Notes under the pieces: generated by a model
Told to the model about the DNA's origin: nothing
Databases searched by the model: none
Seen by the model: only the letters and a program-made list of their open reading frames with translations
Position numbers and translations under genes: made by a program
Part shown: positions 1-64,000 of the stretch, piece by piece
How positions within the stretch are numbered: the first letter of the stretch is position 1
Layout: the number at the start of each line of letters is the position of its first letter
Source of the DNA: Paenibacillus peoriae
GTDB lineage: Bacteria > Bacillota > Bacilli > Paenibacillales > Paenibacillaceae
Assembly: GCF_022531965.1 (NCBI RefSeq)
Contig: NZ_CP092831.1
Coordinates: 3,791,001-3,855,000 of the forward strand
Reading direction: 5' to 3'
DNA length: 64,000 nucleotides

Positions 1-109
1 ATGGCAGTTGGTGACATACGAAAAAAGCCGCTTCCTTCACCTCCTCCAAAATGGCAGGAAGCAAGTAGAAAACGGCTTGCTTGTCTTGTTTTAGTTTTTG
101 ATTAGAAAT
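1..109 (-). CDS. Possible 5' part of a gene running off the window
   Basis: Downstream of ypuI the minus strand stays open in one frame to the window edge and reads like protein, with ILEEVKEAAFFVCHQLP near the edge. No ATG, GTG or TTG lies at a suitable place. An ATT at 109-107 follows a GGGG run by about six bases and is the best candidate start. In B. subtilis dacB follows ypuI, but this peptide does not look like a DacB signal sequence. I do not recognise it. It could also be chance coding. Confidence 0.25.
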   Translation of the reverse strand, partial: MSNQKLKQDKQAVFYLLPAILEEVKEAAFFVCHQLP

Positions 110-129
110 GATCTTCCCCGTTGAATGCT

Positions 130-636
130 TTATGCATGAGTACGGCGAGTCTGCATCCGGCGCTGAGTCAAATAGTCACTTTCATAATAAGTCAGATCAT
201 CACGCAATTCTTCAAAATTTTTCGTAATGTCCATGATCACTTCGCGAGCGGCTGGCACTGGCGTTTTACGGAAGCGGATAGCATCTTGTCCCGTATACGC
301 ATAGCGTCCATCCTCTGCGTAAGATTCATTTTTGGGATAAAAAAAGCTGTTCACGCAGTCATGGTAAACGTTATACAATGCCTTTTCCGCAAAATCGACG
401 TCAAAATTGGCACGGCGTAAAGCCACACCCAACTTTTCATAAGATACTTCGGAAAAAACAAGGACATGACGGAGATCCGACAAAAAGCCTTTGTAAAAGA
501 GCACGGACTCCTCATTGCCATCTGCAGCCAGTTGCGGCAGAGCATGCTCATTGAGGAATGTTTCCACCCGTTTCACGGCAGTTTTCAGTCTCTCCTGCGC
601 CGACTCACATAATTTTTGTACGTTGACTGCTGACAT
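130..636 (-). CDS. ypuI: YpuI family protein (DUF3907)
   Basis: A 168-residue soluble protein of unknown function that matches the YpuI family by overall pattern, with an N-terminal helix rich in charged residues and a conserved central stretch around VLFYKGFLSDLRHVLVFSEV. In B. subtilis ypuI sits after scpA-scpB, near dacB and the spore maturation genes. The start is taken as the ATG at 636, because GGGGGAG stands eight bases upstream; the TTG directly before it would be too close. The C-terminus is basic (RRMQTRRTHA). It is divergent from the subtilase at 823. Family assignment is from memory of the sequence; no catalytic motif is visible. Confidence 0.7.
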   Translation of the reverse strand: MSAVNVQKLCESAQERLKTAVKRVETFLNEHALPQLAADGNEESVLFYKGFLSDLRHVLVFSEVSYEKLGVALRRANFDVDFAEKALYNVYHDCVNSFFYPKNESYAEDGRYAYTGQDAIRFRKTPVPAAREVIMDITKNFEELRDDLTYYESDYLTQRRMQTRRTHA

Positions 637-822
637 CAAGGCAGCTCCCCCTTATTTGTTGCTTGTTCATCAATTTGGTTACCCGAAAATAGTCCCCTCT
701 AACCGAAAGAGCTGTAATTTTCAGTATTTATCCTACCACAAATAAGCATTGAAAGGTATAAAAACATGCCAACCTCCTCACGCTAAACCATAAATTTATG
801 AATTCTCAAGGAGGACGGTCCC

Positions 823-2703
823 ATGTCTCGGCGAAAATGGTTAAAACCCCTGCTAGGAGCAGCTGCCGGGGTGCTTCTCATCACACTGATGCTGCCTTCC
901 CGTGATCACCGCCATACACCGCAGCCCGAATATACGGCCAAGATGGTGCCACAGCAAGAGAAGCAACTCAAAAAAGGAATGTTGGCTTTGGACCTGTCCG
1001 CTACGGATACCCTCACACGCATGGATGCAAGGCAGGATATTCAGTACGTGATGCGGGAACTTGATGGTAAAACTGCTGATCAGAAAAGGGAATTTACCCG
1101 CACGCTACAGCAATCGCACAGTCATCTTCATACGTTACAGTGGATTCACACAAGCGACGGGAATACGAACACCTACACGGGCAGCAAAGCACAAACTCGT
1201 CTGCTCAGTCATCCTCAAATTAAAAGCAGCTTGGCTGCGGCTCGCCGTTCCGTCATGCAAAATAAATCCTACGAATCTGCTGCATTTCAGGCTGAAGGCG
1301 GTAAATATTTTGTCATGGCAGAACCATCGGCTGACGGAACATGCGGCGTTGCTGCTCTGGTCAGTCAGCAAGTATTGCGTGACGTGGAGAAGCATCAGCG
1401 GAAAAATTTGCGTTTGATTCCCTATCCAAAAGAAGGCAGCTACAAAATCGAATCCGTACATCCCGACACATTGCACGATATTACTGTCAAGACGGGCCAC
1501 GACAACGAAAATGCAAGCCATTATTTTGAAAATGAAATTGTCGTTCGCTTCCATCATAATCCTGATTCACGACAACTGCAGGAAATTGCAGCAGATTTAC
1601 ACTGTGCGCCAGGCCGCAAGCTTGGTTATACCTATGTATTTCATTCGGATAAGATGAACTTTAAAGAGCTAAAGCAATATTTTTCAAGAAAGTGGAACCC
1701 GCTTTATACGGAACCTCACTATATGTATCTAACCAATGAGAGCACACCTATCAAAGCGGACAGCTCTATTCCCAATGATTTGCTCTTTTCCCGCTATCAA
1801 TGGAATCTGCCGGCAACTGAAACCAACCGAGGTTGGAAATTAAGCAAAGGCAGCAAGGACGTAATTGTCGCTGTCGTAGATACGGGAGTAGATTTGGATC
1901 ACCCCGACCTAAAAGGTCAAATCCTTTTAGGTCATAACGTGGTAAACCCGTCTGAAAAGCCTTATGATGACGTCGGTCATGGAACGCACGTCGCCGGCAT
2001 CATTTCTGCCCTCGTGAATAATGGTGAGGGGGTCGCTGGCATGACATGGTACAACAAAGTCATGCCGATCAAGGTACTTGACCAATCCGGCTCCGGTACG
2101 ACTTACTCGGTTGCAGAAGGTATTATCTGGGCAGCTGATCACGGTGCCAAGGTTATCAATTTAAGTCTGGGCAATTACGCACAAGCTGAATTTTTGCATG
2201 ATGCGATCAAATACGCCTATGATAAAGATGTCGTATTAATTGCAGCCACAGGCAATGACAATACGGAACGGCCTGGGTATCCAGCAGCGTATCCTGAAGT
2301 GTTTGCCGTTTCCGCTACAGATTCTTCTATGCACCGTGCATCCTTTTCTAACTATGGAGATTATGTAGACGTCATGGCTCCAGGTGCAAGTATTGCCAGT
2401 ACGTACCCAGGGAATCAATATGCTGCACTGTCGGGCACTTCAATGGCCAGTCCCCATGTATCAGCACTTGCTGCACTGATTCGATCCGTTAACCCCGATC
2501 TGACCAACAAAGAGGTTATGGATTTAATGAGAAGCAGCGTAATTGACTTGGGCACACCAGGGCATGACAAATATTTCGGGTATGGTCAAATTGATGTGTA
2601 TAAAGCGTTGAAAGCAGCACAACGTCCATATGTTCCTTTGCAATTCTATCCACAGCATTTAAGTGACAAGTTAAAATCTATTTTGAAGAAACTGGAAACG
2701 TAA
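823..2703 (+). CDS. S8 family subtilisin-like serine protease, secreted or membrane-anchored
   Basis: A 626-residue subtilase. An N-terminal positively charged stretch and hydrophobic segment (about residues 8-25, LLGAAAGVLLITLML) form a signal peptide or anchor. Roughly 300 residues of pro-region follow before the catalytic domain. The triad is readable: Asp353 in VVDTGVD, His389 in GHGTHVAG and Ser540 in SGTSMASPH, with the oxyanion Asn478 in ATGND. AAGGAGG lies just before the ATG. The gene stands alone on the plus strand and ends in a strong hairpin terminator shared with the CotD-like gene on the other strand. The long pro-region suggests folding control or a role at the cell surface; the substrate cannot be told. 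Confidence 0.93.
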   Translation: MSRRKWLKPLLGAAAGVLLITLMLPSRDHRHTPQPEYTAKMVPQQEKQLKKGMLALDLSATDTLTRMDARQDIQYVMRELDGKTADQKREFTRTLQQSHSHLHTLQWIHTSDGNTNTYTGSKAQTRLLSHPQIKSSLAAARRSVMQNKSYESAAFQAEGGKYFVMAEPSADGTCGVAALVSQQVLRDVEKHQRKNLRLIPYPKEGSYKIESVHPDTLHDITVKTGHDNENASHYFENEIVVRFHHNPDSRQLQEIAADLHCAPGRKLGYTYVFHSDKMNFKELKQYFSRKWNPLYTEPHYMYLTNESTPIKADSSIPNDLLFSRYQWNLPATETNRGWKLSKGSKDVIVAVVDTGVDLDHPDLKGQILLGHNVVNPSEKPYDDVGHGTHVAGIISALVNNGEGVAGMTWYNKVMPIKVLDQSGSGTTYSVAEGIIWAADHGAKVINLSLGNYAQAEFLHDAIKYAYDKDVVLIAATGNDNTERPGYPAAYPEVFAVSATDSSMHRASFSNYGDYVDVMAPGASIASTYPGNQYAALSGTSMASPHVSALAALIRSVNPDLTNKEVMDLMRSSVIDLGTPGHDKYFGYGQIDVYKALKAAQRPYVPLQFYPQHLSDKLKSILKKLET

Positions 2704-2716
2704 GATTCCTTATTGG

Positions 2717-2752
2717 AAAAAAGCAGCCATGTTGCTCCATGGCTGCTTTTTT
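2717..2752. terminator. Bidirectional intrinsic terminator
   Basis: A perfect 14-base inverted repeat AAAAAAGCAGCCAT / ATGGCTGCTTTTTT with an eight-base loop lies between the converging subtilase and CotD-like genes. It carries a U-run on both strands. Confidence 0.92.
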
Positions 2753-2760
2753 GGGCTTTA

Positions 2761-2991
2761 TTAACGCTTGGAACTGCTGCGAACAGGACGCTTGCTATGA
2801 CTGCGAGTATGACAGCAAGGTTCTCCAGGATCCTTTATACTCACCGGAAATACGTGATGTGGTACAGGTACAATGTGCGTCTGATTAACAATTTCAATTG
2901 GATGAACCACAGGCACGACTTGTGGGAAAAATTGATGATTTACAAATTGGATCGGCGGGCACACGATCGGGTCGTAAGGGCAATGACTCAT
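2761..2991 (-). CDS. CotD-like spore coat protein
   Basis: A 76-residue protein rich in His, Pro, Val and Cys (HCPYDPIVCPP, VVPVVHPIEIVNQTHIVPVP, GEPCC), the typical make-up of the CotD family of inner spore coat proteins. The C-terminal tail is Ser/Arg/Lys-rich (HTRSHSKRPVRSSSKR), as in many coat proteins that are cross-linked or pack with others. The start is the ATG at 2991: AAAGGAG ends at 3001, nine bases upstream, whereas the in-frame TTG at 3000 abuts the ribosome site. It is monocistronic and ends in the shared terminator. Expression in the mother cell late in sporulation is expected from the family; I see no clear sigma-K site. Confidence 0.78.
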   Translation of the reverse strand: MSHCPYDPIVCPPIQFVNHQFFPQVVPVVHPIEIVNQTHIVPVPHHVFPVSIKDPGEPCCHTRSHSKRPVRSSSKR

Positions 2992-3079
2992 AATGTGCAA
3001 CTCCTTTCGGTGAATTAGTACAGCATATTAAGAAGGCATGTGCTGTGCTTGGATGTTTACCCCCTAATACAAATATCCC

Positions 3080-4555
3080 TTATAAAATAGGCTTCCGTTC
3101 AACAATGACCGAATGATCAAGCAGTTCGCCCAACAAACGGCACAGTTTGTGAAGACCTGTTATAAGTGTTTCCTTGTCCACATACGAAAAAGAAATACGG
3201 ATATGATTACTGTCCATACCACCTGCATAGCACACTGCACCAGGTAAAAAGGAAACGCCTTCTCGGTCAGCCAGCCGCTCCAATTCTGGAATATCAACAT
3301 TAGGAGGAAGCTTAATCCACACATTTAAGCCGCCTTCGGGAGCATACCAGCTAACCTCTGGCGGAGCATAGCGCTGGAGCGTATACAATGCGACTGTCAA
3401 CCGATCCCGCATTTGTTCCCGCAACCAGACAAGATGTCGATCAAGACGGTTCCTGATAAAGGGCAATAGCGCTTTTTGCGTTAATAGAGGGCTCCCCAAA
3501 TCCGTAGTAGACTTGGCAGCCACCAAACGATCCATTACACTGCCAGTGGCCGCTACACAAGCTATACGGCAGCCGGGAGCAACGGTTTTGCTAAAGCTTT
3601 TGATATATATCACATGTCCGGATTGATCATGTGCCTTGATAGAGAGTGGCGGCTTTGTTTTATAGTAGAGGTCAGAAAATGGATCATCCTCAACAATGAG
3701 GCAATGATAACTTTGAGCTAGATCCAATAATTGTGTGCGTCTGGCCGTCGTTAAAGTTACTCCGGTAGGATTATGAAAGGTGGGTATCGTGTAGATCAGT
3801 TTTGGGGGATGAGTATCACAAAGACGCGTGAGGATATCGATCCGCATGCCCTGCTCATCCATCGGAATCATAATTACTTTGGCACCACGACTGGTAAATA
3901 CATCAATGGCCCCCGTATATGTAGGAGCCTCCATGTAGACAACATCTCCAGAACCAACAAAAGTACGTGCCACCAGGTCAATGCCCTGTTGGGCACCACT
4001 GGTCACGAGCAGCTGTTCTGCAACAGTGCATAGGCCACGTTCGTTCAGGTGATCTACAAACACTTCCCTCAGCGCTAAATCACCTTCAAAAGTACCGTAT
4101 GCTGCCATTGCATCAGGATTTCCAGAGGATAGACGTTGAGTATCAGCGATGATTTCGCGTGTAGGAAGAAGCTCCGGTTGAATTGCTGCTATATGAAAAG
4201 AATAGGGAACCTGTCTGCTATGGTTAAAGTTTCTCCATAACTGTGCGCGTGGCAAATAATCGATCAGCGACATTTGCCATGACAAATCCTGCGCTCCCTC
4301 ACGTTGAACAGCTACCGAAGGCTCTGCTACATAGCAACCTTTTCCCTGTGTACAGGTAACCAGATTAATAGACTCCAGCTCAGCATATGCCTTGCTTACA
4401 GTTACGGGACTTACCGCAAGCAAACTGGACAAATGACGGACAGAGGGAAGCTTTGTGCCCTGAGGCAACAGTCCAGACTGGATGCGATCTGCTAATGTTT
4501 TGGCAATCTGTAAATATAATTTAACACTGCTATTGCGGCTGAGATCAATATGCAT
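3080..4555 (-). CDS. MocR-type regulator: GntR winged helix fused to a PLP aminotransferase fold
   Basis: A 491-residue transcription factor. Residues about 1-70 form a GntR helix-turn-helix (LPSVRHLSSLLAVSPVTVSKAYAELE). The rest is a class I aminotransferase fold with the PLP-lysine motif YIKSFSKTVAPG and the NPTG motif in IPTFHNPTGV. MocR proteins bind an aminoacyl or pyridoxal effector and usually control a divergent neighbour. Here that neighbour is a HTH-less aminotransferase at 4672. The start is the ATG at 4555, about nine bases after GGAGGGG; an upstream in-frame TTG overlaps that ribosome site. The effector cannot be deduced. PdxR (control of vitamin B6 synthesis) is less likely because no pdxST lies nearby. 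Confidence 0.88.
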   Translation of the reverse strand: MHIDLSRNSSVKLYLQIAKTLADRIQSGLLPQGTKLPSVRHLSSLLAVSPVTVSKAYAELESINLVTCTQGKGCYVAEPSVAVQREGAQDLSWQMSLIDYLPRAQLWRNFNHSRQVPYSFHIAAIQPELLPTREIIADTQRLSSGNPDAMAAYGTFEGDLALREVFVDHLNERGLCTVAEQLLVTSGAQQGIDLVARTFVGSGDVVYMEAPTYTGAIDVFTSRGAKVIMIPMDEQGMRIDILTRLCDTHPPKLIYTIPTFHNPTGVTLTTARRTQLLDLAQSYHCLIVEDDPFSDLYYKTKPPLSIKAHDQSGHVIYIKSFSKTVAPGCRIACVAATGSVMDRLVAAKSTTDLGSPLLTQKALLPFIRNRLDRHLVWLREQMRDRLTVALYTLQRYAPPEVSWYAPEGGLNVWIKLPPNVDIPELERLADREGVSFLPGAVCYAGGMDSNHIRISFSYVDKETLITGLHKLCRLLGELLDHSVIVERKPIL

Positions 4556-4580
4556 CGGAACCGTCCCCTCCAAAAATCAA

Positions 4581-4611
4581 CTGTTACATTTAGACGTTTA
4601 CTGTTATACTT
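4581..4611. promoter_or_regulatory. Direct repeat, candidate MocR operator
   Basis: CTGTTACATTT (4581-4591) and CTGTTATACTT (4601-4611) are repeated in the same direction exactly 20 bp apart in the gap between the divergent regulator and aminotransferase genes. A related inverted sequence (AGTACAGTAT) lies at 4641. MocR regulators such as GabR and PdxR are known to bind direct repeats spaced by about two helical turns. That this pair is the operator is inference. Confidence 0.5.
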
Positions 4612-4626
4612 CATTATCGATATAAT
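4598..4626 (+). promoter_or_regulatory. Candidate promoter of the aminotransferase gene
   Basis: A consensus -10 TATAAT (4621-4626) lies 17 bases after a poor -35 (TTACTG, 4598-4603) that overlaps the second direct repeat. A weak -35 covered by an operator suits a promoter that needs an activator. Confidence 0.5.
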
Positions 4627-4671
4627 ACAACAAATTTCATAGTACAGTATAGAACACAGGAGATGATTGGA

Positions 4672-5892
4672 TTGGAACACAAATTTTCGGGTATGGCTCG
4701 TACTCAGGGCTCGTCCATGGTAAGGGACATTTTAAAGCTGACACAGGGAACAGATGTGTTATCTCTGGCAGGCGGCCTTCCTGCCGATGCCTTTTTCCCC
4801 ATCGAAGCTGTTGCTAAAGCCTATGAGCAGGTATTTCGCCTCGGCGGTACTACCGCTCTTCAATACGGCCTAACCGAGGGCTACATTCCTCTACGGGAAC
4901 GTCTTGCAGCAATCATGTCATCCCAAGGCATCTCCGTCACCAGAGATAACATCATCATGACGACGGGCTCACAGCAGACCATTGATCTGGTTTCGCGTGT
5001 ATTGCTCGATCCGCAGGATACTGTATTGGTGGAGTCCCCTACTTATTTGGCAGCTCTTCAGGTATTTAATTCCTATGGTGCCAACATTGTAAGTGTAGAT
5101 ACAGACTCTAACGGTATGCGATTAGAAGATCTTGAAGCCAAGATCAAAAAACATCAGCCTAAATTCGTGTATGTCATCCCAACCTTCTCCAACCCGGCAG
5201 GAAGTGTTTGGAGTATGGAACGAAGAACAGGCGTTGTTGAAATATGCCGTAAATACGGCACTTTGATTTTTGAAGATGATCCTTACGGACGTCTTAAATT
5301 TGACGAAAACCTTAACTTTCCATCCCTTTTCTCAATCGATCAACAGCTAGGTGGAGATGGTCATGTGATGTACACTTCTACATTCTCCAAAACCGTCGCT
5401 CCTGGTGTTCGATCTGGTTGGCTGGTAGCTAATCAAGCGATTGTCGTTAAAGTCGCCAATGCCAAACAATCTGCCGATCTGCACTCCAGCAGTATTGATC
5501 AACGTGCTTTGAATGAGTTATTGGACTTTTTTGACTTGGACGGACATATTCGTACTGTGTCTGCTGAGTACCATACTCGTATGCTACGTCTCACGTCGCT
5601 GATGAAAGAACGCCAATGGGAAGGAATCACCTGGAATGATGCACTTGGCGGTATGTTTATGTGGGTTACTTTACCCGAGGGATTCCGTTCTGATCGGTTG
5701 CTGCAACTCGCAATTCAGGAAGGAGTGGCATTTGTGCCTGGACAAGTCTTCTATGCTGACCTAAGTGGCAGCAACCATATGCGAATCAACTTCACGCATA
5801 CGGATCCTTCCTTGCTTCCAAAAGCAGTTGACCGATTGGATCGGGCACTGAAGATGTACACAGAGGAAAGTGTTGTAAACAGCGTGCGATGA
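4672..5892 (+). CDS. PLP-dependent aminotransferase (class I/II, LysN/2-aminoadipate-like)
   Basis: A 406-residue fold-type I aminotransferase without a helix-turn-helix. It shows the LSLAGGLPADAFFP start typical of the LysN/MocR-like group, YGLTEGYIPLRERLA, the NPAG motif in IPTFSNPAGS, EDDPYGRL and the PLP-lysine motif STFSKTVAPG. The best start is the TTG at 4672: CAGGAG ends nine bases before it, while the ATG at 4663 directly touches that ribosome site. It is divergent from a MocR regulator with operator-like repeats between, so it is probably that regulator's target. Relatives act on 2-aminoadipate, aromatic or branched-chain amino acids; the substrate here is not visible. Confidence 0.88.
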   Translation: MEHKFSGMARTQGSSMVRDILKLTQGTDVLSLAGGLPADAFFPIEAVAKAYEQVFRLGGTTALQYGLTEGYIPLRERLAAIMSSQGISVTRDNIIMTTGSQQTIDLVSRVLLDPQDTVLVESPTYLAALQVFNSYGANIVSVDTDSNGMRLEDLEAKIKKHQPKFVYVIPTFSNPAGSVWSMERRTGVVEICRKYGTLIFEDDPYGRLKFDENLNFPSLFSIDQQLGGDGHVMYTSTFSKTVAPGVRSGWLVANQAIVVKVANAKQSADLHSSSIDQRALNELLDFFDLDGHIRTVSAEYHTRMLRLTSLMKERQWEGITWNDALGGMFMWVTLPEGFRSDRLLQLAIQEGVAFVPGQVFYADLSGSNHMRINFTHTDPSLLPKAVDRLDRALKMYTEESVVNSVR

Positions 5893-5903
5893 TGGAGTTG
5901 GCA

Positions 5904-6059
5904 GGACACGTACGTGAGGCCGCTTCACGAATCATTTGATTTTACGATCGCTGTTCCCTCTGATTCGTTTGGAATTTGAATAGCATGTTGGAATCTGGGA
6001 CAAAGATGTACGCCTCGCCTCCGTAGATTCAAATGCGTTTGCTACGCTGACTACGTGCC
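5904..6059. repeat. Interspersed foldable repeat, copy A
   Basis: One of three related intergenic elements in the window (also 18215-18401 and 48341-48572). It has the conserved left block ATCATTTGAT-TTTACGATCGCTGTT (5931-5955) and right block AGATTCAAATG (6025-6035). CATTTGA (5933-5939) pairs with TCAAATG (6029-6035). The central arms are less perfect than in the other copies. It lies between the aminotransferase gene and rnpB, in a 400-bp gap that has no open frame. Confidence 0.7.
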
Positions 6060-6173
6060 TCATTCTCGAACGGTTTTACGGTAGAGAAGTAAAAATTAGG
6101 ATGAAAGCCCACAGTAATTATGCTGGGGGCTTCATTCTAAGAATGCACTATATCTGCGTAAGTACGGTATGTT

Positions 6174-6220
6174 AAAAAGGGTGTGCCATCATTCCCACAG
6201 GAATATGACACACCCTTTTT
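6174..6220. terminator. Bidirectional intrinsic terminator
   Basis: AAAAAGGGTGTG pairs with CACACCCTTTTT, the stem continuing with CAT/ATG, between the plus-strand aminotransferase gene and minus-strand rnpB. A second, weaker hairpin (6104-6135, AAGCCC / GGGCTTC) precedes it. Confidence 0.85.
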
Positions 6221-6305
6221 AATTCAATAAATACATTTGGATTAAAGGCTTTCATGCAAACAGGTCATTTACAAAAGTTAAATTCATACTTTTTAAGGTG
6301 TTGCA

Positions 6306-6715
6306 GTGGGGAAAGTTTTCCGTAAGCCGGGTTCTGTGCTATTCGTGGTACAGACGGGAACTACCCTCCCACTACAAGCGACAATCATCTATCTAGGCCG
6401 AACATTGCTATCCAGCTCCAGCGACCAACCTAGACACGCCTCGGGCTAAGGCTGCTTCGCGAAGAAGCTGTGTCCCATTAGGTCTTGCTCCAGATGGGGT
6501 TTACCAGGAACGAAGTCACCAGCGTTCCTCGGGGTCTCTTACACCTCGGTTCCATCCTTGCCTGTGCCGCAAGCGGCCATCGGCGGTCCATTTCTGTGGC
6601 ACTATCCTTCAACTCGCGCTGACTGGACGTTATCCAGCATCCTGCCCTATGGAGCCCGGACTTTCCTCTCGCGGCTTACGCCACCAGCGATTGTCTGTCA
6701 AACTTTCCGAACAAC
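6306..6715 (-). ncRNA. rnpB: RNase P RNA, class B
   Basis: The catalytic RNA of ribonuclease P, which removes 5' leaders from pre-tRNA. On the minus strand the diagnostic conserved pieces are present in order: GAGGAAAGTCCGGGCTCC near the 5' end, GACCCCGAGGAACGCTGG in the middle, and ACAGAACCCGGCTTA near the 3' end. The ends pair as helix P1 (GGAAAGTTT with AAACTTTCC). The size of about 400 nt and the overall pattern fit the Bacillus-type (class B) RNA. A perfect-spacing promoter lies just upstream (6723-6751). The exact 5' and 3' ends are estimated from P1. Confidence 0.96.
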
Positions 6716-6722
6716 ATTACAT

Positions 6723-6751
6723 AGTATACAGGGAACGCGCGCATGATACAA
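6723..6751 (-). promoter_or_regulatory. Promoter of rnpB
   Basis: On the minus strand TTGTAT (6751-6746) and TATACT (6728-6723) are separated by 17 bases, placing transcription start near 6716, at the predicted 5' end of the RNase P RNA. Confidence 0.8.
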
Positions 6752-6785
6752 CCCTGAAAATATTGTAAAACGTATAGATCTCTGT

Positions 6786-7352
6786 TTACTTGCCCAAATA
6801 AAACGGATGTACCTTTCTCTGCAATGAATCATCCGCCACATAATAAGCAGACCTTCCCACGTATAGCGGGATAGAAAGCTTACTAAAATCAGGAACGTCC
6901 TCATCTAGGAACAGTTCATCATCTCGGTAGGTCTGCTGTATTTCACCGACGATCCAATCATGATCTCCATAGGTATGAATATCCACGACTTTACACTCAT
7001 AAGCAAGATAAGCCTCCAGCAATATAGGCACATTGACTGAAATTCCATCCTCATATGCAATGCCAAACTGCTGAAACTTATCTACATCTTTACCACTAAA
7101 GGTACCTACAGCCTGAATCCATTCCGATCTGTGCGCAGGCAGAAACTGAATACCAAAGCCTCCGCTTTTCTCGATCAGTCCGTGAGAATATGTTTCCTTC
7201 CTCAGTGAAATGCCATACATGCCCGGTGATGATCCGATATAGGTATGCCAGCCTGAGGCCATTACATTATTTTCCCCCTCATAGCGGGAAGTAACAACAG
7301 CGACCATGCCTGGATAGGCATGAATTGCAGAATCAGCTATCAGCGTCCGCAT
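6786..7352 (-). CDS. Flavin reductase family protein (FMN-binding split barrel)
   Basis: A 188-residue protein of the flavin reductase-like/DIM6-NTAB family, which binds FMN in a split barrel and uses NAD(P)H to reduce flavin or acts as an oxygenase partner. Visible family features are PGMVAVVTSRYEG with NNVMASGWHTYIG near the N-terminus, GIQFLPAHRSEW, and a C-terminal strand that ends in PLYVGRSAYYV. The ribosome site GGGAGAGG precedes the ATG. It follows the yqfO-trmK cluster on the same strand with a gap of about 60 bp that includes a modest AT-rich hairpin. Its partner enzyme, if any, is not in the window. Confidence 0.82.
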   Translation of the reverse strand: MRTLIADSAIHAYPGMVAVVTSRYEGENNVMASGWHTYIGSSPGMYGISLRKETYSHGLIEKSGGFGIQFLPAHRSEWIQAVGTFSGKDVDKFQQFGIAYEDGISVNVPILLEAYLAYECKVVDIHTYGDHDWIVGEIQQTYRDDELFLDEDVPDFSKLSIPLYVGRSAYYVADDSLQRKVHPFYLGK

Positions 7353-7413
7353 AGAACCTCTCCCTACGAAAAAAATAATAGAGCATCTTCATTTTCTCAT
7401 AGATGTTGAGATT

Positions 7414-8529
7414 TTACAAAAATTGAAAAGGTTCGGTTTCTACCTGAGATACATGTACTTCCGTTGAATAACGACCTTCTACCAAGCGTTTGCGCATCCA
7501 TTCTGCGGTTTTAGGCTTCATAATCTTTTCAGCATTATGTCCAGGGTCAATAATAGCAATCCCCGCCATCAGGGCATCGTGAGCCGTGTGATAGTCAATA
7601 TCCCCTGTGACCAATACATCAGCGCCTTTGAAAAGCGACTTATTCACATAGCGGCTGCCTGAGCCCCCAAGCACGGCTGCCTTTTTGATCATACGGTCCA
7701 AGTCGCCCACCACACGTACATGCTCCACGTTGAGGCCATTTTTCACAACATCGACAAACTCCCGTAGCGTGCGAGTTTCCTTAAGCTTGCCCACCCGTCC
7801 CAAACCAAAGGAACGGCCCTGCAAATCCATGTGATACAGGTCATAAGCCACCTCTTCATAAGGATGAGCCTTCAGCATCGCTTGAATGACTTTGTTGCGT
7901 ACAGCCTGCGGTACAATGGTTTCAATACGAACCTCTTCGCTACGTTCCATTTTGCCCGGCTCACCCAAAAACGGCTGTGTGCCTTCACCCGGCACAAAAG
8001 TTCCATAGCCGTCAATGTTAAAGCTGCAATGGCTGTAGTTGCCGATATGTCCAGCTCCCGCCCCCAGTATGGCATCCAGTACCCGTTGATGATGTGTTTT
8101 GGGTACGAAAACAACAAGCTTGAATAATTGCTCGGTGTGAACATCCTCAAGCGTACCTTCACTTTGAATACCCAGTGCTTCTGCCATCCAGTCATTCATG
8201 CCGTCCTCAGCTGTATCCAGATTCGTATGACTGATGTAGACAGCAATATCATTCTTGATCAGTTTTTCATACAATCTACCCGCAGGCTGATCTGTGTTCA
8301 AAGCTTTAAGTGGGCGGAATATAATCGCATGATGCGCAATAATGAGGTCAGCTTTTATGCGGAGTGCCTCTTCGACAACCTCATCATTAACATCTAGGGC
8401 TACTAATATGCTTTTGATTTCCTTTTGCAGACTACCCAGCTGAAGCCCGATTCTATCGTCCGGAACTGCCAAGTATTTCGGAGCCAGCTGCTCCATATAG
8501 CTAATTACTGTCTGTCCTTTGGCAAACAT
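7414..8529 (-). CDS. yqfO: Nif3-like dinuclear metal-centre protein YqfO
   Basis: A 371-residue hexamer-type Nif3/YqfO protein. The N-terminal half carries the metal-ligand His pair in DLIIAHHAIIF, and more ligands appear near the C-terminus in IDPGHNAEK. A CutA/PII-like insert (about residues 130-230, including VFVPKTHHQRVLDAILGAGAGHIGNY) separates the two halves, as in the roughly 370-residue Bacillus homologues. The molecular role is not firmly established in the family; a GTP cyclohydrolase-like or phosphoesterase activity has been proposed. Its start overlaps the end of trmK by 25 bases, so the two genes are translationally coupled, the same pairing as yqfN-yqfO in B. subtilis. Confidence 0.92.
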   Translation of the reverse strand: MFAKGQTVISYMEQLAPKYLAVPDDRIGLQLGSLQKEIKSILVALDVNDEVVEEALRIKADLIIAHHAIIFRPLKALNTDQPAGRLYEKLIKNDIAVYISHTNLDTAEDGMNDWMAEALGIQSEGTLEDVHTEQLFKLVVFVPKTHHQRVLDAILGAGAGHIGNYSHCSFNIDGYGTFVPGEGTQPFLGEPGKMERSEEVRIETIVPQAVRNKVIQAMLKAHPYEEVAYDLYHMDLQGRSFGLGRVGKLKETRTLREFVDVVKNGLNVEHVRVVGDLDRMIKKAAVLGGSGSRYVNKSLFKGADVLVTGDIDYHTAHDALMAGIAIIDPGHNAEKIMKPKTAEWMRKRLVEGRYSTEVHVSQVETEPFQFL

Positions 8530-9266
8530 GCAAGTACCTCCTCTAGCTGTTCAATTTGCTTGCGCAATTGCTCCCGCTTATGCTGTGCGGATTCCTGATC
8601 TGATCGTGCCACTTGTGCCAGCACATCCTCAAGCTTGCGAATCTCCAATTTCCATTTATAAAAAAAGATTTCATTCGGTGCTTTGACCAATAGTGGTCCG
8701 AGTTGCATCAACAAATCCGGTGTCAGTACCAGCGAACTATCGGGAATTTTCCATGGTTGATACAGCGCATCCTGTTTCAGTGGGCTTACCGAATCAGGTA
8801 CTGCCGTCAGAATCTCATATATTTTCCCGTCTTCTTCCATAATATGTTCACTTGTTAGTACCCATTGATGTTCGATGAGCCAACGGCGTAAGATATCCTC
8901 TCCTACGTTAGGCTGTAGAACAAGTTGTTTCACTGAAACAAGCTTGTCTTTCCCTTGCTCTAAAATGGTAGCGATCAAGGCACCACCCATCCCGGCTATC
9001 GTAATAACATCAACTTCATCGACCTTAATTACAGCCAAGCCATCTCCCTTTCTAACCGCAATGCGATCCGTGAGACCTGCTTCGGCCACCTGCTTTTGAG
9101 CCGCACGCAACGGTCCATCATTGACTTCACCCGCCACAGCTTGCGGTACTCTGCCACTACGCACTGCGGCCACGGGGAGTAGTCCATGATCCGAGCCAAT
9201 ATCCGCAAGTCTGCTCCCGGCAGGAATTTGTTCCATAATATATTGTAATCGTTGAGAAAGTTTCAT
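8505..9266 (-). CDS. trmK: tRNA (adenine(22)-N(1))-methyltransferase TrmK
   Basis: A 253-residue SAM-dependent Rossmann methyltransferase that makes m1A22 in the D-arm of tRNA. The motifs are RLADIGSDHGLLPVAAV (SAM binding), AVAGEVNDGPLRAA and ITIAGMGGALIATIL, all characteristic of the TrmK/YqfN family. The C-terminal 60 residues form a charged coiled-coil tail. The start is the ATG at 9266 (MKLSQRL), which matches known TrmK N-termini and follows GGTGA; upstream in-frame codons are not supported. It overlaps the preceding membrane-protein gene as ATGA and the following yqfO, so three genes are tightly coupled downstream of sigA. Confidence 0.93.
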   Translation of the reverse strand: MKLSQRLQYIMEQIPAGSRLADIGSDHGLLPVAAVRSGRVPQAVAGEVNDGPLRAAQKQVAEAGLTDRIAVRKGDGLAVIKVDEVDVITIAGMGGALIATILEQGKDKLVSVKQLVLQPNVGEDILRRWLIEHQWVLTSEHIMEEDGKIYEILTAVPDSVSPLKQDALYQPWKIPDSSLVLTPDLLMQLGPLLVKAPNEIFFYKWKLEIRKLEDVLAQVARSDQESAQHKREQLRKQIEQLEEVLACLPKDRQ

Positions 9267-10102
9267 AACGTCACCCACGTAATCCATTTTTTTCGAGTCC
9301 AAAATAAAATTCCAACAACAAATGCCAACTTCAGTAGGCTGTAAAACACCACATCTCCCGCCGCTTGATGGCGCAGGATAATCGTGTCTGCTTCAGCCAT
9401 GAATGCTAGTGTCATGCCTATAGCGAAATAAACCAAAGCGAGACGCGGAAAGCGGCGATGTACCCACCAGCTTAACCAGATCAACAATACTGCGTGCAAA
9501 ATCCAAAATGCCTCAAGCATCACTAAAGTTGCTGTAGGCCAGAAGCGGCCTATAAGGATCGCGTACACTAAAAGTAGCCCAGCAATGCCACAGTAATGAA
9601 GTAAGCTGTTGCGCAAAGTTAATCCCACAAGACACCATACCACACCGCATAGGCCTACGAGCAAAAGAAACCAAACCTTAGCTTCACCTTGATGGAGCTG
9701 AATGATCCATACACCCGAACCCAACATAATCGCACTGCCTAAAGTGCTCAACATCGCGCTCATACTCTTTTCAGAAGACCGCCAAAATGCGGCCACTCCA
9801 TAGCAAATCGTAGTAACTGCACTCGCCGAGAATATTTGCATTGCCAACGGAAAAGCGGTAAAATAAAAACCGATCAAACAAATGCAGGAAATAATGACAA
9901 AACCAAGAAGCCAGGCGATCCCATGCCCGTGTCTAAGATATGTAAGCAGCCCGGTGTTGTTACGGTTCTGGCTCTGCGACGGATCTTCGTCCTCCCGATA
10001 CAGGTTAGACAAAAAATCGCAATATTGCTCAGGGAGCAGCCGACTTCGCCGCCAATGCTCAATTTCATGTAACAGTATTGCCCGCTTTTTCTCCTGGTCC
10101 AA
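9263..10102 (-). CDS. Conserved multi-spanning membrane protein, function unknown
   Basis: A 279-residue protein that I do not recognise by function. About 60 soluble N-terminal residues (IEHWRRSRLLPEQYCDFLSNLY, then an acidic linker) resemble the N-terminal segment of DUF2157-type membrane proteins. Eight hydrophobic segments follow, starting near residue 64 and ending near residue 270 before a basic WTRKKWITW tail. The gene sits between sigA and trmK and its TGA overlaps the trmK ATG. The position suggests it belongs to the Paenibacillus version of the sigA-yqfN-yqfO region. No enzymatic motif is visible. Confidence 0.8.
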   Translation of the reverse strand: MDQEKKRAILLHEIEHWRRSRLLPEQYCDFLSNLYREDEDPSQSQNRNNTGLLTYLRHGHGIAWLLGFVIISCICLIGFYFTAFPLAMQIFSASAVTTICYGVAAFWRSSEKSMSAMLSTLGSAIMLGSGVWIIQLHQGEAKVWFLLLVGLCGVVWCLVGLTLRNSLLHYCGIAGLLLVYAILIGRFWPTATLVMLEAFWILHAVLLIWLSWWVHRRFPRLALVYFAIGMTLAFMAEADTIILRHQAAGDVVFYSLLKLAFVVGILFWTRKKWITWVTL

Positions 10103-10135
10103 GCTTCTTCCCCTCCACCAAGACTGCCATGAGAT

Positions 10136-10174
10136 AAAAAAAGACCTCCTGCGCGCTTCAAGCCGCAGAAGGTC
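10136..10174 (-). terminator. Intrinsic terminator of the dnaG-sigA operon
   Basis: On the minus strand GACCTTCTGCG pairs with CGCGCAGGAGGTC and is followed by seven T residues, 16 bases after the sigA stop codon. Confidence 0.9.
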
Positions 10175-10189
10175 CGCAATGTAACGCTT

Positions 10190-11323
10190 CTATTCGAGGA
10201 AATCCTTCAGTCGCTTACTGCGGCTTGGATGGCGCAACTTACGTAGCGCTTTGGCCTCAATCTGACGAATACGTTCACGTGTAACACCAAACACTTTACC
10301 CACTTCTTCAAGGGTTCTGGTTCTTCCGTCGTCCAAACCAAAGCGGAGACGCAAAACATTCTCTTCCCGTTCGGTTAACGTATCCAGTACATCCTCGAGC
10401 TGTTCCTTTAGAAGTTCATAGGCAGCCGCATCTGCAGGCGCCAACGCTTCTTGATCCTCAATGAAATCCCCCAGATGTGAGTCATCCTCTTCACCAATTG
10501 GTGTTTCCAATGAAACCGGTTCTTGGGCAATTTTCATAATTTCCCGTACTTTTTCCACGCTCAGCTCCATTTCGGCAGCCACTTCCTCGGGCGTAGGTTC
10601 GCGCCCCAGCTCTTGCAACAGTTGACGCGATACGCGAATCAGCTTGTTGATCGTTTCCACCATATGCACCGGAATACGGATCGTTCTCGCCTGATCGGCT
10701 ATCGCGCGCGTAATGGCCTGACGAATCCACCAGGTTGCATAGGTACTGAATTTAAAGCCTTTTTCGTAATCAAATTTTTCTACTGCCTTAATCAAACCCA
10801 TATTACCTTCCTGAATCAGATCCAGGAAAAGCATTCCGCGACCAACATAACGTTTGGCAATACTTACAACCAGACGCAAGTTCGCTTCTGCCAACCGGCG
10901 CTTAGCTTCTTCATCGCCGTTATTGATCCGTTTGGCAAGCTCCACCTCATCATCAGCAGAAAGCAACGGTACACGACCGATTTCTTTCAAGTACATCCGG
11001 ACTGGGTCATTAATTTTAATACCGGGAGGCAGGCTCAGATCGTCATCGAAATTAAAATCATCCCCATCATTGTTTTCCGGGTCGTCATTTTGACGCAATC
11101 TGGTAACTTCTTCGTCGTTGTCATTCACAACCTCAATCCCCAAGTCACCCAGCTGCTCATAAAACTCATCCATTTGCTCGGGGTCCTGATCAAACGGCGA
11201 TAGTTTTTCCATGATATCTTTGTAGTTCAGAGAAGAACTTTTTTTACCCAACTCAATCAGTTGATCTTTAACCTGATCCAGTGTTAGTTCCGTCTCCAGT
11301 TCAGTATGCTGATCATTCGCCAT
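10190..11323 (-). CDS. sigA: Primary RNA polymerase sigma factor SigA (RpoD)
   Basis: A 377-residue sigma-70 factor that directs RNA polymerase to housekeeping promoters. After an acidic N-terminal region 1.1 ([23 protein letters not shown]), region 1.2 begins at [16 protein letters not shown]. Region 2 contains [21 protein letters not shown] followed by [20 protein letters not shown]. Region 4.2 is [29 protein letters not shown]. Length and motifs are those of Bacillus SigA, with the short region 1.1. It lies 43 bases after dnaG, the conserved dnaG-sigA macromolecular synthesis operon, and ends in a strong terminator. Confidence 0.98.
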
Positions 11324-11366
11324 CTTTCGACTCCCTCCTCCCTAGAAACATCCGACCTCTGTGTGT

Positions 11367-13187
11367 TCATTGTCTCTCTAGGGCTATAATCTCACTTGCA
11401 ATTTGTGCTGCGCGCAGAAAGTCACCTAAGCGCTCAGCGGCTCTCATTTCTTCCCTCTTCAAATCCAGTTGCTCCTGCAATGGAAATTTTCGCACTTGAT
11501 GAATATAATCATCCAAAATGTGCGGTGCCCATACGCCTGGAGCATCCATCATCATGATCGAACTTACGTTCTTCTCCAGTCGGTCGTCTTGCAAAGATGA
11601 AATAAAACGGCTTGTATCCGGTAACTTCCCTTGCGCGTAATAGGCATATAGATAAGCAGCAATTGCTGCATGATCCTCAATATTAAAGGCGTCGCCCAGA
11701 TGCTTTTCTACATACTCTGCAGCTTCTAAATCCTGCATCATCCAGTGAAGCAGTCTGCGTTCAGCCACATGGTAAGCCGGCAACAGATTAGGTGTGGAGA
11801 CCTGCCCTTTTTTATGCCTACCATTATTCCACCCATTTTCGTTATTATCCCCAAAGTTCTGTTTTTTTTGCAGGGATTGACGCAGTAAATTGCATTCTTG
11901 CTTCAAGGTTTCAAAATCCACCTTGACTTCGGCTGACACTTCGCGCAGATACACTTCCCGCTCGGTCGGGGATGACAGAGGTGCAATGACATTTAATGCT
12001 TCGCGGGAATACGCGATTCTTCCTTCTTCCTCTTGCAGTATATGGTTTTTTTTCAGATATATAAGCTTAAATTTCACCGTTGAAACAGCACTTTCGATAA
12101 TTTGGCGCTGGAATCGTTCGCCGCCGTATTGCCGGATAAAATCATCCGGGTCCATACCGTCACTGACCAGCGCTACTTTCACGTGAAGCCCCGCATTTTC
12201 CAACAGCGGAAAATTTTTGAGCGCAGCAGCTTGTCCTGCCCGGTCACCATCATAACAAATAATGACCTCGTCGCACAGTCCTTTTAACATCGTAGCATGG
12301 TGCTCTGTTAGAGCAGTGCCCATGGCGGCCACCCCATTTTGTACGCCAGCTTCCCATGCCGAGATGACATCACCGTAGCCTTCAAAAAGAACACTTTGGC
12401 GAAGCTTGCGAATTGAGGTTTTAGCATGATGGAGATTGTACAGCGTTCGGCTCTTGTTGAATAGCTTGGTCTCCGGTGAATTCAAATACTTCGGCTGTCC
12501 CTCACCAAGTATACGGCCTGCAAAGGCAATAACTTTTCCGTTGCGATTCCAAATGGGAAACATGATACGATCTCTGAATCGATCCACATATCCATCACCC
12601 TCATGCCGGGGAGAAATAAGCCCTCCCTTTTCCATCTCCACGGGATCAAAAGAACGCTTATCCAGAAACTGAACGATCGTATCCCATCGGTTGGGTGCAT
12701 AGCCAATTTGAAATTGATCAATGATCTTGTCACTGAATCCTCGTGAGCGCAAGTATTCCATAGCTGGTTTGCCGTGCTCCGTATTTTTAAGCAAAAAATG
12801 GTACATCTTAGAAGTTAACTCATACGCTTGCAACAGCCTGTCCAACTCAGGATGCTGATGCGATGAATCACGTCCCTGCCATTCGCCGAGCGGGATATGA
12901 CTTTCTTCTGCCATTGTCCTGACAGCTTCGGGAAAGGATAGTCCTTCGATTTCCATCATAAACTTGATGGCATTGCCTCCCGCGCCGCAGCCGTAGCAGT
13001 AAAAAATCTGACGATCCGGTGTCACGGTGAATGAAGGGGTTTTTTCGGAATGAAAAGGACAGAGGCCTTTCATATATTTCCCCTGCTTGGTCAAATGCAC
13101 GTACTTGCTTACCGTATCTACAATATCATGATGTTGTAAAACTGACTCAATGATATCGTCCGGTATGTTACCTTGTCCGGCACTCAT
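11367..13187 (-). CDS. dnaG: DNA primase DnaG
   Basis: A 606-residue bacterial primase that lays RNA primers at the replication fork. The N-terminal CHC2 zinc finger has Cys43-x2-His46 and Cys64-x2-Cys67. The catalytic core includes the Toprim motifs EGYGDVISA (glutamate) and CYDGDRAG (aspartates). The C-terminal part is the DnaB-binding region. EGYGD replaces the commoner EGYMD, a small departure. The start is the ATG at 13187: GAAGGTGG lies seven bases upstream, and the in-frame extension to 13241 overlaps yqxD and lacks support. It is co-transcribed with sigA and overlapped in arrangement by yqxD, as in B. subtilis. Confidence 0.97.
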   Translation of the reverse strand: MSAGQGNIPDDIIESVLQHHDIVDTVSKYVHLTKQGKYMKGLCPFHSEKTPSFTVTPDRQIFYCYGCGAGGNAIKFMMEIEGLSFPEAVRTMAEESHIPLGEWQGRDSSHQHPELDRLLQAYELTSKMYHFLLKNTEHGKPAMEYLRSRGFSDKIIDQFQIGYAPNRWDTIVQFLDKRSFDPVEMEKGGLISPRHEGDGYVDRFRDRIMFPIWNRNGKVIAFAGRILGEGQPKYLNSPETKLFNKSRTLYNLHHAKTSIRKLRQSVLFEGYGDVISAWEAGVQNGVAAMGTALTEHHATMLKGLCDEVIICYDGDRAGQAAALKNFPLLENAGLHVKVALVSDGMDPDDFIRQYGGERFQRQIIESAVSTVKFKLIYLKKNHILQEEEGRIAYSREALNVIAPLSSPTEREVYLREVSAEVKVDFETLKQECNLLRQSLQKKQNFGDNNENGWNNGRHKKGQVSTPNLLPAYHVAERRLLHWMMQDLEAAEYVEKHLGDAFNIEDHAAIAAYLYAYYAQGKLPDTSRFISSLQDDRLEKNVSSIMMMDAPGVWAPHILDDYIHQVRKFPLQEQLDLKREEMRAAERLGDFLRAAQIASEIIALERQ

Positions 13188-13233
13188 ATTAACCACCTTC
13201 ATCTCTTTAGCACGTAAATATAATTCGATACCG

Positions 13234-13710
13234 TTACTCATTCTCCTGCAAGCGAAGTAAAAGTTTTGTCAGTTTATGTTGAAAAACTTCACGATCCTCT
13301 AATGAAAACGGTTTAGGGCCTTTTCCATAACGTCCTTTTTTCCGTTCTTTGGCAGAAGTATGACGTCGGTCAAGCATGAAATCTATCGAATCGTTTCGAT
13401 ACATAGCTCCGCGAAAAGACATCACTTCACAACCTTTTGCCAAGGCAAGTGCAGCAAGACCATAATCATTGGTGGTTACAATATCTCCACGGCGGATATG
13501 ATTGGCAATATAGAGATCGGCACTTTGGTCGCTTCGGTCTACTTTAACGACGCTTACACCTTTGCTGCCCTGAATGAGATGATCATATGAAGATACCATA
13601 ATAACCTCAATATGAAAACGGGAAGCTATCTCCGCAATTTCACTTTTAACAGGACAAGCGTCCCCGTCAACAACGATCCTCACACCCAGTAAAGTTCCGG
13701 TTCCCCCCAT
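13234..13710 (-). CDS. yqxD: YaiI/YqxD family protein (DUF188)
   Basis: A 158-residue protein of the YaiI/YqxD family with the family signature VVDGDACPVKSEI, a PIN-like fold suspected of acting on nucleic acid. Further family blocks are DQSADLYIANHIRRGDIVTTNDYGLA and the basic KERKKGRYGKGPKPF. In B. subtilis yqxD likewise precedes dnaG. The start is chosen at the ATG at 13710, six bases after a GGGGG run; a GTG at 13683 (VRIVVDGD) would also fit family length. No activity has been established for the family as far as I know. Confidence 0.87.
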   Translation of the reverse strand: MGGTGTLLGVRIVVDGDACPVKSEIAEIASRFHIEVIMVSSYDHLIQGSKGVSVVKVDRSDQSADLYIANHIRRGDIVTTNDYGLAALALAKGCEVMSFRGAMYRNDSIDFMLDRRHTSAKERKKGRYGKGPKPFSLEDREVFQHKLTKLLLRLQENE

Positions 13711-13825
13711 AAGCATCCCCCATCCGCATTCGAGTAAAATACGGAACGGCTGCAAGATTACTCTTACACCGTTCCGTATATTTATACCCATTTTTTCAAG
13801 TTGTTCATACTACCACAACTGACGT

Positions 13826-15901
13826 TTAAACTACAAGCTTGGAAAAATCGGCAAAACGCTTCAGTTCTGAGTCAATAACAGCCAGCAATGCCAAACGATT
13901 ATTACGAACAGCGTCATCCTCAGCCATAACCATAACGGAATCAAAGAACGCCGTTACCGCAGGGGTAATGGATGAAGCTAGCGCTAACGCCCGTGTCGCA
14001 TCACCTTCCTGTAGAGCTACGCTGTAAGATTCATAAGCGCTATACCATGCTTCGTAAAGCGTTTTTTCGCCTTGTTCCGTAAACTCACCCGTATTAACTG
14101 ACTTATGAACTGCTTTAGCAGCCAGATTACCTACACGATTAAAGGATTCAACTGTTGCTTTGAATACCTCACCTGTTTGTACGGCAGTCATTAACGCAGC
14201 TCCGCGGTTAACAACGGAAGCAACGTCGTCATATCCAGCTGCAAGCACAGCATCCACAACGTCATAACGAAGTGTCTCAGACAATAGTTTCTTCACGCGT
14301 AATCCAAAAAACTCATGTAATTCTTTACGTATTTCATCCGCGGAACGTTTCATATTTCCAAGGTTGCCGTGCACATCGAGCGCGATATTGAACACATCAG
14401 ACAACGTAGCTGAAAGCTTACGATCCAACAAAATCTGCACAATACCTGCTGCCTGGCGACGAAGCGCGTAAGGGTCCTGTGAACCTGTTGGAATAATACC
14501 GATGGAGAAGCAGCCTGTAATAGTATCTATCTTGTCTGCGATACTTACAATCGCTCCAGCATTCGTTGAAGGAACCGTTTCTCCTGCATAACGCGGCTGG
14601 TAATGCTCAAACACCGCTCTTGCCACTTCTTCCTTCTCTCCAGCCTTACGAGCATAGTCCTCACCCATCACACCTTGCAGTTCCGGGAACTCATATACCA
14701 TTTGTGTTACCAGGTCAAATTTACAAATATCCGCTGCTCGACTAACCGATTCCTGTGTATCTGGAGAAACGCGAAGCTTCTCTGCCAGAGCATCAGCAAT
14801 ACGGCGGATCCGGCGCACTTTGTCTCCAACCGTTCCCAGCTCTTCGTGGAAAACGATACTTTCCAGTTTGGAGAGTGCATCCTTAATTTCCAGCTTCTGA
14901 TCTTCTTCATAAAAGAATTTGGCATCAGACAGCCGCGCACGCAATACTTTTTCATTCCCTTTAGCAATGACTTCCAGCGATTGACTTCCTCCGTTACGTA
15001 CCGTAACAAAATATGGCAGTAGCTCTCCTGTGCGATCCAGCACTGGGAAATAGCGTTGATGTTCACGCATGGAAGTAATGAGTACATCCTTCGGAATGTT
15101 CAGGAACGCAGGATCAAAACCTCCGAACAGTACTGTTGGGGTTTCCACCAAATACAGCACTTCTTCCAGCAAATCATCTTTTACCGCAATCGTCCAATCT
15201 TTTTCGGCAGCCAGCGCTTCAATCTGCTTCACGATAAGCGATTGACGTTCCTCAATGTCCACAATGACATGCTGCTTGCGAAGCACTTCAACATAGTCAG
15301 CTGGACTTTCTACTACGGCATCCTGTCCAAGGAAACGATGCCCTCTTGTCACGTTTCCTGACTGCACGCCGGCAATCTCCAAATTAACAATATCGTTACC
15401 AAACAAGGCAATCAACCAGCGGATCGGACGAACAAATTTAAAGTCATAACTCGCCCAGCGCATAAATTTAGGGAATGTCATGGCATGTAAAATGTGCAAT
15501 AAACCTTCGGACAGTACATCCGCCGTTGGAACACCTATGCTGCTCTTAGTTGCGTAAATATATTCCACGCCTCCAAGCTCCTTGAACGTAAACTGTTCAG
15601 GATCAACACCTTGGCTGCGAGCAAAGCCCAGTGCAGCCTTGCTCCAGTTACCAGCTTCGTCTAGTGCGATTTTGCGGGAAGGACCTTTAACCTCTTCGTT
15701 AATATCTTCTTGCTTCTCCGCTACTTCCTTCACAAGTACCGCCAAACGGCGAGGTGTAGCATAAGCCTCTACAGCACCATAAGCAATACGCGAGCTGTCA
15801 AGCCATGCCGTCATACGCTGCTTCAACTGCTGAATCGCATTCGGGATAAAACGTGCAGGGACTTCTTCCAACCCGATCTCAAACAATAAATCTTTAGACA
15901 T
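13826..15901 (-). CDS. glyS: Glycyl-tRNA synthetase beta subunit GlyS
   Basis: A 691-residue beta chain of the alpha2-beta2 glycyl-tRNA synthetase, which binds the tRNA while GlyQ activates glycine. The family N-terminus [19 protein letters not shown] is intact. Also present are the long [12 protein letters not shown] and SNPLL-like body blocks and a C-terminal anticodon-binding-type domain ending in [18 protein letters not shown]. The start is the ATG at 15901 with AAAGGAGGTG before it; it overlaps the glyQ stop. Upstream in-frame GTG at 15910 is less likely. The operon is controlled by the glycine T-box at 16884-17136. Confidence 0.97.
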
Positions 15902-16781
15902 TTGCCGCACCTCCTTTCTTCAACAGCGGGAAGCCCAGCTTCTCGCGCTCCTCCAGATAGGTCGCAGCCACCTGACGCGCCAAATTACGCACTCGTATAA
16001 TAAACCCAGTCCGTTCCGTCACACTGATCGCTCCGCGAGCGTCCAGCAAGTTGAACGCATGAGAACATTTCAGCACATAATCATAGGCTGGAAATACAAG
16101 ATGCTGCGCCATCGCTTTATTTGCCTCTTCTTCGTACATATTGAAAAGAGTAAAGAGCATTTTGACGTCAGATACTTCGAACGTATACTTGGAATGCTCA
16201 AATTCAGGCTGGTGGAAGACATCACCGTACGTGATTCCGTTGACCCACTCCAAATCGAACACATTCTCCTTGTCCTGGATGTAGGAAGCAAGACGCTCCA
16301 TACCGTACGTGATTTCTACGGCAACCGGACTGGCATCAATACCACCCACTTGCTGGAAATAGGTGAACTGAGTAATTTCCATACCGTCCAGCCATACTTC
16401 CCAACCTAAGCCCCACGCTCCCAACGTCGGTGCTTCCCAGTTGTCTTCAACGAAACGAATATCATGCTCCAGAGGGTCAATGCCCAAACGGCTCAAACTT
16501 TCCAAATACAATTCCTGAATATTATCTGGTGAAGGCTTCAAAACTACTTGGAACTGATGATGCTGATACAGGCGATTCGGGTTCTCACCATAACGTCCGT
16601 CTGACGGACGACGAGAAGGCTCAACATAAGCTACATTCCACGGCTCAGGTCCGATCGAACGTAAATACGTCATTGGGTTCATCGTGCCTGCCCCTTTTTC
16701 CGTGTCATACGGCTGTACAATAATACAGTTGTGTTCAGCCCAAAATTGTTGCAGCGTTAAAATCATCTGCTGAAAATTCAT
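15894..16781 (-). CDS. glyQ: Glycyl-tRNA synthetase alpha subunit GlyQ
   Basis: A 295-residue catalytic alpha chain of bacterial two-subunit glycyl-tRNA synthetase. It begins [19 protein letters not shown], and the family motifs [37 protein letters not shown] and [12 protein letters not shown] are intact. The start is the ATG at 16781 with GGGAG upstream; the open frame extends to 16832 without support. It is the first gene of glyQS, directly behind the T-box leader. Confidence 0.98.
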
Positions 16782-16883
16782 TGGTACACACTCCCTTTCC
16801 AATTCCCTCAAATGTTGGTGATTTCTTCTCATTTAAGCTCGTATGTACAGGGCTATTTTATCCCAAAAGCCTTGCTAGAGACA

Positions 16884-17136
16884 GCAAAAAGCCCCCGCCT
16901 CTACGCCTGTACAGACGTAGGGACGAGAGCTGACTCCCGCGGTTCCACCCTACTTGATTGCGATCCTATATCACCAATCAGATCGTAATCCTCTTTTCCG
17001 TGTCCATTCAGACGCTCCCGAGTGCCTTGTTCACGAAGAATTCCCGCTGGGCTTACACCGTCCCCAACTCGCTATTTACAGAGAATACATCCCGCTACTT
17101 TCTCGTTCAATGCATCTGCTCCCAAAGGAGATATAT
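16884..17136 (-). ncRNA. Glycine T-box leader of glyQS
   Basis: A tRNA-sensing riboswitch that lets glyQS be read only when tRNA-Gly is uncharged. On the minus strand, stem I contains AGAAAGTA (17103-17096) and GGTGTAAGCC, as in the B. subtilis glyQS leader. A GGC specifier codon (glycine) is at 17026-17024, in a context like the known CGAAAGGCATTC. The invariant T-box AGGGTGGAACCGCGGG lies at 16951-16936. The terminator, CTCTCGTCCCTACG pairing with CGTAGAGGCGGGGG, ends in five T at 16886. The short class without stems II, like that of B. subtilis glyQS, seems likely. The start is inferred from the promoter at 17143-17171. Confidence 0.96.
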
Positions 17137-17142
17137 AGTAGG

Positions 17143-17171
17143 ATATTACACGGTTTCAGCAATACAGTCAA
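17143..17171 (-). promoter_or_regulatory. Promoter of the glyQS T-box operon
   Basis: TTGACT (17171-17166) and TAATAT (17148-17143) with a 17-base spacer on the minus strand. It begins only 15 bases after the recO stop, so glyQS has its own promoter although it follows recO. Confidence 0.85.
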
Positions 17172-17185
17172 GGGATTAGGGCGTT

Positions 17186-17938
17186 TCACATATCGTACTT
17201 GTCGAGCTGATCCAAAAAATTGCGGGATTTTAGCTTGACCTCCAACTGCATATCCATGAACTGACGCATGACATGTTTGATCTCCAGCTTAGTGGAGTCC
17301 TTCACGTCAATGTTGCCGAGCCGATTCAAATCCATTCTGGCGAACAAGCGCAGCAACTTCAGTGTACGTGGAGTCACGCTCAATGCAGCTGGATCAAAAT
17401 GCTTGTAGCTCCGACACAAAACTCCGCCTAGCCTCGGACTGACGAACATATCCTCATCAGCACATTGTTGACCACTTGAAATACATGCATCAAGCTGAGG
17501 AGCATATCCGGCCGCCTGCAATATTTTAAATTCATAAATACTCATGACAATCAGCGGATCTTTGCCACTCTCCAGCGCCTCCAAACATGCTTTAAGCTGC
17601 CTAAACCAGAATGCGCCTGTTTCCTCCTCCTGTAACACCCGATCGAGTAATTCACAAGCATAAGAAGCGTAAGCTGCCTTAGTAATATCCTCGCGTAATG
17701 TATGGTGGGATTGGATGATTTCACCGGCATTCAACGTGCCTAAGCCTGTATTTCGAAAAAAAACGAATTCGCCGTACGTAAACGGCTGCGTTAAAGCAGC
17801 GTGACGGCTTTTGGACTTTTTTGCACCTCTGACCAGCACGCCTGCTTTGCCTCCGCTTTCGGTGCAAAGCGTAATAATTTTGTTCCCCTCACCGTAATCC
17901 ATGCTGCGGATGACGATTCCTTCCACCCTGTAAAGCAT
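17186..17938 (-). CDS. recO: DNA repair protein RecO
   Basis: A 250-residue RecO, which loads RecA on SSB-coated single strands together with RecR. The N-terminal OB fold starts MLYRVEGIVIRSMDYGEGNKIITL. The helical C-terminal half carries the usual zinc site region, here with CISSGQQCADEDMFVSPRLGGVLC, Cys spacing compatible with zinc binding. The start is the ATG at 17938; GGGGGAAG lies upstream, and the extension to 17956 (MFGGRG) is only that ribosome site. It follows yqzL by 42 bases in the conserved order era-yqzL-recO. Confidence 0.94.
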   Translation of the reverse strand: MLYRVEGIVIRSMDYGEGNKIITLCTESGGKAGVLVRGAKKSKSRHAALTQPFTYGEFVFFRNTGLGTLNAGEIIQSHHTLREDITKAAYASYACELLDRVLQEEETGAFWFRQLKACLEALESGKDPLIVMSIYEFKILQAAGYAPQLDACISSGQQCADEDMFVSPRLGGVLCRSYKHFDPAALSVTPRTLKLLRLFARMDLNRLGNIDVKDSTKLEIKHVMRQFMDMQLEVKLKSRNFLDQLDKYDM

Positions 17939-17980
17939 GCCTCTTCCCCCAAACATTCGCGAAGAAGCCAGTGGCTTGTA

Positions 17981-18118
17981 CTATTCACGGGCTTCTTCAT
18001 GCTCGTCCGACTCTCCTTCATCCGTATCTTGCTCCCTTGTCATGGCGCTCTCCCGGTATAACAGATACGCACCGACATCTCCAGTCATCGCAAAATACTT
18101 CCACGAAAAATCTCGCAA
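17981..18118 (-). CDS. yqzL: YqzL family small protein
   Basis: A 45-residue protein starting (M)RDFSWKYFAMTGDVGAYLLYRE, a clear match in pattern to B. subtilis YqzL (LDFTWNVFSKTGSIDTYLLYKE), followed by an acidic tail rich in Glu and Asp. The start codon is TTG at 18118, ten bases after GAGAGG. It lies between era and recO, exactly where yqzL lies in Bacillus. The function is unknown. The gene is easily missed because it is short and begins with TTG. The upstream ATG at 18128 is in another frame that has no family match. Confidence 0.88.
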   Translation of the reverse strand: MRDFSWKYFAMTGDVGAYLLYRESAMTREQDTDEGESDEHEEARE

Positions 18119-18214
18119 TCGTATTCATCCTCTCTTCGGAAATGACGTTTGCATCTCAAAATTAGGATGATGCGAAGAGAAGGGAAGTATGCGATGAAAT
18201 AAATGGATTGCGTT

Positions 18215-18401
18215 AAAAAAGGCTGCTGTATGTAGAATGGAATACGCTTCGCAAATGATTTGATCTTACGATCGCTGTTACCCCCGAATTTATTTGAATG
18301 TAAAACATACAAATGGTTAAATTCGGGGGTAAAGGCGAACGCTATCGCTTCTTCAGATTCAAATCCTTCGCTCCGCACATCGTGCATACAAGGCCTTTTT
18401 T
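18215..18401. repeat. Interspersed foldable repeat, copy B
   Basis: It has the left block GATTTGATCTTACGATCGCT (to 18277) and the right block GGCGAACGCTATCGCTTCTT (18334-18353) then CAGATTCAAAT. Inner arms ACCCCCGAATT (18280-18290) and AATTCGGGGGT (18320-18330) are perfect. GATTTGA (18258-18264) pairs with TCAAATC (18358-18364). The outer arms AAAAAAGGC..TGTATG (18215-18233) and CATACAAGGCCTTTTTT (18385-18401) resemble a terminator stem. It fills most of the 500-bp era-yqzL gap, which holds no other gene I can support. Confidence 0.75.
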
Positions 18402-18453
18402 AAAGCACACCTATTTCATCGCTGGAAGAAAAGGATAAAAAGAGCAAGAAGTT

Positions 18454-18477
18454 AAGCGCCGCACATACGCGGCGCTT
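18454..18477. terminator. GC-rich hairpin after era, possible terminator
   Basis: A perfect AAGCGCCGC / GCGGCGCTT stem with a six-base loop. On the minus strand T-rich DNA follows only after about 12 bases, so it may be a pause or processing site and not a full terminator. Confidence 0.4.
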
Positions 18478-18625
18478 TAAATGATCAGGAGACTATTACT
18501 ATCTCAGCCAAGAGATCGGGACGGCTTTTTTATGATGCTTACTACAACTATACATATTTATTTAATATCAATTTTTAACCTCAATAAACCCTTGAACTAA
18601 AGTGACGTAGAATCGAGTTCTGTTT

Positions 18626-19528
18626 TTAAGCGTCGCGATGAAAGCCAAGGTCACGAAGGACGCGTTCCTGGTTGCGCCAGTCTTTTTTGACCTTAACCCA
18701 AAGTTCCAGGAAAATCTTGGAGCCTAACAGGTTTTGGATATCCTGGCGTGCCTGTTTGCCCACTTCTTTGAGCATGGCTCCCTGTTTGCCGATAATAATC
18801 CCCTTCTGGGAGTCACGTTCTACAAAAATAACAGCCATAATATGCACTACACCATTATCCTGCACTTTCATGTCTTCAATCATAACCGCAATAGAATGGG
18901 GTACTTCCTCACGTGTCATATGCAGAATTTTTTCACGCACCAGCTCGGCAATGACAAACTGTTCTGGATGATCGGTAATTTGATCATCCGGATAATATTG
19001 CGGACCTTCTGGTAAGTATTTTTGCACCTGCTCCAGCAGGGTGTTTACATTGTTGCCCATTTTGGCCGAGATGGGTACGATTTCTGCAAAGTCGTACAAC
19101 TTGCGATACTGCTCAATCAGGGGTAACAATGCTTCTGGCTCAATACGATCAATTTTATTCAGCACCAAAATAACTGGCGTTTTTACTTGTTTAAGCTGTT
19201 CCGCAATAAAACGGTCGCCACCGCCTAGACCTTCAGCAGCGTCAATAAGAAAAAGTACCGCTTCTACTTCACCCAACGTATTAAAAGCAGTCTGATTCAT
19301 GTAATCGCCTAATTTTGACTGACGCTTATGAATCCCGGGTGTATCCAAAAATACAATTTGCGTGTCCTCTGTAGTAAATACGCCGTGAATTTTGTTGCGT
19401 GTAGTTTGTGGCTTGTCTGACATAATGGCGATCTTCTGCCCAATGACGTGGTTCATCAGTGTTGATTTTCCGACATTAGGTCTGCCAACAATTGCGACAA
19501 AGCCTGATTTAAAGTGTTTCTTAGCCAT
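18626..19528 (-). CDS. era: GTPase Era
   Basis: A 300-residue GTPase needed for 30S subunit assembly and 16S rRNA 3'-end maturation. G1 is [10 protein letters not shown]3 is DTPG in VFLDTPGIH, and G4 is NKID. The C-terminal KH domain follows from about residue 200 and contains [19 protein letters not shown], the RNA-binding GxxG loop. The start is the ATG at 19528 ([10 protein letters not shown]), with GGAGG upstream; the frame extends to 19555 without reason. It follows dgkA by about 50 bases; the cdd gene found between them in B. subtilis is absent. Confidence 0.98.
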
Positions 19529-19577
19529 TTCATTTCCTCCAGCGCGATTAAGCACCTATTTTATTTTGGTTTTTCCA

Positions 19578-19952
19578 TTAAAACAGCGAACTAATTAACG
19601 TCAACATAGGCCTATAAAACACAAATATACCAATAATTACAGCAAAAACCGCTGCCAGGAGCACGGCTCCGGCGGCGGTGTCTTTAGCCGCTTTGGCCAG
19701 CGGATGAATATCAGGTGAGATGAGATCCACCGCTGCTTCAACAGCGGTGTTGAACAGTTCGGCTACAATGACTATAGCGATAGCCACGCAGACGAATAAC
19801 CAGTCGAGCCGGGAGATGTGCAGAGTTAAGCCTGCTACAATGACAAGGAGCGCCACGGCCACATGTATCCGCATATTTACTTGCGTACGCAGAGCGTACA
19901 TCACGCCTTCTGCCGCATAGCGAAAAGTCATTCTCCAAGGCTGACGTCTCAT
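19578..19952 (-). CDS. dgkA: Undecaprenol/diacylglycerol kinase family protein
   Basis: A 124-residue integral membrane kinase of the DgkA family; the Bacillus member phosphorylates undecaprenol for cell-wall synthesis. Three membrane segments are visible. The family active-site block is VIVAELFNTAVEAAVDLISPDIHPLAKAAKD, with the Glu and Asn residues in ELFNTAVE. The ATG shares its A with the TAA of ybeY, so translation is coupled. The order ybeY-dgkA-era is conserved in Firmicutes. Confidence 0.94.
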   Translation of the reverse strand: MRRQPWRMTFRYAAEGVMYALRTQVNMRIHVAVALLVIVAGLTLHISRLDWLFVCVAIAIVIVAELFNTAVEAAVDLISPDIHPLAKAAKDTAAGAVLLAAVFAVIIGIFVFYRPMLTLISSLF

Positions 19953-20449
19953 TACCTTGTCAACCCCGCTTGAGCCAGTACAGCTTCCTGTTTGCCCATC
20001 ATTTCAGCTTCACTCACATCATCCTGATGATCATAGCCTAACAGATGAAGAAAGCCGTGAACAAACAAAAAACCGATTTCACGCTCAATCGAATGTCCGT
20101 ATTCTTCACTCTGAGCTTGCGCTGTTTGTACAGAGATTATAATATCCCCCAAAACATCAGGTACATCATTCAATGAATTTTCATCATTCGGTTCGTAAAT
20201 AATTTCAAGCTCTTCATCCAGTGTTTCCTTCATAGCAAAAGACAACACATCGGTGGGACGATCAATTCCCCGATAGTCCCTGTTCAACTCATGAATTTGC
20301 TCATCATTAACGAAGGTAAGGGCTACCTCACCGTCAGTGACTCCTTCCACTTTGCCTGCCTCCTCTAATAAGGTGTTCAGCAGCGTAATCAAGGATTCGT
20401 TAATTACCATATCGTTTTGTTCATTATTCCAAGCTAATTGAAGGCCCAT
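19952..20449 (-). CDS. ybeY: Endoribonuclease YbeY (rRNA maturation)
   Basis: A 165-residue single-strand endoribonuclease of the UPF0054 family, involved in 16S rRNA 3' processing and ribosome quality control. The zinc motif is HGFLHLLGYDH near residue 130, preceded by the family block NRDYRGIDRPTDVLSF. AAAGGAGC precedes the ATG. The central stretch is acidic (EELEIIYEPNDENSLND), as in many Firmicute homologues. It is followed by dgkA with a one-base overlap. Confidence 0.96.
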   Translation of the reverse strand: MGLQLAWNNEQNDMVINESLITLLNTLLEEAGKVEGVTDGEVALTFVNDEQIHELNRDYRGIDRPTDVLSFAMKETLDEELEIIYEPNDENSLNDVPDVLGDIIISVQTAQAQSEEYGHSIEREIGFLFVHGFLHLLGYDHQDDVSEAEMMGKQEAVLAQAGLTR

Positions 20450-20504
20450 GCCAACCGCTCCTTTTAATTCTAGTGCTCTAACCGTACTTCATGCACAAGT
20501 TATA

Positions 20505-22751
20505 TTAAGCTTTTCCGTTTTCAGACTTGGGCCTTTCCTCCGGATACTCAATACGGGAATGGAAAATCCCCATTACTGTTTCCTTGAGGGTTTGAGCCAC
20601 GATATCAAGCTCCCGCATGGTCAGCTCGCAGTCGTTAAATTGGTGATCATCCAGACGGCTCTTAATAATTTTCTCAATCATGGATTCAACCTGTTCCACT
20701 GTCGGCTTCCGTAAGGAACGAACTGCTGCCTCCACGCTATCAGCAATTCCCACCACAGCAGACTCTTTAGACTGAGCCTTCGGTCCCGGATAACGGAAAT
20801 CATCCTCCGTGAAGTCAGGCTCCACCCCCCGCTCTTCAGCTTCGCGCAACGCCTTGTGATAAAAATAGTGTAAGAATGTCGTTCCGTGGTGCTGCTCGGC
20901 AATATCGCGAATGGGCTTGGGCAGCTTGTAATCCAATTGCATTTCCACGCCGTCACGAGCATGGGCGATAATGATGGATTTGCTCAGCTTGGGCTCTATT
21001 GTATCATGTGGATTTTCCAACCCATTTTGATTTTCAATGAAGTACGAAGGCCTCTTGGTTTTACCAATATCATGATAATACGAACCAACCCGGCACAACA
21101 AGCCGTTTGCCCCTATAGCCTCCGCTGCGGCCTCTGACAGATTACCCACCATTACACTATGATGATACGTTCCCGGTGTCTCCGTAAGCAGCTTGCGGAG
21201 CAATGGATGATTGGGATTTGACAGCTCAACAAGCTTCAGTGCCGACAAGATACCAAAGGTAGACTCAAAAAATGGCATTAGCCCAATAACAAGTATTGCT
21301 GTTATCAGACCGCCTGCAAAAGCAAAAGCTACCCCATAGAGCGTCGTCGTTTGAGTCCAATTCCCTTGGTCAATCAGTGCCAGAGAAAAAACAGACAGGG
21401 CACCGAACAGGCATACCATAATCGCCCCTTTGAACAGTGTTGAACGCTGGCTGGCTCGATGGGTAGAGAAAATCGCTGCCAGACAGACCACAATAGCAAA
21501 AAATCCAAAATTAAAGTCGAAAATTTGTCCCTGACGGACATTCAAAATAACACTTGCCAATATACTGAATATAACGGCACATACGAAAGCCAACGACATA
21601 TCAAGCAACAGCGTTACGAGCATAGCTCCAAGCGCGATAGGCGCCAGATAGCCGAGATAGGAACGTTCATTGTTCTGCAGTATGGAAATTAACATCATTG
21701 CTCCAACTGTTATCACAAAGATTAATACTAGCATGAGCAACTGCGCATTATTATACTTGAAGTTTCGTGTTCGTGATTGAAATTGACGAATATACATAAA
21801 CAGGCCCAATGCCAGCATCATAGACAGCATCAGCAGTCCAAATTGTGGCCAATAATTGATTTTATCCTTGAGCAATTCATTTTCATCAAGCAGTGTATAG
21901 ATTTCCTGGGTAATAATCTCACCCTTCTTGACGAGTACTTCACCCTGTTTAATGTAAACCGTCGGTGTATCTTCACGAGCCTGTACCTTTGCGTCCTTCG
22001 TAGCTGTATCATCATAAAACTTGTTGGCGGTAATCACAAGCCTTGCAAGTTCCTGAACAACCTCCCGTGAAGTACGCTTAGTAAGCGAGCTTGTACTAAC
22101 CCGCTCAGCTACTTTCGCTCGGGCTGTCTGAGCATCCGTAATTTGATCATTCATCAACCCTGTCACAATCTCACGGGCAACAGGCCGCATTTCAGCAATA
22201 TCCTCAGATGTAAGGCGCGGAATTTTAATGAATGTCTCCTCTGGAATTCGGTACGTTTGCTCTTTCGTTTTTTCCAGCACTTCATCCAGCAACTTATCTG
22301 GGTAGGCATCCGCATTACGGCTGTTATTCACAAAATTTTGTACAAATTCCCGTGCACGTTGCGGAATCTCATCCTTATAAATCGAAATCTTATCTGCTCT
22401 GGAGACCTGGTCATCCTGATTGAGCCGTTCAATTCGATCCAAAATACCAGTAATCAGGTTATCGTTGCGAACGGGCACAATGGTATACATGGGCTGCACA
22501 CGTTCAGCTGATTCCTCTTGAGCCTTCAAAGTCGCCTTACTGTTAGGAAGCTGCATCGGGGCGACAATTTCCTTTTCACTCGGTTGATTTACCCGAATAT
22601 CATAACGCTCGGGAAGCAGCTTGGACGCAAAGCCTACATAAAAAAGAACCACCAAAAATAAAAACAGAAGATAGCGTGTCACCACGCTATACTTCCATCC
22701 ATTCATTCTATGCTGGAACGTTTTCCCTTTAGATAATTCCTTCGAGGTCAT
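20505..22751 (-). CDS. pgpH: 7TMR-HD c-di-AMP phosphodiesterase (PgpH type)
   Basis: A 748-residue membrane protein with an N-terminal segment at about 28-46, a large extracellular 7TMR-HDED domain (to about 290), seven membrane helices, and a cytoplasmic HD domain. The HD domain shows HHSVMVGNLSEAAAEAIGAN, then YYHDIGKTKRP, and HARDGVEMQLDYKLPKPIRDIAEQHHG. PgpH proteins cleave cyclic di-AMP to pApA and so affect potassium and osmotic balance. It is the yqfF homologue and sits between phoH and ybeY as in B. subtilis. Confidence 0.96.
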   Translation of the reverse strand: MTSKELSKGKTFQHRMNGWKYSVVTRYLLFLFLVVLFYVGFASKLLPERYDIRVNQPSEKEIVAPMQLPNSKATLKAQEESAERVQPMYTIVPVRNDNLITGILDRIERLNQDDQVSRADKISIYKDEIPQRAREFVQNFVNNSRNADAYPDKLLDEVLEKTKEQTYRIPEETFIKIPRLTSEDIAEMRPVAREIVTGLMNDQITDAQTARAKVAERVSTSSLTKRTSREVVQELARLVITANKFYDDTATKDAKVQAREDTPTVYIKQGEVLVKKGEIITQEIYTLLDENELLKDKINYWPQFGLLMLSMMLALGLFMYIRQFQSRTRNFKYNNAQLLMLVLIFVITVGAMMLISILQNNERSYLGYLAPIALGAMLVTLLLDMSLAFVCAVIFSILASVILNVRQGQIFDFNFGFFAIVVCLAAIFSTHRASQRSTLFKGAIMVCLFGALSVFSLALIDQGNWTQTTTLYGVAFAFAGGLITAILVIGLMPFFESTFGILSALKLVELSNPNHPLLRKLLTETPGTYHHSVMVGNLSEAAAEAIGANGLLCRVGSYYHDIGKTKRPSYFIENQNGLENPHDTIEPKLSKSIIIAHARDGVEMQLDYKLPKPIRDIAEQHHGTTFLHYFYHKALREAEERGVEPDFTEDDFRYPGPKAQSKESAVVGIADSVEAAVRSLRKPTVEQVESMIEKIIKSRLDDHQFNDCELTMRELDIVAQTLKETVMGIFHSRIEYPEERPKSENGKA

Positions 22752-22780
22752 CTAAAACAATCCCTCTCCATCATCTTTTT

Positions 22781-22798
22781 CAAGGCAGCTACACTGCT
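22781..22798. repeat. Short intergenic repeat CAAGGCAGCTAC-CTGC, variant copy
   Basis: CAAGGCAGCTACACTGCT lies between phoH and pgpH. The same short hairpin word GGCAGC-TAC-GCTGC occurs at 25431 and 62021. This copy has one change (ACACTGC). Confidence 0.5.
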
Positions 22799-22846
22799 CA
22801 TTTTATACTTTTTCTGGTCGTACACGGCATACTCGTGATTGAATGA

Positions 22847-23818
22847 CTATCCTTGATTTTCGGCAACTCGGTCATAAGCAACAATAATTTTCTGTACCAA
22901 GGAATGACGGACAACATCCTCTTCTGCAAACTGGACAAAGCCTATTTCCTCAATCCCTTGTAAAATCGCATTCGCTTCAATCAGACCGGATTTTTTGCCA
23001 CGAGGCAAATCAATTTGCGTAACATCGCCGGTAATGACCATTTTGGAGCCAAAGCCAAGTCGAGTCAAAAACATTTTCATTTGCTCGGGTGTAGTGTTTT
23101 GCGCTTCGTCCAAAATAATAAAAGAGTCATCCAGCGTACGTCCCCGCATATAAGCCAAAGGTGCAATTTCTATTAATCCGCGCTCCAGTGCCTTTGCAGT
23201 CTGCTCTGGGCCCATCACATCGTATAGGGCATCATACAATGGGCGTAAATACGGATCAACCTTTTCCTGTAAATCCCCTGGTAAAAAACCTAAATTTTCA
23301 CCTGCTTCCACCGCAGGACGAGTCAGTACAATGCGCTTGACTGAACCTTCCTTCAGGGCAGCTACGGCCAGCACTACAGCCAGATAGGTTTTACCAGTAC
23401 CCGCCGGGCCAATTCCAAATACAATATCGCGTTTCTTAATCGTGGTTACATAGTGCTTTTGTCCAATCGTTTTGACGCGAATCGGTTTACCCCGGAACGT
23501 CGTCGTAATTTCACCCTTGAACAAATCGAGCAGCTGATCAGCACGCAAATCTTTTGCCAGTTCAATCGCATAATGGACATCCCTTTCGGTCAGTATATAC
23601 CCATTGCGAATTAACTGGAGTAATACGTCGAACAATTGTTCGAGCACTTCCACCTCGTGAGCATTACCAAAAACATTAACTTCTGCCTCACGAGATGCTA
23701 TTTTTGCGGGAATAGCTGCTTCGATTAATTTCAAAAAGGAATCCTGCGGGCCAAATAACGCCTGTCCTTCTCCCGCATTGTTCAATGCAATTTGTATGCT
23801 GCGTTGTTGTTCTGCCAA
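22847..23818 (-). CDS. phoH: PhoH family ATPase
   Basis: A 323-residue PhoH-like P-loop ATPase. An N-terminal KH-like segment (residues 1-110) precedes the ATPase core with Walker A GPAGTGKTYLA (about 137-147), TRPAVEAGENLGFLPG, and Walker B SFIILDEAQNTTPEQM. The family is thought to act on RNA together with YbeY and rRNA maturation; that role is inferred from the literature on gene neighbourhoods. It follows yqfD with a gap of six bases and belongs to the yqfC-yqfD-phoH-pgpH-ybeY operon. Confidence 0.96.
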   Translation of the reverse strand: MAEQQRSIQIALNNAGEGQALFGPQDSFLKLIEAAIPAKIASREAEVNVFGNAHEVEVLEQLFDVLLQLIRNGYILTERDVHYAIELAKDLRADQLLDLFKGEITTTFRGKPIRVKTIGQKHYVTTIKKRDIVFGIGPAGTGKTYLAVVLAVAALKEGSVKRIVLTRPAVEAGENLGFLPGDLQEKVDPYLRPLYDALYDVMGPEQTAKALERGLIEIAPLAYMRGRTLDDSFIILDEAQNTTPEQMKMFLTRLGFGSKMVITGDVTQIDLPRGKKSGLIEANAILQGIEEIGFVQFAEEDVVRHSLVQKIIVAYDRVAENQG

Positions 23819-23824
23819 ATAGCC

Positions 23825-25018
23825 TCATTCTCCTTGGTTATGAACTAACGGAAGTTCTTCCGCAATATCCTGCTCCACTTCAAAAAGCACTTTCATATAA
23901 ACTTTACCATTCTCTCTCTTCTCATGCAAAATTTTTTGGCTCATTATTTTCGTTCCTTTGCCGTATTTAGCTAAAATATCAGCTCGCGCGCCTTCTAAAC
24001 CTGACATTTTCGCTTCTGCTTCCGTAAGCTTCTGCTCCTGTATCTTTGTCTCCCTCACACTTTCGGTCATCCAACCCATCGGAAGTTTGTAGGAACGCCA
24101 TGTTAGCGGATCATGTTCAACTGTTGTTTTATGTGTAGAATAAGGTATTTTCCCATATCCCCACAATTGTATCGCACGGTTGCCTAGGACCAGATACAAG
24201 CGGTCATGACTGATACCTGTATACGTGCTGCTGCGTTGCACCGTGGGACTGCTAATTTCGTATTCATGCCATACAAGACCCTTAACCTCTCCTTTGGCTA
24301 CGACCTGCTGTTGGTTCTCCTCATCTCCAAGCGTTCCAGAGATGAGGATGGCTCCTTTTTTGACACGCGTATTTTTATGCACGACAGGACGACCCTGCTC
24401 GGCAAAAATTTCAGTAACTACCGCATCTGCCTTACTAATGATATGACGAGGGCTGTAGAGCGGCGCAGGGGTAGGCTGTGAAGCTTCAACAACCTGAATC
24501 GTCACCAAAGTACCCTGCTTTTCCACACCGATCCAGGATGCCTCTGGAAGCTTCTGCATGAGCGCACGTGAAAGCTTGTCTTGACTGGATAGACGAAAGC
24601 TCCATTGAAATGGATACAGGCCCTCCTGTCGAGCGGCTTTGAGAACAGATTCCGTCGATAGCTTATCATTCCCCTTTACTTCAATGTCCCAGATAAGCGA
24701 AGACATCAGCAGAAGACCTATCCAGAACAAAGCCAATCCAGCCAGGAAAAATTTACGTTTGGCAAGTCGTACAGCAGTAAAGGGAAGCCCTTGCCGCTTC
24801 AGAACATGCATTTTACAGCCTGTCCTTCTCAAAAGCGGGCGTAGGAGGAAGACGTGCGGCAGCAGAAGGTTCATTTCTGCATGTCTAGTACCCATCGGCC
24901 GCACGTTCCACACAGGTATATGGTGATCGGTGAGTAAATTAATGAAAGCTTCCACACTTTCGCCCTTGATAGCAAGGGTAACCGTACCACGCAGCTTTGC
25001 TAAAGCAGGATGTTTCAC
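23825..25018 (-). CDS. yqfD: Sporulation protein YqfD
   Basis: A 397-residue sporulation stage IV membrane protein. A soluble N-terminal part with the family block VPVWNVRPMG-like (HIPVWNVRPMGTRHAE) is followed by one strong membrane segment near residues 91-108 (FFLAGLALFWIGLLLMSSLIW). A large outer domain of POTRA/FtsQ-like start (VKGNDKLSTESVLKAA) and a C-terminal charged coil come next. In B. subtilis yqfC-yqfD is a sigma-E operon needed for sporulation in some Bacilli. The ATG overlaps the yqfC stop by four bases. Confidence 0.93.
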   Translation of the reverse strand: MKHPALAKLRGTVTLAIKGESVEAFINLLTDHHIPVWNVRPMGTRHAEMNLLLPHVFLLRPLLRRTGCKMHVLKRQGLPFTAVRLAKRKFFLAGLALFWIGLLLMSSLIWDIEVKGNDKLSTESVLKAARQEGLYPFQWSFRLSSQDKLSRALMQKLPEASWIGVEKQGTLVTIQVVEASQPTPAPLYSPRHIISKADAVVTEIFAEQGRPVVHKNTRVKKGAILISGTLGDEENQQQVVAKGEVKGLVWHEYEISSPTVQRSSTYTGISHDRLYLVLGNRAIQLWGYGKIPYSTHKTTVEHDPLTWRSYKLPMGWMTESVRETKIQEQKLTEAEAKMSGLEGARADILAKYGKGTKIMSQKILHEKRENGKVYMKVLFEVEQDIAEELPLVHNQGE

Positions 25019-25308
25019 GAGCCTTCCTCCGTTCCTTCCATTTGGATATCCGTTATATGTCCCTCCACACTTACCTGCTCTGGCAGAATAGACGTAATGA
25101 CTAGATCATGGCCCGACACCCTCAGCCTGCCTTGCGCAAGTGCAAGTACGAGCTGATCCGGCGTGAAATCCACCACGCCCCGGTGATTCTCCACATAAAG
25201 CTGACGGCTGCCGATGAGGGTTAACCGCGGCAGGTCAAATAGAATGTCCTGCGGAAGCTCCAGCGTCTCGCTGGCCCACTTTCGCAGTTTGCGGCTCATC
25301 CTGCTCAT
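25015..25308 (-). CDS. yqfC: Sporulation protein YqfC
   Basis: A 97-residue YabP/YqfC family protein. It has the family pattern LPQDILFDLPRLTLIGSRQLYVENHRGVVDFTPDQL and a C-terminal SGHDLVITSILPEQVSVEGHI. YqfC works with YqfD during engulfment-stage sporulation; the molecular role is unclear. A GGGAG site precedes the ATG. A perfect 11-bp inverted repeat lies just upstream (25328-25376). Confidence 0.92.
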   Translation of the reverse strand: MSRMSRKLRKWASETLELPQDILFDLPRLTLIGSRQLYVENHRGVVDFTPDQLVLALAQGRLRVSGHDLVITSILPEQVSVEGHITDIQMEGTEEGS

Positions 25309-25327
25309 ACGGCGAAATCTCCCTTCC

Positions 25328-25376
25328 TGTCATCAAAATATTTGTTATCCAACGGCTTAGAGTTGTTTTGATGACA
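25328..25376. repeat. Inverted repeat in the yqfC leader
   Basis: TGTCATCAAAA (25328-25338) and TTTTGATGACA (25366-25376) are perfect inverse copies, 27 bases apart, 20 bases before the yqfC start. It could be an operator or a leader hairpin. Confidence 0.6.
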
Positions 25377-25430
25377 GCACGCTGCTATTTTTTCATCTTC
25401 TGTTATTGCCATCCGGTACCCATAGATGTT

Positions 25431-25448
25431 TCAAGGCAGCTACGCTGC
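25431..25448. repeat. Short intergenic repeat TCAAGGCAGCTACGCTGC
   Basis: The copy with a perfect GCAGC-TAC-GCTGC mini-hairpin lies in the 380-bp gap between the permease and yqfC. Identical 17-base core at 62021-62037. Confidence 0.6.
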
Positions 25449-25619
25449 TGGCTTTCCATCTTATATTCTTATGATCAGTGAACACCATTACACCAGTGCC
25501 ACAGATATCTGTACTGTACATTTTATGATCCAGTCGCGGCATTTATGAGGCTAAACTTACAATTCGTAGTAGCTACTATATTGCAGAGGAAAAAGATGTG
25601 TCCTTTCAAAATTCACAAC

Positions 25620-25667
25620 AAAAAAGACAACCTCATTTTCATATTGAAAACAAAGGTTGTCTTTTTT
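25620..25667. terminator. Bidirectional intrinsic terminator after the permease
   Basis: AAAAAGACAACCT pairs with AGGTTGTCTTTTTT around a 20-base loop, 22 bases after the permease stop codon. Confidence 0.9.
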
Positions 25668-25688
25668 GAATTTCATTAAATGACACGG

Positions 25689-27098
25689 TTATTTTTCGCT
25701 ATCTCGATTTAAAAGAGAGTTTTTTCTAGAGTATAAGAAGTAAACAGCCATACCAATGACAAGCCAAATAATAAAGCGAATAAATGTCTGGCCATTCAAA
25801 TTAAGAATGAGCACCCCACATGAAACGATAGCCAGGATCGGGATATACGGAACTCCAGGACATCGGAAGGCCCTTGGCAAGTCAGGTTGTGTTTTTCTCA
25901 TAACGATAACGGCGACCGAAATCAGAATAAATGCTGACAAGGTTCCAATGTTCACCAAACTTGCTAACTCATCCAGCGGAATCAGTCCACCCATTAATGC
26001 AGATAAAGTGCCGAAAAACAACGTGTTAATGTAGGGCGTTTTGTATTTGGAATGAACCTTGGATAATACTTTGGGGACTAAGCCGTCACGTGACATAGCA
26101 AACATAATACGAGTTTGACCATAGAGCATTACCAGCATGACCGTTGTCATCCCTAAGATGGCTCCTATATCTACAATACCTGCAACCCAGTTCTGGCCCG
26201 CAACCTGCAATACCAATGACACGGGGTGAGAGATACCTTCAAATTGCATAAACGGTACTATACCAGTCATAATCGCGCTAACAATGACATACAAAAACGT
26301 ACAAATAATGAGTGAGAAAATAATGCCTCGCGGTAAATCAGTAGTGGGATTTTTAGTTTCTTCAGCCGCCGATGAAACAGCATCAAAACCAATAAAAGAA
26401 AAAAACACAAGAGCTGCGGCTCCAAACACCCCACTGAACCCAAACGGCATAAACGGTGTCCAGTTATCTGGCTTCACATATTTAAAAGCAACGATGATAA
26501 ATAATAAAATAACAACAATTTTTATGATTACCATGATGTTGTTTATCCGTTTTGATTCTTTTATCCCTAAATAAAGCAAGAACGTGATACCCATCAAAAT
26601 TAAAAAAGCTGGGAGATTAAAATAAGTAGTTTGGTCTTTCAAAGCCCCCGGTGCAGCAGTGAATTCAAGCGGAATGTGAAGGCCAATTCCGTTCAAAAAT
26701 GATACAAAGTAACCCGACCAACCTGCGGAAACGGCGCTGGCTGCCAGCATGTATTCCAAAATTAAATCCCATCCAATAATAAAGGCCAATAGCTCCCCCA
26801 TCGTAGCATATGTAAAAGTGTAAACAGAACCGGATACTGGAACGGTGGATGCAAACTCCGCATAAGCCAATGCTGCGAATAAACACGCGAGTCCCGCAAT
26901 CACAAAAGAAAGAACTAAGCCTGGACCAGCCGTAACTGCTCCTGTACCTGTCAACACAAAAATTCCCGTTCCGATAATGGCTCCAATTCCAAGCATCGTT
27001 AAATCAAACGCACCCAGCTCCCTTTTGAGTGCTTTTTCCCCTCGCGTAGCGGCAATCAACTGATCAATGCTCTTCTTTCTAAACAAGCTATTTCCCAT
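25689..27098 (-). CDS. APC-family amino-acid permease (YfnA/CAT-like)
   Basis: A 469-residue transporter with about twelve to fourteen membrane helices. The N-terminal family block is RELGAFDLTMLGIGAIIGTGIFVLTG (the GIGAIIGTGIF substrate-site loop). Also present are FFSFIGFDAVSSAAEETKNP and YGQTRIMFAMSRDGLVP, all characteristic of cationic amino-acid transporter-like APC permeases. The exact amino acid cannot be told. The start is the ATG at 27098, nine bases after GGAGG. The gene interrupts the floA-yqfB-like/yqfC order of Firmicutes, is flanked by terminators, and is noticeably AT-richer than its neighbours, so insertion or horizontal gain is plausible. Confidence 0.92.
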   Translation of the reverse strand: MGNSLFRKKSIDQLIAATRGEKALKRELGAFDLTMLGIGAIIGTGIFVLTGTGAVTAGPGLVLSFVIAGLACLFAALAYAEFASTVPVSGSVYTFTYATMGELLAFIIGWDLILEYMLAASAVSAGWSGYFVSFLNGIGLHIPLEFTAAPGALKDQTTYFNLPAFLILMGITFLLYLGIKESKRINNIMVIIKIVVILLFIIVAFKYVKPDNWTPFMPFGFSGVFGAAALVFFSFIGFDAVSSAAEETKNPTTDLPRGIIFSLIICTFLYVIVSAIMTGIVPFMQFEGISHPVSLVLQVAGQNWVAGIVDIGAILGMTTVMLVMLYGQTRIMFAMSRDGLVPKVLSKVHSKYKTPYINTLFFGTLSALMGGLIPLDELASLVNIGTLSAFILISVAVIVMRKTQPDLPRAFRCPGVPYIPILAIVSCGVLILNLNGQTFIRFIIWLVIGMAVYFLYSRKNSLLNRDSEK

Positions 27099-27247
27099 CG
27101 ATCCCATCCTCCTAAAAATTAATTTTTCCATTTTTATAACCTTGTTGTATCACCTCGATATAAATAAAATTTTAGGTAAAATTGGATTGAATTTCATAAG
27201 TATCTATCATTGAGAACATTATATATAAAAAAGAAAAAATGAAAACT

Positions 27248-27422
27248 GCTTTCGGAAAGCTCCATTCATATTGTTACATCTGATCATTTTTCAGGAATAT
27301 ATTTTCATAAATGAGGCGCTAAATTAGACAAAATGCCACCATTTTAGATGACAACAAATGTGAGAAAGCTAGAGCACACAAGGGATTATCACATTCGTTG
27401 TCAGGTAATTAGAGCATTTGTC
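27248..27422. promoter_or_regulatory. Nested inverted repeats upstream of the permease
   Basis: GACAACAAATGTGA (27350-27363) faces TCACATTCGTTGTC (27389-27402), 13 of 14 bases matching. Outside it GACAAAATGC (27327-27336) faces GCATTTGTC (27414-27422). A 13-base palindrome GCTTTCGGAAAGC lies at 27248-27260. Otherwise the 27132-27470 gap is AT-rich and holds no gene I can see. These could be operators, or the folded 3' tail of the upstream operon. Confidence 0.45.
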
Positions 27423-27472
27423 GTTAATTCACTTTTTATTCCGAGCATGGTTATGTATTCCTAAAGCATCAC

Positions 27473-27509
27473 AAAAAAAGATCCGCCACAGCCAAAGCCG
27501 TGACGGATC
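27473..27509 (-). terminator. Intrinsic terminator of the rpsU-floA operon
   Basis: On the minus strand GATCCGTCACGGC pairs with GCTGTGGCGGATC and is followed by seven T, just after the 27520 gene. Confidence 0.9.
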
Positions 27510-27519
27510 CACTATCATT

Positions 27520-28098
27520 TTAACGTCTTCCTCCACCCATGTAGCGCTTGGAACGTGGAGGACCTAATATTTCTGCCCAAATCACACCTCTGCGCAGATC
27601 AGCCGTATCCACCGTATTACGGTCTTGCGAAGCTATCTCTGGCGCATCTGTAATTTCCCCTGACTCCCTCGCATTGGATATACGATCGAGACGGGCTAAA
27701 ACCATTTTTCGTTCTTCTTCCATAGCACGGATCCGATCCTCTAGAGTCGAACCGTTATCTAATGAATCCCGGTTCATTCGTTCTTCCGTTTCCGGCCGAT
27801 CGCCCATTTCTTCTATGCGACGAGCTTCCATAACCGTCCGTCGTTCATTAGGAAATTGACGTTGCAGCTCTCCAGCAATATCCTGCTGACGTTGCTCTTG
27901 TCCATGTTCCATTGTGAAGGGTCTGGATGACGTCGAGGGCCCACGAGAACCATGATCACCACCAAAGGTAGGCATACCTTTTCGCGGCGGTGATTTCCGC
28001 CCTGTACCTTGGATGCTTTTCCCCAAAAAAGACACCAAAGCAAAGCCAATCACGATCAGGATATACAAATGTTCAAAGATCCAGCTGATAAAGTTCAT
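27520..28098 (-). CDS. Small membrane-anchored protein next to floA, function unknown
   Basis: A 192-residue protein that I cannot assign to a function. One N-terminal membrane segment (about residues 6-25, WIFEHLYILIVIGFALVSFLG) is followed by a Gly/Pro/Arg-rich linker and a charged, mostly helical region (about 110-145, TLEDRIRAMEEERKMVLARL). The C-terminus is basic and Gly-rich (PPRSKRYMGGGRR). It occupies the place of B. subtilis yqfB directly after floA, is translated from a GGTGG site, and is the last gene before a terminator. Location suggests a link with the flotillin or NfeD proteins; this is inference. Confidence 0.72.
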   Translation of the reverse strand: MNFISWIFEHLYILIVIGFALVSFLGKSIQGTGRKSPPRKGMPTFGGDHGSRGPSTSSRPFTMEHGQEQRQQDIAGELQRQFPNERRTVMEARRIEEMGDRPETEERMNRDSLDNGSTLEDRIRAMEEERKMVLARLDRISNARESGEITDAPEIASQDRNTVDTADLRRGVIWAEILGPPRSKRYMGGGRR

Positions 28099-28142
28099 TA
28101 CTCACCACCTAGCTGCCGTAATTCATCGGCTATGTCCCGTTA

Positions 28143-29153
28143 TTAATCCCGGTTTTTGTTGTCATTCCCCGAGTTCTCATTCGGTTTGCCTAAGGAGCCA
28201 CGCATTTGCGTATCCGCCTCAATATTTTTCAAATTCATATAGTCCATGACACCAAGCTTCCCGCCGCGTAGCGCTTCAGCCATTGCCAGCGGTACTTCGG
28301 ATTCGGATTCCACCACGCGTGCTCTCATTTCTACAACACGTGCCTTCATTTCCTGCTCCTGCGCTACAGCCATCGCACGCCGCTCTTCCGCTTTTGCCTG
28401 CGCAATACGTTTGTCGGCTTCCGCCTGCTCTGTTTGCAGAAAAGCACCGATATTTTTACCTACATCAACGTCCGCAATATCAATGGACAGGATTTCAAAT
28501 GCTGTCCCGGCATCCAAACCTTTGGACAATACGGTTCTTGAAATTGAATCCGGGTTCTCCAGCACGTCCTTATGCGAGTTACTGGAACCTACGGTCGTAA
28601 CAATACCTTCACCGACCCGTGCAATAATCGTTTCTTCTCCAGCCCCCCCAACAAGTCGATCAATGTTGGCACGCACCGTAACACGAGCTTTAACCTTCAC
28701 TTCAATACCATCCTTGGCGACCGCAGCAACAATAGGTGTCTCAATAACACGCGGATTAACGCTCATTTGGACCGCTTGCAGAACATCCCGTCCAGCAAGA
28801 TCAATCGCTGCCGCACGTTCAAACTCAAGCGGAATGTTAGCACGCTGCGCAGCAATCAACGCATTGATCACTCGGTCTACATTCCCTCCTGCGAGAAAGT
28901 GGCTTTCCAGCTGGTTGATGTTCAAGCCCAGACCCGCCTTGGTTGCCTTAATGAGCGGATTGACAATTCGGCTTGGCGTGACGCGCCGTAAGCGCATAGC
29001 TACCAGCGTAATGATGCCAATGCGCACACCCGAAGCCAATGCTGAAATCCACAGCATCACCGGGAAGAAACTAAAAAATACGCTCAATACAATAATCACT
29101 ACAACGGCAATCAGCAAAACGCTGACAATACCCGATTCGAACACTCGCATCAT
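28143..29153 (-). CDS. floA: Flotillin-like protein FloA
   Basis: A 336-residue membrane-microdomain scaffold, close to B. subtilis FloA (YqfA). An N-terminal hydrophobic hairpin (about 8-60, ending [18 protein letters not shown]) is followed by a band-7/PHB-like domain with [39 protein letters not shown] and [19 protein letters not shown]-terminal Ala/Glu-rich coil ([21 protein letters not shown]) drives oligomers. The start may be the ATG at 29153, the next ATG, or the GTG at 29144, which is nine bases after GGAGG. It follows nfeD, the usual partner. Confidence 0.96.
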
Positions 29154-29187
29154 CCTCCATTAATCTAATTCTTTGTTATTTGCTTGT

Positions 29188-30555
29188 TTAGACGCTAGTG
29201 TCTGCCTTGACCACAATTCGCCCGCCTTCTACTTTGGATACTATAATCGGCATATCTGTAGCAATAAACTCGCCGTTCGTTACAACATCGACTCGCTCAT
29301 CAGCGATCAGCACCGTTCCGGCTGGACGAAGTGGAGTCAGACTGACACCCCTTTGACCTAATAGCATTTCCCGGTTCACAACTGAAGAAAAACCTTGTTC
29401 AGCCGTTAAACTTTCTTTAAGTATAAAACGGTTCCATATCCCTCGGTCCTTGAATACAACCGCGATGATCGCTACCACGGCAACCGCAGCTGCAAAGGCA
29501 ATGCCCAAAGATATAAACGCATGCTGCATGTTGTATGCTGCACGAACAACTCCGGCGACAAGGCTGACGGAACCCAGAATGCCCAAAATACCAAAACTCG
29601 GGATGAACATTTCAAGTATAAGCAGAGCCAGACCGATAATAAACAACAACCACGTCTCCGAACCTGCAAAACCAGCGATATAATTGCCGAAAAAATACAA
29701 ACCAAATCCGAGTATGCCCAAAATTCCCGGTACACCAAAACCGGGTACGATCAACTCAATAACAATACCTGCGATACCGATAAATAAAAGCAACGTCTGT
29801 ACAATTGGGTTGGTCAATATCTCGGCTGCTTTTTCAGCCCATGTTCGCTCCACATGGATGACATCATCCGTGCTGTAACCCATCCACTGAATAACCTCTT
29901 GTTCGGAAGACGCGATGTGATCCGCATAACCCAACTTCAGCGCTTCCTCACTGGTTAAAGAAATGATCTGACCATTTTCCTTGTTAAAGTTCATCTCAGG
30001 AATAGATATGGTCGTTTTAGAGTCAACCATACCTCTGGCAATATCCGGATTACGTCCGCCAGCTTCTGCGGCAGATGCCATGCTACTCTTCCACCAGGCT
30101 ATCGTTTTTGGATCTGTGATAGCCTGCCCCCCGCCGTCTACTAACGCTGCTGCTCCGATAATACTCCCCGGTTTCATAACAATCTTGTTTGCGCTCAACG
30201 CAATATAGCTACCCGCTGAGGCCGCTTCGCCCCTTATATAGGCTACGGTCGGAATTGGACTGTCTTTAATCAGTTTGCCCAGCTTCTCCGCTGTATCTAC
30301 CCGTCCACCGGGAGTGTTAATATCCAGTAAAATCAGACCTGCTTTGGAATCTGCTGCTTCTGCAAATCCACGTTCCATAAATTTGCCCAGGCCATGCTCA
30401 ATTTCCTGATCGACTGGTATAACAAACACAGCTCCACCTTTAGTTTGGGCCGCCGCTGATTCGGAATGAACTAAGGGCAACAGCAAAACGGATACCATAA
30501 TCCACAACGTTAAAAGGATCCATTTGCGACTGGAGTGGTGATGTTCTCTATGCAT
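29188..30555 (-). CDS. yqeZ: NfeD family membrane protease/scaffold (YqeZ type)
   Basis: A 455-residue long NfeD protein. A signal peptide (residues 1-36) is followed by a ClpP-class serine protease domain with DINTPGGRVDTAEKLGKLI and the nucleophile region EAASAGSYIALSANKIVM. Then come about four to five membrane helices (around 265-390) and a C-terminal OB-fold NfeD domain (GQRGVSLTPLRPAGTVLIADE). Long NfeD proteins pair with flotillins or stomatins, consistent with floA 34 bases downstream. In B. subtilis yqeZ-yqfA-yqfB can be driven by sigma-W; I did not find a convincing sigma-W site. Confidence 0.94.
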   Translation of the reverse strand: MHREHHHSSRKWILLTLWIMVSVLLLPLVHSESAAAQTKGGAVFVIPVDQEIEHGLGKFMERGFAEAADSKAGLILLDINTPGGRVDTAEKLGKLIKDSPIPTVAYIRGEAASAGSYIALSANKIVMKPGSIIGAAALVDGGGQAITDPKTIAWWKSSMASAAEAGGRNPDIARGMVDSKTTISIPEMNFNKENGQIISLTSEEALKLGYADHIASSEQEVIQWMGYSTDDVIHVERTWAEKAAEILTNPIVQTLLLFIGIAGIVIELIVPGFGVPGILGILGFGLYFFGNYIAGFAGSETWLLFIIGLALLILEMFIPSFGILGILGSVSLVAGVVRAAYNMQHAFISLGIAFAAAVAVVAIIAVVFKDRGIWNRFILKESLTAEQGFSSVVNREMLLGQRGVSLTPLRPAGTVLIADERVDVVTNGEFIATDMPIIVSKVEGGRIVVKADTSV

Positions 30556-30655
30556 TTCTCTCCCCCTTTCGATCTCTCTATGTTACAGCATACCAAACTT
30601 TGTTAGACAAACTATACAGTTTTCAGGATTTAATGTGAAATTATTGGGTATATTG

Positions 30656-30751
30656 CTAATCCTGACGGCTGCCAAATACTTTACGCACCCAATGAACATC
30701 ACGTTTCACATAATTAACAATAGCGCTTACATATAAGAATCTTCTCATCAT
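30656..30751 (-). CDS. Candidate 31-residue protein
   Basis: Between yqeY and yqeZ the minus strand carries ATGATG... to TAG encoding MMRRFLYVSAIVNYVKRDVH and then WVRKVFGSRQD. The amphipathic, basic make-up resembles real small proteins. No clear ribosome site precedes it, so it may be chance; I do not recognise a family. Confidence 0.3.
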   Translation of the reverse strand: MMRRFLYVSAIVNYVKRDVHWVRKVFGSRQD

Positions 30752-30784
30752 TACATTCTATGGTAGGGAACACATATATAGAAA

Positions 30785-30812
30785 TAACACCCTCTGTAAA
30801 CAGAGGGTGTTG
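30785..30812 (-). terminator. Hairpin terminator after yqeY
   Basis: AACACCCTCTG and CAGAGGGTGTT form a perfect 11-bp stem with a four-base loop, 23 bases after yqeY. The U-run on the minus strand is short (TTATTTC). Confidence 0.8.
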
Positions 30813-30834
30813 TGTTTTCCTGTTTGTCGCAGGT

Positions 30835-31278
30835 TTATTGCAGAAATTGCTGAACCGCTTGGTTCACGAGCTTACCGTCAGCGCGGCCTTTTACCTTAGG
30901 CATCAAGGCCGTCATTACTTTCCCCATCTCGGCTTTCGAAGAAGCACCGGTTTCCTGGATGGTCTGCTGTACAATAACTTTAATTTCTTCCTCAGAAAGT
31001 TGTTCGGGAAGGTACTGAGCGATGATCTCTATTTCTGCTTTAGTGCTTGTCGCAAGTTCATCACGACCGGCTTTTTCAAATTCATGGAGGGCATCTTTTC
31101 GCTGTTTGATCTCACGACTCAGAATATCAAGCACTTCGTTGTCGTCCAAATCCCGTTTCAAATCTATTTCAAGATTTTTAATCGTAGAACGAACCATTCG
31201 AATGGTGGAGAGTTTGAACTTGTCCTTACTCTTCATTGCTTGCTTCATATCTTCGTTCAATCGTTCGCTCAAATTCAT
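30835..31278 (-). CDS. yqeY: GatB/YqeY domain protein
   Basis: A 147-residue protein with the GatB/YqeY tail domain. It begins MNLSERLNEDMKQAMKSKDK and has the block QYLPEQLSEEEIKVIVQQTI, followed by KAEMGKVMTALMPKVKGRADGKLVN. The domain is related to the tRNA-binding tail of the amidotransferase subunit GatB; the free-standing protein has no certain role. It follows rpsU closely, as in B. subtilis. Confidence 0.95.
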   Translation of the reverse strand: MNLSERLNEDMKQAMKSKDKFKLSTIRMVRSTIKNLEIDLKRDLDDNEVLDILSREIKQRKDALHEFEKAGRDELATSTKAEIEIIAQYLPEQLSEEEIKVIVQQTIQETGASSKAEMGKVMTALMPKVKGRADGKLVNQAVQQFLQ

Positions 31279-31294
31279 GATTGCTTAGATCCTC

Positions 31295-31468
31295 CTAGAA
31301 CTTTCTCTTACGAGCAGCCTCGGACTTTTTCTTGCGCTTTACGCTTGGCTTTTCATAATGCTTGCGTTTCTTCACCTCAGCCAATACGCCATCCTTAGCA
31401 ATGGAACGTTTAAAGCGACGAAGTGCAGCATCAATTGTCTCGTTTTTGCGAACTTTAGTTTCAGACAC
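31295..31468 (-). CDS. rpsU: 30S ribosomal protein S21
   Basis: A 57-residue S21 starting (M)[20 protein letters not shown] and ending in the basic tail [12 protein letters not shown]. The start is the GTG at 31468, eight bases after GGGAGG, which gives the standard length for Firmicute S21; the open frame to 31522 adds 18 residues that the family does not have. A near-consensus promoter lies 60 bases upstream (31528-31557). It heads the rpsU-yqeY operon. Confidence 0.97.
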
Positions 31469-31527
31469 CAGTTTTCCCTCCCTCCGACCAGACCGTCCAA
31501 GAGCAATAACACGGTTCATCAAATTTT

Positions 31528-31557
31528 ATTATAGGTGAAACGGAAACCAGGTGTCAA
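31528..31557 (-). promoter_or_regulatory. Strong promoter of rpsU
   Basis: Consensus TTGACA (31557-31552) and TATAAT (31533-31528) with an 18-base spacer on the minus strand. This is the best sigma-A promoter in the window. Confidence 0.9.
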
Positions 31558-31639
31558 CCTATAAGAAAAAATGAATACATAAAGGGCCACTTTTCTCCAT
31601 TCACATCCGTATTACTGAAAAGACAAGCTCTGTCATTTT

Positions 31640-31999
31640 TTAAGAATGTGAGTCCGAAATACCTGTCAGGGCACCCAATTTGGCGCCGCCCAGTAAGTGA
31701 TAATGCAGATGCCCCACCGCTTGTCCACTATCCGGGCCACAGTTGTTAATCAACCGATAACCAGACTCGGCGATTCCTAACTTTTTTGCAACCTCAACCG
31801 CAACACGATGAATCTCCGCGATAAGAGGAAGATCCTCCTCCGTCACAGCGTTCATTGAAGGAATATATTTTTTGGGAATAATGAGCACGTGTACTGGCGC
31901 CGCAGGCTGGATGTCATGAAATGCGAGCACATTGTCGGTTTCCAACACCTTCTTGCTGGGGATGGTTCCATCCACAATTTTCAAAAACAGATCGTCCAT
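31640..31999 (-). CDS. HIT family protein (HinT-like nucleotide hydrolase)
   Basis: A 119-residue histidine-triad protein with the catalytic motif HLHYHLLGG near the C-terminus. Upstream is the usual DDLFLKIVDGTIPSKKVLE start and PVHVLIIPKKYIPSMN. HinT proteins hydrolyse adenosine phosphoramidates and acyl-adenylates. AAAGGAGGG precedes the ATG. It is the last gene before the strong rpsU promoter, and in many Bacilli a HIT gene lies near rpsU. Confidence 0.95.
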   Translation of the reverse strand: MDDLFLKIVDGTIPSKKVLETDNVLAFHDIQPAAPVHVLIIPKKYIPSMNAVTEEDLPLIAEIHRVAVEVAKKLGIAESGYRLINNCGPDSGQAVGHLHYHLLGGAKLGALTGISDSHS

Positions 32000-32093
32000 T
32001 CAAAACCCTCCTTTGGCAGTGAGCCGATCCTAAGCAAATAGACACAACCCCCCCTTGCTCTCGGCATTCAAAGTTATGTATTTCCCACACTGA

Positions 32094-32137
32094 ATAGAAA
32101 CATATACAGCCATGTTTGGTTATACTTATGTTTCTAT
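32094..32137. repeat. Inverted repeat between the MocR gene and the HIT gene
   Basis: ATAGAAACATA (32094-32104) and TATGTTTCTAT (32127-32137) are perfect inverse copies with a 22-base spacer. They lie after the regulator's stop and before the HIT gene. They may be an operator or an AT-rich terminator without a U-run. Confidence 0.5.
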
Positions 32138-32161
32138 ATGTATCATAACGGAAAAAGGGTC

Positions 32162-33514
32162 TTAATACCAGTTTCCCTTACTAACTTCCTCTACAATGGC
32201 TTTCACCCCTCCATCAATTTGATCCAGCTGCGCGCGCGAAATACTTATGCGCAAAAACTTCTCTTGTTCCCTATAGCCTGATAAATAAAAACCTTTGCCA
32301 GCTACAACCTGGATGTTCCTCGCAGAAAGACACTGTACCAAGCGTTCCAAATTCACTGTCCGAGGCAGTTTAAACTGCATATAAACTCCTGAGGTTACAG
32401 CTGAAGTCTGAACGTATCCGGCCTGATTGTATCGTTCCACGGCCTTGTTCAGAGTACGAATGCGCTCCGAATACAGTTTACATATCGTGTGCTTGTGGCG
32501 TTCATACATTCCATTTTTAATATAAATATCAAGCGCCGCCTGAGACAACATAGATGTGTCGACATATCTTTTATAAGCGTTAAACGTCTTTAATAGGACT
32601 TCTGGCAATACCGCAACTCCTAATCGCAAGCCTGGGAAAATGATTTTCGAGAAGCTTTTCAAATAAATAACATGGTCCGAATGGTCGTATGCATAAATGG
32701 GATCAAAAAGATGATCGGCCCCCAAATCTGCCATATAGTCATCTTCTACGATGTACACATCATATTTGGCGGCTAAGGCAGCTATCGCTTTTCGCTCCTC
32801 TGTGTTATATGAGATCCCTAATGGATTATGATATCTTGACATGGTATAAAAAAACTTGATGCTCTCGTTCTTAAATTGATTCTCCAATTCGTGAAAATCC
32901 ATACCTTTCGCTGTCCGGACGATGGTACTGACGGGTATGTTCTCTTCCTCCAGAAATCGCAAATAAATATCGTAACTTGGCTGCTCGACCAAAACCTTTT
33001 CTTTGCCATTGGGAAACGGCATTTTAGCGAGTATCTCCAATGCCTGCTGAACACCCGAAGTAACGATAATCCGATCCATTTTTGCAAACACCTGAGTATT
33101 AGCCAAATGGGAAACCAACGTATGACGCAGTGTTTCCAGTCCTTGCGAATCGCCATAAGTGAATAGATGATATTTGTAGGTATCAATAGCCTGATTCAAA
33201 CAATGTTGGAAATCCAGATAAGGGAATACATTTAAATCCGGGGAGGCCGAAGCAAAATCAACGGAGTCTTGCATATGATTATGGTGTAAATCGCCCGAAT
33301 TTTCCACTACATAGTATCCACTTTGCGGTATGGAATAGATGGCGTGTTTCTTTTCAAGTTCAGAATATGCCCGCAGAATCGTGCTTTTGCTGCATCTATA
33401 TAATTCTGAAGCCTCACGGACCGACGGTAGCTTGTAACCTGATTTATATTGTCCCTCGCGAATTTTAAGCTCTATATCCAATAAAATTGATACATATTTT
33501 TTCACAATATCCAC
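32162..33514 (-). CDS. MocR-type GntR/aminotransferase regulator
   Basis: A 450-residue regulator with an N-terminal GntR winged helix (LPSVREASELYRCSKSTILRAYSELE, about residues 28-53) and a PLP-aminotransferase fold with YHNPLGISY, VEDDYMADLG and the PLP-lysine motif IYLKSFSKIIFPGLRLG. It differs clearly from the 3080 regulator (short aminotransferase N-terminal part, HN PLG in place of NPTG). The start may be the GTG at 33514 or, with better spacing from AGGTGG, the GTG at 33505. Three direct repeats upstream suggest autoregulation. No divergent partner gene is present, so its regulon lies elsewhere or is itself. Confidence 0.87.
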   Translation of the reverse strand: MDIVKKYVSILLDIELKIREGQYKSGYKLPSVREASELYRCSKSTILRAYSELEKKHAIYSIPQSGYYVVENSGDLHHNHMQDSVDFASASPDLNVFPYLDFQHCLNQAIDTYKYHLFTYGDSQGLETLRHTLVSHLANTQVFAKMDRIIVTSGVQQALEILAKMPFPNGKEKVLVEQPSYDIYLRFLEEENIPVSTIVRTAKGMDFHELENQFKNESIKFFYTMSRYHNPLGISYNTEERKAIAALAAKYDVYIVEDDYMADLGADHLFDPIYAYDHSDHVIYLKSFSKIIFPGLRLGVAVLPEVLLKTFNAYKRYVDTSMLSQAALDIYIKNGMYERHKHTICKLYSERIRTLNKAVERYNQAGYVQTSAVTSGVYMQFKLPRTVNLERLVQCLSARNIQVVAGKGFYLSGYREQEKFLRISISRAQLDQIDGGVKAIVEEVSKGNWY

Positions 33515-33526
33515 CCACCTGCTCTT

Positions 33527-33565
33527 TACATACTCATTACATGCTCATTTCATTACATGCTTATT
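33527..33565. promoter_or_regulatory. Three direct repeats upstream of the MocR gene
   Basis: TACATACTCATT (33527), TACATGCTCATT (33538) and TACATGCTTATT (33554) repeat in one direction, with a degenerate fourth copy TACACGCTAGAT at 33581. They stand 13-90 bases before the regulator start. MocR proteins typically bind direct repeats, so this is a candidate autoregulatory operator. Confidence 0.5.
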
Positions 33566-33687
33566 CCTCTTATGTTTCTTTACACGCTAGATGTTACCAT
33601 GCTTTATGGATAAACAGGATACCTCATTTCATTGAACTGTACTGATACAGTTTCAATTATTGGATCATATTGGGGATAGAATATGTG

Positions 33688-33726
33688 AAAAAGAGGCTGT
33701 TTCTTCATGATGGAAGAAACAGCCTT
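33688..33726 (-). terminator. Intrinsic terminator of the 33834 gene
   Basis: On the minus strand AAGGCTGTTTCTT pairs with AAGAAACAGCCT and is followed by CTTTTTC. Confidence 0.85.
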
Positions 33727-33833
33727 GCATGGTGATGATGTATGGATGCGCCTTAAAGTCACTTGTACTGTACAAGAGCTGTAGGCGGGAGAGAGCAGAG
33801 AATTCACTATATCTGGCGACTAAGAAATTAGGA

Positions 33834-34238
33834 TTAGTAATAAGGCAGCAAGCTGATCGCTGTCAAGGCTGCAAGTGGCAGAATCAAACGATTAAAGCGA
33901 CGGCGTCCGTAGGGGAACCCATATGCATAAGCAGGTACTGGATACGGGTACGGGTACGGATACGGAGGATAAGATGCATAGCCACCATAAGCACGGGAAC
34001 CGCAGCCACAATTGTTAGGCGGATACGGGAGATTAACATTGACATTCTCCATCTCGTCTCCACCCATAGGAACGGCTAAGTATATCTTTTCATCATCCAC
34101 ATGCTCTACAATGCCATCATACATTGTCCCGTCCTTCACCCATACGCATACATAACGATGCATATGCTTTTGACATAGTGTTTTAGCATCCGTCTGTTCC
34201 GGTGCTGTAACTTTTTCGGTTGTCATGCTTTTTTCCAT
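33834..34238 (-). CDS. Small protein with Sm-like strand and Pro/Tyr repeat, function unknown
   Basis: A 134-residue protein. Residues about 28-55 (HRYVCVWVKDGTMYDGIVEH then VDDEKIYLAVP) resemble an Sm/LSM-type beta sheet, the kind in which a ligand is bound by a small barrel. A Cys/Gly turn (NNCGCGSRAYGGY) and a Pro-Tyr repeat (YPPYPYPYPYPVPAYAYGFPYG) follow, then RRRFNRL and a hydrophobic C-terminus (ILPLAALTAISLLPYY). Pro/Tyr-rich tails are common in spore surface proteins and in membrane-tethered small proteins. The ribosome site AGGAGG stands nine bases before the ATG. It is preceded by a structured, terminator-like RNA (34329-34445) that may regulate it. I do not recognise a described family. 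Confidence 0.7.
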   Translation of the reverse strand: MEKSMTTEKVTAPEQTDAKTLCQKHMHRYVCVWVKDGTMYDGIVEHVDDEKIYLAVPMGGDEMENVNVNLPYPPNNCGCGSRAYGGYASYPPYPYPYPYPVPAYAYGFPYGRRRFNRLILPLAALTAISLLPYY

Positions 34239-34328
34239 GGTTGTTTCCTCCTAGGCTCTTGCATGTATACCGTATGTTATTCAAAAACGGGCCATTTGCT
34301 ACATCAAATTGGGCGAATTCCGGCTTGC

Positions 34329-34445
34329 AAAAAAAAGAAGCACCCCGGGAGCTCTTGGCAGAGCCCCTCTGAACGGACGTATGATGGGAAGATTTCTTCC
34401 GCAGCATACGTCCGCCGGGGTGCTGTATGATTAACTTGTCGGCTT
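34329..34445 (-). ncRNA. Candidate structured small RNA or attenuator
   Basis: On the minus strand an outer stem AGCACCCCGG (34424-34415) pairs with CCGGGGTGCT (34348-34339), followed by TC and eight T. Inside, CGGACGTATG (34414-34405) pairs with CATACGTCCG (34383-34374), extended by GGAAG-AAAT-CTTCC in its loop, and GCTCT pairs with AGAGC (34364-34351). This makes a three-way junction with the first two stems stacked end to end. An extended -10 promoter lies at 34452-34460. It is either an independent RNA of about 115 nt, the sbcC terminator, or the attenuator of the 33834 gene, whose ATG is 91 bases beyond the U-run. Confidence 0.55.
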
Positions 34446-34451
34446 GGCTGT

Positions 34452-34460
34452 ATTATAACA
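34452..34460 (-). promoter_or_regulatory. Extended -10 promoter before the structured RNA
   Basis: TGTTATAAT on the minus strand (34460-34452) is a perfect extended -10 element. No good -35 is seen, which extended -10 promoters can tolerate. Predicted start near 34445, about 55 bases after the sbcC stop. Confidence 0.55.
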
Positions 34461-34499
34461 ATAGTTTGAAACTGTATCTGTGACCTGTATCACATTACT

Positions 34500-37400
34500 T
34501 CAAAAAGTTTCCATAACCACACGTGATCCGCCTCCAGCCTGCTCTGCTGGAAGAACAACCAACTTGCGCGGAAGACGGGCCCGTAGTTCAGGCACATGAC
34601 TAATCACACCAACAGACAATTGATCGTGGTGCAGCTTTTCCAGTGAGGTGATCACCGTGTCAAGCAGCTCAGGGTCCAACGTTCCAAAGCCTTCATCCAG
34701 AAAGAAAAATTGCAGAGGGTACTGGCCCCGCAATTGAATTTGAGCCGACAGCGCAAGCGCAAGCGACAAGGAGGTCAGGAACGTTTCGCCACCGGACAAG
34801 GTCGATACCGGACGTTTGACCCCACCGTTGGCATCGTCACTAATGACAAAACCACCGCTGGAATCTACCTCTAGCGCGTATCGCTGCTTGGTCAGAAAAC
34901 GCAGGCGGCGTGAAGCCGATTGACTGACCTGCATGAGCTGCTCCTCAGCAATATATTCAACAAAGGCATTGCCGCGAAAAACAGTCTGGAGCTTGGACAT
35001 TTTTTCCGCTTCACTACGCAAATGTACACGATTGGACTCCAGCTCCATCCAGCGGACGTGCCGACGCTGCAAGTCCTCTAAATCACGCTCAGCCTTGGCG
35101 CGATTTTGAAGCGCCTCTTCATCGCGTGCACGGCAATCACGTAGCTGTGCAGTGGCCGCTTCCCACTGTTCCTCTGTTACCGTTGCTCCATTCAGCTGCT
35201 CTTCGACATGCTTTAAGCGGGAAGACATCTCCTTTTCCCGTTCTCGATGTAAACTCACTTCACGCTCATAGCGTGCGGCTTCTTCCGGTCCCAGGCAGCA
35301 TTCCATAACCTCTGCTTCCGTAGCAAAAGAGGAGGCTTCCAGACGACTGCCCCAACGGGACTCTGCCATCTGACGTCTTTCTTCTGCCGAGTCGGAGGCC
35401 TGCCGGGCAATCAGTGAAGCATGAACGGCTTGCTGCTTGCGTTCTTCCGCTTCAGTACGTTGTCGTGCCGCGACTTCGGCTCCGTTTTTCAGCCCCAACA
35501 GTCGCGAGGTCGCTTCTTCCAGCAATGAAGCCGCTTGGCCATCTCCAACCCACTTTCGGAGCTGGGCCAGCTTTTCGCGAAGCGAATCATCTTTGCTTTG
35601 GAGCCCTGTACGACGGGCAATAATGATTTTGTCTTCCTCGATGATACTCTGCTGTATCTGTTGAACACGCGCCGCCTTTTCTTCGAGGAAGGTCACACTC
35701 GTCTCCAGCCGGGACCGCAGATCTTCCGCGCGCCCATCGCGCTCCTGCATGGCGCGGTAACGCTCCGCGGCTTCGTCCGGAGCGACATCCGTTAGCTGCG
35801 CCGCCCATTCGGCGCGCAGCCCCTCGCTGCGCGTGGTGCATGCCTCGCGCTTGCTCTGTGCCTGCGTCAGCGCTACAGCTGCTGCCTCCTGCTCGGCGGC
35901 GGCACGGATACGCCGCTGCTGTCCAGAGGCGTCTGCTTCGCGCAGCGCCTGTGCCTCGGCAGGCAGCGCATGCGCACGTGCGGCTAGCTCGGCTGCAGCA
36001 CGTTCCAGCGCCGCGCAGCGCTCCGCCCATGCTGCGGCACCACGCGGCTCTGCTGGCGCTGCCGCAGGCGTGAAAGGCTCGCCCGTGGCGGCAGCGCCAC
36101 TGTTTGCGGTGGCGGGCTGCGCCAGAAAGCTGCGTTGCTCGTGCAACTGCTGGCGCAGTGTGAGGCGCAGCTCCTGCAAACCGAGACGCAGGCGTTGCAG
36201 CTCATCCGGCGCAGCGGCATCCGCGCTATGCGCCGCGGCAACGGCAGGCGCGGGGTGATGCAGCGAGCCGCACACTGCGCACGGCTCGCCTTCGCGCAAC
36301 TCGGCAGCGAGATGCTGAGCGAGACGCCCCAGCTCCTCGGCACGGAGCTCGTGGCGCAGCTGCTCCTCCTCGGCAGCCAGTGACGACATATCGACGGTGA
36401 TTTCTGCCTCCAGCGTCAGCAATGCCTCAATGCCATCAGCTGCCTGTGCAGCAAGGGCAGAACGCCGTGCCTCCGTCTCCTGTGTCTCCTGGTCCGTCAG
36501 CTTTAGACGTTCGTCAGCTTGCGCAAGCCGTTTCTCCTGAGCGGTGTACTCCAGTTCAGCTTCACGCAATTGCTCATTCGCGATTTCCAGCTGTTGCAAT
36601 CGTTGCACAGCCTCTTGCAGCATACGCCGCTCATCTGCCCGCACTTCATTTTGCTTTAGCTCTTGTTGAAGCTCCTGCTGTCGCTTCAAGCCTCGCGTCT
36701 GTAGCTCTTGTTCCTTTGCGAGTCCTTCTGCATGTTCAGTAAGGATTTGTTCGCTATGCACAAGCTCGGCCGCCAGACGGTCCCGTTCGGTCCGCAACGC
36801 TTCCGTATCACGCTCCAGTTGAAGCGCCTGTTCTAGTTGGTCGATCCGAAGCAATAGCTTTGGTTCTTCGGCACTGAGTGCTTGCCGGGCCTGCTCATCT
36901 GCTTGCGCAGAGACAAGCGCAGCCTCCTGCGCGGTAGCGGCCAGGACTGCCACTTCTTCGGCAGTCTTATGCCGTTTTTCCGCTTCAGCAATGGCTTCCT
37001 TCCAATCCGTCAGTGCAGGCAGCAATGCCTCGGCTGAAGTTGCTTGTCGAAGCTTACGCTCCAGTAAAGCAATGCCCGGCTCCTGTGCTGCCAACTGCTC
37101 CAGCCCGTTCAATCTTTGGCTGAGCTCGATGACCAGCTCACGGGTTTTGTTTAGCGCCTCCGATTCACGTGAGACACGCTCTAGCTCGTGACGCGAAGCT
37201 TCTGCATTGGCAATCGCCTCTTTGAGACGCAACTCTACATGTTCAAGTGCTTCAGCACTCGCATCCCCCAGCCCTTGCTGCTCCGCCTCTAATGCTTTTA
37301 GTGCGATATCGTTATCTTTCACACGACGGCTTAGCTTCTGTGCAAGTTGATCTCCGTACTTCTCCAGATGGAACAAACGCTGTAGCATCTGTCTGCGTTC

Positions 37401-37895
37401 ACTGCCCTTTAAGGACAAGAATTCCGCAAACTTTCCCTGCGGCAATACGACAGCTCGTGTAAAATCGTCCATTTTCAGGCCGATATACTCCTCCACACAG
37501 CGCGTCACATCCTGCACCTTATCGGCAAGCACTTCCTCGCCATCCTCTGTTAACGCAATAAAACGGCTAAGCGTATTATTAACCGATACGCCTCCAGCAC
37601 GTTTGAAACGTCGTTCTACACGGTAACGACGAGGTCCTTGAGCTGACATTAATTCAAACGTAAATGCAACAGACAACGTATCCTCGGCATGATTCATAAT
37701 GCCTTGTGTACCATTCACTGCCCGCTCCACTTTACCGTACATAGCCAACGTAATGGCATCCAGCAGCGTTGATTTTCCACTACCCGTTGGGCCAAAAATT
37801 CCGAACAACCCAGTTTCGGTCAAATCGTCAAAGCGAATTTCCTGCGACTCCCGGTAGCTTTGCAACCCCGCCAGTTTTAGAAGGATTGGTTTCAT
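34500..37895 (-). CDS. sbcC: Nuclease SbcCD subunit C (SMC-like ATPase)
   Basis: A 1131-residue ATPase of the SbcCD/Mre11-Rad50 complex that opens and trims DNA hairpins and protein-blocked ends. Walker A is GIFGPTGSGKSTLLDA (about 33-48). Two long coiled coils meet at the zinc hook CAVC in GEPCAVCGSLHHPAP (about residues 530-545). The ABC signature is STLSGGETFLTSLSLALALS, with Walker B FFLDEGFGTLD. Around the hook (35,700-36,330) the gene is extremely Ala- and GC-rich, unlike the rest of the gene. Its ATG overlaps the sbcD TGA (ATGA), so the subunits are coupled. Confidence 0.97.
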   Translation of the reverse strand: MKPILLKLAGLQSYRESQEIRFDDLTETGLFGIFGPTGSGKSTLLDAITLAMYGKVERAVNGTQGIMNHAEDTLSVAFTFELMSAQGPRRYRVERRFKRAGGVSVNNTLSRFIALTEDGEEVLADKVQDVTRCVEEYIGLKMDDFTRAVVLPQGKFAEFLSLKGSERRQMLQRLFHLEKYGDQLAQKLSRRVKDNDIALKALEAEQQGLGDASAEALEHVELRLKEAIANAEASRHELERVSRESEALNKTRELVIELSQRLNGLEQLAAQEPGIALLERKLRQATSAEALLPALTDWKEAIAEAEKRHKTAEEVAVLAATAQEAALVSAQADEQARQALSAEEPKLLLRIDQLEQALQLERDTEALRTERDRLAAELVHSEQILTEHAEGLAKEQELQTRGLKRQQELQQELKQNEVRADERRMLQEAVQRLQQLEIANEQLREAELEYTAQEKRLAQADERLKLTDQETQETEARRSALAAQAADGIEALLTLEAEITVDMSSLAAEEEQLRHELRAEELGRLAQHLAAELREGEPCAVCGSLHHPAPAVAAAHSADAAAPDELQRLRLGLQELRLTLRQQLHEQRSFLAQPATANSGAAATGEPFTPAAAPAEPRGAAAWAERCAALERAAAELAARAHALPAEAQALREADASGQQRRIRAAAEQEAAAVALTQAQSKREACTTRSEGLRAEWAAQLTDVAPDEAAERYRAMQERDGRAEDLRSRLETSVTFLEEKAARVQQIQQSIIEEDKIIIARRTGLQSKDDSLREKLAQLRKWVGDGQAASLLEEATSRLLGLKNGAEVAARQRTEAEERKQQAVHASLIARQASDSAEERRQMAESRWGSRLEASSFATEAEVMECCLGPEEAARYEREVSLHREREKEMSSRLKHVEEQLNGATVTEEQWEAATAQLRDCRARDEEALQNRAKAERDLEDLQRRHVRWMELESNRVHLRSEAEKMSKLQTVFRGNAFVEYIAEEQLMQVSQSASRRLRFLTKQRYALEVDSSGGFVISDDANGGVKRPVSTLSGGETFLTSLSLALALSAQIQLRGQYPLQFFFLDEGFGTLDPELLDTVITSLEKLHHDQLSVGVISHVPELRARLPRKLVVLPAEQAGGGSRVVMETF

Positions 37896-39076
37896 GCGTC
37901 CTCCTCCTCAGCGTGATCTCTTGCATCATCCTGTTCCACCAGCTCCAGAAACAACTGCACTAATCCGTCATCTGGCTGTGCTCCGCCTGTCTGCCGCTGA
38001 TAGAATGCCCGGAACAGCTCATGCACTGGCAGTTCTGATCGTTGGTGCTCCAGCTGTGCGGCAGCCATTTCTGGATACATGGGGCGAATATGAATGATAC
38101 CTTCACGGCTTTTGCGCAGCCGCTGAATATCTCCCATTGACATTGCTTCATCCAGCGTAATTTCCAGATCAATAAAGGCATCGGCATCTAGTCCTTCGTC
38201 CAGCCAGCGATATACTTCCTCCAGACCTCCCCGTGCGCGCCACCTCACTAATGGGCGTCCACTGGTAATATACAGTTCCTCGACCTGAGCAGGCTTGCCA
38301 GCAACCACGTCAATTAACGTAACCGATTTGGCTTGTCCGGCTTCGGAAAAGCTATAAGCCAGCGGCGAGCCACTGTAACGCATCAGCCCGTCTCCTTTTA
38401 CATATTGGGGACGATGCAAATGTCCTAGAGCCGTATACTGTGCCCCAATGCTCAAAGCAGACGGATCTACGGTATACGCCCCCCCGACCTGAATCGGGCG
38501 TTCCGAGTCCGACTCCAGCCCGCCGAGCACATAAATATGGCTCATTGACAAATTGACGGTGTCAGGCCGAAATGCTGTACCCAGCTGTGACATCAGCAAG
38601 CCCACACGGCGACTGTATGCCTCGCGCAAGACTGTTTCATCTCCGTCTTCAGACAATAGCTCGTTCAGACGAGACTCGGAGGGATATGGCAAGGCTGCAA
38701 TGCATGCCATTTCACCCGTTCGCGGTGTACGAACGCGTACCGCTTCCCCATGGGGCAGTCCCAGCAATGTAATTCCGCGCCCGCTCACCAGTGGTGTGAC
38801 CGAGGATACCCTTTCCGGCTGATCATGATTGCCCGCAATGACGACTAGTGGTCTTCCTCCAGCCGTAAGACGGGCAGACGTTTCATAAAACAATTGCTCG
38901 GCTGCGGCTGAAGGATTGACTGAGTCGTATACGTCTCCAGCCATCATAATCAAATCGGCCTGCTGATCGTCAGCCATTTTCGCTAGTTCTTCCAAAAACG
39001 CCTCCTGCTCCTTCAAACGGCTGCGTCCTTCCAACGTGCGACCCAAATGCCAATCACCTGTATGCAAAATCCGCAT
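37892..39076 (-). CDS. sbcD: Nuclease SbcCD subunit D (Mre11-like)
   Basis: A 394-residue metallo-phosphoesterase, the nuclease of SbcCD. Conserved motifs are LHTGDWHLGRTLEG, MMAGDVYDS, VIAGNHDQPERV and ALGHLHRPQ (metal ligands Asp, His, Asn). The start is the ATG at 39076 (MRILHTGDWHLG), seven bases after GAGGAGGA; the open frame runs on to 39118 without support. It lies 28 bases after addA, so addB-addA-sbcD-sbcC looks like one repair operon. Confidence 0.97.
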   Translation of the reverse strand: MRILHTGDWHLGRTLEGRSRLKEQEAFLEELAKMADDQQADLIMMAGDVYDSVNPSAAAEQLFYETSARLTAGGRPLVVIAGNHDQPERVSSVTPLVSGRGITLLGLPHGEAVRVRTPRTGEMACIAALPYPSESRLNELLSEDGDETVLREAYSRRVGLLMSQLGTAFRPDTVNLSMSHIYVLGGLESDSERPIQVGGAYTVDPSALSIGAQYTALGHLHRPQYVKGDGLMRYSGSPLAYSFSEAGQAKSVTLIDVVAGKPAQVEELYITSGRPLVRWRARGGLEEVYRWLDEGLDADAFIDLEITLDEAMSMGDIQRLRKSREGIIHIRPMYPEMAAAQLEHQRSELPVHELFRAFYQRQTGGAQPDDGLVQLFLELVEQDDARDHAEEEDA

Positions 39077-39104
39077 GTTATTCCTCCTCTCCCTAGCTAT
39101 ATAA

Positions 39105-42100
39105 CTACAGCTGTACACTCTCTCCAGCTTCTAAAAAATACAGCCACTTCTCAGCAACCTTTTTGCCTGTAATTTCTTCGATCACACGGGCATACAGCTC
39201 CAATTGAAAACGATATTGGTCTGTTAAATGGGACAGTGTACGATACTCAGATATCCGATCTGTTTTATAATCCACCAGCACGAGTCCTTCGGGAGTTTCA
39301 AATAGACAGTCAATAATGCCGTTCATCAGCACTTTATCTCCGTCCTGTCCACCTTCCGAATCTGTTTCTTGTCCTGGTGACATCGATGGTAAGCTGTGGT
39401 TCCAGTAATCGTTTGCCCGCATGGTATAAGTAAACGGAAGCTCTCTTTGAACATGCGATGCCCCCAACATTCTGCTACCCAGCTCACTAGTGAAAAAGCG
39501 TAATATTTTATTCGTATCTAGCGCCTTTGCATGGACATTCAGTAACATACGCTGATTGAGCAAACGAGCCTTTGTTTCCTCAATAACTTCGGCGCTCATC
39601 CCCCCATCTAGTGGCAAATGCAGCATCAACGTATGATAGACCGTTCCTCGTTCCGTTGGAGTCAGTCGCTGATTCCCCATAAACTTAGGTCTGCGCAAGT
39701 GTAATTGACTGCCCCCAGTGTGAGAATCCTCCCGATCCTCCGGTAACTCTGCTAGTACGGAGGTAGATAGATTCAACCAGTCGTCCGATCCCATCTCCTG
39801 CATTTCCAGCCATCTTTTCATCTCAGTAACCGATGTATTGGCTGCCGTCTTGCCGGCCCGCTCATACGGATAGGTCCAGGAAAGAGCAGCTTCAATGTCC
39901 GTTTCACTCTTTTCGTTCAAGTCGATTAGCTCCGCATTTCTCAGTGCTTCTGTCTTCTTTTGGCGCTCTTCGCCCGACACCTCTTCCTCATGATCTGAGT
40001 TCACACGAGAGCCAGAAAATGTTTCCGAGGCCACAATTTTAAATAACCAGTCTGTTCCCGGCATATGTTCCAATTTGTGATAGTACCCATCTTGATCACC
40101 TGCCGCTTCCCTCAACAAAGTAGCAGAAGGATGCCGAATCAAAGCGGGACCTACCCAGTCCAGATAGCTGCGGCCTGCCGCCAGCATATAGTCTGGTAAG
40201 ACCGTTTCCGTATGCTCTTTGGCACGTGCCCAACCCGCTGCGCGTGAAGCTAGATCCTTCACGGTTCCGGTCATAATCAGCTTTTCACGCGGCCGTGTAA
40301 GCGCCACATATAACACCCGCATTTCCTCAGCCAATAGCTCCAGCTGTGAGCGTCGGCGGATCGCTAAATTGGGCAGCGTAGGGTAGCTGACACGATTTTG
40401 TTCCTCCACATATTTAGGACCAAACCCCAACTCCTTGTGCATAAGAAACGGTGCATTGAGATCCTGTTGATTGAACATTTTTGCCGTCCCGGCTATAAAC
40501 ACGATAGGGAATTCAAGTCCTTTACTTTTATGAATGGTCATAATGCGGACAGCTTGATCGGGTTCGGTCCCCCCGCTAATGGATCCTAAATCACCGCCTC
40601 GCTCCCGTAGACGGGAAATGAAGGTCAGAAATCGGAACAATCCTCGGTTGGACGTTGAAGTCTCATACTGTCTCGCTCGGTCATATAGCGCCCGCAAATT
40701 GCTTTGACGCTGTGAGCCGCCAGGCAGTCCACCGACCCAATCCAGATACCCTGTTTCCTCCAGCACATTCCAAATCAATGCACTTAAGCTACCTTGTCGG
40801 GCTTCCTGCCGCCAGGCTTCCAAATTATGCAAAAATGAACGTAGTCGGGCAGACAACGTATTCCCGTTATTTCTATTACCAAAGTCAGATGAAGATAAAG
40901 AGTCCTCAGGGAAAAGATCCAACTCCATGATGTCAGCAGTGGTCCCTTTTTCGCTCTCCTTCAGTGGGTCCGCCTCTGCCGCCGCCAGCAATGCGCCATA
41001 AAACAATCCATCCGGCTTTTCCAACCGAATTTGTGCCAGTTCATCTTCGGTCAAGCCGACAATCGGCGAACGAAGCACGGATGCAAGCGGGATGTCCTGC
41101 TGCGGATTATCAATAATGTGCAGCAGAGACAACATCACCTCAACTTCCGTTGCTTTAAAAAAGCCTGTCGTCTGCTCCCCGGAGGCCGGAATGCCCTCAA
41201 GCCGCAGTTCCTCTACAATTAGGGGGGCCCACACGCTTGCCGAACGAAGCAAAATGACGATATCGCCGTAGATTGCCGGGCGCATCGCTTTTAATCCTCT
41301 GTCGTAAATCAACAGTGGTTGTCCGGTATCTCCGGTCAGTTCTTTAATCCGTTGCGCAATCGCACGAGCCTCTAACTGTGCCGTTTCCAGTTCCACAAGC
41401 TCAGCCAGCTCACTTTCCTGAAAAACAGATTCGTCCTCCGTTTCGGACAGCTCCGAAGCCTCGGAAAGACCATGGCCACCCTTATCTACTAACAGCAGCT
41501 CAGGTGCGTATACAGATGCGGTGTCTTGATCCGACGGGTCGGGATAGGATGCGCCGTGTACCAGCCACGCTCGTTCATCGTACTCAATTTCCGCCACATC
41601 CACACTCATAATCTGGCGGAACACCAAATTGACCGCATCGACAACTTCCTCCCGACTGCGGAAATTACGCGCCAAATCAATTAAAAATCCATCTTCCTGC
41701 TCCTGCATGCCGTACCGTTGATACTTATTCAAAAACAGACCCGGCTCCGCCAGCCGAAACCGATAAATACTCTGTTTCACATCGCCCACCATAAAACGGT
41801 TACCCGGTTCCTCCCGTGATACCAGCCTAACGATATCTTCCTGTACGGTATTCGTATCCTGATATTCATCTAGCAGCACCTCGTCGAATTGCGCCTTGTA
41901 TTCGAGCGCAGCATCGGAAGGTAGTAGCCTGTACGGAGTAGAATCGGGATGTCGTAATATTTTCAGACAATAATGTTCCAAATCCCCGAAATCCACCAAC
42001 CCTTTTGACTGCTTGTGCTGTTGAAAACGTTCCCCGAATACAAGCACGGTTTCTACCAGTTCGTTCATCAACGGAGCTGCGGCGTGCAGCTCCTCCCAAT

Positions 42101-43124
42101 AGGCTTCTGCTCTCCTGCCAAACAGGGAAGCCTTCATATCTGTAATCATTTTTTTGGCTGCTTCGCGCAGCGTCTTAACCCGTTCCTGCAATGCAGGCTC
42201 AGTCTGATCTTTTTTGACCGGCTTGAGCTTACCGAAGGCAGCTGCCTGAAAATGATCATATAGAGATGCCCACGGCTGTGTCTCCAATTCCTGCAGCAAT
42301 CCCTTCACCATCGCCGTATCCTCTTGCAGCGTCACTGTATAAGGTGCAGGACCGCCGGGCTGCATAGCAGTTTCATGCGCCTGTTCCAGCAAGCTCGCTG
42401 CTCCGCGCAATGAAAGTGCAGCATCCGCCAAAATGCTGCGAACCCAAGGCGTCTCTCCGAGAGCCGCTACATCCTGCACACGAAATGCAGCTGCTGTCTC
42501 CCGCAGCCAATGCTCCGGCCAAGGATGACTTTGAGAAAAATCATACAATCGCTGAACAAGCACATACATCGCATCATCGGTGCGTTCTCCACTAAACCAG
42601 TCGACTAGTCTGCGGAATGTACTGCCTTCATCATGAGCCTCATATTTCTCCTCAAACAGTTCTTCTAGAAGCTCCTGGCGCAGCAATTCTGTCTCATGCT
42701 CATTCATAATCCGAAAACCAGGATCAAGGGGAATGGCCTGATAATGCCTGCGGATGACCTCCATACAAAATGAGTGAAGCGTCGTAATCGAGGCCCGATT
42801 CAGCAACGATAGCTGACGGCGTACATGTTCACTTTCCGGTTCCTGCTCCAATACACGTTCCAACGCTTCGCGTATCCGTTGACGCATTTCGGCGGCGGCT
42901 GCCTTCGTAAAGGTCGCTACCAGTAACCGATCCACACTGAAGCCAAGCTGGGGATCGACAATTTTACGAATAATACGCTCTACAAGCACCGCTGTTTTAC
43001 CAGACCCTGCCGCTGCCGCAACCAGCATGTTGTTACCAGATTCCGAAATGGCACGCCACTGGTCATCGCTCCACATACTGCCTTCCGGCTTCGGTAAACC
43101 TTTAATGTTTGACATGCCTATCAT
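39105..43124 (-). CDS. addA: ATP-dependent helicase/nuclease subunit AddA
   Basis: A 1339-residue UvrD-type helicase-nuclease, partner of AddB in RecBCD-like double-strand break resection. Walker A is MLVAAAAGSGKTAVLVERI; the DEXX-box is FDEVLLDEYQDTNTVQ. Further helicase motifs are FMVGDVKQSIYRFRLAEP and VRIMTIHKSKGLEFPIV. The C-terminal nuclease domain carries the catalytic GLVLVDYKTDRISEY. The start is the ATG at 43124, nine bases after AAAGGAGG, and overlaps the addB stop (ATGA). Confidence 0.97.
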   Translation of the reverse strand: MIGMSNIKGLPKPEGSMWSDDQWRAISESGNNMLVAAAAGSGKTAVLVERIIRKIVDPQLGFSVDRLLVATFTKAAAAEMRQRIREALERVLEQEPESEHVRRQLSLLNRASITTLHSFCMEVIRRHYQAIPLDPGFRIMNEHETELLRQELLEELFEEKYEAHDEGSTFRRLVDWFSGERTDDAMYVLVQRLYDFSQSHPWPEHWLRETAAAFRVQDVAALGETPWVRSILADAALSLRGAASLLEQAHETAMQPGGPAPYTVTLQEDTAMVKGLLQELETQPWASLYDHFQAAAFGKLKPVKKDQTEPALQERVKTLREAAKKMITDMKASLFGRRAEAYWEELHAAAPLMNELVETVLVFGERFQQHKQSKGLVDFGDLEHYCLKILRHPDSTPYRLLPSDAALEYKAQFDEVLLDEYQDTNTVQEDIVRLVSREEPGNRFMVGDVKQSIYRFRLAEPGLFLNKYQRYGMQEQEDGFLIDLARNFRSREEVVDAVNLVFRQIMSVDVAEIEYDERAWLVHGASYPDPSDQDTASVYAPELLLVDKGGHGLSEASELSETEDESVFQESELAELVELETAQLEARAIAQRIKELTGDTGQPLLIYDRGLKAMRPAIYGDIVILLRSASVWAPLIVEELRLEGIPASGEQTTGFFKATEVEVMLSLLHIIDNPQQDIPLASVLRSPIVGLTEDELAQIRLEKPDGLFYGALLAAAEADPLKESEKGTTADIMELDLFPEDSLSSSDFGNRNNGNTLSARLRSFLHNLEAWRQEARQGSLSALIWNVLEETGYLDWVGGLPGGSQRQSNLRALYDRARQYETSTSNRGLFRFLTFISRLRERGGDLGSISGGTEPDQAVRIMTIHKSKGLEFPIVFIAGTAKMFNQQDLNAPFLMHKELGFGPKYVEEQNRVSYPTLPNLAIRRRSQLELLAEEMRVLYVALTRPREKLIMTGTVKDLASRAAGWARAKEHTETVLPDYMLAAGRSYLDWVGPALIRHPSATLLREAAGDQDGYYHKLEHMPGTDWLFKIVASETFSGSRVNSDHEEEVSGEERQKKTEALRNAELIDLNEKSETDIEAALSWTYPYERAGKTAANTSVTEMKRWLEMQEMGSDDWLNLSTSVLAELPEDREDSHTGGSQLHLRRPKFMGNQRLTPTERGTVYHTLMLHLPLDGGMSAEVIEETKARLLNQRMLLNVHAKALDTNKILRFFTSELGSRMLGASHVQRELPFTYTMRANDYWNHSLPSMSPGQETDSEGGQDGDKVLMNGIIDCLFETPEGLVLVDYKTDRISEYRTLSHLTDQYRFQLELYARVIEEITGKKVAEKWLYFLEAGESVQL

Positions 43125-46100
43125 TGGTCCATTCCTCCTTTCCCTTCCTGTGTATGACCCAGCAGATTCCAGATCTGATCCTTACCGGGTTTACCCCATT
43201 GATTGTAGCCACTGCCCTCCAGACTGTCGTCAAATTGACAAACAGGCTTAAAAGAGCAGAAGGTACAAGCCGTCTCTTGCTGGATACGATACGGTTCAAT
43301 GGCCACATCGCCCTCTGTCATCCGTGTACCAATCGTCCGAATATTATTACGCACCGAAGCTAGCAGGCTGTCCCACTGTTCTGGCGAAGCAACCGAAGCA
43401 CTGCTATAAAAACTGCCGTCTGCTTTCACCGCAACAGGTAAAATAGAGGAATATCCCTTGTCCAATGCTGTATCCATTTGTCCAACTACATCCCGATCTG
43501 CAAGCAATAATCCCTTCATCTTAAAACGTTTCAAAAGCTCCTGACGGGCCTGTTCTGCGCTAAGACCGTTAGGCGACTGCAACATCGGATTGTGGACGTG
43601 AAAATATAGGGTACCCGCTGGATAAGCTGTCTCGCCCAACCATTCCTCCGCCGCATTCAGCAGCACGTCCAGGTACGTGAGCATTTGCAGAGACAAGCCA
43701 TAGTACACTTCATGCAGCTTGAGATCCTTTTGGCTGGATTTGTAATCGATGACACGCAAAAGTAAACCTTTTTCTCCCTCTGCCACATCCACACGGTCAA
43801 TCCGTCCGACAATTTCCATCACAACACCGTTATCTAACTGGAAGCTTAATGGAGGAAGCTGCTGACCCGGCCCAAAGTCCAACTCCAGCCCAATCGGCTC
43901 AAAGCTACCTCTTCGCGCATGTTCACCTAAGATCAACGAAGCACGGCTCACGATGTCTTTCAATTTACGTAAAATGTAGCCATACCGCTTGGAGCTCATT
44001 AAAATTTCGCCTTGCAGACGAGGAGCCAAACGCTCCACTGTACTTTCCGCCTCTTGTCGGCATTCCTCGGTGCTGAGACTGCCCCAGCTGACATTGCGAT
44101 TACGCAGATTGATCGCCATCTCACCAAGCGCTGCATGAAATAATTGTCCGATATCCGGGGCCTTCAGGCGATACATTTGACGTTCCTTCAAACGAAGACC
44201 GTGAGAGGCAAAGTGCGAAAATGGACATGCCACAAAACCTTCCATACGAGATACGCTGGTACGCAGCTTGCTCCCGTACAGACGGCGGCTCGTTTCCTTC
44301 TGCATTTCGGCATGGTTCTCATAAAAAAGTGAGGTCAACAGCTGACGCAACTTGTCCTTCTCACGCCCTTGTTGGCTGGCATACCAGTTATATACCTCCC
44401 ACCAAGGAGATAAAATGTCACCGCCACGTCGCCAATGCCGTAATTGCGCAATGAGCTGCGGCAAAGCCTCGGACGGATGAGAAGCATACTCCCATTGCGT
44501 CGTCCAAGCATCCCCAGGCAAAGGGTATCCAGCCAGCGGACGTTCGTCCAGACTAGGAAACAGGTGCCGCACATGTCGTACTAACTCAGACGGCAACAAT
44601 GACTTGCCCTCTTCATCAGTCACTGCATAGCTCATCCACAGGCTTCTACCGGCTGAAGTAAGGGCCGTATAAGCGAGAAAACGTTCGTCCAGCAGACGTC
44701 TTGTCATATCCGGCGCCAGCTCTACGCCTCGTTCGTTTAATGCCGTACGCTCCTGCTCATTCAGCACACCGTCCTCATGGAACACAGCCGGCATCACACC
44801 TTCGTTCATACCTAGCACAAAAGCATGTTGAATACCGGTCACACGTGTACGATCCGTGTTTCCGACTAGAACCTGATCCAGAGCTGGCGGAACAAGTCCC
44901 ATACGGAATTCAGCCAATCCCGTTTCCAGCACACCCGCAAACAAAGAGGTATCCAGCCTCTCGTCACCCATCATTTCGACGATTTGATCCAGTAGTTCAA
45001 GCACTGCATCCCATACCTGACGATGCTCCTTCGCCTGCTCAGGATTTCCTGCTTCCTCTGCCTGATGAATGAAGGCGTCCAACTTGTGGCCAATTTCTGC
45101 ATCCTCCAGTAACAAATATACCGCTTCACACTTCTCAAGTGCAGTTCGTGCCTTGCCCACACGTTTCTCAAACGCACGTAAAGGCGTCACGATTACATCC
45201 CGACACAGCTCCATCAAATCCAACGTTTCATCCCGCCTACGGTTCCGTTCCTGCTCCTCCAGCTCCAGTGACAAGCTGGGCACAGCCTGCCACGGGCGAC
45301 CGTCTGTCCAACGGCTACCTTGTATTCCGCAGGCCAGTACATAGTTTTCCAGACGATCCATCTCCTCGCGGCTCACCCGACCATCCAGCGGCAGGAGAAG
45401 ATCTGTTTTGACCGCACGGAATACATCCTCATATCGCCAGCGTCGCTGCACGATATCCAGTGAAGCCCGAATCAATTCCACTAAGGGATGATGCAATACA
45501 CTTCTCCGCTGATCCAGAAATACTGGAACCTCATATTGTTTGAATATCGGTTCCACCCATGACTCATAATCTTCAATATGACGCACAAACAGGGCCATCT
45601 CCCGATAACGCGCGCCCTCATCTCGGGCTAAACGACGCATTTCGCGTACAGCACCTTCCAACTCAGCGCGGCGATTCGCCGCAGCATACAGTTTTATGCC
45701 TTCCGGCTGTTCTTCTGTCCACTGCTCTCGTAGCTGCTGCAGCCGCATCCGTTGTTCCTGATTCCGTAACCCTGTACGATATTCAAAGTTAGCCTCCAAA
45801 TACGCCAACGCCGGACGCTCCTTAAATCTCGGCGGCGGATCAGGGCGAAGTAATTGTGTCTGCGTCTCTATCATCAGCTCGTCTGCCATTCCTTTGAGCT
45901 TTACATACGTAGCCGCCGAAGGATGAAACAAATCCAGCTCATGCGGAAGCTGTCCGCTCTCGTAGCTGCGGTTGCAAGTCAGCGCCACTGTCAACGAAGA
46001 GGCATGCAGCATAAGTTGCTCCACCACTTTATATTCATGTGGTGTAAACCTACGGTAGCCATCCATCCAAATGTCTGCTCCACGCACAAGGGAAGACTCT

Positions 46101-46687
46101 GCAATCTGTTCTGCCAGCATGCGCAGCGTATCTTCACCGTCAATATATTTAAGCGTCAGCTCTCGTTCAAAATCCTCGTAGATTAGACTGATATCTTTGA
46201 GCTTGCCGTGCAAAATCGGAGTTGACTCTCCAGCAGCGTTCATTCGCTCCAGTTGCTCGGGTACAGACCGAGTATCATTTCCATACTGCTTTAGCTCCGT
46301 GAACAATGTATTCAACCGATCCACAAAGCCGAGCTGGTCTCCCGAATCCTTAAACAAACTCAGTTCATCCTTGCGACGACGAATAATTTTATATAAAAGC
46401 ATCTTCTTGCCTTCTTCCGTTACAGGCACCAGCGCTGAACCCCCAGTTTCCTGCATAACTAAATAGGCAAGACGGTGAAATCCCATCACTTGGGCGCGCA
46501 CCGACCCCTGAATACCGTTTCCGGCTTCTGTAAGTAACGCATGCTCAGAAGCAAATGACGATTGCTCCGGTACAAGTAACAGCATAGGCTTACCTAGCGG
46601 CTCCTCGCGTAACATAGACGTCATTTCATTGCGGATTAACGTACTTTTACCACTCCCAGAGCGGCCAATCAACAAACGGACCGACAT
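43121..46687 (-). CDS. addB: ATP-dependent helicase/nuclease subunit AddB
   Basis: A 1188-residue partner of AddA. It begins MSVRLLIGRSGSGKSTLIRNE (Walker A), has an inactivated helicase-like middle, and a C-terminal RecB-type nuclease with LLLRVIDYKSSQKDLKL. The iron-sulfur cluster site is formed by Cys in GFVACPFSHFASHG together with the final CTFCSFKPVCQFD. AGGAGG precedes the ATG. It heads the addB-addA-sbcD-sbcC cluster, with a possible extended -10 promoter at 46727-46735. Confidence 0.97.
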   Translation of the reverse strand: MSVRLLIGRSGSGKSTLIRNEMTSMLREEPLGKPMLLLVPEQSSFASEHALLTEAGNGIQGSVRAQVMGFHRLAYLVMQETGGSALVPVTEEGKKMLLYKIIRRRKDELSLFKDSGDQLGFVDRLNTLFTELKQYGNDTRSVPEQLERMNAAGESTPILHGKLKDISLIYEDFERELTLKYIDGEDTLRMLAEQIAESSLVRGADIWMDGYRRFTPHEYKVVEQLMLHASSLTVALTCNRSYESGQLPHELDLFHPSAATYVKLKGMADELMIETQTQLLRPDPPPRFKERPALAYLEANFEYRTGLRNQEQRMRLQQLREQWTEEQPEGIKLYAAANRRAELEGAVREMRRLARDEGARYREMALFVRHIEDYESWVEPIFKQYEVPVFLDQRRSVLHHPLVELIRASLDIVQRRWRYEDVFRAVKTDLLLPLDGRVSREEMDRLENYVLACGIQGSRWTDGRPWQAVPSLSLELEEQERNRRRDETLDLMELCRDVIVTPLRAFEKRVGKARTALEKCEAVYLLLEDAEIGHKLDAFIHQAEEAGNPEQAKEHRQVWDAVLELLDQIVEMMGDERLDTSLFAGVLETGLAEFRMGLVPPALDQVLVGNTDRTRVTGIQHAFVLGMNEGVMPAVFHEDGVLNEQERTALNERGVELAPDMTRRLLDERFLAYTALTSAGRSLWMSYAVTDEEGKSLLPSELVRHVRHLFPSLDERPLAGYPLPGDAWTTQWEYASHPSEALPQLIAQLRHWRRGGDILSPWWEVYNWYASQQGREKDKLRQLLTSLFYENHAEMQKETSRRLYGSKLRTSVSRMEGFVACPFSHFASHGLRLKERQMYRLKAPDIGQLFHAALGEMAINLRNRNVSWGSLSTEECRQEAESTVERLAPRLQGEILMSSKRYGYILRKLKDIVSRASLILGEHARRGSFEPIGLELDFGPGQQLPPLSFQLDNGVVMEIVGRIDRVDVAEGEKGLLLRVIDYKSSQKDLKLHEVYYGLSLQMLTYLDVLLNAAEEWLGETAYPAGTLYFHVHNPMLQSPNGLSAEQARQELLKRFKMKGLLLADRDVVGQMDTALDKGYSSILPVAVKADGSFYSSASVASPEQWDSLLASVRNNIRTIGTRMTEGDVAIEPYRIQQETACTFCSFKPVCQFDDSLEGSGYNQWGKPGKDQIWNLLGHTQEGKGGMDQ

Positions 46688-46726
46688 GATGCGGCCTCCT
46701 TTCCAACGAACAACATTCTATTAAAC

Positions 46727-46735
46727 AGTATAGCA
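46727..46735 (-). promoter_or_regulatory. Possible extended -10 promoter of addB
   Basis: TGCTATACT on the minus strand, 40 bases before the addB start. The -35 region is poor. Confidence 0.45.
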
Positions 46736-46795
46736 TATCAGGCAAGAGAGAAAAGAACGTACGTTTGCCATGTTGTAGCAATTCTTTCTCCCTCT

Positions 46796-46856
46796 AAAAA
46801 ATAAATCAGTCCCGCAGAATGGCTTGGTGCACGCCTTCTCTACAGGACTGATTTAT
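46796..46856 (-). terminator. Long intrinsic terminator after the rRNA methyltransferase gene
   Basis: On the minus strand ATAAATCAGTCC pairs with GGGACTGATTTAT, the inner part continuing AAGGC/GCCATT, followed by TTTTTTAG. Confidence 0.85.
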
Positions 46857-46923
46857 ACCTAAAACGAGTTTATTTTACCTATTTAATCACCAAAAGGGCG
46901 ATTGACTTTGACTTTGTATGAAA

Positions 46924-48303
46924 CTACAACTGTGTCCGGCTGCGCACCTCAAAGATGGCGAATTTCAAGTAATGGCCTTCCTCCACACCCAAAATTTGAG
47001 GATGGTCCTTACCAGCTGCTCTCCAGTCTACCAGACGAAGGATTTTGCCGGCATCTGCCGCTGCTTCCTTAATGGTGTCCAAAAACAACTCCGGTCGCAT
47101 GTGGAACGAGCAACTCGCTGTCACCAGATAGCCGCCCTCATTAACGAGCTTCATCCCGTGCAGGTTGATATCTTTATATCCACGTGTAGCCCCTTTGACA
47201 GCGTTCTTCGTTTTGGCAAAGGCTGGCGGATCAAGAATGACCACGTCAAAGGTGCGTCCGCCACCCGCTGTCAGCGGCTTAGACGTATCTCCTTTGCCCC
47301 CGGCTCGTGCATTGCGTTCCTCTACACCTTTCACCTGATTACGCAAATATTGAAAAGCATCGTCGACGACAAACTCGACGCGTTCCTCAAAACCGTTCAG
47401 CTTGACATTGTCCCGCGCACTTTCAATCGCATGCTCAGAAATATCAAGACAAGTTACTTTTTTAGCACCATATTTACAGGCATTGAGCGTAAAGCTTCCC
47501 GTATGTGAAAAACATTCCAATACGGTTGCGCCGTCCCAGAATGGGAATTCAACAACCTTACCACTTTTATTCACTGGCTTCATGACCGTTGTGGTAGCGT
47601 CCCCTGAGTCTGTAGCAACTTCTTGTAGCGTAATTCCACTACGTGCTCCCCAACCTGTCATCAACGGTGCTATGGCCGCACGATTTTCACGCTGGTCAAA
47701 GAAATAACCCGTCTTCTGGCCCTCTACGATATCAACCTTGATATGCAGGCCATTTTCCGTCACCACTACATGACGCGGGCAATCACCGTACAAAGGACCC
47801 TTCGTTTGTTTCAATCCTTCCAGCTCTCGGATGGATACATCACTGCGCTCATATATACCAACAGGACCCACTACTTCAACGAGCGCATCCCTGATTTCTT
47901 CCCTGCGCCGATCCATGCCAAGCGTTAACAGCTGCACAACCAACACATCACCAAAACGGTCTACAATCAGTCCAGGCAAAAAATCAGCCTCACCGTACAC
48001 CAACCGATAAGCGTCTCCCCCGGTCACAAAACGTTCGCGGTGCTCCAGGCATTTGCGAAAGCGTTGGGCAAAAAAGTTTTGATCCATTGCTTCTAGCGGC
48101 TCGTAGGACATCACACGCACTGTAATTTGTGAAGCTGGATTATAGTAACCTGACGCCAAATAACGCCCCTGATGGTTAACGATACTGACCAAATCGCCTG
48201 CCTCTGGCTCCCCTTCGATCTTGGCTATTTCGTTTTTAAACACCCAAGGGTGTGCGTGCTCCAGCCTTTTTTTACGGCTGCGTTCTAATATTACTGAAGG
48301 CAA
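46924..48303 (-). CDS. Class I SAM-dependent rRNA methyltransferase (RlmI/RlmK-like)
   Basis: A 459-residue protein of the RlmI/YwbD type. An N-terminal PUA domain (RLEHAHPWVFKNEIAKIEGEPEAG and ASGYYNPASQITVRVM) and a middle domain with YRLVYGEADFLPGLIVDRFGDVLVVQ lead into the Rossmann domain with ATVLECFSHTGSFTLNACKYGA, CLDISEHAIESARDN and VVILDPPAFAKTK. Homologues methylate cytosine (m5C1962) in 23S rRNA. Two inserts rich in Gly/Thr (about 236-250 and 335-355, GGKGDTSKPLTAGGGR) are longer than usual. The start is a TTG at 48303, nine bases after AGGAG. It is monocistronic between the addB promoter region and repeat copy C. Confidence 0.92.
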   Translation of the reverse strand: MPSVILERSRKKRLEHAHPWVFKNEIAKIEGEPEAGDLVSIVNHQGRYLASGYYNPASQITVRVMSYEPLEAMDQNFFAQRFRKCLEHRERFVTGGDAYRLVYGEADFLPGLIVDRFGDVLVVQLLTLGMDRRREEIRDALVEVVGPVGIYERSDVSIRELEGLKQTKGPLYGDCPRHVVVTENGLHIKVDIVEGQKTGYFFDQRENRAAIAPLMTGWGARSGITLQEVATDSGDATTTVMKPVNKSGKVVEFPFWDGATVLECFSHTGSFTLNACKYGAKKVTCLDISEHAIESARDNVKLNGFEERVEFVVDDAFQYLRNQVKGVEERNARAGGKGDTSKPLTAGGGRTFDVVILDPPAFAKTKNAVKGATRGYKDINLHGMKLVNEGGYLVTASCSFHMRPELFLDTIKEAAADAGKILRLVDWRAAGKDHPQILGVEEGHYLKFAIFEVRSRTQL

Positions 48304-48340
48304 AATCCTTCACTCCTATTCTTAAGTTACTCAAAGTCCT

Positions 48341-48572
48341 TAAAAGTGCGGTGTTCGATGGGGCGCGGCTCCGCGGATCATTTGATCTTACGATCGCTGT
48401 TGCACGGGGATTCTTTGGATTTTATAAATGATTTTAATGGTAAGAATCCCCCTAGGTTTATACTTCCGAAGCAGCTTTCCTTTGGAAAGCTTTCAGGCGA
48501 ACGCTCTCGCTTCTCCAGATTCAAATGATCCGCTTCGCTACTGCCCGCCTGTATATCGGCGTCACGCTTTTA
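48341..48572. repeat. Interspersed foldable repeat, copy C
   Basis: The longest and best-folding copy. GCGGATCATTTGA (48373-48385) is a perfect inverse of TCAAATGATCCGC (48521-48533). GGGGATTCTT (48406-48415) is a perfect inverse of AAGAATCCCC (48442-48451). The shared blocks are ATCTTACGATCGCTGTT (48385-48401) and GGCGAACGCT-TCGCTTCTCCAGATTC. An extra small hairpin CTTTCCTTTGGAAAG lies inside. Weak outer pairing (TAAAAG / CGCTTTTA) extends the stem. It fills the 48304-48694 gap, which has no other gene. Confidence 0.78.
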
Positions 48573-48694
48573 AAGCTTGTGAAGATACTACAAAAATTAT
48601 CGTTTTCCTAAAAAGAGCTTAGCCATGCTTGTCATGGCTGTCCTCGACAGATCATAGGCTGTTACATAAGTATTTTCACCTAGAAAAGGGGGCT

Positions 48695-49723
48695 ATGCCC
48701 GTGCTTATACATGTTATACTCCCGCTGTGCGGCGGACTGTTTATTTTTTTGGGCGGGATGAAGCTGATGGAAGCAGCCCTCCGGCATTTGGCCGGCCCCT
48801 TCCTCACCCGTTGGCTGAACCGCGCCACCGTTTCCCCTTGGCGGGGTATGCTGTTCAGTTCAGGCATTACCGCCCTGTTGCAAAGCAGCACCGCTGTAAC
48901 GGTGCTGACGATCGGACTGGTCAACGCCGGGCTATTGACCTATGGCCGTACGCTCGGCATCATTCTTGGCACCAATATCGGTACCTGTCTCACCACCGAG
49001 CTGATGGGGCTCCAGCTTGGCAAGCTGGCTGTTCCGCTGCTCTGCGGCTCACTGCTCTGCTGGAGCGCCGCCGTACTGTGGGGAGAATCAATCTCCGTTC
49101 GCCAGTACGCGTCTGCCGGAGTTTCACCCGGCTCCAATGGGCTTAGCCGTCCGCAGGCTGTACAATATATCAGCCTCGTATTTGCTGGATTTTCGCTGAT
49201 TCTGGCGGGTATCCGCGTAATGCAAACGGTCGGCCCATGGATTGAGCAGGCCGGACTATTCCGCTGGTTTCTTGATCACGCTGCGGCCAACATGTGGTGG
49301 GCCTTCGCTGCGGGTGCCTGCCTGACCGCACTGGTTCACAGTAGCGCAGCCGTTATTGGCATGGCGATCAGCCTTGCCGCTGCGGGTGCCTTGCCAGCCG
49401 ATGTAGGGATCGCCATCGTCATCGGCTCCAATGTAGGCACCTGCGTGACCGCCCTGATTGCCGCTGTTGGCGGCAGCGTGTCCGGCAAATTTGTAGCCTG
49501 GTCCCATGTGCTGCTGAACGTAGGCGGAGCCTTGCTCTTTATGCCGTTGATCCCTGGGCTAGAAATGGCCGCCGCCTGGATATCTACCGAGCCCGGAGCC
49601 AAGGTAGCCCATGCCCAAACCCTGTTTAACGTCATTAGCTCTCTACTGGTCTTGCCTCTGTGCTACCTACCTGTATGGACTCGTTTAGAGGATCGTATAT
49701 CTCCCCACAGAATCAAACGTTAA
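48695..49723 (+). CDS. Na/Pi cotransporter family protein (PNaS)
   Basis: A 342-residue membrane protein with two repeated halves typical of the NptA/YjbB phosphate family. The half-repeats are ALLQSSTAVTVLTIGLVNAG with ILGTNIGTCLTTEL, and ALVHSSAAVIGMAISLAAAG with VIGSNVGTCVTALI. The QSS and HSS (second copy) motifs form the substrate site. The usual C-terminal PhoU-like domain is missing, so this is the short form. The start is given as the ATG at 48695 (two bases after AGGGGG); the GTG at 48701, with better spacing, is equally possible. It is one of few plus-strand genes and stands between repeat copy C and the Nudix gene. Confidence 0.9.
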   Translation: MPVLIHVILPLCGGLFIFLGGMKLMEAALRHLAGPFLTRWLNRATVSPWRGMLFSSGITALLQSSTAVTVLTIGLVNAGLLTYGRTLGIILGTNIGTCLTTELMGLQLGKLAVPLLCGSLLCWSAAVLWGESISVRQYASAGVSPGSNGLSRPQAVQYISLVFAGFSLILAGIRVMQTVGPWIEQAGLFRWFLDHAAANMWWAFAAGACLTALVHSSAAVIGMAISLAAAGALPADVGIAIVIGSNVGTCVTALIAAVGGSVSGKFVAWSHVLLNVGGALLFMPLIPGLEMAAAWISTEPGAKVAHAQTLFNVISSLLVLPLCYLPVWTRLEDRISPHRIKR

Positions 49724-50147
49724 TTCCTAGCATGGACAGCGCCTTGCTCAAAATGACATCATTATTGTCATATCCGCCCTGGCGCTGGAGAAGCCATGCT
49801 TCCTCAGGCTTATGCCATGCAACTCCCTTAATTTCTTCGATTTGTGCCTGTAAATCCCCATCTAGTGCCTCTACAAGATAATAGTGTACTTCTTTATCCA
49901 CTTCCCCAAATTCCGGATGCTGATACGTATAAGCAATCATATCTACATGCTGGATAATCCGCCCGTTCAACCCTGTTTCCTCGCGAATTTCACGTAAAGC
50001 CGTCTGTTCGATTGTTTCTCCCAACTCCATTTTTCCTTTAGCCAAGGATACCTTGCCATATCGGTCAGTAATGAGCTGAATTTCAAGTTGCTCCCCCTGT
50101 TTGCGAAACACAACACCGCCTGCTGAAATTTCCTTTTTTGCTGCCAT
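49713..50147 (-). CDS. Nudix hydrolase
   Basis: A 144-residue Nudix protein. The Nudix box is GKMELGETIEQTALREIREETGL (G-x5-E-x7-REVREETG-type, about 36-58) with a preceding KVSLAKGKMELGE. The N-terminus AAKKEISAGGVVFRKQG and the length match diadenosine polyphosphate or dinucleotide-type Nudix proteins; the substrate is not visible. Its 3' end overlaps the convergent Na/Pi gene by 11 bases. Confidence 0.92.
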   Translation of the reverse strand: MAAKKEISAGGVVFRKQGEQLEIQLITDRYGKVSLAKGKMELGETIEQTALREIREETGLNGRIIQHVDMIAYTYQHPEFGEVDKEVHYYLVEALDGDLQAQIEEIKGVAWHKPEEAWLLQRQGGYDNNDVILSKALSMLGINV

Positions 50148-50251
50148 CCTGTAATCTCCCTTCCTTGCGCAACAAGGATTCCGTCCTCTCTGTAAGGAAA
50201 GGCGAAATCCTTGTTTGCCATCTCTATTGCCTTTTCAGGCTTTTTTTGTTC

Positions 50252-51592
50252 TTACAGAGCTGTTTGCAGCCCATTCTCCAGTACGCGAACCAATTGGCCT
50301 TCACTTTCATTAATGCCTGCCTTCGTTAGCTTCACGCGGCATACCTTGCCAACCAGATCCTCAGTACCTTCAAACGCCAGTTGAATATAATTGTCACTAT
50401 ATCCATGGAGTATGCCGCTATCTTCGGTCCCTTTCGGCGCAACTTCCGGAATGACCTCCAGCACCTGACCTACAAACCTCTCAGCATACGCCAGTTGCAT
50501 TTGCTCTGACAGTTGTATCAGCTCATGCACTCGTGCATTTTTCACGTCTTCGTCCACCTGATCCTCCATACGCGCCGCAGGAGTTCCACTACGCTTGGAG
50601 TACGGAAACACATGCATTTCTGAAAAACCGATTTTTTTCATCAGCTCATAGCCATTGCGGAACATTTCATCCGTCTCCCCAGGGAAGCCGACAATTACGT
50701 CCGTTGTAATCGCAACATCGGGCATTGCTTTGCGAATCATAAGCATTTTGTTATAAAACTCTTCTGTGGTGTACTTACGACGCATCCGTTTCAATACAGT
50801 GTCGTCCCCCGCCTGAAGCGGTATATGAAAATGACGAACCAGCTTGGTGGAACGGTTCAGTACATCAAGCATTTTTTCATCAATCTGGCTGGCTTCAATC
50901 GAACTGATGCGGATACGCTCCAGCCCTTCCACTTTCTCCAGATCCCACAGCAGATCAGATAGGTCATAATTATCCATGTCGTCACCATAACCGCCAGTAT
51001 GGATACCAGTGAGTACTATTTCCTTGTAGCCTGCGTGTACCAGTTGACGCGCCTGTGCAATAATGCTCGCAGCGTCACGACTGCGGGATAGCCCCCGCGA
51101 CCATGGAATGATGCAGAAGGTACAGAAGTTGTTGCACCCATCCTGAATTTTCAAAAAGGCCCGAGTATGATTAGCAAAATCAGGCACATCCATTTCCTCA
51201 AATACACGCGTTTTCATAATATTGCGCACGGCGTTCACTGGTTGACGCGTCCCTTGAATTTCCTGCACGAACGGAATGATTTTGTCCCGATCTTGAGTCC
51301 CGATAACGAGATCAACGCCAGGAATATCCATAATTTCGGCAGGAGAAGTTTGGGCGTAGCAGCCCGTCACTGCCACAATGGCATCTGGATTCCGGCGAAT
51401 CGCGCGGCGAATGATCTGACGACTCTTTTTATCACCGGTATTCGTAACGGTACATGTATTAATAAGATAGACATCCGCGGTCTGCTCATCAAAGTCCACC
51501 TGTTCATAACCTTCATTTTTAAACAGCTGCCAGATCGCTTCTGTATCATAAAAGTTTACCTTACAGCCCAATGTGTAAAATGCCACTGACGG
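50252..51592 (-). CDS. mtaB: tRNA t6A37 methylthiotransferase MtaB
   Basis: A 446-residue radical-SAM enzyme that turns t6A37 into ms2t6A37 in tRNA. The N-terminal cluster Cys residues are in LGCKVNFYD, NTCTVTNTGDKKSR and VTGCYAQTSP. The radical-SAM motif is DGCNNFCTFCIIPWSRG (C-x3-C-x2-C). The C-terminal TRAM domain is present. The start is the ATG at 51592 (MPSVAFYTLGCKVN), eight bases after GGGAGGGG. It follows rsmE by four bases, the B. subtilis prmA-rsmE-mtaB (yqeTUV) order. Confidence 0.97.
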   Translation of the reverse strand, partial: PSVAFYTLGCKVNFYDTEAIWQLFKNEGYEQVDFDEQTADVYLINTCTVTNTGDKKSRQIIRRAIRRNPDAIVAVTGCYAQTSPAEIMDIPGVDLVIGTQDRDKIIPFVQEIQGTRQPVNAVRNIMKTRVFEEMDVPDFANHTRAFLKIQDGCNNFCTFCIIPWSRGLSRSRDAASIIAQARQLVHAGYKEIVLTGIHTGGYGDDMDNYDLSDLLWDLEKVEGLERIRISSIEASQIDEKMLDVLNRSTKLVRHFHIPLQAGDDTVLKRMRRKYTTEEFYNKMLMIRKAMPDVAITTDVIVGFPGETDEMFRNGYELMKKIGFSEMHVFPYSKRSGTPAARMEDQVDEDVKNARVHELIQLSEQMQLAYAERFVGQVLEVIPEVAPKGTEDSGILHGYSDNYIQLAFEGTEDLVGKVCRVKLTKAGINESEGQLVRVLENGLQTAL

Positions 51593-51596
51593 CATA

Positions 51597-52361
51597 TTAA
51601 ACCCCTCCCATTTCTCCTGTCTCATATAAAATGCAAGCCAATGCAGCCATTCCTGCGGTCTCAGCACGCAAAATACGTCTTCCCAGTCCTGTAGACTGGG
51701 CCCCAGCCTGCTCGGCCTCCAGGCTTTCCGCTTCAGTAAAGCCGCCTTCCGGGCCTACCACCAGCAGAACACGCGGCATGTCCGTCGACGCCCATTGTCC
51801 TACCAATGGCTGGATTACATCCCGTAGCTGCTGACCCTGCTCTTTTTCATAACAATAACATATCAAATCATACCCAGCAAAAGAAGCCAGAAGTTCTTTC
51901 CACGTCATTGGCGCACTAATTTCTGGAATTCGGTTACGGTGGCTTTGTTCAGCCGCTTCCTTCACAATCTTGCGCCAACGCTCCAGTCGCTTGCCTTCTT
52001 TTTTGGCATCATACTGCACGACCGTACGCTCGGACAAAAACGGTACAAACCCGGTTGCTCCGATTTCTGTACATTTTTGCATCACCGTCTCCATCTTGTC
52101 TCCTTTAGGAAGACTCTGAGCGATGGTGACCTGCACATGCGGTTCAGAGGTCATCTTCAGCGGCTCAATAATCGTCGCCGTAACATGATCCTGCTCTATC
52201 GTATCTAATGCAGCCAGTGCTTCCCTAGATACCCCGTCACTGACTATAATTTTGTCACCACTACGGCCCCGCATGACTTTAGCGATATGCCGCGCGTCCT
52301 CACCCGCAACAATCACGTGATCTTCTAGAAATTGCTCTGCCGGAATAAAATAACGCTGCAT
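51597..52361 (-). CDS. rsmE: 16S rRNA (uracil(1498)-N(3))-methyltransferase RsmE
   Basis: A 254-residue SPOUT-class methyltransferase for m3U1498 of 16S rRNA. An N-terminal PUA-like domain (MQRYFIPAEQF; HHIAKVMRGRSGDKIIVSDG) leads to the trefoil-knot domain with VLLVVGPEGGFTEAESLEAE, LGRRILRAETAGMAAL. It precedes mtaB and follows the M50 peptidase on the same strand with a promoter-sized gap. Confidence 0.96.
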   Translation of the reverse strand: MQRYFIPAEQFLEDHVIVAGEDARHIAKVMRGRSGDKIIVSDGVSREALAALDTIEQDHVTATIIEPLKMTSEPHVQVTIAQSLPKGDKMETVMQKCTEIGATGFVPFLSERTVVQYDAKKEGKRLERWRKIVKEAAEQSHRNRIPEISAPMTWKELLASFAGYDLICYCYEKEQGQQLRDVIQPLVGQWASTDMPRVLLVVGPEGGFTEAESLEAEQAGAQSTGLGRRILRAETAGMAALACILYETGEMGGV

Positions 52362-52535
52362 TCTCTCTCACACCTATTCCTGGATTTTGCAAAAATCCTC
52401 ATTCTAAAAATAACTGTTATCCACTAATGTTCCGTACAAAATCCGAATAAATCACCAAGCAACATCATATCATCTTTTGCGCCTGTATGACCAGTCTGTT
52501 CACTCTTCTATTCAAGGTATACCTACCATTCTCGT

Positions 52536-52558
52536 AAAAAAAGGAGCCCTTAGGCTCC
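52536..52558 (-). terminator. Intrinsic terminator overlapping the peptidase stop codon
   Basis: On the minus strand GGAGCC-TAAG-GGCTCC-TTTTTTT; the TAA stop of the M50 gene sits in the loop. It separates the peptidase from rsmE. Confidence 0.85.
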
Positions 52559-53242
52559 GAACAATCCAGTGATATAAAAAGAGAACTGCAAAAACTGTAT
52601 ATAAATCATCTGGGCCAGCGTGTAAAGAGGTTCAATCGTTACAACTCGAACCTGTGGAATGACCAGGATAAGCAGAAAAATAAAGATCGACCACTGTTCA
52701 AACTGCTGGAGTTTGCGACGTACAGGAGTGGGGGCCACATCTTCCACAATCCGGTATCCATCCAGTGGAGGCAGTGGGATCAAATTAAAGATAAACAAAA
52801 ACAGATTTAAATTGATCAAAGCATTGATAAACAAATAGATTGCTTGAGCCACCCGTTGGTTCTCCATCCCCGGCAATACTTGAAAATGAAGGAGCACGGC
52901 ATAGATTAAAGTAGTAACAAATGCAAGCAGCAGATTGCTGAGCGGACCCGCAGCCGATACAATAATGCCCATGAGGCGCGGACGACTAAAGTTATCACGA
53001 TTAACCGGAACTGGCTTGGCCCAGCCAAAGCCTCCGATCAGCAGCAGTAGCGTACCCAGCAGGTCAATATGCACTGCCGGATTTAAAGTCACGCGCCCAA
53101 GTAGCTTGGCTGTAGGGTCACCAAATTTATTGGCATAAAATGCATGTGCAAACTCATGAACCGTGAACGATATGATCACGGCCAGCAAATAAAATGGAAG
53201 AACATTTAAATTTACACGAAAAATATTTTGTAAAAAATCCAT
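52550..53242 (-). CDS. Site-2 protease family (M50) metallopeptidase
   Basis: A 230-residue membrane zinc peptidase. The zinc motif HEFAHAFYANKFGDPTAKLLGR lies near residue 24 (HEFAH), and the third ligand region NLFLFIFNLIPLPPLDGYRI is near residue 165, in the usual NPxPPLDG context. Five to six membrane segments are visible. The substrate is unknown; no SpoIVFB-like CBS domain is present. The start is the ATG at 53242; its ribosome site GAAAGAGG overlaps the prmA stop, so it is coupled to prmA. Its place between prmA and rsmE differs from B. subtilis. Confidence 0.92.
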   Translation of the reverse strand: MDFLQNIFRVNLNVLPFYLLAVIISFTVHEFAHAFYANKFGDPTAKLLGRVTLNPAVHIDLLGTLLLLIGGFGWAKPVPVNRDNFSRPRLMGIIVSAAGPLSNLLLAFVTTLIYAVLLHFQVLPGMENQRVAQAIYLFINALINLNLFLFIFNLIPLPPLDGYRIVEDVAPTPVRRKLQQFEQWSIFIFLLILVIPQVRVVTIEPLYTLAQMIYIQFLQFSFYITGLFGA

Positions 53243-53244
53243 AC

Positions 53245-54210
53245 TTACCTCTTTCTCGCCACAAACGCCAGCCAATCTTCATCCCGGCTTATTTCGGCAA
53301 TCTCAAAGCCAGCTGCCTTCAACGCAGTTTCGACAACTTCTTCTTTGTTCTTCCAAATCCCTGAAGCAATATAAATACCACCTGGTTCCAGGGCTTTATA
53401 TACATCGTCAATGAACAGCAAAATAATCTCTGCCAATATATTAGCTACCACTAGCTTGACGGGTAACTGGATACCCAGCGTTGGATCGCTTGCATTAAGC
53501 ACCGATAGCAAATCACTTTCTTTAATGGTAATGCGTTCCTCCAGCCCGTTCAGACGCGTATTTTCCCGCGCACTGGATACTGCCACCGGATCCAGATCCA
53601 AGGCAAGTACATGCTTCGCTCCCAGCTTTACAGCTCCAATGGCCAAAATACCGGAACCCGTGCCGACATCAATGACTTCTTCCCCGCCCTTAATTACAGA
53701 TTCCAGCGTTCTCAGACAAAGGGATGTCGTAGGATGCGTTCCAGTCCCGAAGGCCATACCAGGGTCCAGCTCAATGATTTTTTCCTCTTCACTCGCAGGC
53801 TCATAGTCCTCCCAAGTGGGTTTAATCGTCAGACGGTCCGACACACGCAAAGGCTTGAAATATTGCTTCCAAGCATTTGCCCAGTCGTCCTCATCAACTG
53901 TTTTCAGTTCATACTGAACCTCACCAGGGTCAATATCGAAAGTTCTCAATTCTTCGACGCGCGGCTCAATTTGCGAACGAATACTATCCATGTCCACTTC
54001 TTCGGCAAAATAGCCTTTGATGATCGCTTGTCCTTCAGGTATGTCGTTCAAAGGTCGATCATACCACTGTCCATAGGACGTATCCCGCGGCTTGTTGAGC
54101 GAACCGGATTCTTCAATGGAAACCCCTCCTGCACCTGCTTCGTGCAGAAAATTCGAAATCATTTCGATGGCTTCTTCGGTTGTATGTATTGTAATTTCAT
54201 TCCACAACAT
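53245..54210 (-). CDS. prmA: Ribosomal protein L11 methyltransferase PrmA
   Basis: A 321-residue SAM-dependent enzyme that trimethylates L11. The SAM site is EVIDVGTGSGILAIGAVKLGA (about 175-195), followed by ALDLDPVAVSSARENTRLNGL and VVANILAEIILLF. The N-terminal domain that binds L11 occupies about the first 100 residues. The start is taken as the ATG at 54210, with GAGGAGGA upstream; an in-frame ATG at 54219 is adjacent to that site. It is normally next to dnaJ; here about 6 kb of malate and other genes separate them. Confidence 0.96.
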   Translation of the reverse strand: MLWNEITIHTTEEAIEMISNFLHEAGAGGVSIEESGSLNKPRDTSYGQWYDRPLNDIPEGQAIIKGYFAEEVDMDSIRSQIEPRVEELRTFDIDPGEVQYELKTVDEDDWANAWKQYFKPLRVSDRLTIKPTWEDYEPASEEEKIIELDPGMAFGTGTHPTTSLCLRTLESVIKGGEEVIDVGTGSGILAIGAVKLGAKHVLALDLDPVAVSSARENTRLNGLEERITIKESDLLSVLNASDPTLGIQLPVKLVVANILAEIILLFIDDVYKALEPGGIYIASGIWKNKEEVVETALKAAGFEIAEISRDEDWLAFVARKR

Positions 54211-54262
54211 GGTTTTCATTTCCTCCTCATTTCACATGCATACATTACATTGTACTATATAC

Positions 54263-54648
54263 ATGCACAGGAGTTCAAAAAAGCTGGTAATCGTCCTTTT
54301 CCGATTTCTCCAGCCGGACTTGGAATTGCTACGACGTCTGTATTTATTGATCCTGCTATTTCTGGTGCTGTCAACAACCGTGTAGAGTTAAAAGCCTCGA
54401 TTGGACTACGTTTCGTCGGTGTCGGCAACATTCGAGTACTTGTACGTATATGGAGAGCCGGCAAGGAAATTTATTACGGACTGGAATCCAATGTCTTCGA
54501 TAACAATATTATTCTTAATGTCGAAACGGTAGACGTTGCGCCTCTGGGCGTGCAAAACTACCAACTAATTATTGAAAATCAAACGCCTGCGACTACTGCT
54601 TTCGTCGCCGGTCCTCTTGTTTTTAGTGCAACAGCATACAGCAGATAA
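54263..54648 (+). pseudogene. Exosporium/spore-surface-like gene, frame entered only by a -1 shift
   Basis: From 54274 the plus strand encodes about 124 residues (NRPFPISPAGLGIATTSVFI, then NNRVELKASIGLRFVGVGNI and LVRIWRAGKEIYYGLESNV, ending FVAGPLVFSATAYSR) that read as a small beta-sandwich like ExsC-type exosporium proteins. No start codon exists in this frame. An ATG at 54263 opens another frame, ATG CAC AGG AGT TCA AAA AAG, and A AAA AAG (54277-54283) is a canonical -1 slippery heptamer leading into the product frame. A one-base loss in the A-run would look the same. AGGAG is at 54269-54273. It ends in a terminator and is divergent from prmA. Confidence 0.6.
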
Positions 54649-54672
54649 TGAATAGAAAAAGGAAAGAACACA

Positions 54673-54727
54673 AATAAGACGGGCTATCCCACAAATCATC
54701 CTATTGATGGAGATAACCCGTCTTATT
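54673..54727. terminator. Bidirectional intrinsic terminator
   Basis: AATAAGACGGGCTATC pairs with GATAACCCGTCTTATT, between the converging 54263 and 54733 genes. Confidence 0.88.
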
Positions 54728-54732
54728 AAATT

Positions 54733-54918
54733 CTACTCATTGTCGTTTATGATACGCTGCTGACGACGGTCAGCTCCTTCGCTACGCCGGATCGCTTCCA
54801 GATCCTCAGCATCTGCCTGATCTGCTGAGAACTCAACATCTTCATTTTTAGCAGATTGCATGCGTTTGATTTTCTCTGTTTTGGTTAGCACTTTATCAAA
54901 CCGTTTGTTTTTAGACAT
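54733..54918 (-). CDS. YfhD-like small protein
   Basis: A 61-residue hydrophilic protein whose C-terminal part (VEFSADQADAEDLEAIRRSE then GADRRQQ) fits the YfhD family pattern of small Bacilli proteins found in sporulating cells; the N-terminus is basic (MSKNKRFDKVLTKTEKIKRM). Function unknown. It follows the 54943 gene with a small gap. Confidence 0.55.
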   Translation of the reverse strand: MSKNKRFDKVLTKTEKIKRMQSAKNEDVEFSADQADAEDLEAIRRSEGADRRQQRIINDNE

Positions 54919-54942
54919 CGGTCACTGCCCCTTCCAAACTTT

Positions 54943-55317
54943 TCACAGCATTCCACCCGCTTGTTCCACGATGGACATTGCCTGATGATGAATGGATTCA
55001 TCCACCACAGCAGTCAACAAAATATCGCGGCCTGTCGGTCCGCCCTGTCCTCCATCACTCATGCCACTGGCGGACGGATCAGCCGCAGCCAGTATTGCTG
55101 GAGTTGCATCTGTAAAGTCCACGCCCTGTGTCAATGAGGACAAGCTGCTAATCTGTCCTGAAAATACAGGCAATCCGGCGTTGCCAGTAGACTGCCGCGG
55201 ATACCGGCTAAATCGGTCTATCGACACATCGGCTGCCCGGAGAGCTTCCAGTTTTCTAGCAGCTCCCTGTGCTTCCTCAGGACTTTTGAAATACGCCAAA
55301 ATATTTTTTTCGCCCAT
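54943..55317 (-). CDS. Small protein with YflT-like N-terminus, function unknown
   Basis: A 124-residue protein. The first 50 residues (EKNILAYFKSPEEAQGAARKLE, then VSIDRFSRYP) resemble the YflT/general-stress fold that senses shifts between paired helices and a strand. A Ser/Gly-rich centre and a C-terminal strand-helix pair (DILLTAVVDESIHHQAMSIV EQAGG) suggest an alpha-beta repeat. The ribosome site GGGAG lies upstream. A possible promoter lies at 55407-55437 (TTGATA and TATAAA, spacer 19). It may be induced by stress; this is inference. Confidence 0.6.
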   Translation of the reverse strand: MGEKNILAYFKSPEEAQGAARKLEALRAADVSIDRFSRYPRQSTGNAGLPVFSGQISSLSSLTQGVDFTDATPAILAAADPSASGMSDGGQGGPTGRDILLTAVVDESIHHQAMSIVEQAGGML

Positions 55318-55485
55318 CTCAAAATCTCCCTGTGTAGTATTGAGCGCAACTGCTCTTCAAGAGCATAGAGCGTTACGCTTTGTTATATCCTGCTCATTGG
55401 CACGATTTTATATTCCGACGGATGCAGACGATATCAAGAACAGTAGGCCAAGACAGTGAACCAGAGTTTGTGAAGAGCATAACTT

Positions 55486-56682
55486 TTACGGGTGTAAAAC
55501 AGCTGCTGGAGCTTCACCTGACTTAGCTACTCCTGTCTCCCAAGCAGCGCGAATAACTGCATCCCGTACCTTTTGAACCACCTTCGGATTAAAGACATTC
55601 GGTATGATATAAGTTTCACTTAGCTCCTCAGGACAGATCGCATCAGCGATGGCAAGTCCGGCAGCTAGTTTCATTTCCTCATTAATCGTCGTAGCATGAC
55701 AATCTAGAGCACCCCGGAAAATTCCCGGGAAGCACAGCACATTGTTAATCTGATTTGGAAAATCGGAGCGGCCAGTAGCGAGCACACGTACATAAGGTGC
55801 AGCTACAGCCGGATCGATTTCCGGAATCGGATTCGCCATGGCGAACACAATAGGATCAGTTGCCATGCTCTGTATATCCTCTACAGTCAGTATGTTCGGG
55901 CCTGACACACCGATGAATACATCAGCTCCCACAATCACCTCGGATAAACTCCCACTTAAATTGTGCGGATTAGTCATGTTCGCATACTCTGTCCAATGCG
56001 GATTACTGTACTCCACATCACGGTGAATAGCTCCCTGTCGATCAACGCCAATCAGATTGCGCACACCTGCCTTAAGCAGCATACGGGAGCAGGCCATACC
56101 CGCTGCACCGATTCCTGCAAATACGACTTTGACATCCTCCATTTTTTTGCCACATACCTTTAATGCATTGACCAGACCCGCTAACACAACGACTGCCGTA
56201 CCATGTTGATCATCATGAAATACTGGAATGTCCAGTTCCTGCTTCAACCGTCTCTCGATTTCAAAACAGCGTGGCGAAGATATATCCTCCAAATTAATGC
56301 CGCCAAAAGCAGGAGCAATCATTTTAACAATTTGAACAATTTCATCAGCGTCCTTCGTGTTGAGACAAATCGGAAAGGCGTCGACACCTGCAAATTGTTT
56401 GAACAACACCGCTTTACCCTCCATTACAGGCATAGCGGCCTCCGGTCCGATATCTCCTAATCCAAGTACCGCGGTTCCGTCTGAAACGACTGCTACTGTA
56501 TTCTTTTTGATCGTTAATTGATACGCTTTGGCTGGGTCATTGGCGATTTCCATACAAATTTCAGCTACACCCGGCGTATACACTTTGGACAACCCTTCCA
56601 TCGTTTCAATTGGCTTCTTTGGTAAGGTCTCCATTTTGCCACCTGCGTGTAATTCTCTAATTTCATCTATTAAACTGCTCAT
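55486..56682 (-). CDS. NAD(P)-dependent malic enzyme
   Basis: A 398-residue short-form malic enzyme (oxidative decarboxylation of malate to pyruvate). It shows the family blocks [33 protein letters not shown] and [20 protein letters not shown] with [18 protein letters not shown], the NAD-binding fingerprint. The length is of the YtsJ/MalS short type without a C-terminal phosphotransacetylase domain. The start is the ATG at 56682, six bases after GGAG; the in-frame ATG at 56694 overlaps that site. It lies 60 bases after the transporter, so malate is probably imported and decarboxylated by one operon. Confidence 0.95.
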
Positions 56683-56745
56683 ATTTTTCTCCATCCTTTC
56701 ATGTCTCTATTTGGATATGAAACCTAATCCTGTGTATAAAACTCA

Positions 56746-58092
56746 TCAGCTCCATAATTGGAGTAACAAAGTTGCTAAAATGACCGTGCCTGCCCCACCA
56801 ATACGTGTTGCAATTTGCGCAAAAGGCATCAGTTCCATCCGATTGGACGCAGACAGAATGGCTACATCTCCCGTGCCCCCTAATCCACCGCGACAACTGG
56901 TCACCAAAGCAGCTTCTACGGGATACATGTGAATCCATTTTCCTGTGAAGTATCCTGTAACAATCAATGCAACTACAACAGATGCGCAGGTGATGGCATA
57001 AGGAACCGTTAAGATCCCAACCACACTATCCAAAGGTACATACAAAATACCCAATCCCACCATCAAGGGCCATGTCAGACTTGCCGTTATACACTTGTAT
57101 AAGTGAAAAGCTCCCTGCTCCAATGTGTTCGGCATAATCTGAATGCACTTAATTAACGCAGCCGCCAGAATCATGAGGATCGGACCTGGAATATGGAGAT
57201 ACGGCTCCAGCAACTTACCCACAATAAAGAAAGTGCAAGCTAACAGCAGACCTCCTCCCATCAATGGAAAAGAAATCGATTGTTCCAGACTTGCCGGGGC
57301 TAGCTTTTCTGCATGTTTTTCTAGTTTCAATAACCTCCCGTTACCTGAAGTTTTTGGATTTTTCTCCGCTAATCTCTTCAGAATACCCGCACCTATGATT
57401 GCAACAATGTTCCCGATAATTGCAGCGGGGATAAATTGAGACACGAATATTGCCGAATCCTTGCCCAGCACCAATCCATACGAAATGGACAACGGTAAAA
57501 TGCCTTCCCCAATCCCACCGGAGATAATCGGAATGATGATGAAAAAAAATGTATGATAGGCGCTATAGCCAAAAGCCATACCCACTATCATCCCCACGGC
57601 AACTGCTGCAATAGATCCTATAATAATGGGGGCGAAAATCTTGACAATTCCGTTCATCAGCATTTTCCGATCCATACCAAGAATACTACCCGTTACTAGA
57701 CATGCGATGTAGAAGTAAAGAAAATTCGAGGTTTTCATAAGCGTGTGTACAGCACCCATCGCAGATGGACTGAACATATTCCAAAATACCATTAACGATG
57801 GAACCATAAGAGATAAAATGGCCGGCCCGCCAATATGCTTAAGCAAAGGAAGTTTGGCCCCTAGATCACTGAGCAGTATGCCCAAAATCATGATGACGGC
57901 AAACCCGCCCAATAGATCGTTCGGAAGTCTTTCAGTAATTGCAGCTGCATAAACAATCAGCGCGATCACGGCATAGAGCGGAAGAGGAATAACTCCCACC
58001 TTTACCCTGCCCAGCATTCTGATGCCATCTACAAAATTTTTACTCCATCTTTGCCCCTTCTGAATGACAGGCTGATTCGTAGCATTTTCCAT
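56746..58092 (-). CDS. 2-hydroxycarboxylate transporter (2HCT family; malate/citrate symporter)
   Basis: A 448-residue secondary transporter with about eleven membrane helices and the two family-defining Gly-rich re-entrant loops: IISGGIGEGILPLS and SCRGGLGGTGDVAILSASNR. 2HCT members (MaeN, CimH, CitS, MleP) take up malate, citrate or lactate with Na+ or H+. The genome context, a CitA/DcuS-type kinase upstream and malic enzyme downstream, favours malate. GGAGGGAG precedes the ATG. The 120-bp gap before it contains a weak catabolite-control-like sequence. Confidence 0.93.
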   Translation of the reverse strand: MENATNQPVIQKGQRWSKNFVDGIRMLGRVKVGVIPLPLYAVIALIVYAAAITERLPNDLLGGFAVIMILGILLSDLGAKLPLLKHIGGPAILSLMVPSLMVFWNMFSPSAMGAVHTLMKTSNFLYFYIACLVTGSILGMDRKMLMNGIVKIFAPIIIGSIAAVAVGMIVGMAFGYSAYHTFFFIIIPIISGGIGEGILPLSISYGLVLGKDSAIFVSQFIPAAIIGNIVAIIGAGILKRLAEKNPKTSGNGRLLKLEKHAEKLAPASLEQSISFPLMGGGLLLACTFFIVGKLLEPYLHIPGPILMILAAALIKCIQIMPNTLEQGAFHLYKCITASLTWPLMVGLGILYVPLDSVVGILTVPYAITCASVVVALIVTGYFTGKWIHMYPVEAALVTSCRGGLGGTGDVAILSASNRMELMPFAQIATRIGGAGTVILATLLLQLWS

Positions 58093-58213
58093 AAGTCTCC
58101 CTCCAAAAAGTGAAGAATGATGATCATGTTTCCATTCTACACCTTGGAAAACGCTTTATTTGGTTTTAAAACTAATCATTCACTTTTGTAATTAAAGTAA
58201 TCGGAAAGAAGAC

Positions 58214-58930
58214 TTATATAAAACTATTCATGATACCTTCTGCCTGTGGTAATATTCGATATTGGTAAACGGGGCGCCCTATGGTACCGTATATGGTTTC
58301 CATGGAAAGAGCTTCAATCTCTGTCATAAAAGCCAGGTACTTGCGCATAGACACCCTGGATATCCCTGCGCTCTCCGCAATATCCTCGGTGGAAAATAGC
58401 ACCTTATGATGCCGCTGGATACAATTCCATATCATAGCCAGCGTGGATTTAGTTATGCCTTTGGGCAACCTTGCCAAGTCTTTAGTCAAGCTTTTATGAT
58501 AAATGAGTCGGTCCAGCTCCTCCTGAGAAAGTAGACTGCGCTCACGTACGATGCTAATGTGCTCTCGGTACCCCGTGAGGGCCTCCAAAAAACGGTTAAA
58601 GTGGAACGGCTTAATCAAGTAATCCACCGCCCCAAAGTTCATCGCTTTTTTGACACTGTTCATGTCACTTGCAGCCGAGATGACAATGACATCTATATTT
58701 ACACCTGTCTCCCGTATGAATGACAGTAAATCGAGGCCATTGCTTTCCTGCATATACACATCTAGTAATATCAGATCAATGGCTTGTTCAGCTATAAATT
58801 TCCTAGCCTCTTCCACAGAAGAAGCCCAACCCCCACATCGAAAACCTTCCACCTGCTCCATATATTTGCGGTTAAATTCCGCAACCATCGGATCATCTTC
58901 TACAATCAGGACATTAATCATGTTCATCAT
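58214..58930 (-). CDS. Response regulator of the CitB/DcuR/MalR type
   Basis: A 238-residue response regulator. The receiver domain starts INVLIVEDDPMVAEFNRKYM, has the phospho-acceptor Asp in DLILLDVYMQESNGLDL and the conserved Lys in AVDYLIKPFHFNRFLEAL. The C-terminal DNA-binding half (IAESAGISRVSMRKYLAFM) is a winged helix of the CitB/DcuR class. It is translated from inside the end of the kinase gene, and its likely start is the ATG at 58930 or 58921. It should control the transporter and malic enzyme genes downstream. Confidence 0.94.
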   Translation of the reverse strand: MMNMINVLIVEDDPMVAEFNRKYMEQVEGFRCGGWASSVEEARKFIAEQAIDLILLDVYMQESNGLDLLSFIRETGVNIDVIVISAASDMNSVKKAMNFGAVDYLIKPFHFNRFLEALTGYREHISIVRERSLLSQEELDRLIYHKSLTKDLARLPKGITKSTLAMIWNCIQRHHKVLFSTEDIAESAGISRVSMRKYLAFMTEIEALSMETIYGTIGRPVYQYRILPQAEGIMNSFI

Positions 58931-60569
58931 TCCCCGCTATAATGTATGGAATCGTAATCTGAAAACAGCATCCTTGCTCGGCTGGGATCAACTTTATACT
59001 TCCCTGTAATCTTTTCACGCTTTGCGTCACGAGATAAAGCCCCATCCCTCGTGACTCTCCCTTGGTCGAAAAGCCTTTTTCAAATATAGCCTTCACAAGC
59101 CCTTCCGGTATACCCGGACCATTATCGCACATGATACAGGTCAGATAGCCATTCTTGTGGCTTTCCTCATAATAAAGTGAAAGGGTAATCCGCTTGTGCT
59201 CCAAAGATTCCATAGCCTCTACCGCATTATCAAACAGATTGCCAAGAATAGTAATCAGTTCATGTGTCGTTTGAGTTTGACTGGATTCGGGCAAGTAACT
59301 ACCTGGAGTCAGTTCAAAACTTACGCCTACCTCTCTGGCCCGGCTTAATTTTCCCAACACAAACCCTGCCATTACTGGGTCCCTGATCTGCCGGGTGATG
59401 GAGCCAATTTCCACTTGATGATGCTCGACGGCATCCATAATGTAATGCTCCAGTTTATCGTACATTCGCAAGTGTACCATTCCCATTATGACATGCAGCT
59501 TGTTCATAAATTCATGAGCCTGCGCACGTAGTGCTTCCGTGTACAGGGACACTCCTGTCAAACGTTCTGCCAGCTGGTTCATTTCCGTTTTATCTCGAAA
59601 GGTTACAATTGCTCCCACAATTTCCCCTTTGACCCGTATCGGAACACTGGTAGTCAGCAAAGTTATTCCACCCAGCTCCATTTCCTCATCCATTTGTGGA
59701 GTACTCGCTTCCAGGACCTCTTGCAATCGAAAAGCGGATAGATAAACGGTAATTTCCTGTCCGGAGAATGAGAAATCTTCAATCCCCGCTTGTCTAAGTA
59801 GACGAATCGCTTCTGCATTCATCAGCATGACGCGACCGAATTCATCTACCGCAATAACTCCTTCCTTGATGGATTGCAGCATAGCGCTGCGTTCCTCCAG
59901 CAAGCGTGCGATTTCCGGCGGCTCCAGACCGACCAGCATATTTTTGATTTTACGAGCCAGCACTACCGCACCTCCAGTGCCGATCAATATTCCGATGCCA
60001 AGGGCGATAGCAATAAGACGGTTGTTGCCTTCCTGAGCCATCTGTACATCTTGCATGGATATACCAACAACAATCGCCCCTACCTGCTTCCCCGTTGAAC
60101 TGAACACGGGGGAAAAGGCTCGCATGGACAAGCCCAATGTACCCTTCGCAACGGACACGCTCTCATGGCCATGAAGTGCAGTATACTCGTCTCCACCGAC
60201 AAAAGCTTTGCCGATCATCCTAGCATCCGGGTGCGTTTTACGAATTCCCTTCATATCCATAGCCACGATGAACTGGATGTGATTTGCTACTGAGACCCTC
60301 TTTACATACTCCTGCATGGAAAGAGACGAACCTGTCCCTTGCAATTGCTCGACAATAAGCGGCGTATGGGCGAGTGTACGCGCGATGGACATTGCCTTTT
60401 CTTCCAGTCCCTTCTCAGTTTCCTGCTCCACTCTCTCCGCAAATAACAGGGTTACAGGCAGAAGCACAAGTGCCATAACTAGACATACTAGCAGTGTAAT
60501 TAGGCCTCTGAGCTTTAATAGTGGTTTACCCCGACGCAGCTTGAGCTGTACATTTCCGATGGAACTCAC
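58914..60569 (-). CDS. Sensor histidine kinase of the CitA/DcuS/MalK type
   Basis: A 551-residue kinase. Two membrane segments (about 21-42 and 184-204) enclose an extracytoplasmic PAS-like sensor of the citrate/C4-dicarboxylate type (SVAKGTLGLSMRAFSPVFSS). A cytoplasmic PAS domain (MLQSIKEGVIAVDEFGRVML) follows, then the phospho-acceptor His in LRAQAHEFMNKLHVIMGM and the HATPase with DNAVEAM, CDNGPGIPEGL and SRGMGLYLVTQSVKR. The annotated start GTG directly abuts AAAGGGG; the true start is uncertain. It is the first gene of a kinase-regulator-transporter-malic enzyme operon. Confidence 0.94.
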   Translation of the reverse strand: MSSIGNVQLKLRRGKPLLKLRGLITLLVCLVMALVLLPVTLLFAERVEQETEKGLEEKAMSIARTLAHTPLIVEQLQGTGSSLSMQEYVKRVSVANHIQFIVAMDMKGIRKTHPDARMIGKAFVGGDEYTALHGHESVSVAKGTLGLSMRAFSPVFSSTGKQVGAIVVGISMQDVQMAQEGNNRLIAIALGIGILIGTGGAVVLARKIKNMLVGLEPPEIARLLEERSAMLQSIKEGVIAVDEFGRVMLMNAEAIRLLRQAGIEDFSFSGQEITVYLSAFRLQEVLEASTPQMDEEMELGGITLLTTSVPIRVKGEIVGAIVTFRDKTEMNQLAERLTGVSLYTEALRAQAHEFMNKLHVIMGMVHLRMYDKLEHYIMDAVEHHQVEIGSITRQIRDPVMAGFVLGKLSRAREVGVSFELTPGSYLPESSQTQTTHELITILGNLFDNAVEAMESLEHKRITLSLYYEESHKNGYLTCIMCDNGPGIPEGLVKAIFEKGFSTKGESRGMGLYLVTQSVKRLQGSIKLIPAEQGCCFQITIPYIIAGNDEHD

Positions 60570-60647
60570 CCCTTTCTACTTGATATTAAGTCTCGATAGT
60601 TCAACATGCCTATACAAAAATGGTTATGTATGTGTTTACCTGAATAT

Positions 60648-60688
60648 AAAAAAAGGAACTACCCCGCAATTGCGGAATAGTTTCCTTT
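60648..60688 (-). terminator. Intrinsic terminator of dnaK-dnaJ
   Basis: On the minus strand GGAAACTATTCCGCAATTGC folds on GCGGGGTAGTTCC and ends in seven T, 37 bases after dnaJ. Confidence 0.88.
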
Positions 60689-60724
60689 GATTCATGGTTG
60701 AAGCTCCGCGATTTCTAATTGGGC

Positions 60725-61855
60725 TTAGTCGCCTCGGAAGGCGCGCTTCACACGGTCAAAAAAAGACTGCTCATTCTCATGCGTCTGTTCTCCGCTAAGC
60801 GAAGAGAACTGACGCAGCAAATCCTTTTGTTCCTCACTCAGCTTGCTAGGCGTTATCACAACTACCTTAATATGCTGGTCACCCTGACCAACGCCACGCA
60901 GTTTTGGCACACCTTTTCCTTTAAGACGGAAGTAAGTACCTGTTTGCGTACCTGCTGGAACTTTCAACTTCACTTTCTCGGTCAACGTCGGGATCTCGAC
61001 TTCATCTCCCAATGCTGCCTGTGAGAACGTCAGCGGAATTTCGCAGTAGATATCGTCTCCCTCACGCTCAAAGAAGTCGTGCGATTTCACACGGAACACG
61101 ACGTACAAGTCACCTGCCGGTCCTCCGTTGACACCGCCTTCGCCTTCACCGTTAATACGCATTTGTGCGCCGTCATCCACACCCGCTGGAATGCGAATAT
61201 GAATTTTACGTTGCTTGCGTACCCGACCGGAACCGCTACAAGTCGTACATTTTTCTTTAATGATTTTACCGGAACCGCCGCAATTAGAGCAGGCGCGTCG
61301 ATTAACCATACGACCAAACGGTGTATTCTGCACCACTTCTTCCTGTCCGCTGCCGTGGCAGACGGAGCAGGTTTGTGGTTGAGTACCCGCTTTGGCTCCC
61401 GTACCGTGACACGTATCACATGTTTCTGTACGTTCAATATGAATGTCGGTTTCTTTACCGAACACCGCTTCCTTGAACTCAATCGTCATCGTATATTGAA
61501 GATCGTTCCCACGCTGCGGTGCATTCGGATCACGTCGACCATTGCCGCCGCCACCAAAGAACATATCAAAAATATCGCCAAATCCGCCACCGAAGTCGGC
61601 ACCACCACCGAAGCCGCCTCCCATGCCCTGGTTCGGGTCTACATGACCGTACTGGTCATATCTTGCCCGCTTCTGACCATCGCTGAGAACATCGTAAGCT
61701 TCTTTGACTTCTTTAAATTTAGTTTCCGCGTCCGCAGCCTTGTTCACGTCCGGATGATACTGACGCGCAAGCTTACGGTAAGCCTTTTTGACTTCATCAT
61801 CCGAAGCGCCCTTCGCGACGCCCAGCACCTCATAATAATCACGCTTATCAGCCAA
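60725..61855 (-). CDS. dnaJ: Chaperone protein DnaJ
   Basis: A 376-residue class A J-protein. The J domain is (M)[21 protein letters not shown] with the HPD in [11 protein letters not shown], followed by a Gly-rich linker ([20 protein letters not shown]). Four zinc repeats [24 protein letters not shown] and CTTCSGSG are intact. The start is a TTG at 61855, just after GGGGGTGG; the open frame to 61960 encodes 35 residues not seen in DnaJ. It works with DnaK directly upstream. Confidence 0.97.
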
Positions 61856-62020
61856 TGTTCCACCCCCATGCCTACAACGTGTCTGCACTACATATAAAAG
61901 GAAAGCCAAAGGCACGGGATGACCCGGCTTTGACCTTCCCATCATTTCAAGGCAGTACAACCCGTAATATGCTTATTTATCTTGGAAATAACTGTTACCC
62001 TTCGGCTAATTGTTATTTAT

Positions 62021-62037
62021 CAAGGCAGCTACGCTGC
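62021..62037. repeat. Short intergenic repeat CAAGGCAGCTACGCTGC
   Basis: Identical core to 25431-25448, here inside a small stem (AAATAAC / GTTATTT, 61986-62019) between dnaJ and dnaK. A truncated TTCAAGGCAG copy is at 61946. Confidence 0.55.
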
Positions 62038-62102
62038 AATTACTATTCAGTATATCATAACGCATCGGTGTACCGTAAAGCTACCACTACCCGATCCGTA
62101 AC

Positions 62103-63998
<1,896 letters not shown>

Positions 63999-64000
63999 AT

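Follow-up and report, generated by a model that had tools for sequence, protein, structure and literature searches.

REP sequences occur as inverted pairs and in tandem arrays. RUP, an intergenic unit of pneumococci, is 107 bp long, is present in 108 copies, has terminal inverted repeats (TIRs) like those of IS630, and targets TA (PMC2229807). The ERIC repeat, also known as IRU or RU-1, is a 127-bp intergenic sequence with a TIR, a target duplication and terminal TA, and its orientation matters for its effect on mRNA (PMC2229807). The Correia or NEMIS elements of Neisseria form classes of approximately 107 and 155 bp that differ by an internal segment, and they have a 24-bp TIR and terminal TA (PMC2229807). 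An IS630-family element inserts at TA and duplicates it, according to the abstract of PMC2170065, and a title in the reference list of that paper names a preference of IS630 for CTAG. In Paenibacillus polymyxa DSM 365, interspersed repeats are simply stated as predicted in the part of PMC9202436 that treats them.

Here, we describe a repeat that has three copies in a 64-kb stretch of the Paenibacillus peoriae genome. This stretch, at its full length, is referred to as the window, its genome as G000, and other genomes and loci by our own labels (G and L). A literature search of open-licence texts found no published description of the family. With a probability of roughly 80%, we consider the repeat to be a family of non-autonomous MITEs of Paenibacillus and relatives, with a mover of the IS630 type.

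Three copies in the window

A preliminary description of this DNA reported ordered blocks common to three places. These blocks are present, in the same orientation, and all three copies are recovered by a covariance model (CM). The features are as follows.

5904-6059, + strand: copy A; CM core 5922-6039, E 1.1e-8; outer ends approximate
18191-18422, + strand: copy B, intact; CM core 18246-18372, E 5.6e-33
18260-18279, + strand: left conserved motif TTGATCTTACGATCGCTGTT of copy B
18332-18359, + strand: right conserved motif AAGGCGAACGCTATCGCTTCTTCAGATT of copy B
48341-48572, + strand: copy C; intact CM core 48368-48534, E 7.6e-20; outer ends approximate
48454-48494, + strand: nested double-hairpin module of copy C, about 40 nt, from the inner 3' arm to AGGCGAACG; ends approximate

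The inner and outer arms quoted earlier for copies B and C are correct. Copy B has arms that base-pair outward to about 18191 and 18422, and copy C is a long form carrying the nested module. The right block, which had been attributed to all three copies, is found in B and C; copy A is decayed, with the left block and AGATTCAAAT retained, GGCGAACGCTnTCGCTTCT gone and the inner stem poorly paired. All three copies had been placed outside genes. On mechanically called ORFs, copy A comes after the end of ORF 4663-5892, copy C sits between ORFs 46924-48303 and 48629-49723, and copy B overlaps a 100-codon ORF (18085-18387, - strand).

Loss is common at the orthologous sites. The inner hairpin or more is lost at the copy A site in four of seven relatives. 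At the copy B site, the hairpin is kept in four of seven relatives, while the inner part is lost in two and nearly everything in one. Orthologs of copy C in G032 and G034 are without the module, and the one in G014 has lost the inner hairpin. The window copies share the conserved core of the family and are without the clade-specific ends CTATATAARTTGAAC that are described below; they are probably old family members with diverged ends.

Two other features lie in the window. An RNase P RNA (RF00010, 257.6 bits; 6308-6706, - strand) adjoins copy A and served as a control. A second short repeat, CAAGGCAGCTACRCTGC, is seen at 22775, 25426 and 62015, and more weakly at 48875.

Copy number and distribution

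What had been presented as a three-copy repeat has 41 distinct copies in the window's genome. The sequence TTACGATCGCTGTT occurs 12 times in the 5.84 Mb of G000 (backward control, 0). The covariance model gives 55 matches at E<=0.1, from which 14 opposite-strand shadows of the same hairpin were removed by hand; the weakest of the 41 that remain has an E of 0.004. The copies were also said to point in one direction, which is true inside the window and fails genome-wide, with 22 copies on the + strand and 19 on the - strand.

An absence of copies from other genomes would have refuted the preliminary description, and this condition failed decisively. Of 59 genomes, 40 match: every one of the 36 in the genus (own genome included) and, among other families of the order, 4 of 23. 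High per-genome counts are lower bounds, since 58 candidates were scored per genome, and numbers in the genus range from one match up to this cap. A survey of Bacilli gave matches in 18 of 200 genomes, 17 of which belong to the window's family (own genome included), and the lone match outside this family comes from a fragmented genome (E 6.5e-6). The repeat is rare outside the window's family. When 80 of the 118 pattern loci were scanned, the model matched 49 of the 53 titled Paenibacillus and none of the 27 others (counted by hand).

With one G000 copy as the query, phage records gave no match and plasmid records gave partial matches in two Paenibacillus cellulosilyticus records. The core motif is also seen in 27 stretches of a viral contig collection (L426-L452).

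Structure and covariation

Across species, the repeat consists of a variable outer stem, CTTnCGATCGCTGTT, a variable inner stem with an AT-rich loop, AAAGGCGAACGCTnCGCTTCTnCAG, and the second arm of the variable outer stem. Several types of outer stem coexist within one genome. A structure of 38 pairs was written by hand on an alignment of nine well-formed copies from the 12 loci, and 94.2% of its cells pair in these copies. Changes on both sides are found at 20 of the 38 pairs, a figure that is favoured because the structure was derived from those same sequences, although the margin is large nonetheless: shuffles have a mean of 7.9, and 0 of 500 reach 20. When the partner is shifted by one, two or three columns, at most nine two-sided pairs remain.

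The extent first described for the hairpin is exceeded in many copies. Beyond the core, 17 of 30 copies show renewed flank pairing that exceeds the 95% level set by 870 flank-swap controls; copy B is among them and copy C is not. This pairing was detected by local alignment, as an unpaired bubble interrupts anchored extension.

The double-hairpin module of about 40 nt is optional and, in the long copies that were read, lies between the inner 3' arm and AGGCGAACG. A similar module occupies the same position in L077, L118, L170 and the G002 copy at an insertion site referred to below as site 1, where G002 alone carries it among five filled genomes. In L155, a similar module lies elsewhere within the right block.

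Variants of the arrangement were seen at several loci. One subfamily has the outer stem GGATGGTnCTT / AGCACCATTCCG and the motif CCATCGCTGTT (L077, approximately 730-870; L078, approximately 650-830; - strand). Near-alike copies form tandem arrays with a period of approximately 182-190 nt at L168 (1247-1734), L082 and L079. L335 and L314 hold palindromes of 72-73 nt, TGTATAGATTGAAC...GTTCAATGTATACA, without the core motif, which are possibly another small element.

Placement relative to genes

The two ends of the repeat are placed differently. On the basis of ORFs, it is the left end that lies closer to a gene in 23 of 28 G000 copies, in 32 of 40 copies from elsewhere and in 38 of the 48 copies that are solo; the sample holds 68 of 74 copies, the remaining six having no gene on one side. 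Where the left gene in G000 reads towards the copy, the core starts at most 57 nt from the stop codon in 16 of 17 cases. By a crude rule, 14 of the 74 copies overlap an ORF of at least 85 codons, and 11 of these ORFs have at most 155 codons.

Gene strands in G000 (left gene + 17, - 12; right gene + 15, - 14) show no clear strand preference relative to genes. Of 44 copies at other Paenibacillus loci, 42 have a right-hand gene. This gene lies on the - strand in 33 cases, so that the element's reverse strand tends to be in the sense orientation and downstream (3') of a gene.

Neighbouring copies are mostly arranged as '+ then -', both in G000 (seven of nine neighbours within 10 kb) and in four relatives (21 of 26 within 5 kb, among the matches listed and after opposite-strand shadows had been taken out by hand; some are mutually orthologous). 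The order '- then +' was found once in 35 neighbour pairs, in addition to L184, where a - copy precedes a + copy by 1 kb. An intergenic region often contains two copies with their left ends gene-ward (G000; L072, L073, L074, L076, L077), and other unique hairpins occur between such paired '+ -' copies. The asymmetry of placement is left unaccounted for by symmetric TIRs.

Two gene-adjacent copies, beside genes that we take by eye to be folP-like and ugd-like, had prompted the idea that the outer arms are inverted copies of the target flank. This idea was rejected. The ends are suggested to be element-borne, because several G000 copies have a common terminal consensus, AGTGAGTTAYGG / CCRTAAAGTCAC (by eye).

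Pairing of the arms

The preliminary description had left a choice between a structured RNA and a mobile hairpin element. If the repeat were a structured RNA motif, it would probably be read from the reverse strand and act in mRNAs on stability or processing, with its stems under RNA selection. The strong covariation (20 of 38 pairs) and the frequent sense position of the reverse strand (33 of 42) favour such a motif, and ERIC, a known MITE, affects mRNA in an orientation-dependent manner (PMC2229807).

Mismatches in the outer stem point the other way. They were counted after 202 aligned rows had been reduced to 167 (at least 105 letters), then to 162 (at least 24 Watson-Crick pairs), and finally to 109 representatives with less than 85% identity. 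The outer stems of these sequences contain 34 G.T against 37 A.C mismatches. The RNase P control, counted over pairs whose commonest state is Watson-Crick, has 21 G.U and no A.C in 18 same-genus sequences, and 78 against 6 in 30 sequences of the order, a contrast that is indicative rather than exact because the RNase P structure was predicted on its own alignment and is biased to pairing. Judged by this comparison of mismatches, the outer arms seem to be kept paired at the level of DNA. On the + strand, the stems of the 109 representatives also contain 140 C.T against 24 G.A mismatches, at a few pairs.

The inner stem gives a less clear picture, with about 39 G.T against about 55 A.C mismatches when the near-invariant T.G pair and the loop-closing pair are excluded. 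Its first 11 pairs have 51 A.C against 14 G.T on the + strand in 140 of 149 copies (nine poorly paired copies excluded), and 32 against 10 in 81 of 88 representatives (seven poorly paired excluded; p 0.0009). Since an excess of A.C on the + strand means wobble on the reverse strand, this speaks for an RNA. However, a single position holds 14 of the 32 A.C mismatches, and without it the counts are 18 and 10. In RNA folding, the reverse strand has a slight advantage when flanks are included (81 of 149, Wilcoxon p 0.007), and the strands are equal when the core is folded alone (43 of 88, p 0.90).

Orthologous sites provide a second view of the arms. Thirteen comparisons at four loci, which have common ancestry and in which the copy C locus was entered from two genomes, contain 95 single-sided changes (38 G.T, 27 A.C, 30 other) against 19 Watson-Crick doubles and eight other doubles. 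The doubles together exceed the 7.0 of any kind that are expected. These changes fit arms that are complementary mainly at the DNA level, with frequent loss, and the inner hairpin is lost at several of the orthologous sites.

Searches against Rfam found RNase P alone in the window at gathering scores, leaving the repeat unmatched. Six loci searched at E<=1 gave two miRNA hairpins far below the cut-offs and no family match. With no Rfam match, no wobble preference in the outer stem and repeated loss of the inner hairpin, the structured-RNA half of the first reading is unsupported. Given also the little strand preference in G000, we regard a structured RNA as unlikely, although the inner-stem counts and the gene orientation in other species lean towards one on the reverse strand.

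Terminal inverted repeats and empty sites

The ends of the repeat are clearest in the G024-like clade. Here, units are 188-195 nt long, or 226-233 nt with the optional module, and are bounded by inverted repeats CTATATAARTTGAAC. G024 contains 118 occurrences of the 14-mer TATATAAGTTGAAC with at most one mismatch; its backward control has 6. The 100 of these places that were listed include 35 pairs of neighbours no more than 5 kb apart, of which 29 face inward, with spacings of 189-194 nt (17 pairs), 226-233 nt (eight), shorter distances (three) and 3.6 kb (one).

Empty sites in relatives had been proposed as a check, and one precise empty/filled site was found. Site 1 is empty in G022, G023, G024 and G027, which carry GGATATCTATTACATCC, and filled in G011, G033, G002, G025 and G008; a tenth genome, G016, has no element, but its sequence has diverged. 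The empty form has a single TA, and the filled form has TA on either side of a unit TATAAGTTGAAC...GTTCAACTTATA, most plainly on the right side in G033. On comparison of these sequences, site 1 appears to be a precise insertion and is consistent with TA duplication, as one clean site that belongs to the G024-like clade and not to the window copies; in G011, a duplication of TATCTA would fit as well. At a second candidate site, G011 alone is empty and the element is flanked by direct repeats in the others, which may reflect a deletion between these repeats.

In 29 distinct TIR-bounded units, the base before TATATAA is C in 21 and the base after TTATATA is G in 23. Unless they are part of the TIR, these bases are consistent with the CTAG preference of IS630.

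Two further candidate insertions were rejected. The element is absent from L334 at 7708-7860, and at the locus of the G034 copy (position 290539 in the joined stretch), G032 retains a remnant, so that deletion seems to have occurred in G000 and G014.

Copies also cluster by genome. In a sample of 100 copies (from 104) out of hand-picked genomes, 64 of 94 copies have their nearest neighbour in their own genome, against a mean of 14.4 and a maximum of 29 in label shuffles. Together, this clustering, the TIR units and the empty site show amplification within the genus.

Such amplification bears on whether the repeats are passive palindromes, that is, a dead family with arms kept complementary through template switching alone and no current mobility or function. 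The double changes in orthologs (19 and 8 against 7.0 expected) and the common deletions would be expected of such a family. It is nevertheless very unlikely, in view of the TIR units, the precise empty site, the clustering by genome and the 95 single-sided changes that outnumber the doubles.

Candidate mover

The transposase domain PF13358 was found in one of eight element-bearing genomes searched, namely G000, as two decayed pieces. The other seven have none, including G024 with its 118 TIR matches, and the mover therefore appears not to be resident where the element is common. In the family, PF13358 is present in 30 of 118 genomes. The two pieces in G000 were rejected as movers, being decayed and with no common ends seen.

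A better candidate lies in another genome, G322. L458 (632-1804) is an IS630-type element of 1173 bp, with two overlapping transposase frames and with HTH and DDE_3 (E 1e-37) domains. Of 35 element ends, the closest agrees with its left end at 22 of 24 positions, and the consensus does so at 20 of 24 (the latter counted by eye); in a control with the IS end against itself, the best of 20,000 shuffles reached 18. Like the units, it has C and G at its edges, with TA outside them. L458 is the one locus with matching ends among the six IS630 loci read; L457 shows one TATAAGTTGAAC, and the other four have TATATAGAnCG repeats. The genome of this matching IS is different from the one in which the element was seen to be abundant (G024). 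A fitting type of mover can be identified, and its ends suggest that an L458-type transposase may mobilise the units. The mobile-element half of the preliminary description is supported by the dispersed copies, the clade-specific TIRs, the precise empty/filled site and the matching IS630 ends.

Three regions between widely spaced '+ -' copies (L075, L080, L081) show no transposase by eye; one glycoside-hydrolase-like frame was seen in them.

Another type of mover would be a Y1 (RAYT) transposase, which moves REP/BIME-like elements as single-stranded hairpins. The palindromic, intergenic nature of the repeat, its tandem arrays with a period of approximately 182-190 nt and its inverted '+ -' pairs all resemble such elements. 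However, units of fixed length with TIRs and insertion of the TA type are at odds with them, and Y1_Tnp (PF01797) has no match in G000, while the control search was positive in 5 of 14 genomes. On this search of G000, a Y1 transposase was rejected as the mover, and this origin is extremely improbable.

Proposed mechanism and significance

On the MITE reading, the unit would be moved in trans, by cut and paste, by an IS630 (Tc1/mariner-type) transposase whose ends agree with its own. Inserted copies would later decay, and the inner hairpin would often be lost in the process. An entire unit forms an imperfect palindrome around a conserved asymmetric internal motif. Its arms are most likely held in Watson-Crick pairing at the level of DNA, which could come about by replication template switching from arm to arm or by selection for a folded DNA strand. 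Such pairing would imitate the covariation of an RNA. Against the MITE reading, the window copies lack CTATATAARTTGAAC ends, TA duplication is indicated at one site of one clade, and TIRs fail to account for the conserved internal motif and the placement rule.

A more speculative proposal, which we hold tentatively and consider rather doubtful, is that recognition of the internal motif takes place in a folded DNA strand, while the arms are rewritten from one another by template switching, generating covariation without RNA selection. If this is true, the copies, which probably number in the thousands across a bacterial family, show compensatory covariation as a mobile element constrained by its DNA hairpin. 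They would be a systematic trap for covariation-based RNA discovery, for which equality of G.T and A.C would be diagnostic.

The presence of dozens of units beside genes in Paenibacillus genomes is relevant to annotation, repeat-based typing and RNA discovery. The units give a strong result in a covariation test, although the outer stem is without the wobble signature of a known RNA from the same genomes. The empty/filled site and the IS630-matching ends make mobilisation directly testable.

Comparison with known systems

The repeat most likely represents a MITE family that is new and of the RUP/IS630 kind; its unusual feature is the variable yet paired arms around a conserved internal motif. 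The likenesses that follow for RUP, ERIC and Correia/NEMIS are likenesses in kind only. Like RUP with IS630-Spn1, it is a short intergenic unit with IS630-type ends and TA. Unlike RUP, it has another host, its arms vary around a conserved motif, and the matching IS lies in a different genome. It resembles ERIC as an intergenic repeat with a TIR and terminal TA, but ERIC is enterobacterial, and co-varying arms go unmentioned for it in the relevant part of PMC2229807. As in Correia/NEMIS, there are two size classes (approximately 191 and 231 nt here) and TA termini, whereas the optional segment here is a double hairpin of about 40 nt at one place. Inverted pairs and tandem arrays, as far as these are described, are common to the present repeat and to REP/BIME with RAYT, from which it differs in unit length, in its TIRs and in having no Y1 transposase in G000.
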